This document shows, piece after piece, positions 1 to 64,000 of a stretch of DNA of 64,000 bases. The position numbers were made by a program, and so were the translations under genes. The notes beneath the pieces were generated by a model, which was not told the DNA's origin, did not search any database, and was given only the letters and a program-made list of their open reading frames with translations. Numbering within the stretch: position 1 is the first letter of the stretch; every line of letters begins with the position of its first letter. The stretch spans positions 62,001 through 126,000 of the forward strand of contig RQOL01000389.1 in NCBI GenBank assembly GCA_013076295.1, in the 5' to 3' direction. This stretch comes from Sanderia malayensis (taxonomy: Eukaryota > Cnidaria > Scyphozoa > Semaeostomeae > Pelagiidae).

Positions 1-1520
1 TACACATGAATTGACCTTATAAACATGTAAAACTGACTGATTGAAATACACCTTTTTTACTTGTTTTCCGTGATATTAACATTCATTCCCACAATTTACA
101 CATGAATCCACGTTAATACAGATAAAATTGACTGATTGAAATTCACCCTTTTCACTCTTTTCCATGATATTAACCTGCATTTCCACAATTTACACATAAA
201 TTAGGGTAAATACAGGAAAAACTGACCGATTGAAATACACCATTTTTACTTGTTTTCCGTGATATTAACTTTCATTCACACAACTTACATATGAATTGAC
301 TTTATATACATGTAAAACTGACTGATTGAAATACACCATTTTTATATGTTTTCCGTTATATTAGCATTCATTAGCATAACTTACACATCAATCCACCTTA
401 ATACAGCTAATCCTGATTGATTGAATTACACCTTTTTTACATCTTTTCCGTGATTTTAAAATTCTTTCCCACAATTTCCACGGGAATTAACGTAAAAACA
501 GGTGACACTGGCTGATTGAAATGCAAGATTTTTACTTGTTTTCCGTGAAAGTAACATTAATTCCCACACTTTACACATAAATTGACTTTATATTCATGTG
601 AAACGGACTGATTGAACAACACCATTTTTACTGGCTTTCCGTTATATTAACATTCATTCCCACAATTTACACATGAATCCACTTAAATACAGCTAGTCCT
701 GACTGATTGAATTACACTTTTTTTACTTGTTTTCCGTGATTTTAACATTAATTCCCACAATTTACACATGAATTGACTTTCTATACAGGTAAAATTGGCC
801 GATTGAAATACAAATTTTTTACTTGTTTACTGGGATATTTACATTCATTCCCACATTTTCCACATGAATCCACGATAATACAGTTCATTAGACTGAGTAA
901 AGTACACCTTAATTACTTGTTTTCCGTGATATTAACATTCATTCCCACATTTTCCACATGAATCCACGTTAATGCAGCTGAAATTCACTGATTGAAATTT
1001 ACCCTTTTTACTTTTTTCCGTGATTTTAACATTCATTCTCACAAATTACACATGAATTAACGTAAATACAGGGAAAACTGACTGATTGAATTACACCATT
1101 TTTACTTGTTTTCCGTGATATTAACATTAATTCCCACAATTTACACATGAATTGACCTTATAAACATGTAAAACTGACTGATTGAAATACACCTTTTTTA
1201 CTTGTTTTCCGTGATATTAACATTCATTCCAACAAGTTAGACATGAATCCACTTTAATACAGCTAAATTTTACTGATTGAAATTCACCCTTTTTACTTTT
1301 TTCCGTGATTTTAACATTCATTCTCACAATTTACACATGAATCCACTTCAGTACAGCTAAAATTGACTTATTGAAATTCACCCTTTTTACTTTTTTCCGT
1401 GATTTTAACATTCATTCTCACAAATTACACATGATTTAACGTAAATACAGGGAAAACTGACTGATTGAATTACACCATTTTTACTTGTTTTCCGTGATAT
1501 TAACATTAATTCCCACAATT
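1..1520 (-). repeat. Higher-order repeat copy 1 (16 monomers, 1520 bp)
   Basis: Position 1 recurs at 1521 and the order of variant monomers is the same in both copies; for example the monomer at 773 recurs at 2293. Reading A and B classes along the + strand gives B A B B A B B A B A A B B A A B, which is 16 monomers of 95 bp. Private variants shared by both copies include ACATCAATCCACC, a CCTGCATTTCC step, and a very divergent monomer near 870-925 (CAGTTCATTAGACTGAG). Differences between the copies are mostly scattered single bases. Confidence 0.9.
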
Positions 1521-2946
1521 TACACATGAATTGACCTTATAAACATGTAAAACTGACTGATTGAAATACACCTTTTTTACTTGTTTTCCGTGATATTAAC
1601 ATTCATTCCCACAATTTACACATGAATCCACGTTAATACAGGTAATATTGACTGATTGAAATTCACCCTTTTCACTCTTTTCCATGATATTAACCTGCAT
1701 TTCCACAATTTACACATGAATTAGGGTAAATACAGGAAAAACTGACCGATTGAAATACACCATTTTTACTTGTTTTCCGTGATATTAACTTTCATTCACA
1801 CAACTTACATATGAATTGACTTTATATACATGTAAAACTGACTGATTGAAATACACCCATTTTATATGTTTTCCGTTATATTAGCATTCATTCGCATAAC
1901 TTACACATCAATCCACCTTAATACAGCTAATCCTGATTGATTGAATTACCCCTTTTTTACATCTTTTCCGTGATTTTAAAATTCTTTCCCACAATTTCCA
2001 CCGGAATTAACGTAAAAACAGGTGACACTGGCTGATTGAAATGCACCATTTTTACTTGTCTTCCGTGAAAGTAACATTAATTCCCACACTTTACACATAA
2101 ATTGACTTTATATACATGTGAAACGGACTGATTGAAAAACACCATTTTTACTGGCTTTCCGTTATATTAACATTCATTCCCACAATTTACACATGAATCC
2201 ACTTAAATACAGCTAGTCCTGACTGATTGAATTACACTTTTTTTACTTGTTTTCCGTGATTTTAACATTAATTCCCACAATTTACACATGAATTGACTTT
2301 ATATACAGGTAAAATTGGCCGATTGAAATACAAATTTTTTACTTGTTTACTGGGATATTTACATTCATTCCCACATTTTCCACATGAATCCACGATAATA
2401 CAGTTCATTAGACTGAGTAAAGTACACCTTAATTACTTGTTTTCCGTGATATTAACATTCATTCCCACATTTTCCACATGAATCCACGTTAATGCAGCTA
2501 AAATTCACTGATTGAAATTCACCCTTTTTACTTTTTTCCGTGATTTTAACATTCATTCTCACAAATTACACATGAATTAACGTAAATACAGGGAAAACTG
2601 ACTGATTGAATTACACCATTTTTACTTGTTTTCAGTGATATTAACATTAATTCCCACAATTTACACATGAATTGACCTTATAAACATGTAAAACTGACTG
2701 ATTGAAATACACCTTTTTTACTTGTTTTCCGTGATATTAACATTCATTCCAACAAGTTAGACATGAATCCACTTTAATACAGCTAAATTTTACTGATTGA
2801 AATTCACCCTTTATACTTTGTTCCGTGATTTTAACATTCATTCTCACAAATTACACATGAATTAACGTAAATACAGGGAAAACTGACTGATTGAATTACA
2901 CCATTTTTACTTGTTTTCCGTGATATTAACATTAATTCCCACAATT
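1521..2946 (-). repeat. Higher-order repeat copy 2 (15 monomers, 1426 bp)
   Basis: This has the same monomer order as the preceding unit but lacks one class A monomer, the one at about 1325-1420 in copy 1 that carries CCACTTCAGTACAG. The order is B A B B A B B A B A A B B A B. Loss of exactly one monomer is what unequal crossover within the array produces. A third copy begins at 2947 and follows the unit for only about 300 bp before a different monomer order takes over. Confidence 0.88.
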
Positions 2947-5900
2947 TACACATGAATTGACCTTATAAACATGTAAAACTGACTGATTGAAATACACCTT
3001 TTTTACTTGTTTTCCGTGATATTAACATTCATTCCCACAATTTACACATGAATCCACGTTAATACAGGTAAAATTGACTGATTGAAATTCACCCTTTTCA
3101 CTCTTTTCCATGATATTAACCTGCATTTCCACAATTTACACATGAATTAGGGTAAATACAGGAAAAACTGACCGATTGAAATACACCATTTTTACTTGTT
3201 TTCCGTGATATTAACTTTCATTCACACAACTTACATATGAATTGACTTTATATACATGTAAACCTGACTAATTGAAATACACTTTTTTACTTGTTTTCCG
3301 TGATATTAACATTAATTCCTACAATTTACACATGAATTGACTTTATAAACATGTAAAACTGACTGATTAAAATACACCTTTTTTACTTATTTTCCGTGAT
3401 ATTGACATTCATTCCCACAATTTTCATGTGAATCCACGTTAATACAGGTAAAGTTGACTGATTCAAATTCACCCTTTTTTACTTTTTTCCGTGATATTAA
3501 CCTTCATTCCCACAATTTACACATGAATTAACGTAAATACAGGAAAAACTGACTGATTGAAATACACTCTTTTCACTTGTTTTCCGTGATATTAACATTC
3601 ATTCCAACAACTTAGACATGAATCCACTTTAATACAGCTAAAATTGACTGATTGAAATTCACCCTTTTTACTTTCTTCCGTGATTTTAACATTCATTCTC
3701 ACAAATTACACATGAATTAACGTAAATACAGGGAAAACTGACTGATTGAATTACACCATTTTTACTTGTTTTCCGTGATATTAACATTAATTCCCACAAT
3801 TTACACCATGAATTGACCTTATAAACATGTAAAACTGACTGATTGAAATACACCTTTTTTACTTGTTTTCCGTGATATTAACATTCATTCCCACAATTTA
3901 CACATGAATCCACGTTAATACAGGACAATTGACTGATTGAAATTCACCCTTTTCACTCTTTTCCGTGATATTAACCTTCATTCCCACAATTTACACATGA
4001 ATTAAAGTAAATACAGGGATAACTGACTGATTGAAATACACTCTTTTTACTTTTTTTCCGCAATATTGACGTTCATTCCCACAATTTACACATGAATCCA
4101 CGTTAATACAGCTAAAAATGACTGATTGAAAGTCACCCTTTTTACTTTTTTCTGTGATATTATCATTCGTTTCCACAATTTACACATGAATTAGGGTAAA
4201 TACAGGAAAAACTGACTGATTGAAATACCCCATTTTTACTTGTTTTCCGTGATTTTAACATTAATTCCCACAATTTACACATGAATCCACGTTAATACAG
4301 CTAAAACTGATTGATTGAAATTCACCCTTTTACTTTTTCTGGTGATATTAACATTCTTTCCCAAAATTTACACATGAATTAACGAAAATACAGGGAAAAC
4401 TGAGTGATTGAATTACACCATTTTTACTTGTTTTCCGTGATATTAACATTCATTCCTACAATTTACACATGAATCCACGTTAATACAGGTAAACCTGATT
4501 GATTGAAGTTCACCCTTTCTACTTTTTCTCGTGATATTAACATTCTTTCCCAAAATTTACACATGAATTAAAGTAAATACAGGGATAACTGACTGATTGA
4601 AATACACTCTTTTTACTTTTTTTCCGCAATATTGACGTTCATTCCCACAATTTACACATGAATCCACGTTAATACAGCTAAAAATGACTGATTGAAAGTC
4701 ACCCTTTTTTACTTTTTCCTGTGATATTATCATTCAATTCCACAATTTACACATGAATTAGGGTAAATACAGGAAAAACTGACTGATTGAAATACACAAT
4801 TTTTACTTGTTTTCCATGATATTAACTTTCATTCACACAACTTAGATATGAATTGACTTTATATACATGTAAAACTGACTGATTGAAATGCAACCATTTT
4901 TACTTGTTTTCCGTGATATTAACATTAATTCCCAACAATTTAAACATGAATTGACCTTATAAACATGTAAAACTGACTGATTGAAATGCACCTTTTTTAC
5001 TTGTTTTCCGTGATATTAACATTCATTCCCACAATTTACACATGAATCCACGTTAATACAGGTAAAACTGACTGATAGACATGAATCCACTTTAATACAG
5101 CTAAAATTGACTGATTGAAATTCACCCTTTTTACTTTTTTCCGTGATTTTAGCATTCGTTCTCACAAATTACACATGAATCCACGTTAATACAGGTAAAA
5201 CCGACTGATTGAAATGCACCATTTTTACTTGTTTTCCGTGATATTAACATTAATTCCCCACAATTTAAACATGAATTGACCTTATAAACATGTAAAACTG
5301 ACTGATTGAATGCACCTTTTTTTACTTGTTTTCCGTGATATTAACATTCATTCCCACAATTTACACATGAATCCACGTTAATACAGGTAAAACTGACTGA
5401 TTGAAATGCACCTTTTTTACTTGTTTTCCGTGATATTAACATTCATCCCCACAATTTACACATGAATCCACGTTAATACAGGTAAAACTGACTGATTGAA
5501 ATGCACCTTTTTTACTTGTTTCCGTGATATTAACATTCATTCCCACAATTTACACATGAATCCACGTTAATACAGGTAAAACTGATTGATTGAAATTCAC
5601 CCTATTTACTTTTTCTCGTGATATTAACATTCTTTCCCAAATTTACACATGAATTAAAGTAAATACGGGATAACTGACTGATTGAAATACACTCTTTTTA
5701 CTTTTTTTCCGCAATATTGACGTTCATTCCCACAATTTACACATGAATCCACGTTAATACAGCTAAAATGACTGATTGAAAGTCACCCTTTTTACTTTTT
5801 CTGTGATATTATCATTCAATTCCACAATTTACACATGAATTAGGGTAAATACAGGAAAAACTGACTGATTGAAATAACCATTTTTACTTGTTCTCCGTGA

Positions 5901-8099
5901 TATTAACTTTCATTCACACAACTTACATATGAATTGACTTTATATACATGTAAAACTGACTGATTGAAATACACCATTTTTATTTGTTTTCCGTTATATT
6001 AGCATTCATTCGCATAACTTACACATCAATCCACCTTAATACAGCTAATCCTGATTGATTGAATTACACCTTTTTTTACATCTTTTCCGTGATTTTAAAA
6101 TTCTTTCCCACAATTTCCACGGGAATTAACGTAAAAAACAGGTGACACTGGCTGATTGAAATGCACCATTTTTACTTGTTTTCCGTGAAAGTAACATTAA
6201 TTCCCCACACTTTACACATAAATTGACTTTATATTCATGTAAAACGGACTGATTGAACAACACCATTTTTACTGGCTTCCGTTATATAACATTCATTCCC
6301 ACAATTTACACATGAATCCACTTAAATACAGCTAGTCCTGACTGATTGAATTACACTTTTTTTACTTGTTTTCCGTGATTTTAACATTAATTCCCACAAT
6401 TTACACATGAATCCACGTTAATACAGCTAAAACTGATTGATTGAAATTCACCCTTTTTACTTTTTCCTGTGATATTAACATTCTTTCCCAAAATTTACAC
6501 ATGAATTAACAAAGCAAATATAGGGAAAACTGAGTGATTGAATTACCCCATTGTTACTCGTTTTCCGTGATATTAACATTAATTCCCACAATTTAAACAT
6601 GAATTGACCTTATAAACATTAAAACTGACTGATTGAAATGCACCTTTTTACTTGTTTTTCCGTGATATTAACATTCATTCCACAATTTACACATGAATCC
6701 ACGTTAATACAGGTAAATGACTGATTGAAATGCACCTTTGTTACTTGTTTTCCGTTATATTAACATTCATTCCCCAATTTACACATGAATCCACGTTAAT
6801 ACAGCTAAAACCTGATTGATTGAAATTCACCCTTTTTACTTTTTCTCGTGATATTAACATTCTTTCCCAAAATTTACACATGAATTAACGGAAAATACAG
6901 GGAAAAACTGACTGATGAATTACACTTTTTTACTTCTTTTCCGTGATTTTACATTAATTCCACATTTACACATGAATTACTTCATAAAAAGGTAAAATTG
7001 ACTGATTGAAATTCACCCTTTTCACTTTTTTTCCGTGATATTAACATTCATTCCAACAAGTTAGACATGAATCCACTTTAATACAGCTAAAATTTACTGA
7101 TTGAAATTCACCCTTTTACTTTTTTCCGTGATTTTAACATTCATTCTCACAAATTACACTTGAATCCACGTTAAAACAGTTAATCCTGACTATTGAATTC
7201 CCCTTTTAAATTGTTTTCCGTAATTTTAACATTCTTTCCCACACTTTACACGTGAATTGACTTTATAAACATTTAAAGCTGACTATTGAAACAAACCTTT
7301 TTTACTTTTTTCCGTGATTTTGACTTTCATTCCCACAAAGTACACATGAATCCACGTTAATATAGCTAATCCTGACTGACTGAATTACACCTTTTTACTT
7401 TTTTTCCGTGATATTAAACATTCATTCCCACAATTTAACATGAATCCACGTTAATACAGGTAAAATTGACTGATTGAAATTCACCCTTTTCACTTTTTTC
7501 CGTGATATTAACCTTCATTCCCACAATTTACACATGAATTAACGTATATACAGGATAACTGACTGATTGAAATACACTCTTTTTACGTTTATTTCCACAA
7601 TTTACACAAGAATCCACGTTAATACAGCTAAAATTGACTGATTGAAATTCACCCTTTTTACTTTTTCCCGTGATATTTTCATTCATTTCCACAGTATACA
7701 CATGAATTAAGGTAAATACAATTAAAACTGACTGATTGAAATACACCATTTTTACTTGTTTTCCGTGATATAACTTTCTTTCACAAAACTTACACCGGAT
7801 TGACTTTATATACATGTAAAACTGACTGATTGAAATACACCATTTTTATTTTTTTTTCCGTTATATTAACATTCATTCCCATAACTTACACATCAATCCA
7901 CCCTAATCACAGCTAATCCTGATTGATTGAATTACACCTTTTTTACATCTATTCGTGATTTTAAAATTCTTTCCAAAATTTACACGGGAATTAACGTAAA
8001 AACAGGTGACACTGGCTGATTGAATACACCATTTTTACTTCTTTTCCGTGAAGCTAACATTAATTCCACTACTTTACACTATAAATTGACTTTATATAC
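2947..8099 (-). repeat. Satellite with partial, rearranged higher-order units
   Basis: This stretch starts as a third 1520-bp unit (2947 to about 3250) and then departs. A segment equivalent to unit offset about 270-760 reappears at about 5900-6390, marked by CATTCGCATAACTTACACATC. A class A monomer beginning ACATGAATCCACGTTAATACAGG repeats almost unchanged near 5040, 5340, 5460 and 5550. At about 5076 a monomer is cut short: ACTGACTGA joins directly to TAGACATGAATCC. I see nothing but satellite here. Confidence 0.9.
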
Positions 8100-8267
8100 T
8101 GTAATATCTTTGAAGTTGTTGGAGAGAGGGAGTCAGGACACGACTACATTCCGATATATCTGTATCTTGACTGAATTCAATAATACATTACATCATAATT
8201 ACTTAATATATATATATATACATGTTGTGCATGCTGTGTGCGCATGAGGTATTGCATGAACACTACA
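8100..8267 (+). mobile_element. MITE-like insertion, 168 bp, copy 1
   Basis: This 168-bp non-satellite segment interrupts a class B monomer. It is flanked by the 5-bp direct repeat TATAC at 8095-8099 and 8268-8272. The uninterrupted monomer with a single TATAC is seen at 2111-2115, so empty and filled sites can be compared inside the window. The ends are weakly inverted: it starts TGTAATAT, and the complement of its end starts TGTAGTGT. It includes a TA-rich run near 8204-8220 and no coding potential. Known families with 5-bp duplications and short non-coding bodies include several DNA transposons, but I cannot assign one. Solo remains of another element are possible. Confidence 0.75.
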
Positions 8268-8272
8268 TATAC

Positions 8273-11270
8273 ATGTAAAATGGACTGAATTGAAGAACAT
8301 CATTTTTACTTGCTTTCCGTTAATTAACATTCATTCCCACAATTTACACATGAATCCACCTAAATACAGCTAGTCCTGACTGATTGAATCCACTTACTTT
8401 TTTTACTTGTTTTCCGTGATTTTAACATTCATTCTCATAAATTACACATATATTAACGTAAATACAGGGAAACTGACTGATTGAAATACACTCCTTTTAC
8501 TTGTTTTCTGTGATATTAACATTCATCTTTCCATATATTTAGACAGGAATCCAGGTTAATGCAGCTAAAATTGACTGATTGAAATGCACACTTTTTACTT
8601 TTTTCCGTGATATTTACATTCATTCCCACAATTTACACATGAATCCACGATGATACAGTTTCATTAGACTAAGGTACACCTTAATTACTTTGTTTTCCGT
8701 GATATTAACATTCATTCCCACAATTTACACATGAATCCACCTTAATACAGCGAATCCTGATTTATTGAATTACACACAATTTTTACATCTTTTCCGTGAT
8801 TTTAAAATTCTTTCCCACAATTTACACACGAATTAACGTAAAACAGGTGACACTGGCTGATTGAAAATGCACACATTTTTACTTTTTTTCCGTGATATTA
8901 ACATTCATGCCCAAAATTTAAACATTAATTAACTTAGATACATGTAAAACTGACTGATTGAAATACACTTTTTTCACTTGTTTTCCTTATATTAACATTC
9001 ATTCCTGCCAATTTAACACATGAATCCACGTTAACACAGAGAAAACCGACCGATTGAAATACACCATTTTTACTTGTTTTCCGTGATATTAACATTTATT
9101 CCCACAATTTACGCAGAAATCCCAGTAATACAGCTAAAGTTGACGATTGAAATACACCCTTTTTATTTTTGTTCCCTGATATTAACTTTCATTTTCCCAC
9201 AATTTACACATGAATCCACGTTAAGACAGCTAATCCTGACTCATTGACTGACACCACTTTTACTTGTTTTCCGTGATATTAACATTCATTCCACAATTTA
9301 CACATGAATCTACGTTAATAGAGCTAACCTGACTAATTGAAATACACTTTTTACTTGTTTTCCTGATATTAACATTAATTCCTACAATTTACACATGAGT
9401 TGACTTTATAAACATGTAAAACGGACTGATTAAAATCACCTTTTTTACTTATTTTCCGTGATATTAACAATCATTCCCACAAATTACATGTGAATCACGT
9501 TAATACAGGTAAAGTTGACTGATTGAAATTCACCCATTTCACTTTTTTCCGTGATATTAACATTTATTCCCACAATTTACACATAAATTAACGTAAATAC
9601 AGGGAAAATTAACTGATTGAAATACACTCCCTTTTACTTGTTTTCTGTGATATTAACATTCATTCCCATAATTTAGACAGGAATCCACGTTAATGCAGCT
9701 AAAATTGACTGATTGAAATTCACCCATTTTACTGTTTTCCGTGATTATATACATTCATTCCCTCAATTTACACACTAATTAACGTAAATACATGTAAAAC
9801 TGACTGATTGAAATACACCTTTTTTACTTGTTTCCCGTGATATTAACATTCATTCCCACAATTTAAACATGAATCCACCTGAATACAGCAAGTCCTGAGT
9901 GATTGAATTACACTTTTTACTTGTTTTCAGTGATTTTAACATTTCTTCCCACAATTTACACATGAATCACTATATATACAGGTAAAACTGACTAATTGAA
10001 ATACACATTTTTACCTGTTTTCCGGGATATTTACATTCATTCCCACATTTTCCACATGAAATAACGTAAATACCAGGAAAACTGACTGATTGAAATACAC
10101 AATTTTTAGTTGTTTTCCTTGATATAAACATTAATTCCCACAATTTACCCATGAATTGACTTTATAAACATGTAAAATTGACTGATTGAAATACACTATT
10201 TTTACTTGTTTTCCGTGATATTAACATTCATTCCCACAATTTACACATGAATTGATGAAAATACTGGGCAAACTGACTGATTGAATAACACCATTTTACT
10301 TGTTTTCCGTGATATTAACATTCATCCCACAATTTACACATGAATCCACGTTAATACAGGTAAAAACTGACTGATTGAAATGCACCTTTTTTACTTGTTT
10401 CCGTGATATAACATTCATTCCCACAACACACATGAATCCACGTTAATACAGGTAAAACTGATTGATTGAAATTCACCCTTTTTATTTTTTTCCGTTATAT
10501 TAGCATTCATTCGCATAACTACACATCAATCCACCTTAATACAGCTAATCCTGATTGATTGAATTACACCTTTTTACATCTTTTCCGTGATTTTAAAATT
10601 CTTTCCCACAATTTCCACGGAATTAACGTAAAAACAGGTGACACTGGCTGATTGAAATGCACCATTTTACTTGTTTTCCGTGAAAGTAACATTAATTCCC
10701 ACATTACACATAAATTGACTTTATATTCATGTAAAACGGACTGATGAACAACACCATTTACTGCTTTCCGTTATATTAACATTCATTCCCACAATTTACA
10801 CATGAATCCACTTAAATACAGCTAGTCCTGACTGATTAATTACACTTTTTTTACTTTTTCCGTGATTTTAACATTAATTCCCACAATTTACACATGAATC
10901 CACGTTAAATACAGCTAAAACTGATTCATTGAAATTCACCCTTTTTACTTTTTCTCGTGATATTAACATTCTTTCCCAAATTTACACATGAAAACGAAAA
11001 TACAGGGAAAACTGACTGACTGAATTACACTTTTTTACTTCTTTTCCGTGATTTTAACATTATTCCCACAACTTTACACATGAATTGACTTCATAAAAGT
11101 AAAATTGACTGATTGAAATTCACCCTTTTCACTTTTTTCCGTGATATTAACATTCATTCCAACAAGTTAGACATGAATCCACTTTAATACAGCTAAAATT
11201 ACTGATTGAAATTCACCCTTTTTACTTTTTTCCGTGATTTTAATATTCATTCTCACAAATTACACATGAA
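8273..11270 (-). repeat. Satellite between insertion and assembly gap, indel-rich
   Basis: Ordinary A and B monomers, but many have single-base losses in homopolymers or short deletions. Examples are GTTTCCGTGATATAACATTC near 10400 and CACAACACACATGAA near 10427. A copy of the 1520-bp unit's CATTCGCATAAC to CAGGTGACACTGGC section lies at about 10510-10650. No gene or other element is seen. Sequence quality may fall toward the gap. Confidence 0.85.
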
Positions 11271-11370
11271 NNNNNNNNNNNNNNNNNNNNNNNNNNNNNN
11301 NNNNNNNNNNNNNNNNNNNNNNNNNNNNNNNNNNNNNNNNNNNNNNNNNNNNNNNNNNNNNNNNNNNNNN
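11271..11370. other. Assembly gap of 100 N
   Basis: Exactly 100 N, the customary placeholder for a gap of unknown length. Satellite orientation is reversed across it: the left side ends in ACAAATTACACATGAA, the right side begins TTAAAATCACGG. The first monomers on the two sides are of the same subtype in mirror image (both contain the TAGACATGAATCCACTTTAA type or its complement). Confidence 0.99.
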
Positions 11371-12364
11371 TTAAAATCACGGAAAACAGTAAAAAGGGTG
11401 AATTTCAATCAGTCAATTTTAGCTGTATTAAAGTGGATTCATGTCTAAGTTGTTGGAATGAATGTTAATATCACGGAAAACAAGTAAAAAGAGTGAATTT
11501 CAATCAGTCAGTTTTCCTGTACTTACGTTAATTCATGTGTAAATTGTGGGAATGAATGTTAATATCACGGAAAAAAGTGAAAAGGGTGAATTTCAATCAG
11601 TCAATTTTACCTGTATTAACGTGGATTCATATGTAAATTGCGGGAATGAATGTTAATATCACGGAAAACAAGTAAAAATGCTGTATTTCAATCAGTCAGA
11701 TTAGCTGTATTAACGTGGATTCATGTGTAATTTGTGGAATGAAAGTCAAAATCACGGAAAAAAGTAAAAAAGGTGTGTTTCAATTAGTCAGCTTTAAATG
11801 TTTATAAAATCAATTCACGTGTAAAGTGTGGGAAAGAATGTTAAAATTACGGAAAACAATTAAAAAAGGGGTAATTCAATCAGTCAGGATTAACTGTTTT
11901 AACGTGGATTCATGTGTAATTTGTGAGAATGAATGTTAAAATCACGGAAAAAAGTAAAAAGGGTGAATTTCAATCAGTCAATTTTAGCTGTATTAAAGTG
12001 GATTCATGTCTAAGTTGTTGGAATGAATGTTAATATCACGGAAAACAAGTATTAAACGTGGATTCATGTGTAAAATGTTGGAATGAATGTAAATATCCCA
12101 GTAAACAAGTAAAAAGGTGTATTTCAATCAGCCACTTTACCGGTATATAACGTCAATTCATGTGTAAATTGTGGGAATGAATGTTAATATCACGCAACAA
12201 AAGTAAAAAGTGTGTATTTCAATCAGTCAGTTTTACATGTTTATAATGTCAATTCATGTGTAAATTGTGGGAATTAATTTTAATATAACGGAAAACAAGT
12301 AAAAAAGGTGTATTTCAATCAGTCAGTTTCCCCTGTATTTACGTCAATTCATGTGTAAATTGTG

Positions 12365-14995
12365 GGAATGAATGTTAATATCACGGAACAAAAGTAAAAG
12401 GTGTGTATTTCAATCAGTCAGTTTACATGTTTATAATGTCAATTCATGTGTAAATTGTGGCAATGAATGTTAATATAACGGAAAACAAGTTAAAAAGGTG
12501 TATTTCAATCAGTCAGTTTTACATGTTTATAAGGTCAATTCATGTGTAAATTGTGGGAATTAATGTTAATATCACGGAAAAACAAGTAAAAATGGTGTAA
12601 TTCAATCAGTCAGTTTTCCCTGTATTTACGTTAATTCATGTGTAAATTTGTGAGAATGAATGTTAAAATCACGGAAAAAAGTAAAAGGGTGAATTTCAAT
12701 CAGTCAATTTTAGCTGTATTAAAGTGGATTCATGTCTAAGTTGTTGGAATGAATGTTAATATCACGGAAAACAAGTGAAAAGAGTGTATTTCAATCCGTC
12801 AGTTTTTCCTGTATTTACGTTAATTCATGTGTAAATTGTGGGAATGAATGTTAATATCACAGGAAAAAGTAAAAAGGGTGAATTTCAATCAGTGAAATTT
12901 TAGCTGCATTAACGTGGATTCATGTGAAAATGTGGGAGATGAATGTTAATATCACGGAAACAAGTAATTAAGTGTACTTTACTCAGTCTAATGAACTGTA
13001 TTATCGTGGATTCATGTGTAAATTGTGGGAATGAATGTAAATATCACGGAAAAAAGTAAAAAGGGTGCATTTCAATCACTTAATTTTAGCTGCATTAACG
13101 TGGATTCCTGTCTAAATTATGGGAATGAATGTTAATATCACAGAAAACAAGTAAAAGGAGTGTATTTCAATCAGTCAGTTTTCCCTGTATTTACGTTAAT
13201 TTATGTGTAAATTGTGGGAATAAATGTTAATATCACGGAGAAAAGTGAAAAGGTGAATTTCAATCAGTCAACTTCACCTGTATTAACGTGGATTCACATG
13301 TAAATTGTGGGAATGAATGTTAATATCACGGAAAATAAGTAAAAAGGTGTATTTTAATCAGTCAGTTTTACATGTTTATAAAGTCAATTCATGTGTAAAT
13401 TGTAGGAATTAATGTTAATATCACGGAAAGCGAGTAAAAAAGTGTATTTCAATTAGTCAGGTTTAGCTTTATTAACGTAGATTCATGTTTAAATTGTGGG
13501 AAATGAATGTTAATATCACGGAAAACAAGTAAAAGTGGTGTCAGTCAATGAGTCAGGATTAGCTGTCTTAACGTGGATTCATGTGTAAATTGCGGCAAAG
13601 AATGTTAATATGACGGAAAACAAGTAAAAAAGGGATTTTCAATCAGTCAGTTTCCCTGTATTTACGTCAATTCATGTGTAAATTGTGGAATGAATGTTAA
13701 TATCACGCAACAAAAGTAAAAGGTGTGTATTTCAATCAGTCAGTTTACATGTTTATAATGTCAATTCATGTGTAAATTGTGGGAATTAATTTTAATATAA
13801 CGGAAAAACAAGTAAAAAAGGTGTATTTCAATCAGTCAGTTTCCTTTGTATTTACGTCAATTCATGTGTAAATTGTGGGAATGAATGTTAATATCACGCA
13901 GCAAAAGTAAAAAGGTGTATTCAATCAGTCAGTTTTACATGTTATAATGTCAATTCATGTGTAAATTGTGGCAATGAATGTTAATATAACGGAAAAAAAG
14001 TTAAAAAAGGTGTATTTCAATTAGTCAGTTTTTACATGTTTATAAGGTCAATTCATGTGTAAATTGTGGGAATTAATGTTAATATCACGGAAAACAAGTA
14101 AAAATGGTGTAATTCAATCAGTCAGTTTCCCTGTATTTACGTTAATTCATGTGTAATTTGTGAGAATGAATGTTAAAATCACGGAAAAAAGTAAAAAGGG
14201 TGAATTTCAATCACCGTCAATTTTAGCTGTATTAAAGTGGATTCATGTCTAAGTTGTTGGAATGAATGTTAATATCACGAAAACAAAGTATTAACGTGGA
14301 TTCATGTGTAAAATGTTGGAATGAATGTAAATATCCCAGAAACAAGTAAAAAAGGTGTATTTCAATCAGCCACTTTTACCGGTACTATAACGTCAATTCA
14401 TGTGTAAATTGTGGAATGAATGTTAATATCACGCAACAAAAGTAAAAAAGTGTGTATTTCAATCAGTCAGTTTTACATGTTTATAATGTCAATTCATGTG
14501 TAAATTGTGGAATTAATTTTAATATAACGGAAAACAAGTAAAAAAGGTGTATTTCAATCAGTCAGTTTCCCCTGTATTTACGTCAATTCATGTGTAAATT
14601 GTGGGAATGAATGTTAATATCACGGAAAACAAGTAAAAAGAGTGAATTTCAATCAGTTAGTTTTCCTGTACTTACGTTAATTCATGTGTAAATTGTGGGA
14701 ATGAATGTTAATATCACGGAAAAAAGTGAAAAGGTGAATTTCAATCAGTCATTTTTACCTGTATTAACGTGGATTCATATGTAAATTGCGGGAATGAATG
14801 TTAATATCACGGAAAACAAGTAAAAATGGTGTATTTCAATCAGTCAGTTTTTCCTGTATTACGTTAATTCATGTGTAAATTGTGGGAATGAATGTTAATA
14901 TCACAGGAAAAAGTAAAAAGGTGAATTTCAATCAGTCAATTTTAGCTGTATTAAAGTGGATTCATGTCTAAGTTTGGAATGAATGTAATATCACG
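12365..14995 (+). repeat. Large duplicated satellite segment, copy 1 (offset ~3.26 kb)
   Basis: The monomer order matches 15630-18260. Shared private marks are CACGGAACAAAAG (12370 and 15635), the divergent monomer GTGTACTTTACTCAG (12970 and 16228), GGTGTCAGTCAATGAG (13535 and 16790) and the shortened monomer CAAGTATTAACGTGG (14285 and 17540). The offset is about 3255 bp. This copy has more single-base gaps than the second. Confidence 0.8.
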
Positions 14996-15629
14996 GAAAA
15001 CAAGTGAAAAGAGTGTATTTTCAATCAGTCAGCTTTTCCTGTATTACGTTAATTCATGGTTAAATTGGGAGTTAATGTTAAAATCACAGAAAACAAGTAA
15101 ATAAAGTGTAATTCAATCAGTCAGGACTAGCTGTATTAAGGTGGATTCATGCGTAAATTGTGGGAATGAATGTTAATATCACGGAAAAAAAGTAAAAAAG
15201 GTGTAATTAAATCAGTCAGGATTAGCTGTATTAACGTCGATTCATGTGTAATTGTGGGAATGAAGTCAAAATCACGGAAAAAAGTAAAAAAGGTGAGTTT
15301 CAATTAGTCAGGCTTTAAATGTTTATAAAGCCAATTCACGTGTAAAGTGTGGGAAAGAATGTAAATTACGGAAAACAATTAAAAAGGGGTAATTCAATCA
15401 GTCAATTTTACCTGTATGGATTCATATGTAAATTGCGGGAATGAATGTTAATATCACGGAAAACAAGTAAAAATGGTGTATTTCAATCAGTCAGTTTTCC
15501 CTGTATTTACGTTAATTCATGTGTAAATTGTGGGAATGAATGTTAATATCACAGGAAAAAGTAAAAAGGGTGAATTTCAATCAGTCAATTTAGCTGTATT
15601 AAAGTGGATTCATGTCTAAGTTGTGGAAT

Positions 15630-18260
15630 GAATGTTAATATCACGGAACAAAAGTAAAAAGGGTGTATTTCAATCAGTCAGTTTTACATGTTTATAATGT
15701 CAATTCATGTGTAAATTGTGGCAATGAATGTTAATATAACGGAAAACAAGTAAAAAGGCGTATTTCAAACAGTCAGTTTTACATGTTTGTAAGGTCAATT
15801 CATGTGTAAATTTGGGAATTAATGTTAATATCACGGAAACAGGTAAAAATGGTGTAATTCAATCAGTCAGTTTTCCCTGTATTTACGTTAATTCATGTGT
15901 AATTTGTGAGAATGAATGTTAAAATCACGGAAAAAAAGTAAAAAGGGTGAATTTCAATCAGTCAATTTTAGCTGTATTAAAGTGATTCATGTCTAAGTTG
16001 TTGGAATGAATGTTAATATCACGGAAAACAAGTGAAAGAGTGTATTTCAATCAGTCAGTTTTTTGTATTTACGTTAATTCATGTGTAAATTGTGGGAATG
16101 AATGTTAATATCACAGGAAAAAAGTAAAAAGGGTGAATTTCAATCAGTGAATTTTAGCTGCATTAACGTGGATTCATGTGGAAAATGTGGGAATGAGTGT
16201 TAATATCACGGAAAACAAGTAATTAAGGTGTACTTTACTCAGTCTAATGAACTGTATTATCGTGGATTCATGTGTAAATTGTGGGAATGAATGTAAATAT
16301 CACGGAAAAAAGTAAAAAGGGTGCATTTCAATCACTTAATTTTAGCTGCATTAACGTGGATTCCTGTCTAAATTAGGGAATGAATGTTAATATCACAGAA
16401 AACAAGTAAAAGGAGTGTATTTCAATCAGTCAGTTTTCCCTGTATTTACGTTAATTTATGTGTAAATTGGGAATAAATGTTAATATCACGGAGAAAAGTG
16501 AAAAGGGTGAATTTCAATCAGTCAACTTCACCTGTATTAACGTGGATTCACATGTAAATTGTGGGAATGAATGTTAATATCACGGAAAATAAGTAAAAAG
16601 GTGTATTTTAATCAGTCAGTTTTACATGTTTATAAAGTCAATTCATGTGTAAATTGTAGGAATTAATGTTAATATCACGGAAAGCGAGTAAAAAAGTGTA
16701 TTTCAATTAGTCAGGTTTAGCTTTATTAACGTAGAATCATGTTTAAATTGTGGAATGAATGTTAATATCACGGAAAACAAGTAAAAGTGGTGTCAGTCAA
16801 TGAGTCAGGATTAGCTGTCTTAACGTGGATTCATGTGTAAATTGCGGCAAAGAATGTTAATATGACGGAAAACAAGTAAAAAAGGTGTATTTCAATCAGT
16901 CAGTTTCCCCTGTATTTACGTCAATTCATGTGTAAATTGTGGGAATGAATGTTAATATCACGCAACAAAAGTAAAAGGTGTGTATTTCAATCAGTCAGTT
17001 TTACATGTTTATAATGTCAATTCAATGTGTAAATTGTGGAATTAATTTTAATATAACGGAAAAACAAGTAAAAAAGGTGTATTTCAATCAGTCAGTTTCC
17101 CCTGTATTTACGTCAATTCATGTGTAAATTGTTGGAATGAATGTTAATATCACGCAGCAAAAGTAAAAAGGGTGTATTTCAATCAGTCAGTTTTACATGT
17201 TTATAATGTCAATTCATGTGTAAATTGTGGCAATGAATGTTAATATAACGGAAAAAAAGTTAAAAAGGTGTATTTCAATCAGTCAGTTTTACATGTTTAT
17301 AAGGTCAATTCATGTGTAAATTGTGGGAATTAATGTTAATATCACGGAAAACAAGTAAAAATGGTGTAATTCAATCAGTCAGTTTCCCTGTATTTACGTT
17401 AATTCATGTGTAATTTGTGAGAATGAATGTTAAAATCACGGAAAAAAGTAAAAAGGGTGAATTTCAATCAGTCAATTTTGGCTGTATTAAAGTGGATTCA
17501 TGTCTAAGTTGTTGGAATGAATGTTAATATCACGGAAAACAAGTATTAACGTGGATTCATGTGTAAAATGTTGGAATGAATGTAAATATCCCAGTAAACA
17601 AGTAAAAAAGGTGTATTTCAATCAGCCACTTTTACCGGTATATAACGTCAATTCATGTGTAAATTGTGGGAATGAATGTTAATATCACGCAACAAAAGTA
17701 AAAAGTGTGTATTTCAATCAGTCAGTTTTACATGTTTATAATGTCAATTCATGTGTAAATTGTGGGAATTAATTTTAATATAACGGAAAACAAGTAAAAA
17801 AGGTGTATTTCAATCAGTCAGTTTCCCCTGTATTTACGTCAATTCATGTGTAAATTGTGGGAATGAATGTTAATATCACGGAAAACAAGTAAAAAGAGTG
17901 AATTTCAATCAGTTAGTTTTTCCTGTACTTACGTTAATTCATGTGTAAATTGTGGGAATGAATGTTAATATCACGGAAAAAAGTGAAAAGGGTGAATTTC
18001 AATCAGTCATTTTTACCTGTATTAACGTGGATTCATATGTAAATTGCGGGAATGAATGTTAATATCACGGAAAACAAGTAAAAATGGTGTATTTCAATCA
18101 GTCAGTTTTTCCTGTATTTACGTTAATTCATGTGTAAATTTGTGGGAATGAATGTTAATATCACAGGAAAAAGTAAAAAGGTGAATTTCAATCAGTCAAT
18201 TTTAGCTGTATTAAAGTGGATTCATGTCTAAGTTGTTGGAATGAATGTTAATATCACGGA
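15630..18260 (+). repeat. Large duplicated satellite segment, copy 2
   Basis: Partner of 12365-14995 with the same series of variant monomers. Beyond 18260 the two copies continue differently: this one goes to CAAGTAAAAATGG and the other to CAAGTGAAAAGAG. That places the end of the duplication inside a monomer. Confidence 0.8.
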
Positions 18261-18480
18261 AAACAAGTAAAAATGGTGTATTTCAATCAGTCAGTTTTAC
18301 CTGTATATAAAGTTAATTCATGTTTAAATTGTGGGAATTAATGTTAAAATCGCTGAAAACAAGTAAAACAAGGGTATTTGAATCGGTCAGGACTAGCTGT
18401 GTTAAGGTGGTTTCATGCGTAAATTGTGGGAATGAATGTTAATATCACGGAAAACAAGTAAAAATGGTGTATTTCAATCG

Positions 18481-18606
18481 GTCGCGTTTTCCTCTGGTAG
18501 TTTAACATGGATTTCATGTGCTAACATTGGTAGGGAATGAATGTTATATAAAAAAAAAAAATATAACGGTCGGAACAACAGAGTATGAAAAAAAAAAAAA
18601 GTGGTA
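18481..18606 (+). repeat. Corrupted monomer with two poly-A runs
   Basis: The sequence should read like the monomer at about 22500-22600 (GTCGGTTTTCTCTGTG and on), but many extra bases are inserted. It also carries an A12 run at about 18550-18561 and an A13 run at about 18588-18600. Flanks on both sides return abruptly to clean satellite. The insertion-heavy pattern looks more like an uncorrected read patch than natural decay. Confidence 0.7.
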
Positions 18607-21600
18607 TTTCAATAAGTCAGTTTTACATGTATCTAAGTCAATTAATGTGTAAATTTTGGGCATGAATGTTAATATCACGGAAAAAAAGTAAAAATGGTGC
18701 ATTTCAATCAGCCAGTGTCACCTGTTTTTACGTTAATTCGTGTGTAAATTGTGGGAAAGAATTTTAAAATCACGGAAAAGATATAAAAAAGGTGTAATTC
18801 AATCAATCAGGATTCGCTGTATTAAGGTGGATTCATGTGTAAATTGTGGGAATGAATGTTAATATCACGGAAAACAAGTAATTAAGGTGTACTTTACTCA
18901 GTCTAATGAACTGTATTATCGTGGATTCATGTGTAAATTGTGGGAATGAATGTAAATTTCACGGAAAAAAGTAAAAGAGGTGCATTTTCAATCAGTTAAT
19001 TTTAGCTGCATTAACGTGGATTCCTGTCTAAATTATGGGAATGAATGTTAATATCACAGAAAACAAGTAAAAGGAGTGTATTTCAATCAGTCAGTTTTCC
19101 CTGTATTTACGTTAATTATGTGTAAATTGTGGGAATAAATGTTAATATCACGGAAAAAAGTGAAAAGGCGTGAATTTCAATCAGTCAATTTTACCTGTAT
19201 TAAAGTGGATTCATGTCTAAGTTGTTGGAATGAATGTTAATATCACGGAAAACAAGTAAAAAGAGTGAATTTCAATCAGTCAATTTTAGCTGTATTAAAG
19301 TGGATTCATGTCTAAGTTGTTGGAATGAATGTTAATATCACGGAAAACAAGTAAAAAGAGTGAATTTCAATAAGTCAGTTTTTCCTGTATTTACGTTAAT
19401 TCATGTGTAAATTGTGGGAATGAATGTTAATATCACGGAAAAAAGTGAAAAGGGTGAATTTCAATCAGTCAATTTTACCTGTATTAACGTGGGATTCATA
19501 TGTAAATTGCTGGAATGAATGTTAATATCACGGATAACATGTAAAAATGGTGTATTTCAATCAGTCAGTTTTCCCTGTATTTACGTTATTTCATGTGTAA
19601 ATTGTGGGAATGAATGTTAATATCACAGGAAAAAGTAAAAAGGGTGAATTTCAATCAGTGAATTTTAGCTGTATTAACGTGGATTCATGTGTAAAATGTG
19701 GGAATGAATGTAAATATCCCAGTAAACAAGTAAAAAAGGTGTATTTCAATCAGCCACTTTTACCTGTATATAAAGTCAACTCATGTGTAAATTGTGGGAA
19801 TTAATGTTAAAATCACGGAAAAAAAGTAAAAAAAGTGTAATTCAATCAGTCAGGACTAGCTCTATTTATATGGATTCATGTGTAAATTGTGGTAATGAAT
19901 GTTAATATCACGGAAAACAAGAAAAAAAGGTGTATTTCAATCAGTCAGTTTTACATGATTATAAAGTCAATTCATGTGTAAATTCTGGGAATGAAAGTTA
20001 ATATCACGGAAAACAATTGAAAAAGGTGTATTTCAATTAGTCAGGTTTAGCTCTATTAACGTAGATTCATGTGTAAATTGTGGGAAAGAATGTTAATATA
20101 ACGGAAAACAAGTCAAAAAGGTGTATTTCAATCATTCCGTTTCCCCTGTATTTACGTCAATTCGTGTGCAAATTGTGGGAAAGAATGTTAATATCACGCA
20201 ACAAAAGTAAAATGGGTGTATTTCAATCAGTCAATTGTAGCTGTATTAACGGGGATTTCTGCGTAAATTGTGGGAATGAATGCTAATATCACGGAAAACA
20301 AGTAAAAGGGTGTATTACAATCAGTTAATTCTAGCTGTATTAACGTTAATTCAGGTGTAAAGTGTGGGAATGAATGTTAATATCACGGGAAAAAGTAAAA
20401 AGGGTGAATTTCAATCAGTCAATTTTAGCTGTATTAAAGTGGATTCATGTCTAAGTTGTTGGAATGAATGTTAATATCACGGGAAACAAGTGAAAAGAGT
20501 GTATTTCAATCAGTCAGCTTTTCCTGTATTTACGTTAATTCATGTGTAAATTGTGGGAGTTAATGATAAAATCACAGAAAACAAGTAAATAAAGTGTAAT
20601 TCAATCAGTCAGGACTAGCTGTATTAAGGTGGATTCATGCGTAAATTGTTGGAATGAATGTTAATATCACGGAAAAAAAGTAAAAAAGGTGTAATTCAAT
20701 CAGTCAGGATTAGCTGTATTAACGTGGATTCATGTGTAATTTGTGGGAATGAAAGTCAAAATCACGGAAAAAAGTAAAAAAGGTGTGTTTCAATTAGTCA
20801 GCTTTAAATGTTTATAAAGTCAATTCACGTGTAAAGTGTGGAAAAGAATGTTAAAATTACGGAAAACAATTAAAAAAGGGGTAATTCAATCAGTCAGGAT
20901 TAACTGTTTTAACGTGGATTCATGTGTAATTTGTGAGAATGAATGTTAAAATCACGGAAAACAAGTAAAAAGAGTGAATTTCAATCAGTCAGTTTTTCCT
21001 GTACTTACGTTAATTCATGTGTAAATTGTGGGAATGAATGTTAATATCACAGGGAAAAAGTAAAAAAGGGTGAATTTCAATCAGTGAATTTTAGCTGTAT
21101 TAACGTGGATTCATGTGTAAAATGTGGGAATGAATGTAAATATCCCAGTAAACAAGTAAAAAAGGTGTATTTCAATCAGCCACTTTTACCTGTATATAAA
21201 GTCAATTCATGTGTAAATTGTGGGAATTAATGATAAAATCACGGAAAACAAGTAAAAAAGTGTAATTCAATCAGTCAGGACTAGCTGTATTTAAGTGGAT
21301 TCATGTGTAAATTGTGGGAATGAATGTTAATATAACGGAAAGCAAGTAAAAATGGTGTTGTTCAATCAGTCCGTTTTACATGTATATAAAGTCAATTTAT
21401 GTGTAAAGTGTGGGAATTAATGTTACTTTCACGGAAAACAAGTAAAAATGGTGCATTCAATCAGCCAGTGTCACCTGTTTTTTACGTTATTTCCCGTGGA
21501 AATTGTGGGAAGGAATTTTAAAATTACGGAAATGATGTAAAAAAGGTTGTAATTCAATCAATCAGGATTAGCTGTATTAAGGTGGATTGATGTGTAAGTT

Positions 21601-24600
21601 GTGCGAATGAATGTTAATATAACGAAAAACAAGTAAAAAAGGTGTATTTCAATCAGTCAGTTTCCCCTGTATTTACGTCAATTCATGTGTAAATTGTGGG
21701 AATGAATGTTGATATCACGCAACAAAAGTAAAACGGGTGTATTTCAATCGTCAATTTTAGCTGTATTACCGGGGATTTCTGCGTAAATTGTGGGAATGAA
21801 TGTGAATATCACTTAAAACAAGTAAAAGAGTGTTTTTCAATCAGTCAGTGTTAGCTGTATTAACGTGAGTTCATGTGTAATTTGTGGGAATGAACGTCAA
21901 TATCACGGAAAAAAGTAAAAAAGGTGTATTTCAATTAGTCAGTTTTAAATGTTTATAAAGTCGATTTATGTGTCAATTGTGGGAATTAATTTTAATATCA
22001 CGGAAAACAAGTAAAAATGGTGTTATTCAATCAGTCAGTTTGCCCAGTATTTTCGTCAATTCATGTGTAAATTGTGGGAAGCAATGTTAATATCACGGAA
22101 AACAAGTAAAAATGGTGTATTTCAATCAGTCAGTTTTACCTGTATATAAAGTTAATTCATGTTTAAATTGTGGGAATTAATGTTAAAATCGCTGAAAACA
22201 AGTAAAACAAGGGTATTTGAATCGGTCAGGACTAGCTGTGTTAAGGTGGTTTCATGTGTAAATTGTGGGAATGAATGTTAATATCACGGAAAAAGTAATA
22301 TGGGTGTATTTCAATCAGTCAGTTTTCATGTATTTAAAGTCAATTCATCTGTAAATTGTGGGATTGAATGTTAACATCAAGGAAGAAAAGGAAAAAGGGT
22401 GTATTTCAATCGTCAACTTTAGCTGTATTACTGGGGATTTCTGCGTAAATTGTGGGAATGAATGTTAATATCACGGAAAACAAGTAAAAATGGTGTATTT
22501 CAATCGGTCGGTTTTCTCTGTGTTAACGTGGATTCATGTGTAAATTGTAGGAATGAATGTTAATATAACGGAAAACAAGTGAAAAAAGTGTATTTCAATA
22601 AGTCAGTTTTACATGTATCTAAGTCAATTAATGTGTAAATTTTGGGCATGAATGTTAATATCACGGAAAAAAAGTAAAAATGGTGCATTTCAATCAGCCA
22701 GTGTCACCTGTTTTTACGTTAATTCGTGTGTAAATTGTGGGAAAGAATTTTAAAATCACGGAAAAGATATAAAAAAGGTGTAATTCAATCAATCAGGATT
22801 CGCTGTATTAAGGTGGATTCATGTGTAAATTGTGGGAATGAATGTTAATATCACGGAAAAAAGTAAAAAGGGTGAATTTCAATCAGTCAATTTTAGCTGT
22901 ATTAAAGTGGATTCATGTGTAATTTGTGGAAATGAAAGTCAAAATCACGGAAAAAAGTAAAAAAGATGTGTTTCAATTAGTCAGCTTTAAATGTTTATAA
23001 AGTCAATTCACGTGTAAAGTGTGGGAAAGAATGTTAAAATTACGGAAAACAATTAAAAAAGGGGTAATTCAATCAGTCAGGATTAACTGTTTTAACGTGG
23101 ATTCATGTGTAATTTGTGAGAATGAATGTTAAAATCACGGAAAAAAATAAAAAGGGTGAATTTCAATCTGTCAATTTTAGCTGTATTAAAGTGGATTCAT
23201 GTCTAAGTTGTTGGAATGAATGTTAATATCACGGAAAACAAGTAAAAAGAGTGAATTTCAATCAGTCAGTTTTTCCTGTACTTACGTTAATTCATGTGTA
23301 AATTGTGGGAATGAATGTTAATATCACGGAAAAAAGTGAAAAGGATGAATTTCAATCAGTCAACTTTACCTGTATTAACGTGGATTCACATGTAAATTGT
23401 GGGAATGAATGTTAATATCAAGGAAAATAAGTAAAAAAGGTGTATTTTAATCAGTCAGTTTTACATGTTTATAAAGTCAATTCATGTGTAAATTGTAGGA
23501 ATTAATGTTAATATCACGGAAAAAAGTAAAAAGGGTGAATTTCAATCAGTCAATTTTAGCTGTATTAAAGTGGATTCATGTCTAAGTTGTTGGAATGAAT
23601 GTTAATATCACGGAAAACAAGTAAAAAGAGTGAATTTCAATCAGTCAGTTTTTCCTGTATTTACGTTAATTCATGTGTAAATTGTGGGAATGAATGTTAA
23701 TATCACGGAAAAAAGTGAAAAGGGTGAGTTTCAATCAGTCAATTTTACCTGTATTAACGTGGATTCATATGTAAATTGCTGGAATGAATGTTAATATCAC
23801 GGATAACATGTAAAAATGATGTATTTCAATCAGTCAGTTTTCCCTGTATTTACGTTATTTCATGTGTAAATTGTGGGAATGAATGTTAATATCACAGGAA
23901 AAAGTAAAAAGGGTGAATTTCAATCAGTGAATTTTAGCTGTATTAACGTGGATTCATGTGTAAAATGTGGGAATGAATGTAAATATCCCAGTAAACAAGT
24001 AAAAAAGGTGTATTTCAATCAGCCACTTTTACCTGTATATAAAGTCAATTCATGTGTAAATTGTGGGAATTAATGTTAAAATCACGGAAAACAAGTAAAT
24101 AAAGTGTAATTCAATCAGTCAGGACTAGCTGTATTAAGGTGGATTCATGCGTAAATTGTGGGAATGAATGTTAATATCACGGAAAAAAAGTAAAAAAGGT
24201 GTAATTCAATCAGTCAGGATTAGCTGTATTAACGTGGATTCATGTGTAATTTGTGGGAATGAAAGTCAAAATCACGGAAAAAAGTAAAAAAGGTGTGTTT
24301 CAATTAGTCAGCTATAAATGTTTATAAAGTCAATTCACGTGTAAAGTGTGGGAAAGAATGTTAAAATTACGGAAAACTATTAAAAAAGGGGTAATTCAAT
24401 CAGTCAGGATTAACTGTTTTAACGTGGATTCATGTGTAATTTGTGAGAATGAATGTTAAAATCACGGAAAAAAATAAAAAGGGTGAATTTCAATCAGTCA
24501 ATTTTAGCTGTATTAAAGTGGATTCATGTCTAAGTTGTTGGAATGAATGTTAATATCACGGAAAACAAGTAAATAAAGTGTAATTCAATCAGTCAGGACT

Positions 24601-27600
24601 AGCTGTATTAAGGTGGATTCATGCGTAAATTGTGGGAATGAATGTTAATATCACGGAAAAAAAGTAAAAAAGGTGTAATTCAATCAGTCAGGATTAGCTG
24701 TATTAACGTGGATTCATGTGTAATTTGTGGGAATGAAAGTCAAAATCACGGAAAAAAGTAAAAAAGGTGTGTTTCAATTAGTCAGCTTTAAATGTTTATA
24801 AAGTCCATTTATGTGTCAATTGTGGGAATTAATTTTAATATCACGGAAAACAAGTAAAAGGAGTGTATTTCAATCAGTCAGTTTTCCCTGTATTTACGTT
24901 TATTTATGTGTAAATTGTGGGAATAAATGTTAATATCACGGAAAAAAGTGAAAAGGGTGAATTTCAATCAGTCAACTTTACCTGTATTAACGTGGATTCA
25001 CATGTAAATTGTGGGAATGAATGTTAATATCAAGGAAAATAAGTAAAAAAGGTGTATTTTAATCAGTCAGTTTTACATTTTTATAAAGTCAATTCATGTG
25101 TAAATTGTAGGAATTAATGGTAATATCACGGAAAAAAGTAAAAAGGGTGAATTTCAATCAGTCAATTTTAGCTGTATTAAAGTGGATTCATGTCTAAGTT
25201 GTTGGAATGAATGTTAATATCACGGAAAACAAGTAAAAAGAGTGAATTTCAATCAGTCAGTTTTTCCTGTATTTACGTTAATTCATGTGTAAATTGTGGG
25301 AATGAATGTTAATATCACGGAAAAAAGTGAAAAGGATGAATTTCAATCGGTCAATTTTACCTGTATTAACGTGGATTCATATGTAAATTGCGGGAATGAA
25401 TGTTAATATCACGGAAAACAAGTAAAAATGGTGTATTTCAATCAGTCAGTGTCACCTGTTTTTACTTATTTCCCGTGAAATTGTGGAAAGAATTTAAATT
25501 ACGAAATGATGTAAAAAAGGTGTAATTCAATCAATCAGTTTCCCCTGTATTTACGTCAATTCATGTGTAAATTGTGGGAATGAATGTTAATATCACGCAA
25601 CAAAAGTAAAAAGGGTGTATTTCAATCGTCAATTTTAGCTGTATTACCGGGGATTTCTGCGTAAATTGTGGGAATGAATGTGAATATCACTTAAAACAAG
25701 TAAAAGAGTGTTTTTCAATCAGTCAGTGTTAGCTGTATTAACGTGAGTTCATGTGTAATTTGTGGGAATGAACGTCAATATCACGGAAAAAAGTAAAAAA
25801 GGTGTATTTCAATTAGTCAGTTTTAAATGTTTATAAAGTCGATTTATGTGTCAATTGTGGGAATTAATTTTAATATCACGGAAAACAAGTAAAAGGAGTG
25901 TATTTCAATCAGTCAGTTTTCCCTGTATTTACGTTTATTTATGTGTAAATTGTGGGAATAAATGTTAATATCACGGAAAAAAGTGAAAAGGGTGAATTTC
26001 AATCAGTCAACTTTACCTGTATTAACGTGGATTCACATGTAAATTGTGGGAATGAATGTTAATATCAAGGAAAATAAGTAAAAAAGGTGTATTTTAATCA
26101 GTCAGTTTTACATTTTTATAAAGTCAATTCATGTGTAAATTGTAGGAATTAAGGTAATATCACGGAAAAAAGTAAAAAGGGTGAATTTCAATCAGTCAAT
26201 TTAGCTGTATTAAAGTGGATTCATGTCTAAGTTGTTGGAATGAATGTTAATATCACGGAAAACAAGTAAAAAGAGTGAATTTCAATCAGTCAGTTTTTCC
26301 TGTATTTACGTTAATTCATGTGTAAATTGTGGGAATGAATGTTAATATCACGGAAAAAAGTGAAAAGGGTGAGTTTCAATCAGTCAATTTTACCTGTATT
26401 AACGTGGATTCATATGTAAATTGCTGGAAAGGAATGTTAATATCACGGATAACATGTAAAATGGTGTATTTCAATCAGTCAGTTTTCCCTGTATTTACGT
26501 TAATTCATGTGTAAATTGTGGGAATGAATGTTAATATCACAGGAAAAAGTAAAAAGGGTGAATTTCAATCAGTGAATTTTAGCTGTATTAACGTGGATTC
26601 ATGTGTAAAATGTGGGAATGAATGTAAATATCCCAGTAAACAAGTAAAAAAGGTGTATTTCAATCAGCCACTTTTACCTGTATATAAAGTCAATTCATGT
26701 GTAAATTGTGGGAATTAATGTTAAAATCACGGAAAACAAGTAAAAAAAGTGTAATTCAATCAGTCAGGACTAGCTGTATTTAAGTGGATTCATGTGTAAA
26801 TTGTGGGAATGAATGTTAATATAACGGAAAGCAAGTAAAAATGGTGTTGTTCAATCAGTCCGTTTTACATGTATATAAAGTCATTTATGTGTAAAGTGTG
26901 GGAATTAATGTTACTTTCACGGAAAACAAGTAAAAATGGTGCATTTCAATCAGCCAGTGTCACCTGTTTTTACGTTATTTCCCGTGGAAATTGTGGGACA
27001 GAATTTTAAAATTACGGAAATGATGTAAAAAAGGTGTAATTCAATCAATCAGGATTAGCTGTATTAAGGTGGATTGATGTGTAAGTTGTGCGAATGAATG
27101 TTAATATCACGGATAACATGTAAAAATGGTGTATTTCAATCAGTCAGTTTTCCCTGTATTTACGTTAATTCATGTGTAAATTGTGGGAATGAATGTTAAT
27201 ATCACAGAAAAAGTAAAAAGGGTGAATTTCAATCAGTGAATTTTAGCTGTATTAACGTGGATTCATGTGTAAAATGTGGGAATGAATGTAAATATCCCAG
27301 TAAACAAGTAAAAAAGGTGTATTTCAATCAGCCACTTTTACCTGTATATAAAGTCAATTCAAGTGTAAATTGTGGGAATTAATGTTAAAATCACGGAAAA
27401 AAAGTAAAAAAAGTGTAATTCAATCAGTCAGGACTAGCTCTATTTATATGGATTCATGTGTAAATTGTGGGAATGAATGTTAATATAACGGAAAGCAAGT
27501 AAAAATGGTGTTGTTCAATCAGTCCGTTTTACATGTATATATAGTCAATTTATGTGTAAAGTGTGGGAATGAATGTAAATATCCCAGAAACAAGTAAAAA

Positions 27601-30600
27601 AGGTGTATTTCAATCAGCCACTTTTACCTGTATATAAAGTCAATTCATGTGTAAATTGTGGGAAAGGATTTTGAAATCACGGAAAAGATGTAAAAAAGGT
27701 GTAATTCAATCAATCAGGATTCGCTGTATTAAGGTGGATTCATGTGTAAATTGTGGGAATGAATGTTAATATCACGGAAAAAAGTGAAAAGGATGAATTT
27801 CAATCTGTCCATTTTACCTGTATTAACGTGGATTTATGTGTAAATTGTGGTAATGAATGTTAATATCACGGAAAACAAGAAAAAAAGGTGTATTTCAATC
27901 AGTCAGTTTTACATGATTATAAAGTCAATTCATGTGTAAATTGTGGGAATGAAAGTTAATATCACGGAAAACAATTGAAAAAGGTGTATTTCAATTAGTC
28001 AGGTTTAGCTCTATTAACGTAGATTCATGTGTAAATTGTGGGAAAGAATGTTAATATAACGGAAAAAAGTAAAAAGGGTGCATTTCAATCACTTAATTTT
28101 AGCTGCATTAACGTGGATTCCTGTCTAAATTATGGGAATGAATGTTAATATCACAGAAAACAAGTAAAAGGAGTGTATTTCAATCAGTCAGTTTTCCCTG
28201 TATTTACGTTAATTTATGTGTAAATTGTGGGAATAAATGTTAATATCACGGAGAAAAGTGAAAAGGGTGAATTTCAATCAGTCAACTTTACCTGTATTAA
28301 CGTGGATTCACATGTAAATTGTGGGAATGAATGTTAATATCACGGAAAATAAGTAAAAAGGTGTATTTAATCAGTCAGTTTTACATGTTTATAAAGTCAA
28401 TTCATGTGTAAATTGTAGGAATTAATGTTAATATCACGGAAAACAAGTAAAAAAGTGTATTTCAATTAGTCAGGTTTAGCTTTATTAACGTAGATTCATG
28501 TTTAAATTGTGGGAATGAATGTTAATATCACGGAAAACAAGTAAAATGTGTCAGTCAATGATCAGATTAGCTGTCTTAACGTGGATTCATGTGTAAATTG
28601 CGGCAAAGAATGTTAATATACGGAAAACAAGTAAAAAAGGTGTATTTCAATCAGTCAGTTTTCCCCTGTATTTACGTCAATTCATGTGTAAATTGTGGGA
28701 ATGAATGTTAATATCACGCAACAAAAGTAAAAAGTGTGTATTTCAATCAGTCAGTTTTACATGTTTATAATGTCAATTCATGTGTAAATTGTGGGAATTA
28801 ATTTTAATATAACGGAAAACAAGTAAAAAAGGTGTATTTCAATCAGTCAGTTTCCCCTGTATTTACGTCAATTCATGTGTAAATTGTGGAATGAATGTTA
28901 ATATCACGCAACTAAAGTGAAAAGGGTGTATTTCAATCAGTCCTTTTTACATGTTTATAATGTCAATTCATGTGTAAATTGTGGCAATGAATGTTAATAT
29001 AACGGAAAAAAGTTAAAAAGGTGTATTTCAATCAGTCAGTTTACATGTTTATAAGGTCAATTCATGTGTAAATTGTGGGAATTAATGTTAATATCACGGA
29101 AAACAAGTAAAAATGGTGTAATTCAATCAGTCAGTTTTCCCTGTATTTACGTTAATTCATGTGTAATTTGTGAGAATGAATGTTAAATCACGGAAAAAAG
29201 TAAAAAGGGTGAATTTCAATCAGTCAATTTTAGCTGTATTAAAGTGGATTCATGTCTAAGTTGTTGGAATGAATGTTAATATCACGGAAAACAAGTGAAA
29301 AGAGTGTATTTCAATCAGTCAGCTTTTCCTGTATTTACGTTAATTCATGTGTAAATTGTGGGAGTTAATGTTAAAATCACAGAAAACAAGTAAATAAAGT
29401 GTAATTCAATCAGTCAGGACTAGCTGTATTATGGTGGGTTCATGCGTAAATTGTGGGAATGAATGTTAATATCACGGAAAAAAGGTAAAAAAGGTGTAAT
29501 TCAATCAGTCAGGATTAGCTGTATTAACGTGGATTCATGTTTAATTTGTGGGAATGAAAGTCAAAATCACGGAAAGAAGTAAAAAAGGTGTGTTTCAATT
29601 AGTCAGCTTTAAATGTTATAAAGTCAATTCACGTGTAAAGTGTGGGAAAGAATGTTAAAATTACGGAAAACATTTAAAAAAGGGGTAATTCAATCAGTCA
29701 GGATTAACTGTTTTAACGTGGATTCATGTGTAATTTGTGAGAATGAATGTTAAAATCACGGAAAAAGTAAAAAGGGTGAATTTCAATCAGTCAATTTTAG
29801 CTGTATTAAAGTGGATTCATGTCTAAGTTGTTGGAATGAATGTTAATATCACGGAAAACAAGTAAAAAGAGTGAATTTCAATCAGTTAGTTTTTCCTGTA
29901 CTTACGTTAATTCATGTGTAAATTGTGGGAATGAATGTTAATATCACGGAAAACAAGTAAAAATGGTGTAATTCAATCAGTCAGTTTTCCCTGTATTTAC
30001 GTTAATTCATGTGTAATTTGTGAGAATGAATGTTAAAATCACGGAAAAAAGTAAAAAGGGTGAATTTCAATCAGTCAGTTTTCCCTGTATTTACGTTAAT
30101 TCATGTGTAAATTGTGGGAATGAATGTTAATATCACAGGAAAAAGTAAAAAGGGTGAATTTCAATCAGTCAATTTTAGCTGTATTAAAGTGGATTCATGT
30201 CTAAGTTGTTGGAATGAATGTTACTATCACGGAAAACAAGTGAAAAGAGTGTATTTCAATCAGTCAGCTTTTCCTGTATTTACGTTAATTCATGTGTAAA
30301 TTGTGGGAGTTAATGTTAAAATCATAGAAAACAAGTAAATAAAGTGTAATTCAATCAGTCAGGACTAGCTGTATTAAGGTGGATTCATGCGTAAATTGTG
30401 GGAATGAATGTTAATATCACGGAAAAAAAGTAAAAAAGGTGTAATTCAATCGGTCAGGATTAGCTGTATTAACGTCGATTCATGTCTAATTTGTGGGAAT
30501 GAAAGTCAAAATCACGGAAAAAAGTAAAAAAGGTGTGTTTCAATTAGTCAGCTTTAAATGTTTATAAAGCCAATTCACGTGTAAAGTGTGGGAAAGAATG

Positions 30601-32346
30601 TTAAAATTACGGAAAACAATTAAAAAAGGGGTAATTCAATCAGTCAGGATTAACTGTTTTAACGTGGATTCATGTGTAATTGTGAGAATGAATGTTAAAA
30701 TCACGGAAAAAAGTAAAAAGGGTGAATTTCAATCAGTCAATTTTAGCTGTATTAAAGTGGATTCATGTCTAAGTTGTTGGAATGAATGTTAATATCACGG
30801 AAAACAAGTAAAAAGAGTGAATTTCAATCAGTCAATTTTAGCTGTATTAAAGTGGATTCATGTCTAAGTTGTTGGAATGAATGTTAATATCACGGAAAAC
30901 AAGTAAAAATGGTGTATTTCAATCAGTCAGTTTTCCCTGTATTTACGTTAATTCATGTGTAATTTGTGGGAATGAACGTCAATATCACGGAAAAAAGTAA
31001 AAAAGGTGTTTTTCAATTAGTCAGTTTTAAATGCTTATAAAGTCGATTTATGTGTCAATTGTGGAATTAATTTTAATATCACGGAAAACAAGTAAAAATG
31101 GTGTTATTCAATCAGTCAGTTTGCCCAGTATTTTCGTCAATTCATGTGTAAATTGTGGGAATCAATGTTAATATCACGGAAAACAAGTAAAAATGGTGCA
31201 TTTCAATCAGTCAGTTTTACCTGTATCTAAAGTTAATTCATGTTTAAATTGTGGGAATTAATGTTAAAATCGCTGAAAACAAGTAAAACAAGGGTATTTG
31301 AATCGGTCAGGACTAGCTGTGTTAAGGTGGTTTCATGTGTAAATTGTGGGAATGAATGTTAATATCACGGAAAAAAGTAAAATGGGTGTATTTCAATCAG
31401 TCAGTTTTCATGTATTTAAAGTCAATTCATCTGTAAATTGTGGGATTGAATGTTAACATCAAGGAAGAAAAGGAAAAAGGGTGTATTTCAATCGTCAACT
31501 TTAGCTGTATTACTGGGGATTTCTGCGTAAATTGTGGGAATGAATGTTAATATCACGGAAAACAAGTAAAAATGGTGTATTTCAATCGGTCGGTTTTCTC
31601 TGTGTTAACATGGATTCATGTGTAAATTGTAGGAATGAATGTTAATATAACGGAAAACAAGTGAAAAAAGTGTATTTCAATAAGTCAGTTTTACATGTAT
31701 CTAAGTCAATTAATGTGTAAATTTTGGGCATGAATGTTAATATCACGGAAAAAAAGTAAAAATGGTGCATTTCAATCAGCCAGTGTCACCTGTTTTTACG
31801 TTAATTCGTGTGTAAATTGTGGGAAAGAATTTTAAAATCACGGAAAAGATATAAAAAAGGTGTAATTCAATCAATCAGGATTCGCTGTATTAAGGTGGAT
31901 TCATGTGTAAATTGTGGGAATGAATGTTAATATCACGGAAAACAAGTAATTAAGGTGTACTTTACTCAGTCTAATGAACTGTATTATCGTGGATTCATGT
32001 GTAAATTGTGGGAATGAATGTAAATTTCACGGAAAAAAGTAAAAGAGGTGCATTTCAATCAGTTAATTTTAGCTGCATTAACGTGGATTCCTGTCTAAAT
32101 TATGGGAATGAATGTTAATATCACAGAAAACAAGTAAAAGGAGTGTATTTCAATCAGTCAGTTTTCCCTGTATTTACGTTAATTTATGTGTAAATTGTGG
32201 GAATAAATGTTAATATCACGGAAAAAAGTGAAAAGGGTGAATTTCAATCAGTCAATTTTACCTGTATTAACGTGGATTCATATGTAAATTGCTGGAATGA
32301 ATGTTAATATCACGGATAACATGTAAAAATGGTGTATTTCAATCAG
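18607..32346 (+). repeat. Mosaic satellite without a simple higher-order period
   Basis: Tandem A and B monomers throughout. Recognisable shared blocks include a monomer with TGTAAATATCCCAGTAAAC (19710, 21140, 23980, 26630, 27295) that removes the usual TGTTAATATCAC. Others are the variant GTGAATATCACTTAAAAC (21803, 25682), and the class B monomer GTGTCACCTGTTTTTACG (18715, 21470, 22700, 26958, 31785). A private AATGATAAAATC variant near 21225 recurs at 43295 and 47270. No gene, RNA or foreign insertion is seen. Confidence 0.88.
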
Positions 32347-33291
32347 TCAGGATTAACTGTTTTAACGTGGATTCATGTGCAATTTGAGAGAATGAATGTT
32401 AAAATCACGGAAAAAAGTAAAAAGGGTGAATTTCAATCAGTCAATTTTAGCTGTATTAAAGTGGATTCATGTCTAAGTTGTTGAAATGAAAGTTAATATC
32501 ACGGAAAACCAGTAAAAAGAGTGAATTTCAATAAGTCAGTTTTTCCTGTATTTACGTTAATTCATGTGTAAATTGTGGGAATGAATGTTAATATCACGGA
32601 AAAAAGTGAAAAGGGTGAATTTCAATCAGTCAATTTTACCTGTATTAACGTGGATTCATATGTAAATTGCTGGAATGAATGTTAATATCACGGATAACAT
32701 GTAAAAATGGTGTATTTCAATCAGTCAGGATTAACTGTTTTAACGTGGATTCATGTGTAATTTGTGAGAATGAATGTTAAAATCACGGAAAAAAATAAAA
32801 AGGGTGAATTTCAATCAGTCAATTTTAGCTGTATTAAAGTGGATTCATGTCTAAGTTGTTGGAATGAATGTTAATATCACGGAAAACAAGTAAAAAGAGT
32901 GAATTTCAATCAGTCAGTTTTTCCTGTACTTACGTTAATTCATGTGTAAATTGTGGGAATGAATGTTAATATCATGGAAAAAAGTGAAAAGGGTGAATTT
33001 CAATCGGTCAATTTTACCTGTATTAACGTGGATTCATATGTAAATTGCGGGAATGAATGTTAATATCACGGAAAACAAGTAAAAATGGTGTATTTCAATC
33101 AGTCAGTTTTCCCTGTATTTACGTTAATTCATGTGTAAATTGTGGGAATGAATGTTAATATCACAGGAAAAAGTAAAAAGGTTGAATTTCAATCAGTGAA
33201 TTTTAGCTGTATTAACGTGGATTCATGTGTAAAATGTGGGAATGAATGTAAATATCCCAGTAAACAAGTAAAAAAGGTGTATTTCAATCAG
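32347..33291 (+). repeat. Tandem 10-monomer unit, copy 1 (~945 bp)
   Basis: The rare variant AATTTGAGAGAATG occurs at 32381 and again at 33326, a spacing of 945 bp or ten monomers. The monomers between are in the same order in the next unit. These include GGATAACATGTAAAAATGG and a class A monomer with GGATTAACTGTTTTAACG. Confidence 0.78.
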
Positions 33292-34050
33292 TCAGGATTA
33301 ACTGTTTTAACGTGGATTCATGTGTAATTTGAGAGAATGAATGTTAAAATCACGGAAAAAAGTAAAAAGGGTGAATTTCAATCAGTCAATTTTAGCTGTA
33401 TAAAAGTGGATTCATGTCTAAGTTGTTGGAATGAAAGTTAATATCACGGAAAACAAGTAAAAAGAGTGAATTTCAATAAGTCAGTTTTTCCTGTATTTAC
33501 GTTAATTCATGTGTAAATTGTGGGAATGAATGTTAATATCACGGAAAAAAGTGAAAAGGGTGAATTTCAATCAGTCAATTTTACCTGTATTAACGTGGAT
33601 TCATATGTAAATTGCTGGAATGAATGTTAATATCACGGATAACATGTAAAAATGGTGTATTTCAATCAGTCAGGATTAACTGTTTTAACGTGGATTCATG
33701 TGTAATTTGTGAGAATGAATGTTAAAATCACGGAAAAAAATAAAAAGGGTGAATTTCAATCAGTCAATTTTAGCTGTATTAAAGTGGATTCATGTCTAAG
33801 TTGCTGGAATGAATGTTAATATCACGGAAAACAAGTAAAAAGAGTGAATTTCAATCAGTCAGTTTTTCCTGTACTTACGTTAATTCATGTGTAAATTGTG
33901 GGAATGAATGTTAATATCACGGGAAAAATGAAAAGGATGAATTTCAATCGGTCAATTTTACCTGTATTAACGTGGATTCATATGTAAATTGCGGGAATGA
34001 ATGTTAATATCACGGAAAACAAGTAAAAATGGTGTATTTCAATCAGTCAG
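33292..34050 (+). repeat. Tandem 10-monomer unit, copy 2 (partial)
   Basis: This follows the preceding unit monomer by monomer as far as the TTGCGGGAATGAATG monomer near 33990. At about 34050 it changes to CAGTTTCCCCTGTATTTACG instead of CAGTTTTCCCTG. About eight of the ten monomers are therefore retained. Confidence 0.75.
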
Positions 34051-35884
34051 TTTCCCCTGTATTTACGTCAATTCATGTGTAAATTGTGGGAATGAATGTT
34101 AATATCACGCAACAAAAGTAAAAAGGGTGTATTTCAATCGTCAATTTTAGCTGTATTACCGGGGATTTCTGCGTAAATTGTGGGAATGAATGTGAATATC
34201 ACTTAAAACAAGTAAAAGAGTGTTTTTCAATCAGTCAGTGTTAGCTGTATTAACGTGAGTTCATGTGTAATTTGTGGGAATGAACGTCAATATCACGGAA
34301 AAAAGTAAAAAAGGTGTATTTCAATTAGTCAGTTTTAAATGTTTATAAAGTCGATTTATGTGTCAATTGTGGGAATTAATTTTAATATCACGGAAAACAA
34401 GTAAAAGGAGTGTATTTCAATCAGTCAGTTTTCCCTGTATTTACGTTTATTTATGTGTAAATTGTGGGAATAAATGTTAATATCACGGAAAAAAGTGAAA
34501 AGGGTGAATTTCAATCAGTCAACTTTACCTGTATTAACGTGGGATTCACATGTAAATTGTGGGAATGAATGTTAATATCAAGGAAAATAAGTAAAAAAAG
34601 GTGTATTTTAATCAGTCAGTTTTACATGTTTATAAAGTCAATTCATGTGTAAATTGTAGGAATTAAGGTTAATATCACGGAAAAAAGTAAAAAGGGTGAA
34701 TTTCAATCAGTCAATTTTAGCTGTATTAAAGTGGATTCATGTCTAAGTTGTTGGAATGAATGTTAATATCACGGAAAACAAGTAAAAAGAATGAATTTCA
34801 ATCAGTCAGTTTTTCCTGTATTTACGTTAATTCATGTGTAAATTGTGGGAATGAATGTTAATATCACGGAAAAAGTGAAAAGGGTGAGTTTCAATCAGTC
34901 AATTTTACCTGTATTAACGTGGATTCATATGTAAATTGCTGGAATGAATGTTAATATCACGGATAACATGTAAAAATGGTGTATTTCAATCAGTCAGTTT
35001 TCCCTGTATTTACGTTAATTCATGTGTAAATTGTGGGAATGAATGTTAATATCACAGGAAAAGTAAAAAGGGTGAACTTCAATCAGTGAATTTTAGCTGT
35101 ATTAACGTGGATTCATGTGTAAAATGTGGGAATGAATGTAAATATCCAGTAAACAAGTAAAAAAGGTGTATTTCAATCAGCCACTTTTACCTGTATATAA
35201 AGTCAATTCATGTGTAAATTGTGGGAATTAATGTTAAAATCACGGAAAACAAGTAAAAAAAGTGTAATTCAATCAGTCAGGACTAGCTGTATTTAAGTGG
35301 ATTCATGTGTAAATTGTGGGAATGAATGTTAATATAACGGAAAGCAAGTAAAAATGGTGTTGTTCAATCAGTCCGTTTTACATGTATATAAAGTCAATTC
35401 ATGTGTAAATTGTGGGAATTAATGTTACTTTCACGGAAACAAGTAAAAATGGTGCATTTCAATCAGCCAGTGTCACCTGTTTTTACGTTATTTCCCGTGG
35501 AAATTGTGGGACAGAATTTTAAAATTACGGAATGATGTAAAAAGGTGTAATTCAATCAATCAGGATTAGCTGTATTAAGGTGGATTGATGTGTAAGTTGT
35601 GCGAATGAATGTTAATATCACGGATAACATGTAAAAATGGTGTATTTCAATCAGTCAGTTTTCCCTGTATTTACGTTAATTCATGTGTAAATTGTGGGAA
35701 TGAATGTTAATATCACAAGAAAAAGTAAAAAGGGTGAATTTCAATCAGTGAATTTTAGCTGTATTAACGTGGATTCATGTGTAAAATGTGGGAATGAATG
35801 TAAATATCCCAGTAAACAAGTAAAAAAGGTGTATTTCAATCAGCCACTTTTACCTGTATATAAAGTCAATTCAAGTGTAAATTG
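34051..35884 (+). repeat. Satellite linking two higher-order domains
   Basis: A and B monomers in the order also seen at about 25540-27370: ATTACCGGGGATTTCTGCG, GTGAATATCACTTAAAAC, GTTTATTTATGTG, ATATCAAGGAAAATAAG and on to GGATAACATG. It is a further long-range copy at an offset of about 8.5 kb. No other content is seen. Confidence 0.75.
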
Positions 35885-38541
35885 TGGGAATTAATGTTAA
35901 AATCACGGAAAAAAAGTAAAAAAAGTGTAATTCAATCAGTCAGGACTAGCTCTATTTATATGGATTCATGTGTAAATTGTGGGAATGAATGTTAATATAA
36001 CGGAAAGCAAGTAAAAATGGTGTTGTTCAATCAGTCCGTTTTACATGTATATATAGTCAATTTATGTGTAAAGTGTGGGAATGAATGTAAATATCCCAGA
36101 AAACAAGTAAAAAAGGTGTATTTCAATCAGCCACTTTTACCTGTATATAAAGTCAATTCATGTGTAAATTGTGGGAAAGGATTTTGAAATCACGGAAAAG
36201 ATGTAAAAAAGGTGTAATTCAATCAATCAGGATTCGCTGTATTAAGGTGGATTCATGTGTAAATTGTGGGAATGAATGTTAATATCACGGAAAAAAGTGA
36301 AAAGGATGAATTTCAATCTGTCCATTTTACCTGTATTAACGTGGATTTATGTGTAAATTGTGGTAATGAATGTTAATATCACGGAAAACAAGAAAAAAAG
36401 GTGTATTTCAATCAGTCAGTTTTACATGATTATAAAGTCAATTCATGTGTAAATTGTGGGAATGAAAGTTAATATCACGGAAAACAATTGAAAAAGGTGT
36501 ATTTCAATTAGTCAGGTTTAGCTCTATTAACGTAGATTCATGTGTAAATTGTGGGAAAGAATGTTAATATAACGGAAAACAAGTCAAAAAGGTGTATTTC
36601 AATCATTCCGTTTCCCCTGTATTTACGTCAATTCATGTGCAAATTGTGGGAAAGAATGCTAATATCACGCAACAAAAGTAAAAAGGGTGTATTTCAATCA
36701 GTCAATTGTAGCTGTATTAACGGGGATTTCTGCGTAAATTGTGGGAATGAATGCTAATATCACGGAAAACAAGTAAAAAGGGTGTATTACAATCAGTTAA
36801 TTCTAGCTGTATTAACGTTAATTCAGGTGTAAATTGTGGGAATGAATGTTAATATCACGGGAAAAAGTAAAAAGGGTGAATTTCAATCAGTCAATTTTAG
36901 CTGTATTAAAGTGGATTCATGTCTAAGTTGTTGGAATGAATGTTAATATCACGGAAAACAAGTGAAAAGAGTGTATTTCAATCAGTCAGCTTTTCCTGTA
37001 TTTACGTTAATTCATGTGTAAATTGTGGGAGTTAATGTTATAATCACAGAAAACAAGTAAATAAAGTGTAATTCAATCAGTCAGGACTAGCTGTATTAAG
37101 GTGGATTCATGCGTAAATTGTGGGAATGAATGTGAATATCACTTAAAACAAGTAAAAGAGTGTTTTTCAATCAGTCAGTGTTAGCTGTATTAACGTGAGT
37201 TCATGTGTAATTTGTGGGAATGAACGTCAATATCACGGAAAAAATTAAAAAAGGTGTATTTCAATTAGTCAGTTTTAAATGTTTATAAAGTCGATTTATG
37301 TGTCAATTGTGGGAATTAATTTTAATATCACGGAAAACAAGTAAAAATGGTGTTATTCAATCAGTCAGTTTGCCCAGTATTTTCGTCAATTCATGTGTAA
37401 ATTGTGGGAAGCAATGTTAATATCACGGAAAACAAGTAAAAATGGTGTATTTCAATCAGTCAGTTTTACCTGTATATAAAGTTAATTCATGTTTAAATTG
37501 TGGGAATTAATGTTAAAATCGCTGAAAACAAGTAAAACAAGGGTATTTGAATCGGTCAGGACTAGCTGTGTTAAGGTGGTTTCATGTGTAAATTGTGGGA
37601 ATGAATGTTAATATCACGGAAAAAAGTAAAATGGGTGTATTTCAATCAGTGAGTTTTCATGTATTTAAAGTCAATTCATCTGTAAATTGTGGGATTGAAT
37701 GTTAACATCAAGGAAGAAAAGGAAAAAGGGTGTATTTCAATCGTCAACTTTAGCTGTATTACTGGGGATTTCTGCATAAATTGTGGGAATGAATGTTAAT
37801 ATCACGGAAAACAAGTAAAAATGGTGTATTTCAATCGGTCGGTTTTCTCTGTGTTAACGTGGATTCATGTGTAAATTGTAGGAATGAATGTTAATATAAC
37901 GGAAAACAAGTGAAAAAAGTGTATTTCAATAAGTCAGTTTTACATGTATCTAAGTCAATTAATGTGTAAATTTTGGGCATGAATGTTAATATCACGGAAA
38001 AAAAGTAAAAATGGTGCATTTCAATCAGCCAGTGTCACCTGTTTTTACGTTAATTCGTGTGTAAATTGTGGGAAAGAATTTTAAAATCACGGAAAAGATA
38101 TAAAAAAGGTGTAATTCAATCAATCAGGATTCGCTGTATTAAGGTGGATTCATGTGTAAATTGTGGGAATGAATGTTAATATCACGGAAAACAAGTAATT
38201 AAGGTGTACTTTACTCAGTCTAATGAACTGTATTATCGTGGATTCATGTGTAATTTGTGAGAATGAATGTTAAAATCACGGAAAAAGGTAAAAAGGGTGA
38301 ATTTCAATCAGTCAGTTTTTCCTGTATTTACGTTAATTCATGTGTAAATTGTGGGAATGAATGTTAATATCACGGAAAAAAGTGAAAAGGGTGAATTTCA
38401 ATCGGTCCATTTTACCTGTATTAACGTGGATTCATATGTAAATTGCTGGAATGAATGTTAATATCACGGATAACATGTAAAAAATGGTGTATTTCAATCA
38501 GTCAGTTTTCCCTGTATTTACGTTAATTCATGTGTAAATTG
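35885..38541 (+). repeat. 2657-bp higher-order repeat, copy 1 (28 monomers)
   Basis: The unit starts with GTGGGAATTAATGTTAAAATC followed by the rare GACTAGCTCTATTTATATGG. The marker monomer GTGGGAAAGAATGTTAATATAACGG lies at 36551 and recurs at 39208 and 41865, exactly 2657 bp apart each time. Two adjacent monomers at about 37130-37250 (GTGAATATCACTTAAAAC and neighbour) differ in type from the corresponding monomers in copies 2 and 3, although the length is unchanged. Confidence 0.9.
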
Positions 38542-41197
38542 TGGGAATTAATGTTAAAATCACGGAAAAAAAGTAAAAAAAGTGTAATTCAATCAGTCAG
38601 GACTAGCTCTATTTATATGGATTCATGTGTAAATTGTGGGAATTAATGTTAATATAACGGAAAGCAAGTAAAAATGGTGTTGTTCAATCAGTCCGTTTTA
38701 CATGTATATAAAGTCAATTTATGTGTAAAGTGTGGGAATGAATGTAAATATCCCAGTAAACAAGTAAAAAAGGTGTATTTCAATCAGCCACTTTTACCTG
38801 TATATAAAGTCAATTCATGTGTAAATTGTGGGAAAGAATTTTGAAATCACGGAAAAGATGTAAAAAAGGTGTAATTCAATCAATCAGGATTCGCTGTATT
38901 AAGGTGGATTCATGTGTAAATTGTGGGAATGAATGTTAATATCACGGAAAAAAGTGAAAAGGATGAATTTCAATCTGTCCATTTTACCTGTATTAACGTG
39001 GATTTATGTGTAAATTTTGGTAATGAATGTTAATATCACGGAAAACAAGAAAAAAAGGTGTATTTCAATCAGTCAGTTTTACATGATTATAAAGTCAATT
39101 CATGTGTAAATTGTGGGAATGAAAGTTAATATCACGGAAAACAATTGAAAAAGGTGTATTTCAATTAGTCAGGTTTAGCTCTATTAACGTAGATTCATGT
39201 GTAAATTGTGGGAAAGAATGTTAATATAACGGAAAACAAGTCAAAAAGGTGTTTTTCAATCATTCCGTTTCCCCTGTATTTACGTCAATTCATGTGCAAA
39301 TTGTGGGAAAGAATGTTAATATCACGCAACAAAAGTAAAAAAGGGTGTATTTCAATCAGTCAATTGTAGCTGTATTAACCGGGATTTCTGCGTAAATTGT
39401 GGGAATGAATGCTAATATCACGGAAAACAAGTAAAAAGGGTGTATTACAATCAGTTAATTCTAGCTGTATTAACGTTAATTCAGGTGTAAATTGTGGGAA
39501 TGAATGTTAATATCACGGGAAAAAGTAAAAAGGGTGAATTTCAATCAGTCAATTTTAGCTGTATTAAAGTGGATTCATGTCTAAGTTGTTGGAATGAATG
39601 TTAATATCACGGAAAACAAGTGGAAAGAGTGTATTTCAATCAGTCAGCTTTTCCTGTATTTACGTTAATTCATGTGTAAATTGTGGGAGTTAATGTTAAA
39701 ATCACAGAAAACAAGTAAATAAAGTGTAATTCAATCAGTCAGGACTAGCTGTATTAAGGTGGATTCATGCGTAAATTGTTGGAATGAATGTTAATATCAC
39801 GGAAAAAAAGTAAAAAAGGTGTAATTCAATCAGTCAGGATTAGCTGTATTAACGTGGATTCATGTGTAATTTGTGGGAATGAAAGTCACAATCACGGAAA
39901 AAAGTAAAAAAGGTGTGTTTCAATTAGTCAGTTTTAAATGTTTATAAAGTCGATTTATGTGTCAATTGTGGGAATTAATTTTAATATCACGGAAAACAAG
40001 TAAAAATGGTGTTATTCAATCAGTCAGTTTGCCCAGTATTTTCGTCAATTCATGTGTAAATTGTGGGAAGCAATGTTAATATCACGGAAAACAAGTAAAA
40101 ATGGTGTATTTCAATCAGTCAGTTTTACCTGTATATAAAGTTAATTCATGTTTAAATTGTGGGAATTAATGTTAAAATCGCTGAAAACAAGTAAAACAAG
40201 GGTATTTGAATCGGTCAGGACTAGCTGTGTTAAGGTGGTTTCATGTGTAAATTGTGGGAATGAATGTTAATATCACGGAAAAAAGTAAAATGGGTGTATT
40301 TCAATCAGTGAGTTTTCATGTATTTAAAGTCAATTCATCTGTAAATTGTGGGATTGAATGTTAACATCAAGGAAGAAAAGGAAAAAGGGTGTATTTCAAT
40401 CGTCAACTTTAGCTGTATTACTGGGGATTTCTGCATAAATTGTGGGAATGAATGTTAATATCACGGAAAACAAGTAAAAATGGTGTATTTCAATCGGTCG
40501 GTTTTCTCTGTGTTAACGTGGATTCATGTGTAAATTGTAGGAATGAATGTTAATATAACGGAAAACAAGTGAAAAAAGTGTATTTCAATAAGTCAGTTTT
40601 ACATGTATCTAAGTCAATTAATGTGTAAATTTTGGGCATGAATGTTAATATCACGAAAAAAAAGTAAAAATGGTGCATTTCAATCAGCCAGTGTCACCTG
40701 TTTTTACGTTAATTCGTGTGTAAATTGTGGGAAAGAATTTTAAAATCACGGAAAAGATATAAAAAAGGTGTAATTCAATCAATCAGGATTCGCTGTATTA
40801 AGGTGGATTCATGTGTAAATTGTGGGAATGAATGTTAATATCACGGAAAACAAGTAATTAAGGTGTACTTTACTCAGTCTAATGAACTGTATTATCGTGG
40901 ATTCATGTGTAATTTGTGAGAATGAATGTTAAAATCACGGAAAAAGGTAAAAAGGGTGAATTTCAATCAGTCAGTTTTTCCTGTATTTACGTTAATTCAT
41001 GTGTAAATTGTGGGAATGAATGTTAATATCACGGAAAAAGTGAAAAGGGTGAATTTCAATCGGTCCATTTTACCTGTATTAACGTGGATTCATATGTAAA
41101 TTGCTGGAATGAATGTTAATATCACGGATAACATGTAAAAATGGTGTATTTCAATCAGTCAGTTTTCCCTGTATTTACGTTAATTCATGTGTAAATT
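38542..41197 (+). repeat. 2657-bp higher-order repeat, copy 2
   Basis: Near-identical to the preceding unit. Shares with copy 3 the private variant GAAAGTCACAATCACGG (39885 and 42540). Copy 1 instead has the GTGAATATCACTTAAAAC and AACGTCAATATCACGG monomers at that point. Confidence 0.9.
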
Positions 41198-42585
41198 GTG
41201 GGAATTAATGTTAAAATCACGGAAAAAAAGTAAAAAAAGTGTAATTCAATCAGTCAGGACTAGCTCTATTTATATGGATTCATGTGTAAATTGTGGGAAT
41301 TAATGTTAATATAACGGAAAGCAAGTAAAAATGGTGTTGTTCAATCAGTCCGTTTTACATGTATATAAAGTCAATTTATGTGTAAAGTGTGGGAATGAAT
41401 GTAAATATCCCAGTAAACAAGTAAAAAAGGTGTATTTCAATCAGCCACTTTTACCTGTATATAAAGTCAATTCATGTGTAAATTGTGGGAAAGAATTTTG
41501 AAATCACGGAAAAGATGTAAAAAAGGTGTAATTCAATCAATCAGGATTCGCTGTATTAAGGTGGATTCATGTGTAAATTGTGGGAATGAATGTTAATATC
41601 ACGGAAAAAAGTGAAAAGGATGAATTTCAATCTGTCCATTTTACCTGTATTAACGTGGATTTATGTGTAAATTGTGGTAATGAATGTTAATATCACGGAA
41701 AACAAGAAAAAAAGGTGTATTTCAATCAGTCAGTTTTACATGATTATAAAGTCAATTCATGTGTAAATTGTGGGAATGAAAGTTAATATCACGGAAAACA
41801 ATTGAAAAAGGTGTATTTCAATTAGTCAGGTTTAGCTCTATTAACGTAGATTCATGTGTAAATTGTGGGAAAGAATGTTAATATAACGGAAAACAAGTCA
41901 AAAAGGTGTTTTTCAATCATTCCGTTTCCCCTGTATTTACGTCAATTCATGTGCAAATTGTGGGAAAGAATGTTAATATCACGCAACAAAAGTAAAAAGG
42001 GTGTATTTCAATCAGTCAATTGTAGCTGTATTAACGGGGATTTCTGCGTAAATTGTGGGAATGAATGCTAATATCACGGAAAACAAGTAAAAAGGGTGTA
42101 TTACAATCAGTTAATTCTAGCTGTATTAACGTTAATTCAGGTGTAAATTGTGGGAATGAATGTTAATATCACGGGAAAAAGTAAAAAGGGTGAATTTCAA
42201 TCAGTCAATTTTAGCTGTATTAAAGTGGATTCATGTCTAAGTTGTTGGAATGAATGTTAATATCACGGAAAACAAGTGAAAAGAGTGTATTTCAATCAGT
42301 CAGCTTTTCCTGTATTTACGTTAATTCATGTGTAAATTGTGGGAGTTAATGTTAAAATCACAGAAAACAAGTAAATAAAGTGTAATTCAATCAGTCAGGA
42401 CTAGCTGTATTAAGGTGGATTCATGCGTAAATTGTTGGAATGAATGTTAATATCACGGAAAAAAAGTAAAAAAGGTGTAATTCAATCAGTCAGGATTAGC
42501 TGTATTAACGTGGATTCATGTGTAATTTGTGGGAATGAAAGTCACAATCACGGAAAAAAGTAAAAAAGGTGTGTTTCAATTAGTC
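41198..42585 (+). repeat. 2657-bp higher-order repeat, copy 3 (partial, ~1.39 kb)
   Basis: Follows copy 2 until about 42585, where CAGCTTTAAATGTTTATAAAG leads to CAATTCACG instead of CGATTTATG. The array then continues with monomers typical of 22.9-23.2 kb. About half of the 28-monomer unit is present. Confidence 0.85.
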
Positions 42586-45500
42586 AGCTTTAAATGTTTA
42601 TAAAGTCAATTCACGTGTAAAGTGTGGAAAGAATGTTAAAATTACGGAAAACAATTAAAAAAGGGGTAATTCAATCAGTCAGGATTAACTGTTTTAACGT
42701 GGATTCATGTGTAATTTGTGAGAATGAATGTTAAAATCAGGGAAAAAAAATAAAAAGGGTGAATTTCAATCAGTCAATTTTAGCTGTATTAAAGTGGATT
42801 CATGTCTAAGTTGTTGGAATGAATGTTAATATCACGGAAAACAAGTAAAAAGAGTGAATTTCAATCAGTCAGTTTTTCCTGTACTTACGTTAATTCATGT
42901 GTAAATTGTGGGAATGAATGTTAATATCATGGAAAAAAGTGAAAAGGGTGAATTTCAATCAGTCAATTTTACCTGTATTAACGTGGATTCATATGTAAAT
43001 TGCGGGAATGAATGTTAATATCACGGAAAACAAGTAAAAATGGTGTATTTCAATCAGTCAGTTTTCCCTGTATTTACGTTAATTCATGTGTAAATTGTGG
43101 GAATGAATGTTAATATCACAGGAAAAAGTAAAAAGGGTGAATTTCAATCAGTGAATTTTAGCTGTATTAACGTGGATTCATGTGTAAAATGTGGGAATGA
43201 ATGTAAATATCCCAGTAAACAAGTAAAAAAGGTGTATTTCAATCAGCCACTTTTACCTGTATATAAAGTCAATTCATGTGTAAATTGTGGGAATTAATGA
43301 TAAAATCACGGAAAACAAGTAAAAAAAGTGTAATTCAATCAGTCAGGACTAGCTGTATTTAAGTGGATTCATGTGTAAATTGTGGGAATGAATGTTAATA
43401 TAACGGAAAGCAAGTAAAAATGGTGTTGTTCAATCAGTCCGTTTTACATGTATATAAAGTCAATTTATGTGTAAAGTGTGGGAATTAATGTTACTTTCAC
43501 GGAAAATAAGTAAAATGGTGCATTTCAATCAGCCAGTGTCACCTGTTTTTACGTTATTTCCCGTGGAAATTGTGGAAGGAATTTTAAAATTACGGAAATG
43601 ATGTAAAAAAGGTGTAATTCAATCAATCAGGATTAGCTGTATTAAGGTGGATTGATGTGTAAGTTGTGCGAATGAATGTTAATATAACGAAAACAAGTAA
43701 AAAAGGTGTATTTCAATCAGTCAGTTTCCCCTGTATTTACGTCAATTCATGTGTAAATTGTGGGAATGAATGTTAATATCACGCAACAAAAGTAAAACGG
43801 GTGTATTTCAATCGTCAATTTTAGCTGTATTACGGGGATTTCTGCGTAAATTGTGGGAATGAATGTGAATATCACTTAAACAAGTAAAAGAGTGTTTTTC
43901 AATCAGTCAGTGTTAGCTGTATTAACGTGAGTTCATGTGTAATTTGTGGGAATGAACGTCAATATCACGGAAAAAAGTAAAAAAGGTGTATTTCAATTAG
44001 TCAGTTTTAAATGTTTATAAAGTCGATTTATGTGTCAATTGTGGGAATTAATTTTAATATCATGGAAAACAAGTAAAAATGGTGTATTTCAATCAGTCAG
44101 TTTGACCTGTATATAAAGTTAATTCATGTTTAAATTGTGGGAATTAATGTTAAAATCGCTGAAAACAAGTAAAAAAAGGGTATTTGAATCGGTCAGGACT
44201 AGCTGTGTTAAGGTGGATTCATGTGTAAATTGTGGGAATGAATGTTAATATCACGGAAAAAAGTAAAAAGGATGAATTTCAATCAGTCAATTTTAGCTGT
44301 ATTAAAGTGGATTCATGTGTAATTTGTGGGAATGAAAGTCAAAATCACGGAAAAATGTAAAAAAGGTGTGTTTCAATTAGTCAGCTTTAAATGTTTATAA
44401 AGTCAATTCACGTGTAAAGTGTGGGAAAGAATGTTAAAATTACGGAAAACAATTAAAAAAGGGGTAATTCAATCAGTCAGGATTAACTGTTTTAACGTGG
44501 ATTCATGTGTAATTTGTGAGAATGAATGTTAAAATCACGGAAAAAAATAAAAAGGGTGAATTTCAATCAGTCAATTTTAGCTGTATTAAAGTGGATTCAT
44601 GTCTAAGTTGTTGGAATGAATGTTAATATCACGGAAAACAAGTAAAAAGAGTGAATTTCAATCAGTCAGTTTTTCCTGTACTTACGTTAATTCATGTGTA
44701 AATTGTGGGAATGAATGTTAATATCACGGAAAAAAGTGAAAAGGATGAATTTTAATCGGTCAATTTTACCTGTATTAACGTGGATTCATATGTAAATTGC
44801 GGGAATGAATGTTAATATCACGGAAAACAAGTAAAAATGGTGTATTTCAATCAGTCAGTGTCACCTGTTTTTACGTTATTTCCCGTGGAAATTGTGGGAA
44901 AGAATTTTAAAATTACGCAAATGATGTAAAAAAGGTGTAATTCAATCAATCAGGATTAGCTGTATTAAGGTGGATTGATGTGTAAGTTGTGCGAATGAAT
45001 GTTAATATAACGAAAAACAAGTAAAAAAGGTGTATTTCAATCAGTCAGTTTCCCCTGTATTTACGTCAATTCATGTGTAAATTGTGGGAATGAATGTTAA
45101 TATCACGCAACAAAAGTAAAAAGGGTGTATTTCAATCGTCAATTTTAGCTGTATTACCGGGGATTTCTGCGTAAATTGTGGGAATGAATGTGAATATCAC
45201 TTAAAACAAGTAAAAGAGTGTTTTTCAATCAGTCAGTGTTAGCTGTATTAACGTGAGTTCATGTGTAATTTGTGGGAATGAACGTCAATATCACGGAAAA
45301 AAGTAAAAAAGGTGTATTTCAATTAGTCAGTTTTAAATGTTTATAAAGTCGATTTATGTGTCAATTGTGGGAATTAATTTTAATATCACGGAAAACAAGT
45401 AAAAGGAGTGTATTTCAATCAGTCAGTTTTCCCTGTATTTACGTTAATTTATGTGTAAATTGTGGGAATAAATGTTAATATCACGGAAAAAAGTGAAAAG

Positions 45501-48500
45501 GGTGAATTTCAATCAGTCAACTTTACCTGTATTAACGTGGATTCACATGTAAATTGTGGGAATGAATGTTAATATCAAGGAAAATAAGTAAAAAAGGTGT
45601 ATTTTAATCAGTCAGTTTTACATGTTTATAAAGTCAATTCATGTGTAAATTGTAGGAATTAATGTAATATCACGGAAAAAGTAAAAAGGGTGAATTCAAT
45701 CAGTCAATTTTAGCTGTATTAAAGTGGATTCATGTCTAAGTTGTTGGAATGAATGTTAAATCACGGAAAACAAGTAAAAAAAGTGTAATTCAATCAGTCA
45801 GGACTAGCTGTATTTAAGTGGATTCATGTGTAAATTGTGGGAATGAATGTTAATATAACGGAAAGCAAGTAAAAATGGTGTTGTTCAATCAGTCCGTTTT
45901 ACATGTATATAAAGTCAATTTATGTGTAAAGTGTGGGAATTAATGTTACTTTCACGGAAAACAAGTAAAAATGGTGCATTTCAAGCAGCCAGTGTCACCT
46001 GTTTTTACGTTATTTCCCGTGGAAATTGTGGGACAGAATTTTAAAATTACGGAAATGATGTAAAAAAGGTGTAATTCAATCAATCAGGATTAGCTGTATT
46101 AAGGTGGATTGATGTGTAAGTTGTGCGAATGAATGTTAATATCACGGATAACATGTAAAAATGGTGTATTTCAATCAGTCAGTTTTCCCTGTATTTACGT
46201 TAATTCATGTGTAAATTGTGGGAATGAATGTTAATATCACAGGAAAAAGTAAAAAGGGTGAATTTCAATCAGTGAATTTTAGCTGTATTAACGTGGATTC
46301 ATGTGTAAAATGTGGGAATGAATGTAAATATCCCAGTAAACAAGTAAAAAAGGTGTATTTCAATCAGCCACTTTTACCTCTATATAAAGTCAATTCATGT
46401 GTAAATTGTGGGAAAGAATTTTGAAATCACGGAAAAGATGTAAAAAAGGTGTAATTCAATCAATCAGGATTCGCTGTATTAAGGTGGATTCATGTGTAAA
46501 TTGTGGGAATGAATGTTAATATCACGGAAAAAAGTGAAAAGGATGAATTTCAATCTGTCCATTTTACCTGTATTAACGTGGATTTATGTGTAAATTGTGG
46601 TAATGAATGTTAATATCACGGAAAACAAGAAAAAAAGGTGTATTTCAATCAGTCAGTTTTACATGATTATAAAGTCAATTCATGTGTAAATTGTGGGAAT
46701 GAAAGTTAATATCACGGAAAACAATTGAAAAAGGTGTATTTCAATTAGTCAGGTTTAGCTCTATTAACGTAGATTCATGTGTAAATTGTGGGAAAGAATG
46801 TTGATATAACGGAAAACAAGTCAAAAAGGTGTATTTCAATCATTCCGTTTCCCCTGTATTTACGTCAATTCATGTGCAAATTGTGGGAAAGAATGTTAAT
46901 ATCACGCAACAAAAGTAAAAAGGGTGTATTTCAATCAGTCAATTGTAGCTGTATTAACGGGGATTTCTGCGTAAATTGTGGGAATGAATGCTAATATCAC
47001 GGAAAACAAGTAAAAAGGGTGTATTACAATCAGTTAATTCTAGCTGTATTAACGTTAATTCAGGTGTAAATTGTGGGAATGAATGTTAATATCACAGGAA
47101 AAAGTAAAAAGTGTGAATTTCAATCAGTGAATTTTAGCTGTATTAACGTGGATTCATGTGTAAAATGTGGGAATGAATGTAAATATCCCAGTAAACAAGT
47201 AAAAAAGGTGTATTTCAATCAGCCACTTTTACCTGTATATAAAGTCAATTCATGTGTAAATTGTGGGAATTAATGATAAAATCACGGAAAACAAGTAAAA
47301 AAAGTGTAATTCAATCAGTCAGGACTAGCTGTATTTAAGTGGATTCATGTGTAAATTGTGGGAATGAATGTTAAAATAACGGAAAGCAAGTAAAAATGGT
47401 GTTGTTCAATCAGTCCGTTTTACATGTATATAAAGTCAATTTATGTGTAAAGTGTGGGAATTAATGTTACTTTCACGGAAAACAAGTAAAAATGGTGCAT
47501 TTCAATCAGCCAGTGTCACCTGTTTTTACGTTATTTCCCGTGGAAATTGTGGGAAGGAGCTTTAAAATTACGGAAATGATGTAAAAAAGGTGTAAATCAA
47601 TCAATCAGGATTAGCTGTATTAAGGTGGATTGATGTGTAAGTTGTGCGAATGAATGTTAATATAACGAAAAACAAGTAAAAAAGGTGTATTTCAATCAGT
47701 CAGTTTCCCCTGTATTTACGTCAATTCATGTGTAAATTGTGGGAATGAATGTGAATATCACTTAAAACAAGTAAAAGAGTGTTTTTCAATCAGTCAGTGT
47801 TAGCTGTATTAACGTGAGTTCATGTGTAATTTGTGGGAATGAACGTCAATATCACGGAAAAAATTAAAAAAGGTGTATTTCAATTAGTCAGTTTTAAATG
47901 TTTATAAAGTCGATTTATGTGTCAATTGTGGGAATTAATTTTAATATCACGGAAAACAAGTAAAAATGGTGTTATTCAATCAGTCAGTTTGCCCAGTATT
48001 TTCGTCAATTCATGTGTAAATTGTGGGAAGCAATGTTAATATCACGGAAAACAAGTAAAAATGGTGTATTTCAATCAGTCAGTTTTACCTGTATATAAAG
48101 TTAATTCATGTTTAAATTGTGGGAATTAATGTTAAAATCGCTGAAAACAAGTAAAACAAGGGTATTTGAATCGGTCAGGACTAGCTGTGTTAACGTGGAT
48201 TCATGTGTAATTTGTGAGAATGAATGTTAAAATCACGGAAAAAGGTAAAAAGGGTGAATTTCAATCAGTCAATTTTAGCTGTATTAAAGTGGATTCATGT
48301 CTAAGTTGTTGGAATGAATGTTAATATCACGGAAAACAATTAAAAAGAGTGAATTTCAATCAGTCAGTTTTTCCTGTATTTACGTTAATTCATGTGTAAA
48401 TTGTGGGAATGAATGTTAATATCACGGAAAAAAGTGAAAAGGGTGAATTTCAATCAGTCAATTTTACCTGTATTAACGTGGATTCATATGTAAATTGCTG

Positions 48501-48881
48501 GAATGAATGTTAATATCACGGATAACATGTAAAAATGGTGTATTTCAATCAGTCAGTTTTCCCTGTATTTACGTTAATTCATGTGTAAATTGTGGGAATG
48601 AATGTTAATATCACAGGAAAAAGTAAATAGGGTGAATTTCAATCAGTGAATTTTAGCTGTATTAACGTGGATTCATGTGTAAAATGTGGGAATGAATGTA
48701 AATATCCCAGTAAACAAGTAAAAAAGGTGTATTTCAATCAGCCACTTTTACCTGTATATAAAGTCAATTCATGTGTAAACTGTGGGAATTAATGTTAAAA
48801 TCACGAAAAACAAGTAAAAAAGGTGTATTTCAATCAGTCAGTTTCCCCTGTATTTACGTCAATTCATGTGTAAATTGTGGG
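42586..48881 (+). repeat. Mosaic satellite with ~3.98-kb related blocks
   Basis: The segment from 43097 to about 43730 reappears at 47073 to about 47700, an offset of 3976 bp. Both copies share AATGATAAAATC and a GGAAGGA variant that is also seen near 21.2-21.5 kb. The 46380-47070 stretch is a partial copy of the 2657-bp unit. GTGAATATCACTTAAAAC-type monomers lie near 43863, 45188 and 47749. There is nothing besides satellite. Confidence 0.82.
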
Positions 48882-51290
48882 AATGAATGTGAATATCACT
48901 TAAAACAAGTAAAAGAGTGTTTTTCAATCAGTCAGTGTTAGCTGTATTAACGTGAGTTCATGTGTAATTTGTGGGAATGAACGTCAATATCACGGAAAAA
49001 ATTAAAAAAGGTGTATTTCAATTAGTCAGTTTTAAATGTTTATAAAGTCGATTTATGTGTCAATTGTGGGAATTAATTTTAATATCACGGAAAACAAGTA
49101 AAAATGGTGTTATTCAATCAGTCAGTTTGCCCAGTATTTTCGTCAATTCATGTGTAAATTGTGGGAAGCAATGTTAATATCACGGAAAACAAGTAAAAAT
49201 GGTGTATTTCAATCAGTCAGTTTTACCTGTATATAAAGTTAATTCATGTTTAAATTGTGGGAATTAATGTTAAAATCGCTGAAAACAAGTAAAACAAGGG
49301 TATTTGAATCGGTCAGGACTAGCTGTGCTAAGGTGGTTTCATGTGTAAATTGTGGGAATGAATTTTAATATCACGGAAAAAAGTAAAATGGGTGTATTTC
49401 AATCAGTCAGTTTTCATGTATTTAAAGTCAATTCATCTGTAAATTGTGGGATTGAATGTTAACATCAAGGAAGAAAAGGAAAAAGGGTGTATTTCAATCG
49501 TCAACTTTAGCTGTATTACTGGGGATTTCTGCATAAATTGTGGGAATGAATGTTAATATCACGGAAAACAAGTAAAAATGGTGTATTTCAATCGGTCGGT
49601 TTTCTCTGTGTTAACGTGGATTCATGTGTAAATTGTAGGAATGAATGTTAATATAACGGAAAACAAGTGAAAAAGTGTATTTCAATAAGTCAGTTTTACA
49701 TGTATCTAAGTCAATTAATGTGTAAATTTTGGGCATGAATGTTAATATCACGGAAAAAAAGTAAAAATGGTGCATTTCAATCAGCCAGTGTCACCTGTTT
49801 TTACGTTAATTCGTGTGTAAATTGTGGGAAAGAATTTTAAAATCACGGAAAAGATATAAAAAAGGTGTAATTCAATCAATCAGGATTCGCTGTATTAAGG
49901 TGGATTCATGTGTAAATTGTGGGAATGAATGTTAATATCACGGAAAACAAGTAATTAAGGTGTACTTTACTCAGTCTAATGAACTGTATTATCGTGGATT
50001 CATGTGTAAATTGTGGGAATGAATGTAAATTTCACGGAAAAAAGTAAAAAGGGTGCATTTCAATCAGTTAATTTTAGCTGCATTAACGTGCATTCCTGTC
50101 TAAATTATGGGAATGAATGTTAATATCACAGAAAACAAGTAAAAGGAGTGTATTTCAATCAGTCAGTTTTCCCTGTATTTACGTTAATTTATGTGTAAAT
50201 TGTGGGAATAAATGTTAATATCACGGAAAAAAGTGAAAAGGGTGAATTTCAATCAGTCAACTTTACCTGTATTAACGTGGATTCACATGTAAATTGTGGG
50301 AATGAATGTTAATATCAAGGAAAATAAGTAGAAAAGGTGTATTTTAATCAGTCAGTTTTACATGTTTATAAAGTCAATTCATGTGTAAATTGTAGGAATT
50401 AATGTTAATATCACGGAAAAAAAGTAAAAAAGGTGTAATTCAACCAGTCAGGATTAGCTGTATTAACGTGGATTCATGTGTAATTTGTGGGAATGAAAGT
50501 CAAAATCACGGAAAAAAGTAAAAAAGGTGTGTTTCAATTAGTCAGCTTTAAATGTTTATAAAGTCAAATCACGTGTAAAGTGTGGGAAAGAATGTTAAAA
50601 TTACGGAAAACAATAAAAAAAGGGGTAATTCAATCAGTCAGGATTAACTGTTTTAACGTGGATTCATGTGTAATTTGTGAGAATGAATGTTAAAATCACG
50701 GAAAAAGGTAAAAAGGGTGAATTTCAATCAGTCAATTTTAGCTGTATTAAAGTGGATTCATGTCTAAGTTGTTGGAATGAATGTTAATCTCACGGAAAAC
50801 AATTAAAAAGAGTGAATTTCAATCAGTCAGTTTTTCCTGTATTTTCGTTAATTCATGTGTAAATTGTGGGAATGAATGTTAATATCACGGAAAAAAGTGA
50901 AAAGGGTGAATTTCAATCAGTCAATTTTACCTGTATTAACGTGGATTCATATGTAAATTGCTGGAATGAATGTTAATATCACGGATAACATGTAAAAATG
51001 GTGTATTTCAATCAGTCAGTTTTCCCTGTATTTACGTTAATTCATGTGTAAATTGTGGGAATGAATGTTAATATCACAGGAAAAAGTAAATAGGGTGAAT
51101 TTTAATCATTGAATTTTAGCTGTATTAACGTGGATTCATGTGTAAAATGTGGGAATGAATGTAAATATCCCAGTAAACAAGTAAAAAAGGTGTATTTCAA
51201 TCAGCCACTTTTACCTGTATATAAAGTCAATTCATGTGTAAATTGTGGGAATTAATGTTAAAATCACGGAAAACAAGTAAAAAAAGTGTA
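48882..51290 (+). repeat. ~2.4-kb satellite duplication, copy 1 (offset ~2.94 kb)
   Basis: Same monomer order as 51826-54220. The private variant TTCAACCAGTCAGG occurs at about 50439 and 53373. The marker GTAAATAGGGTGAATTT follows TCACAGG at 51074 and 54005. Outside these limits the copies differ. Confidence 0.8.
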
Positions 51291-51825
51291 ATTCAATCAG
51301 TCAGGACTAGCTGTATTTAAGTGGATTCATGTGTAAATTGAGGGAATGAATGTTAATATAACGGAAAGCAAGTAAAAATGGTGTTGTTCAATCAGTCCGT
51401 TTTACATGTATATAAAGTCAATTTATGTGGAAAGTGTGGGAATTAATGTTACTTTCACGGAAAACAAGTAAAAATGGTGTATTTCGATCAGCCAGTGTCA
51501 CCTGTTTTTACGTTATTTCCCGTGGAAATTGTGGGAAAGAATTTTAAAATTACGGAAATGATGTAAAAAGGTGTAATTCAATCAATCAGGATTAGCTGTA
51601 TTAAGGTGGATTGATGTGTAAGTTGTGCGAATGAATGTTAATATAACGAAAAACAAGTAAAAAAGGTGTATTTCAATCAGTCAGTTTCCCCTGTATTTAC
51701 GTCAATTCATGTGTAAATTGTGGGAATGAATGTTAATATCACGCAACAAAAGTAAAAAGGGTGTATTTCAATCGTCAATTTTAGCTGTATTACCGGGGAT
51801 TTCTGCGTAAAATGTGGGAATGAAT

Positions 51826-54220
51826 GTGAATATCACTTAAAACAAGTAAAAGAGTGTTTTTCAATGAGTCAGTGTTAGCTGTATTAACGTGAGTTCATGT
51901 GTAATTTGTGGGAATGAACGTCAATATCACGGAAAAAAGTAAAAAAGGTGTATTTCAATTAGTCAGTTTTAAATGTTTATAAAGTCGATTTATGTGTCAA
52001 TTGTGGGAATTAATTTTAATATCACGGAAAACAAGTAAAAATGGTGTTATTCAATCAGTCAGTTTGCCCAGTATTTTCGTCAATTCATGTGTAAATTGTG
52101 GGAAGCAATGTTAATATCACGGAAAACAAGTAAAAATGGTGTATTTCAATCAGTCAGTTTTACCTGTATATAAAGTTAATTCTTGTTTAAATTGTGGGAA
52201 TTAATGTTAAAATCGCTGAAAACAAGTAAAACAAGGGTATTTGAATCTGTCCGGACTAGCTGTGTTAAGGTGGTTTCATGTGTAAATTGTGGGAATGAAT
52301 GTTAATATCACGGAAAAAAGTAAAATGTTTGTATTTCAATCAGTCAGTTTTCATGTATTTAAAGTCAATTCATCTGTAAATTGTGGGATTGAATGTTAAC
52401 ATCAAGGAAGAAAAGGAAAAAGGGTGTATTTCAATCGTCAACTTTAGCTGTATTACTGGGATTTCTGCGTAAATTGTGGGAATGAATGTTAATATCACGG
52501 AAAACAAGTAAAAATGGTGTATTTCAATCGGTCGGTTTTCTCTGCGTTAACGTGGATTCATGTGTAAATTGTAGGAATGAATGTTAATATAACGGAAAAC
52601 AAGTGAAAAAAGTGTATTTCAATAAGTCACTTTTACATGTATCTAAGTCAATTAATGTGTAAATTTTGGGCATGAATGTTAATATCACGGAAAAAAAGTA
52701 AAAATGGTGCATTTCAATCAGCCAGTGTCACCTGTTTTTACGTTAATTCGTGTGTAAATTGTGGGAAAGAATTTAAAATCACGGAAAAGATATAAAAAAG
52801 GTGTAATTCAATCAATCAGGATTCGCTGTATTAAGGTGGATTCATGTGTAAATTGTGGGAATGAATGTTAATATCACGGAAAACAAGTAATTAAGGTGTA
52901 CTTTACTCAGTCTAATGAACTGTATTATCGTGGATTCATGTGTAAATTGTGGGAATGAATGTAAATTTCACGGAAAAAAGTAAAAAGGGTGCATTTCAAT
53001 CCGTTAATTTTAGCTGCATTAACGTGGATTCCTGTCTAAATTATGGGAATGAATGTTAATATCACAGAAAACAAGTAAAAGGAGTGTATTTCAATCAGTC
53101 AGTTTTCCCTGTATTTACGTTAATTTATGTGTAAATTGTGGAATAAATGTTAATATCACGGAAAAAAGTGAAAAGGGTGAATTTCAATCAGTCAACTTTA
53201 CCTGTATTAACGTGGATTCACATGTAAATTGTGGGAATGAATGTTAATATCAAGGAAAATAAGTAAAAAAGGTGTATTTTAATCAGTCAGTTTTACATGT
53301 TTATAAAGTCAATTCATGTGTAATTGTAGGAATTAATGTTAATATCACGGAAAAAAAGTAAAAAAGGTGTAATTCAACCAGTCAGGATTAGCTGTATTAA
53401 CGTGGATTCATGTGTAATTTGTGGGAATGAAAGTCAAAATCACGGAAAAAAGTAAAAAAGGTGTGTTTCAATTAGTCAGCTTTAAATGTTTATAAAGTCA
53501 AATCACGTGTAAAGTGTGGGAAAGAATGTTAAAATTACGGAAAACAATTAAAAAAGGGGTAATTCAATCAGTCAGGATTAACTGTTTTAACGTGGATTCA
53601 TGTGTAATTTGTGAGAATGAATGTTAAAATCACGGAAAAAGGTAAAAAGGGTGAATTTCAATCAGTCAATTTTAGCTGTATTAAAGTGGATTCATGTCTA
53701 AGTTGTTGGAATGAATGTAATATCACGGAAAACAAGTAAAAAGAGTGAATTTCAATCAGTCAGTTTTTCCTGTATTTACGTTAATTCATGTGTAAATTGT
53801 GGGAATGAATGTTAATATCACGGAAAAAGTGAAAAGGGTGAATTTCAATCGGTCAATTTTACCTGTATTAACGTGGATTCATATGTAAATTGCTGGAATG
53901 AATGTTAATATCACGGATAACATGTAAAAATGGTGTATTTCAATCAGTCAGTTTTCCCTGTATTTATGTTAATTCATGTGTAAATTGTGGGAATGAATGT
54001 TAATATCACAGGAAAAAGTAAATAGGGTGAATTTCAATCAGTGAATTTTAGCTGTATTAACGTGGATTCATGTGTAAAATGTGGGAATGAATGTAAATAT
54101 CCCAGTAAACAAGTAAAAAAGGTGTATTTCAATCAGCCACTTTTACCTGTATATAAAGTCAATTCATGTGTAAATTGTGGGAATTAATGTTAAAATCACG
54201 GAAAAAAAGTAAAAAAAGTG
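51826..54220 (+). repeat. ~2.4-kb satellite duplication, copy 2
   Basis: Partner of the 48882-51290 segment and separated from it by about 0.5 kb of other monomers. It diverges at about 54220, where GACTAGCTCTATTTATATGG replaces GACTAGCTGTATTTAAGTGG. The following kilobase (54220 to about 55130) instead resembles the 2657-bp unit. Confidence 0.8.
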
Positions 54221-55578
54221 TAATTCAATCAGTCAGGACTAGCTCTATTTATATGGATTCATGTGTAAATTGTGGGAATAATGTAATATAACGGAAAGCA
54301 AGTAAAAATGGTGTTGTTCAATCAGTCCGTTTTACATGTATATAAAGTCAATTTATGTGTAAAGTGTGGGAATGAATGTAAATATCCCAGTAAACAAGTA
54401 AAAAAGGTGTATTTCAATCCAGCCACTTTTACCTGTATATAAAGTCAATTCATGTGTAAAATTGTGGGAAAGAATTTTGAAATCACGGAAAAGATGTAAA
54501 AAAAGGTGTAATTCAATCAATCAGGATTCGCTGTATTAAGGTGGATTCATGTGTAAATTGTGGGATATGAATGTTAATATCACGGAAAAAAGTGAAAAGG
54601 ATGAATTTCAATCTGTCCATTTTACCTGTATTAACGTGGATTTATGTGTAAATTGTGGTAATGAATGTTAATATCACGGAAAACAAGAAAAAAAGGTGTA
54701 TTTCAATCAGTCAGTTTTACATGATTATAAAGTCAATTCATGTGTAAATTGTGGGAATGAAAGTTAATGTCACGGAAAACAATTGAAAAAGGTGTATTTC
54801 AATTAGTCAGGTTTAGCTCTATTAACGTAGATTCATGTGTAAATTGTGGGAAAGAATGTTAATATAACGGAAAACAAGTCAAAAAGGTGTATTTCAATCA
54901 TTCCGTTTCCCCTGTTTACGTCAATTCATGTGCAAATTGTGGGAAAGAATGTTAATATCACGCAACAAAAGTGAAAAGGTGTATTTCAATCAGTCAATTG
55001 TAGCTGTATTAACGGGGATTTCTGCGTAAATTGTGGAATGGATGCTAATATCACGGAAAACAAGTAAAAAGGGTGTATTACAATCAGTTAATTCTAGCTG
55101 TATTAACGTTAATTCAGGTGTAAATTGTGGGAATGAATGTTAATATCACGGGAAACAAGTAAAAAGGTGTATTTCAATCAGTCAGTTTTGCATTTTTATA
55201 AAGTCAATTCATGTGTAAATTGTGGGAATGAATGTTAATATCACGGGAAACAAGTAGAAAGGTGTATTTCAATCAGTCAGTTTTTTATTTTTATAAAGTC
55301 AATTCACGTGTAAAGTGTGGGAAAGAATGTTAAAATTACGGAAAACAATTAAAAAGGGGGAATTCAATCAGGCAGGGTTAACTGTTTTAACGTGGATTCA
55401 TGTGTAATTTATGAGAATGAATGTTAAAATCACGGAAAACAAGTAAAAAAAGTGTGATTCAATCAGTCAGGACTAGCTGTATTTAGGTGGATTCATGTGT
55501 AAATTGTGGGAATGAATGTTAATATAACGGAAAGCAAGTAAAAATGGTGTTCTTCAATCAGTCCGTTTTACATGTATA

Positions 55579-55738
55579 TGTAGTGTTCATGCAATACCTC
55601 ATGTGCACACAGCATGCACAGCATGTTATATTATAATAAGTTATGATGTAATGTAATATTGAATCAGTCAAGATACAGATAGATCGGAATGTAGTCGTGT
55701 GCTGACTCCCTCTCGCTAACAACTTCAAAGATATTACA
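55579..55738 (-). mobile_element. MITE-like insertion, 160 bp, copy 2
   Basis: This is the reverse complement of the insertion at 8100-8267, with scattered substitutions and a shorter TA-rich part. It sits at the same point of the same monomer subtype. It is flanked by GTATA at 55574-55578 and 55739-55743, the complement of TATAC. Flanking monomers also correspond: CACAGTATACACATG near 7690 matches CATGTGTATACTGTGG near 55850. The element and its surroundings were therefore duplicated together. There is no coding capacity. Confidence 0.78.
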
Positions 55739-55743
55739 GTATA

Positions 55744-58700
55744 TAAAGTCAATTTATGTGTAAAGTGTAGGAATTAATGTTAGCTTCACGGAAAACAAGT
55801 AAAAATGGTGTATTTCAATCAGTCAGTTTTTAATGTATTTACCTTAATTCATGTGTATACTGTGGAAATGAATGAAAATATCACGGGAAAAAGTAAAAAG
55901 GGTGAATTTCAATCAGTCAATTTTAGCTGTATTAACGTGGATTCATGTGCAAATTGTGGGAATGAACGTCAATATTGCGGAAAAAAAGTAAAAAGAGTGT
56001 ATTTCAATCAGTCAGTTATCCCTGTATTTACGTTAATTCATGTGTAAATTGTGGGAATGAAGGTTAATATCACGGAAAAAAGTGAAAAGGGTGAATTTCA
56101 ATCAATCAATTTTACCTGTATTAACGTGGATTCATGTGTAAATTGTCGGAATGAATGTTAATATCACGGAAAAAAAGTAAAAAAGGTGTAATTCAATCAG
56201 TCATGATTAGCTGTATTAACGTGGATTCATGTGTAATTTGTGGGAATGAAAGTCAAAATCACGGAAAAAAGTAAAAAAGGTTTGTTTCAATTAGTCAGCT
56301 TTAAATGTTTATAAAGTCAATTCACGTGTAAAGTGTGGGAAAGAATGTTAAAATTACGGAAAACAATTTAAAAAATGGTAATTCAATCAGTCAGGATTAA
56401 CTGTTTTAACGTGGATTCATGTGTAATTTGTGAGAATGAATATTAAAATCACGGAAAAAAGTAAAAAGGGTGAATTTCGATCAGTAAATTTTAGCTGTAT
56501 TTAAGTGGATTCATGTCTAACTTGTTGAAATGAATGTTAATATCACGGAAAAAAGTGAAAAGGGTGAATTTCAATCAGTCAATTTTACCTGTATTAACGT
56601 GGATTCATGTGTAAATTGTGAGAATGAATGTTAATATCACGGAAAACAAGTAAAAAAGGTGTATTGCAAACAGTCAGTTTTACCTTTTTATGAAGTCAAT
56701 TCATGTGTAAATTGTGGGAATTAATGTTAAAATCACGGAAAAGAAGTAAAAAAAGTGTAATTCAATCAGTCAGTTATCCCTGTATTTACTTTAATTCATG
56801 TGTAAATTGTGGGAATGAAGGTTAATATCACGGAAAAGAGTGAAAAGGGTGAATTTCAATCAGTCAATTTTACCTGTATTAAAGTGGATTCATGTGTAAA
56901 TTGTGGGAATGAATGTTAATATCACGGAAAACAAGTAAAAAAGGTGTATTTCAATCAGTCAGTTTTACATGTTTATAAGGTCAATTCATGTGTAAATTGT
57001 GGGAATTAATGTTAATATCACGGAAAACAAGTAAAAATGGTGTAATTCAATTCAGTCAGTTTTCCCTGTACTTACGTTAATTCATGTGTAATTTGTGAGA
57101 ATGAATGTTAAAATCACGGAAAAAAGTAAAAAGGGTGAATTTCAATCAGTCAACTTTAGCTGTATTAAAGTGGATTCATGTCTAAGTTGTTGGAATGAAT
57201 GTTAATATCACGGAAAACAAGTGAAAAGAGTGTATTTCAATCCGTCAGTTTTTCCTGTATTTACGTTAATTCAGGTGTAAATTTTGCGGAATGAATGTTA
57301 ATATCACGGAAAACAAGTAAAAAGGGTGAATTTCAATCAGTGAATTTTAGCTGCAATAACGTGGATTCATGTGGAAAATGTGGGAATGAATGTAAATATC
57401 CCAGTAAACAAGCAAAAATTTGTATTTCAATCGGCCACTTTTACCTGTATATAAAGTCAATTCATGTGTAAATTGTCGGAATTAATGTTAAAATCACGGA
57501 AAACAAGTAAAAAAAGTGTAATTCAATCAGTCAGGACTAGTATTTAAGTGGATTCATGTGTAAATTTTGGGAATGAATGTTAATATAACGGAAAGCCAGT
57601 AAAAATGGTGTTGTTCAATCAGTCCGTTTTACATGAATATAAAGTCAATTTATGTGTAAAGTGTGGGAATTAATGTTACTTTCACGGAAAACAAGTAAAA
57701 ATGGTGCATTTCAATCAGCCAGTAGTGTCACCTGTTTTTACGTTAATTCCCGTGGCAAATTGTGGAAAGAATTTTAAAATCACGGAAAAGATGTAAAAAA
57801 GGTGCAATTCAATCAATCGGGATTAGCTGTATTAAGGTGGATTGATGTGTAAGTTGTGCGAATGAATGCTAATATAACTGAAAACAAATAAAAATGGTGT
57901 ATTTCAATCAGTCAGTTTTATATGTATATAAAGTCAATTCATATGTAAGTTGTGTGAATGAAAGTTAATATCACGGAAAGCAAGCAAAAATGGTGTATTT
58001 CAATCAGTCAGTTTTTCCTGTATTACCCTAATTCATGTGTAAATTGTGGAAATGAATGATAATATCACGGGAAACAAGTGAAAAAAGTCTATTTCAATCA
58101 GTCAGCTTTTCCTGTATTTACGTTAATTCATGTGTAATTTGTGGGAGTTAATGTTAAAATCACAGAAAACAAGTAAATAAAGTGTAATTCAATCAGTCAG
58201 GACTAGCTGTATTAAGGTGGATTCATGCGTAAATTGTGGGGATGAATGTTAATATCACAAAAAAAGTAAAAAAGGTGTATTTCAATCAGTCAGTTTTCCT
58301 GTATTTACGATTCATGTGTAATTGTGGGAATGAATGTTAATATCCCGGAAAACAAGTAAAAAAGTGTGATTTCAACAGTCAGTTTACATGTTTATAAGGT
58401 CAATTCATGTGTAAATTGTGGGAATTAATGTTAATATCACGGAAACAAGTAAAAATGGTGTAATTCAATCAGTCAGTTTTCCCTGTATTTACGTTAATTC
58501 ATGTGTAATTTGTGAGAATGAATGTTAAAATCACGGAAAAAAGTAAAAAGGGTGAATTTCAATCAGTCAATTTTAGCTGTATTAAAGTGGAATCATGTCT
58601 AAGTTGTTGGAATGAAATGTTAATATCACGGAAAACAAGTGAAAAGAGTGTATTTCAATCAGTCAGCTTTTCCTGTATTTACGTTAATTCATGTGTAATT

Positions 58701-59728
58701 TGTGGGAGTTAATGTTAAAATCACAGAAAACAAGTAAATAAAGTGTAATTCAGTCAGTCAGGACTAGCTGTATTAAGGTGGATTCATGCGTAAATTGTGG
58801 GATGAATGTTAATATCACAGAAAAAAAGTAAAAAAGGTGTATTTCAATCAGTCAGTTTTCCCTGTATTTACGTTAATTCATGTGTAAATTGTGGGAATGA
58901 ATGTTAATATCACAGGAAAAAGTAAAAAGGGTGAATTTCAATCAGTGAATTTTAGCTGTATTAACGTGGATTCACGTGTAAAATGTGGGAATGAATGTAA
59001 ATATCCCAGTAAACAAGTAAAAAAGGTGTATTTCAATCAGCCACTTTTACCTGTATATAAAGTCAATTCATGTGTAAATTGTGGGAATTAATGTTAAAAT
59101 CACGGAAAACAAGTAAAAAAAGAGTAATTCAATCAGTAAGGACTAGCTGTATTTAAGTGGATTGATGTGTAAGTTGTGCGAATGAATGTTAATATAACGG
59201 AAAACAAATAAAAATGGTGTATTTCAATCAGTCAGTTTTACATGTATATAAAGTCAATTCATGTGTAAATTGTGTGAATGAGAGTTAATATCACGGAAAA
59301 CAAGTAAAAATGGTGTATTTCAATCAGTCAGTTTTTCCTGTATTTACCTTAATTCATGTGTAAATTGTGGGAATGAATGTTAATATCACGGAAAAGGAGA
59401 AAAAAAGTGTATTTCAATCAGTCAGTTTCCCTGTATTAACATGAATGAACATGACAATTAACATGAATGGGAATGAACGTCAATATCACGGGAAAAAAGT
59501 AAAAAAGGTGTATTTCAATTAGTCAGTTTTAGCTGTATTAAAGTGGATTCATGTCTAAGTTGTTGGAATGAATATTAATATCACGGAAAACAAGTAAAAA
59601 GAGTGTATTTCAATCAGTCAGTTTTTCCTGTATTTACGTTAATTCATGTGTAAATTGTGGGAATGAATGTTAATATCACGGAAAAAGGTGAAAAGGGTGA
59701 ATTTCAATCAGTCAATTTTACCTGTATT
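55744..59728 (+). repeat. Satellite distal to the insertion
   Basis: A and B monomers with no long simple period that I could follow. The rewritten monomer TATTAACATGAATGAACATG lies near 59444, with a second copy near 60483. A TAAATATCCC-type monomer lies at 58995. No gene is seen. Confidence 0.85.
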
Positions 59729-60031
59729 AACGTGGATTCATATGTAAATTGCGGGAATGAATGTTAATATCACGGAAAACAAGTAAAAATGGTGTATTTC
59801 AATCAGTCAGTTTTCCCTGTATTTACGTTAATTCATTTGTAAATTGTGGGAATGAATGTTAATATCACAGGAAAATGTAAAAAGGGTGAATTTCAATCAG
59901 TGAATTTTAGCTGTATTAACGTGGATTCATGTGTAAAATGTGGGAATGAATGTAAATATCCCAGTAAACAAGTAAAAAAGGTGTATTTCAATCAGCCACT
60001 TTTACCTGTATATAAAGTCAATTCATGTGTA
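59729..60031 (+). repeat. Inverted repeat, left arm (303 bp)
   Basis: The reverse complement of 61041-61343 without indels and with one mismatch (ATTCATTTGT here, ATTCATGTGT implied by the other arm). The shared private variant GGAAAATGTAAAAAGG distinguishes this segment from other copies of the same monomers. About 1 kb of forward satellite separates the arms. Confidence 0.92.
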
Positions 60032-61040
60032 AATTGTGGGAATTAATGTTAAAATCACGGAAAACAAGTAAAAAAAGTGTAATTCAATCAGTCAGGACTA
60101 GCTGTATTTAAGTGGATTCATGTGTAAATTGTGGGAATGAATGTTAATATAACGGAAAGCAAGTAAAAATGGTGTTGTTCAATCAGTCCGTTTTACATGT
60201 ATATAAAGTCAATTTATGTGTAAAGTGTGGGAATTAATGTTACTTTCACGGAAAAAAAGTAAAAATGGTGTATTTCAATCAGTCAGTTTTTCCTGTATTT
60301 ACCTTAATTCATGTGTAAATTGTGGGAATGAATGATAATATCACGGGAAAAAGTAAAAAGGGTGACTTTCAATCAGTCAATTTTAGCTGTATTAACGGGG
60401 ATTCATTTGTAAATTGTGGGAATGAATGTTAATATCACGGAAAAGGAGAAAAAATGTGTATTTCAATCAGTCAGTTTCCCTGTATTAACATGAATGAACA
60501 TGACAATTAACATGAATGGGAATGAACGTCAATATCACGGGAAAAAAGTAAGAAAGGTGTATTTCAATTAGTCAGTTTTAAATGTTTATAAAGTCAATTC
60601 ACGTGTAAAGTGTGGGAAAGAATGTTAAAATTACGGAAAACAATTAAAAAAGGGGTAATTCAATCAGTCAGGATTAACTGTTTTAACGTGGATTCATGTG
60701 TAATTTGTGAGAATGAATGTTAAAATCACGGAAAAAAGTAAAAAGGGTGAATTTCAATCAGTCAATTTTAGCTGTATTAAAGTGGATTCATGTCTAAGTT
60801 GTTGGAATGAATGTTAATATCACGGAAAACAAGTAAAAAGAGTGCATTTCAATCAGTCAGTTTTCCTGTATTTACGTTAATTCATGTGTAAATGGGAATG
60901 AATGTTAATATCACGGAAAAAATGAAAAGGGTGAATTTCAATCAGTCAATTTTACCTGTATTAACGTGGATTCATATGTAAATTGCGGGAATGAATGTTA
61001 ATATCACGGAAAACAAGTAAAAATGGTGTATTTACACATG

Positions 61041-61343
61041 TACACATGAATTGACTTTATATACAGGTAAAAGTGGCTGATTGAAATACACCTTTTTTAC
61101 TTGTTTACTGGGATATTTACATTCATTCCCACATTTTACACATGAATCCACGTTAATACAGCTAAAATTCACTGATTGAAATTCACCCTTTTTACATTTT
61201 CCTGTGATATTAACATTCATTCCCACAATTTACACATGAATTAACGTAAATACAGGGAAAACTGACTGATTGAAATACACCATTTTTACTTGTTTTCCGT
61301 GATATTAACATTCATTCCCGCAATTTACATATGAATCCACGTT
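61041..61343 (-). repeat. Inverted repeat, right arm: reversed satellite stub next to LINE
   Basis: Three monomers in the opposite orientation to the preceding 50 kb. They are joined through the duplicated word ACACATG (61034-61040, then 61042-61048). The arm ends at ATGAATCCACGTT, where the LINE 5' region starts. It could be a real fold-back or template switch, or an assembly join. Confidence 0.92.
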
Positions 61344-61557
61344 TTTATTGGGGAATTGAATTGAATGCAATTTGGGAGCACACGTGTGTTTGAAAGCTCT
61401 GTGTTTTTGTGAGAATTGCAACCGTTTTTGAGCCTATTAAGGAGATAAAGGCTTCTAGGGAATTAAATAAAGACTTGTTTTTGTTATTTTTGATGTTTTA
61501 GAAGGAGTGAGAAGGTGATTTTGCAATAAAAATTGAAGAAAGAAGCAAAAAGGAAAC

Positions 61558-61569
61558 TGGCCTAGCTGT
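61558..61569 (+). promoter_or_regulatory. A-box-like element (RNA polymerase III)
   Basis: TGGCCTAGCTGT fits the TRGCNNAGYNGG consensus except for the last base. It lies 72 nt upstream of a perfect B box. The surrounding sequence does not fold as a tRNA: no D stem and no acceptor pairing. Confidence 0.35.
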
Positions 61570-61641
61570 GAAGCGAAAGAGCAAGACAAATACTCTTTCT
61601 GCTGCAGAGAGATTCTCAGCAGAAGCAGCGATTGTACCACA

Positions 61642-61652
61642 GGTTCAATACC
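61642..61652 (+). promoter_or_regulatory. B-box-like element (RNA polymerase III)
   Basis: GGTTCAATACC matches GGTTCRANNCC at every fixed position. It sits in the loop of a short hairpin (CCACAGG and CCAGTGG, one A-A mismatch). A T-run that could end polymerase III transcription follows from about 61672. Confidence 0.4.
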
Positions 61653-61663
61653 AGTGGGGGACA

Positions 61664-61742
61664 ATTTTGTTGTTTTTTTTTTTTGTAAAAAAAAAGAATT
61701 TTTTTTTTTTTTTTTTCTTTTTTTTAACTTGTTGTTTTTTTT
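61664..61742 (+). repeat. T-rich/A-rich low-complexity tract
   Basis: Successive runs of T, then an A9 run, then long T runs, ending just before the ORF1 start. The A run can pair with either T run in RNA. Homopolymer lengths here are likely to be uncertain. Confidence 0.85.
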
Positions 61743-61755
61743 TTCTGCCTTTGTG

Positions 61756-62937
61756 ATGGCAAACTTCTCGGTTTTAGAAAATGGCTTTTGTTCTTCATGC
61801 AACAAATCTGTCGGTGACCTAGAGTTTACATGTTGTAGACTTTGTAAGTTAAAATTCCATGCAACTTGCTCTAAACAAAGTTCAGACGAGAAATGGGGAT
61901 CATACACCATGATTAAGTTGTTTAATGCGACATCTACAAAGAGAAATTTTTTCTTCCTCTGTGATCTTTGTCTTACTTCCTTTGAAGTTTCTGGGGCCAT
62001 GAGTGAAAACAATAGACTTTCCATCATTGAGCAAACTCTTCAGTCTACATTGAATGAGGTTAATGAAATAAAGAAACTTGTTGCAGGTAACTCAAAGTTA
62101 TTTGAAAAGAATCAGACACAACATAATAATCTCTGGAATGATGCTGCTCGCACAAATAATTTATTTTCTGATAGAACTGAGTCTCAGCTAATAATTAATA
62201 AAACTGGAATTACGAAAGATGATATTCACAACATTCAGGAAGTGGAAAAAATTGTACTTGACAAAGATATCCCATTGAAGTCCACATTTGAAACAAAAAT
62301 GGGTGATATTGTTCTTGTTTGCCCTTCTCCAGCTGTACGTGAAAAACTGGAGGAGGAAGTTCTTACAAAAAATATTCCATTAAAGACACCAAAAATTAAA
62401 TCCACAGTTATTTCAATTGTTGGCTTAGGCAAGTCCTTTTCAAATGAGGAGGCTACGAATCTCCTTGTGAAACAGAATATTTTTCTTTCTTCGTTTTTGG
62501 AACACAAGAAACAAGAAGACCATTTTAAAGTGTTTGCAGTAAAACCGTTGAAAAATAAATCTGATGTCTATCAGGCCTTTGTGAGAGTATCTCTCCCTGT
62601 TAGGGATGGTATGACAAGCCAAAACGACAAAATGTTGATTGGTTTAAAATCATGCAAGGTATATGACCAATGTCATATAAAACGTTGCAATAAGTGCCAA
62701 AAATTTGGACATTACATTGCTAAGTGCCCTTCGGAAGGTTATTCCTGCGCCAAATGCGCTGGCAGTCACAAAACTGACTCTTGCACCTCAGTAAAGCTGA
62801 GCTGCATTAATTGCTCAAAGTCACAGCTTTTGGAAGCCCAATGTAATCATGCAGCAAATTCTCTGGACTGCCCAACAATGTTGAAGGCGAAAAAGGAAGC
62901 TAAGGAGAATTTAAACCTGCTTCTGAAAAGACATTGA
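61756..62937 (+). CDS. LINE ORF1: PHD-like finger, RRM-like region and zinc-knuckle RNA-binding protein
   Basis: A 393-residue protein, expected by family to bind the element's RNA and form the retrotransposition particle. The ATG at 61756 has G at -3 and +4 and excludes a poly-Phe extension. Residues 12-72 form a C4HC3 PHD-like finger: C12, C15, C27, C30, H35, C38, C69, C72. Residues 83-118 look coiled-coil-like. About 214-290 resembles an RRM (VISIVGLG, then FKVFAVKPL and AFVRVSL). CCHC knuckles lie at C311-C314-H319-C324 and C331-C334-H338-C343. A third is irregular (C350, C353, H365, C372) with a widened spacing. The tail is basic (residues 377-393). The last codons overlap ORF2 in the -1 frame and contain T TTA AAC. 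Intact and free of stops. PHD, RRM and knuckle calls are by eye. Confidence 0.9.
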   Translation: MANFSVLENGFCSSCNKSVGDLEFTCCRLCKLKFHATCSKQSSDEKWGSYTMIKLFNATSTKRNFFFLCDLCLTSFEVSGAMSENNRLSIIEQTLQSTLNEVNEIKKLVAGNSKLFEKNQTQHNNLWNDAARTNNLFSDRTESQLIINKTGITKDDIHNIQEVEKIVLDKDIPLKSTFETKMGDIVLVCPSPAVREKLEEEVLTKNIPLKTPKIKSTVISIVGLGKSFSNEEATNLLVKQNIFLSSFLEHKKQEDHFKVFAVKPLKNKSDVYQAFVRVSLPVRDGMTSQNDKMLIGLKSCKVYDQCHIKRCNKCQKFGHYIAKCPSEGYSCAKCAGSHKTDSCTSVKLSCINCSKSQLLEAQCNHAANSLDCPTMLKAKKEAKENLNLLLKRH

Positions 62938-64000
62938 ACTTTATTAAATGCTTGCTTTTGAACTGCCAGTCAATACGAAATAAGTTAAATATAGTGATGG
63001 AACACGTTGTTGACTTTAGTGCCGACATTGTTTTCTTAACCGAGACGTGGCTCCAACAGAATTGTGATGCAACAATAGCAAACCTTAAAGACTTTAATTA
63101 CCATTTTATCCATATACCACGTGAGGATAGACAAAAGGAAACAGGCGGAGGAGTGGGCATTCTCATCAAAGGGACATTGAGACAGACTTCAGTACCTATG
63201 CAACAGTTTCAGTCATTTGAATGCTGCATAGCGAAACTCTTTTGTCACCGCAAAGAATCTGTACTACTTGTTGCAATATACCGTCTGAGCTATGTCTCTG
63301 CAGAAGTATTTATAAGTGAATTCACAGAGTTTATGGAAATTTTATCCAGCTTCAATCTGAGTTTTATTGTCGCAGGTGATATCAATGTTCACATGGATGT
63401 GCCGAGTGAAAAATTAACAAAAGAATTTTCAAATATTATAGCACTTTTTAACTTAACACAACATGTAAGTGATCCAACGCATGTTGCTGGGCACACTCTG
63501 GATATTGTTCTTACTCAGAGTCATGAACTAGCCATCTCAAACACAATTGTCCATGATGTCAGCTTGAGTGACCACAGCTTGATTTCCTTCAATGTAAACC
63601 TAACACATCATCATAGTGAATATAAAATAGTTCAGTGTAGAGATCACAAAAGTATTGATAAAGACGCTTTCTCTTTAAACATGTTAAGTGCACTTCAAAA
63701 TATTAACAGTGCAGACAATTTTCAATCTGCCATTGATAAATACAATTATGCACTTAGGTCCACATTAGATGCTCATGCGCCAATGAAAGAAAAGTCGGTG
63801 AGAGTTGTCAGCAAAGCTCCATGGTTCGACAGTGAATATGCAAATCTTAGAAAGAGAAGGCACCATGCAGAGAAAGTTTATAGAAAGAGAAAAACAACAT
63901 CTAATAAGGAAATATTTATAAAACTTCGATCTGAAACAACAAAACTAGCAAAGACAAAGAAAATTCAATATTTTAAGAGAAACTCAACAACTCTAATAAT
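62904..64000 (+). CDS. LINE ORF2: apurinic-type endonuclease domain, start of polyprotein (3' incomplete)
   Basis: Open from just after an in-frame TAA (62901-62903) to the window end, 365 codons. Numbered from 62904, the endonuclease motifs are LNCQSIRNK with catalytic N20, FLTETWL with E47, GGGVGILIK, IYRLSY (YRPP-like, altered), AGDINVH with D159 and N161, THVAGHTLDIVLT, and SDHSLI with D223 and H224. All expected catalytic residues are present. This domain nicks target DNA for target-primed reverse transcription. A basic linker follows (APWFDSEYANLRKRR), as in L2-type proteins; the reverse transcriptase must lie past 64000. The first in-frame ATG (62997, codon 32) is downstream of N20, so a normal ATG start would yield a broken enzyme. 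The likely route is -1 frameshifting from ORF1 at 62910. The 62904 boundary is the open-frame limit, not a proven start. Confidence 0.88.
62910..62916 (+). promoter_or_regulatory. Candidate -1 ribosomal frameshift site, T TTA AAC
   Basis: In ORF1 phase the codons read AAT TTA AAC CTG, giving the heptamer T TTA AAC in the X XXY YYZ arrangement. UUUAAAC is a well-known efficient -1 slippery sequence in RNA viruses. Slipping back one base reads TTT AAA CCT, exactly the ORF2 frame, which is open from 62904. ORF1 would otherwise stop at 62935. By eye I see only weak AU-rich pairing downstream (AACTTTATT at 62937 with AATAAGTT at 62979, one bulge), so a stimulatory structure is unproven. Confidence 0.6.

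Follow-up and report, generated by a model that had tools for sequence, protein, structure and literature searches.

Conservation of a TTTAAAC heptamer at the ORF1-ORF2 junction of a Sanderia malayensis LINE clade points to a -1 programmed frameshift

A two-ORF, APE-type LINE with L2/CR1-like anatomy in the genome of Sanderia malayensis very probably makes an ORF1-ORF2 fusion by -1 programmed frameshifting at a UUUAAAC heptamer. A -1 frameshift at this junction had been predicted in an earlier note on the same DNA, and the conservation of the heptamer across genomic copies and relatives supports that prediction at the level of sequence. The sequence comparisons argue strongly for a conserved -1 frameshift site, and from them we infer that ribosomes shift at the heptamer and that the fusion is the working form of the protein. 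Since distant relatives kept the heptamer, the copying enzyme of these elements is probably produced as a frameshift fusion.

The window analysed here is a stretch of 64,000 nucleotides (contig RQOL01000389.1, positions 62,001 to 126,000, forward strand). Most of it, from position 1 to about 61,343, is a satellite array with a unit of about 95 bp, the orientation of which reverses near 11,270/11,371 and again near 61,033/61,041. The start of the LINE was placed at about 61,354: two other insertions (L003 and L004) are similar to the window from 61354 and 61356, and the satellite similarity stops at 61343. One further locus, L002, is a duplicate of the window end including its satellite (99.2% identical). 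This or a related satellite (67–95% identity) adjoins the LINE in 32 of 82 loci, some of them overlapping, which belong to many families (L001, L002, L004, L005, L014, L017, L020, L039, L046, L062, L066, L072, L078 and others); the LINE clade may prefer satellite arrays or be sheltered there. The features of the element are listed in Table 1.

Table 1. Features of the LINE and of its ORF1/ORF2 junction, in window coordinates.
Feature	Positions	Strand	Remark
LINE (non-LTR retrotransposon), 5' part	61354..64000	+	element continues past window end
ORF1, 393 aa	61756..62937	+	stop TGA 62935-62937
ORF1 stop TGA	62935..62937	+	direct reading
TAA, last upstream stop of the -1 (ORF2) frame	62901..62903	+	direct reading
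ORF1/ORF2 overlap, 34 nt	62904..62937	+	ORF2 frame is -1 to ORF1, open from 62904
Slippery heptamer T TTA AAC, proposed -1 frameshift site	62910..62916	+	direct reading; conservation in 54/55 junctions
ORF2 from heptamer: APE endonuclease and part of linker to RT	62910..63998	+	open to window end
First ORF2-frame ATG	62997..62999	+	80 nt past heptamer

The ORF2 frame of the window encodes an endonuclease (PF03372, E 1.2e-13), and the RT was read from the 98% identical copy L033 (PF00078, E 5.1e-32); ORF2 thus holds both the APE endonuclease and the RT of an APE-type two-ORF LINE, the RT part being taken from L033. The predicted structure of the endonuclease had a mean pLDDT of 92.4, and its Foldseek matches include the endonucleases of human L1 and TRAS1. 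In this structure an invariant Asn closes strand 1 (residues 5–18), and Met first occurs in the window's frame at residue 30; judging from the model, starting at the first ORF2-frame ATG would remove strand 1 together with this Asn. The Asn, and then a Ser and a Lys, are invariant in 59 rows selected as reaching the Asn. ORF1 contains a Cys-rich finger (PHD-like by its spacing), a long helix at residues 70–111, two RRM-like domains and zinc knuckles, and the Cys/His positions of the finger and knuckles are invariant or nearly so. Its structural model shows two beta-alpha-beta domains, the two RRMs expected of a type IC ORF1, with a Foldseek match to IMP3 RRM12 (E 1.2e-4) and a global pTM of only 0.44. 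No Pfam match above cut-off and no PHD match was obtained for ORF1, the zf-CCHC_2 score being 14.8 bits, which is below the cut-off of 27. According to the part of PMC4120745 drawn on here, a type IC ORF1 consists of a PHD, two RRM and three CCHC domains and occurs in L2 subgroup 2 and CR1 subgroup 3, with mosquitoes as the source of nearly every example. ORF1 resembles this type, and the L2/CR1 likeness of the element rests on this anatomy: the Cys finger, long helix, two RRM-like folds and zinc knuckles, with APE and RT in ORF2. The type IC proteins differ in being nearly all from mosquito, and no frameshift is mentioned in the part of the paper drawn on, the word "overlap" being absent from its main text.

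Direct reading of the window confirmed that T TTA AAC lies in the ORF1 phase within the overlap and that a -1 shift there leads into ORF2. The X XXY YYZ pattern that defines a -1 site is therefore present in the zero-frame phase, the ORF1 reading up to the stop being ...AAG GAG AAT TTA AAC CTG CTT CTG AAA AGA CAT TGA, with 18 nt between heptamer and TGA. When 12 codons were drawn randomly from the element's own codons (200,000 draws), an in-phase TTTAAAC occurred with P 0.0016 and any X XXY YYZ heptamer with P 0.057. A single copy is therefore weak evidence and conservation has to decide; the heptamer alone is only suggestive, as four other in-phase X XXY YYZ heptamers occur in ORF1 and one in the ORF2 part, a second TTTAAAC in the ORF2 phase at 63674-63680. 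Conservation places the junction heptamer far beyond chance.

The genome assembly (184 Mb in 918 contigs) holds many related copies. These were sought with the DNA of 61600-64000 and with the protein of 62904-63998; both queries span the junction, and the matches lie mostly outside it. Both searches score a limited candidate set, and the copy numbers are hence lower bounds. A total of 80 loci were examined for junctions, most partial matches that lacked the ORF2 N-terminus having been left out. Seventy of them were picked by the presence of TTTAAAC or TATAAAC near the expected place and resolved into 52 distinct places, 51 with TTTAAAC and one with TATAAAC, and the remaining ten were checked separately for misses. 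Among these ten, L047 (two junctions) and L079 (one junction) carried TTTAAAC; no junction was visible in L007, L008, L059, L060, L073 and L078, and the outgroups L074 (30% identity) and L076 (27%) had no heptamer. Overall, TTTAAAC was kept in 54 of the 55 junctions found within the clade in this one genome, the number of independent junctions being below 55, since the places include near-identical copies, and L002 repeats the window end. The sole variant, TATAAAC in L067, belongs to a broken element whose ORF2 is divided between two frames. Copies that keep both ORFs and lose the heptamer, which the earlier note had named as evidence that would speak against its prediction, were hence not seen inside the clade.

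Clustering at >90% identity gave 29 junction types, which were reduced to 23 by removing six with an indel nearby (L013, L026, L066, L070, L075 and L077, dropped from the cluster statistics, all of which still carry TTTAAAC) and then to 16 representatives. The representatives are 36–74% identical (mean 54%) over 103 flanking bases in an ungapped comparison, and all seven heptamer columns are invariant in 16/16. Across -60 to +150 (210 columns in 15 representatives, L061 being omitted for a deletion) the heptamer is the longest invariant run, the next longest being 4. Between +24 and +150 of ORF2, 14 or all of the 15 sequences agree at 15 residues, and the 13 of these residues with degenerate codons all use at least two codons, as in the Asn at +51, which is AAC in eight and AAT in seven. 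TTA accounts for 26% of the Leu codons of these elements, and AAC for 36% of their Asn codons. The first T of the heptamer is the third base of Asn, His, Ser, Ala or Thr codons in the representatives (Asp in L039 and L041) and its final C opens a His, Leu or Pro codon of the -1 frame; as neither base is set by one amino acid, the constraint looks to be at the nucleotide level, and conservation of the heptamer extends beyond coding need, as is expected of a -1 site. The earlier note had proposed to test whether the heptamer and the 34-nt overlap are conserved among copies and related elements. Conservation of the former was borne out in the copies and the divergent representatives, and the heptamer was deduced in metagenome relatives as well. 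The overlap is present in the window, but its length is not kept: neither the ORF1 stop nor the upstream -1 stop holds its position, while the heptamer and the -1 relation stay fixed.

The distribution of stops and starts around the junction is consistent with a change of frame at the heptamer. Among the 16 representatives, 12 stops interrupt the -1 frame in the 192 codons from -36 to -1, compared with none in the 224 codons from 0 to +41. Seven of 23 types have their -1 stop immediately upstream of TTT, and in these types the shift itself would be needed. Beyond the zero-frame stop the -1 frame behaves as a real coding frame, with the PF03372 match given above and 0 stops. The ORF1 stop falls at +25 in half of the representatives (8/16) and elsewhere in the other half. 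From the last -1 stop to the endonuclease Asn, 17 of 23 types lack an ORF2-frame AUG. The conserved stop codon overlapping or adjoining the ORF2 start that is seen in SART1-like elements was not found, since the stop position varies and the AUG is absent in these 17 types. Two observations count against frameshifting: an ORF2-frame AUG is found upstream of the endonuclease Asn in the other six types (L014, L021, L029, L044, L050 and L061), and an NTGA overlap of stop and near-start occurs at +24 in eight of 16 representatives. In L066 (C197:19100-22000) an extra base after the heptamer joins ORF1 and the endonuclease in one frame; this copy has other stops.

We also examined relatives outside the genome assembly. 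A protein search with ORF2 gave 270 relatives, of which the best 120 were examined, and a row was considered informative when its gene call began 20 or more residues ahead of the endonuclease motif, rows with shorter or later starts being left out. Among the best 120 of 270, FK followed by H, L or P was found in the ORF2 N-termini of 11 of 13 informative rows (P0001-P0101). The two without FK, P0079 and P0099, count against frameshifting, and P0099 lies outside the 92-row clade. The FK rows sit on several deep branches of this clade, which had a support of 99 in a quick tree (SH-aLRT) with nearly all rows metagenomic. FK in the outgroup rows P0105, P0113 and P0116 was put down to chance, being far upstream and in rows outside the clade. 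The metagenome ORF1s carry the matching signature: LN occurs within the last 20 residues in 34/41, versus 233 of 3156 windows (0.074) inside the same proteins, an enrichment with a binomial tail of 5e-32 that ignores relatedness. The seven ORF1s that do not have the LN tail are P0134, P0140, P0141, P0156, P0158, P0160 and P0161; by eye, P0140, P0156 and P0160 end short, and P0141 and P0161 are distantly related. The genuine exceptions are thus P0134 and P0158, which look full and count against frameshifting. P0131, one of the 34, shares its tail with family L021 and may come from Sanderia malayensis. Some relatives have a longer ORF1 of 459–519 aa (P0135-P0138, P0142-P0144, P0146 and P0148-P0154) with LN in the last 11 residues, mostly as L-N-x-stop; the tail of these proteins looks rich in Q, P, S and N and unconserved.

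For one ORF1/ORF2 pair, P0121 and P0001, a single offset of those tried fits both peptides and fixes CATTTAAACATG at the junction, and the two peptides jointly specify TTTAAAC. The two proteins appear to share one contig, given that both list 4564 bases and that their peptides fit. On the other hand, 27 of 116 tree rows start ORF2 only 2–12 residues before the endonuclease motif (26 with Met, one with Val; between P0006 and P0108), and this label is clustered on the tree, with 10 changes versus a shuffled mean of 19.2 and 0 of 500 shuffles as low. Some sub-lineages may thus initiate ORF2 at an AUG; alternatively, these starts may be the choice of the gene caller. DNA of the relatives was not found in a viral contig collection, and a genome contig collection yielded two distant relatives (36% and 34% identical) with no heptamer before the endonuclease.

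Most known -1 frameshift sites have a 3' structure. The earlier note had suggested folding 62917-63010 for a stem or pseudoknot, and neither was found there by RNAalifold, single folds or a helix scan. RNAalifold on 17 junctions gave no pairs; single-sequence folds were unremarkable against shuffles (z from -2.5 to 2.3, the window's own values being 1.2, 0.3 and 0.3); and a helix scan that did not require nesting, over -40 to +150 in 17 rows, gave no helix of at least 5 bp at a mean of 85% pairing, compared with 0–7 helices in 20 column shuffles. The 3' stimulatory stem or pseudoknot that is usual, though not universal, at such sites is thus absent from these results, the scan being aimed at conserved helices near the junction. 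Rfam gave no match in 61400-64000. A linear motif follows the heptamer, with T at +8 and +14 in 16/16 representatives and G at +9 and +15 in 14/16. The conserved NTGNTNNTGANNAAA is possibly a linear stimulator; as both frames code across the motif, this is only a guess.

ORF2 might alternatively be reached by termination-reinitiation, in which SART1-like stop/start coupling would allow a restart at a near-cognate NUG on the stop (TTGA/GTGA) or at a nearby AUG. In the window TTG at 62934-62936 overlaps TGA at 62935-62937, at a place where half of the representatives stop; L029 has TAATG with its ATG in the ORF2 frame, and five of 23 types have an ORF2-frame ATG between the heptamer and the endonuclease Asn. 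The other half of the representatives nevertheless stop elsewhere and no stop/start motif is common to all, L053, close to L029, having ATA in place of ATG. Moreover, the sole invariant run is the heptamer, for which a restart has no need, and the -1-frame stops disappear at the heptamer, ahead of the ORF1 stop. We therefore regard reinitiation as unlikely. A very unlikely explanation is that the heptamer is kept only through dual coding, ORF2 being begun in some other way: Leu-Asn in ORF1 and Phe-Lys in ORF2 together force TTTAAA by the genetic code, yet the last C is unforced (AAT encodes Asn too, and H, L and P all occur as the -1 residue); the base is C in 16/16, and none of the 55 junctions ends in T. 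Dual coding would also need -1 translation exactly from the heptamer, despite the stop directly before it in the seven types mentioned above.

Transcriptional slippage needs a long homopolymer, which TTTAAAC does not contain, and retrotransposed spliced RNAs would leave one-frame copies, whereas only L066 of the 29 types reads through; that ORF2 arises from spliced or edited RNA, or from transcriptional rather than ribosomal slippage, is accordingly highly improbable. The chance of a fortuitous motif, or of inherited likeness among young copies, is negligible in our estimation. Several copies are indeed 98–100% identical, the window end is itself duplicated in L002 and the motif has a P of 0.0016–0.057 in a single copy, but the representatives are only 36–74% identical in their flanks, other conserved codons have diverged and the metagenome relatives agree.

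In the tandem-slippage model, both tRNAs re-pair one base back. Applied to the -1 frameshift favoured here, the ribosome would hold Leu-tRNA on UUA and Asn-tRNA on AAC at the heptamer; both tRNAs would slip back by one base and re-pair on UUU and AAA, and translation would resume with CCU in the ORF2 frame. Ribosomes that do not shift would end at the ORF1 stop a few codons on and release a free ORF1 protein. The predicted unshifted product of the window ends in ...KENLNLLLKRH, and the fusion would read ...KENLN-PASEKTLNFIK..., that is, ...KENLN-PASEKTLNFIKC...; tryptic peptides that would distinguish the two are ENLNPASEK for the fusion and ENLNLLLK for ORF1.

UUUAAAC-type -1 frameshift sites are used by coronaviruses. 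Also, -1 ORF overlaps have been suggested in some R1-clade and other LINEs, and 2A (NPGP) recoding occurs in CR1-like LINEs. The likeness to the 2A LINEs is that a recoding signal adjoins the endonuclease in related LINEs; the difference is that 2A splits two proteins of the same frame, whereas the heptamer would join two frames. No NPGP was found in the ORF1 and ORF2 translations of the window. Outgroup LINEs of the same genome carry a 2A-like motif before the endonuclease (NPGP in L074, L084 and L085, CPGP in L083 and a degenerate form in L087), L076, L086 and L088 have no 2A-like motif, and none of these eight outgroup LINEs (L074, L076, L083-L088) has TTTAAAC at the ORF1/ORF2 junction. A 2A-like motif is also present in L082 and P0120, which like the 2A-bearing LINEs above are CR1-like outgroups. 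The 2A-like outgroups with no junction TTTAAAC suggest that two recoding strategies coexist among related LINEs of this genome.

A -1 gag-pol arrangement is described for many animal LTR retrotransposons in the part of PMC5009743 used here. The junction of the Sanderia element is like these and the coronavirus sites in having the same heptamer and phase, a gag-like first ORF that ends just downstream and a polymerase ORF in the -1 frame; it differs in belonging to a non-LTR element and in that no 3' pseudoknot or stem was found. How ORF2 is translated in bicistronic LINEs is an old question, and in the sections of PMC2881922 and PMC5009743 consulted the few studied cases involve reinitiation or unusual initiation. 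SART1-type translational coupling and the translation of human L1 ORF2 are covered in the same portion of PMC2881922 (the UAAUG detail being taken from a reference title). As in SART1 and human L1, a bicistronic LINE is concerned and translation of ORF2 would depend on that of ORF1; in contrast to them, there is a conserved slippery heptamer and no common stop/start motif, and a fusion rather than separate proteins would result. Recoding in non-LTR elements has been reported or suggested for the gag of HeT-A, by frameshifting (PMC5009743), and for Paramecium LINEs, by a +1 shift or reinitiation (PMC5405496), so far as the relevant passages go. HeT-A, however, needs its shift for gag and encodes no RT itself, in Paramecium the shift in question is +1, and neither passage contains a conserved UUUAAAC linking ORF1 to ORF2. 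Our literature search, with most subscription papers and Repbase Reports outside its reach, turned up no account of a slippery heptamer between ORF1 and ORF2 of a LINE.

The heptamer is a precise, conserved and directly testable signal at the ORF1/ORF2 junction in many LINE families, and a candidate natural -1 site that may work without a pseudoknot. If the proposed frameshift is true, a fused nucleic-acid-binding/RT protein would be made at a fixed ratio, like retroviral Gag-Pol, which would matter for RNP assembly and cis preference and for how recoding evolves. We further lean toward the broader view that the whole L2/CR1-like LINE clade, which is present in this genome and in many metagenome contigs, has long made its RT as a Gag-Pol-like fusion through a UUUAAAC -1 shift, with no conserved 3' structure and possibly with a linear stimulator. 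Unlike it, related LINEs of this genome bear 2A-like motifs. Were the broader view right, the clade would have converged on the retroviral and coronaviral solution.
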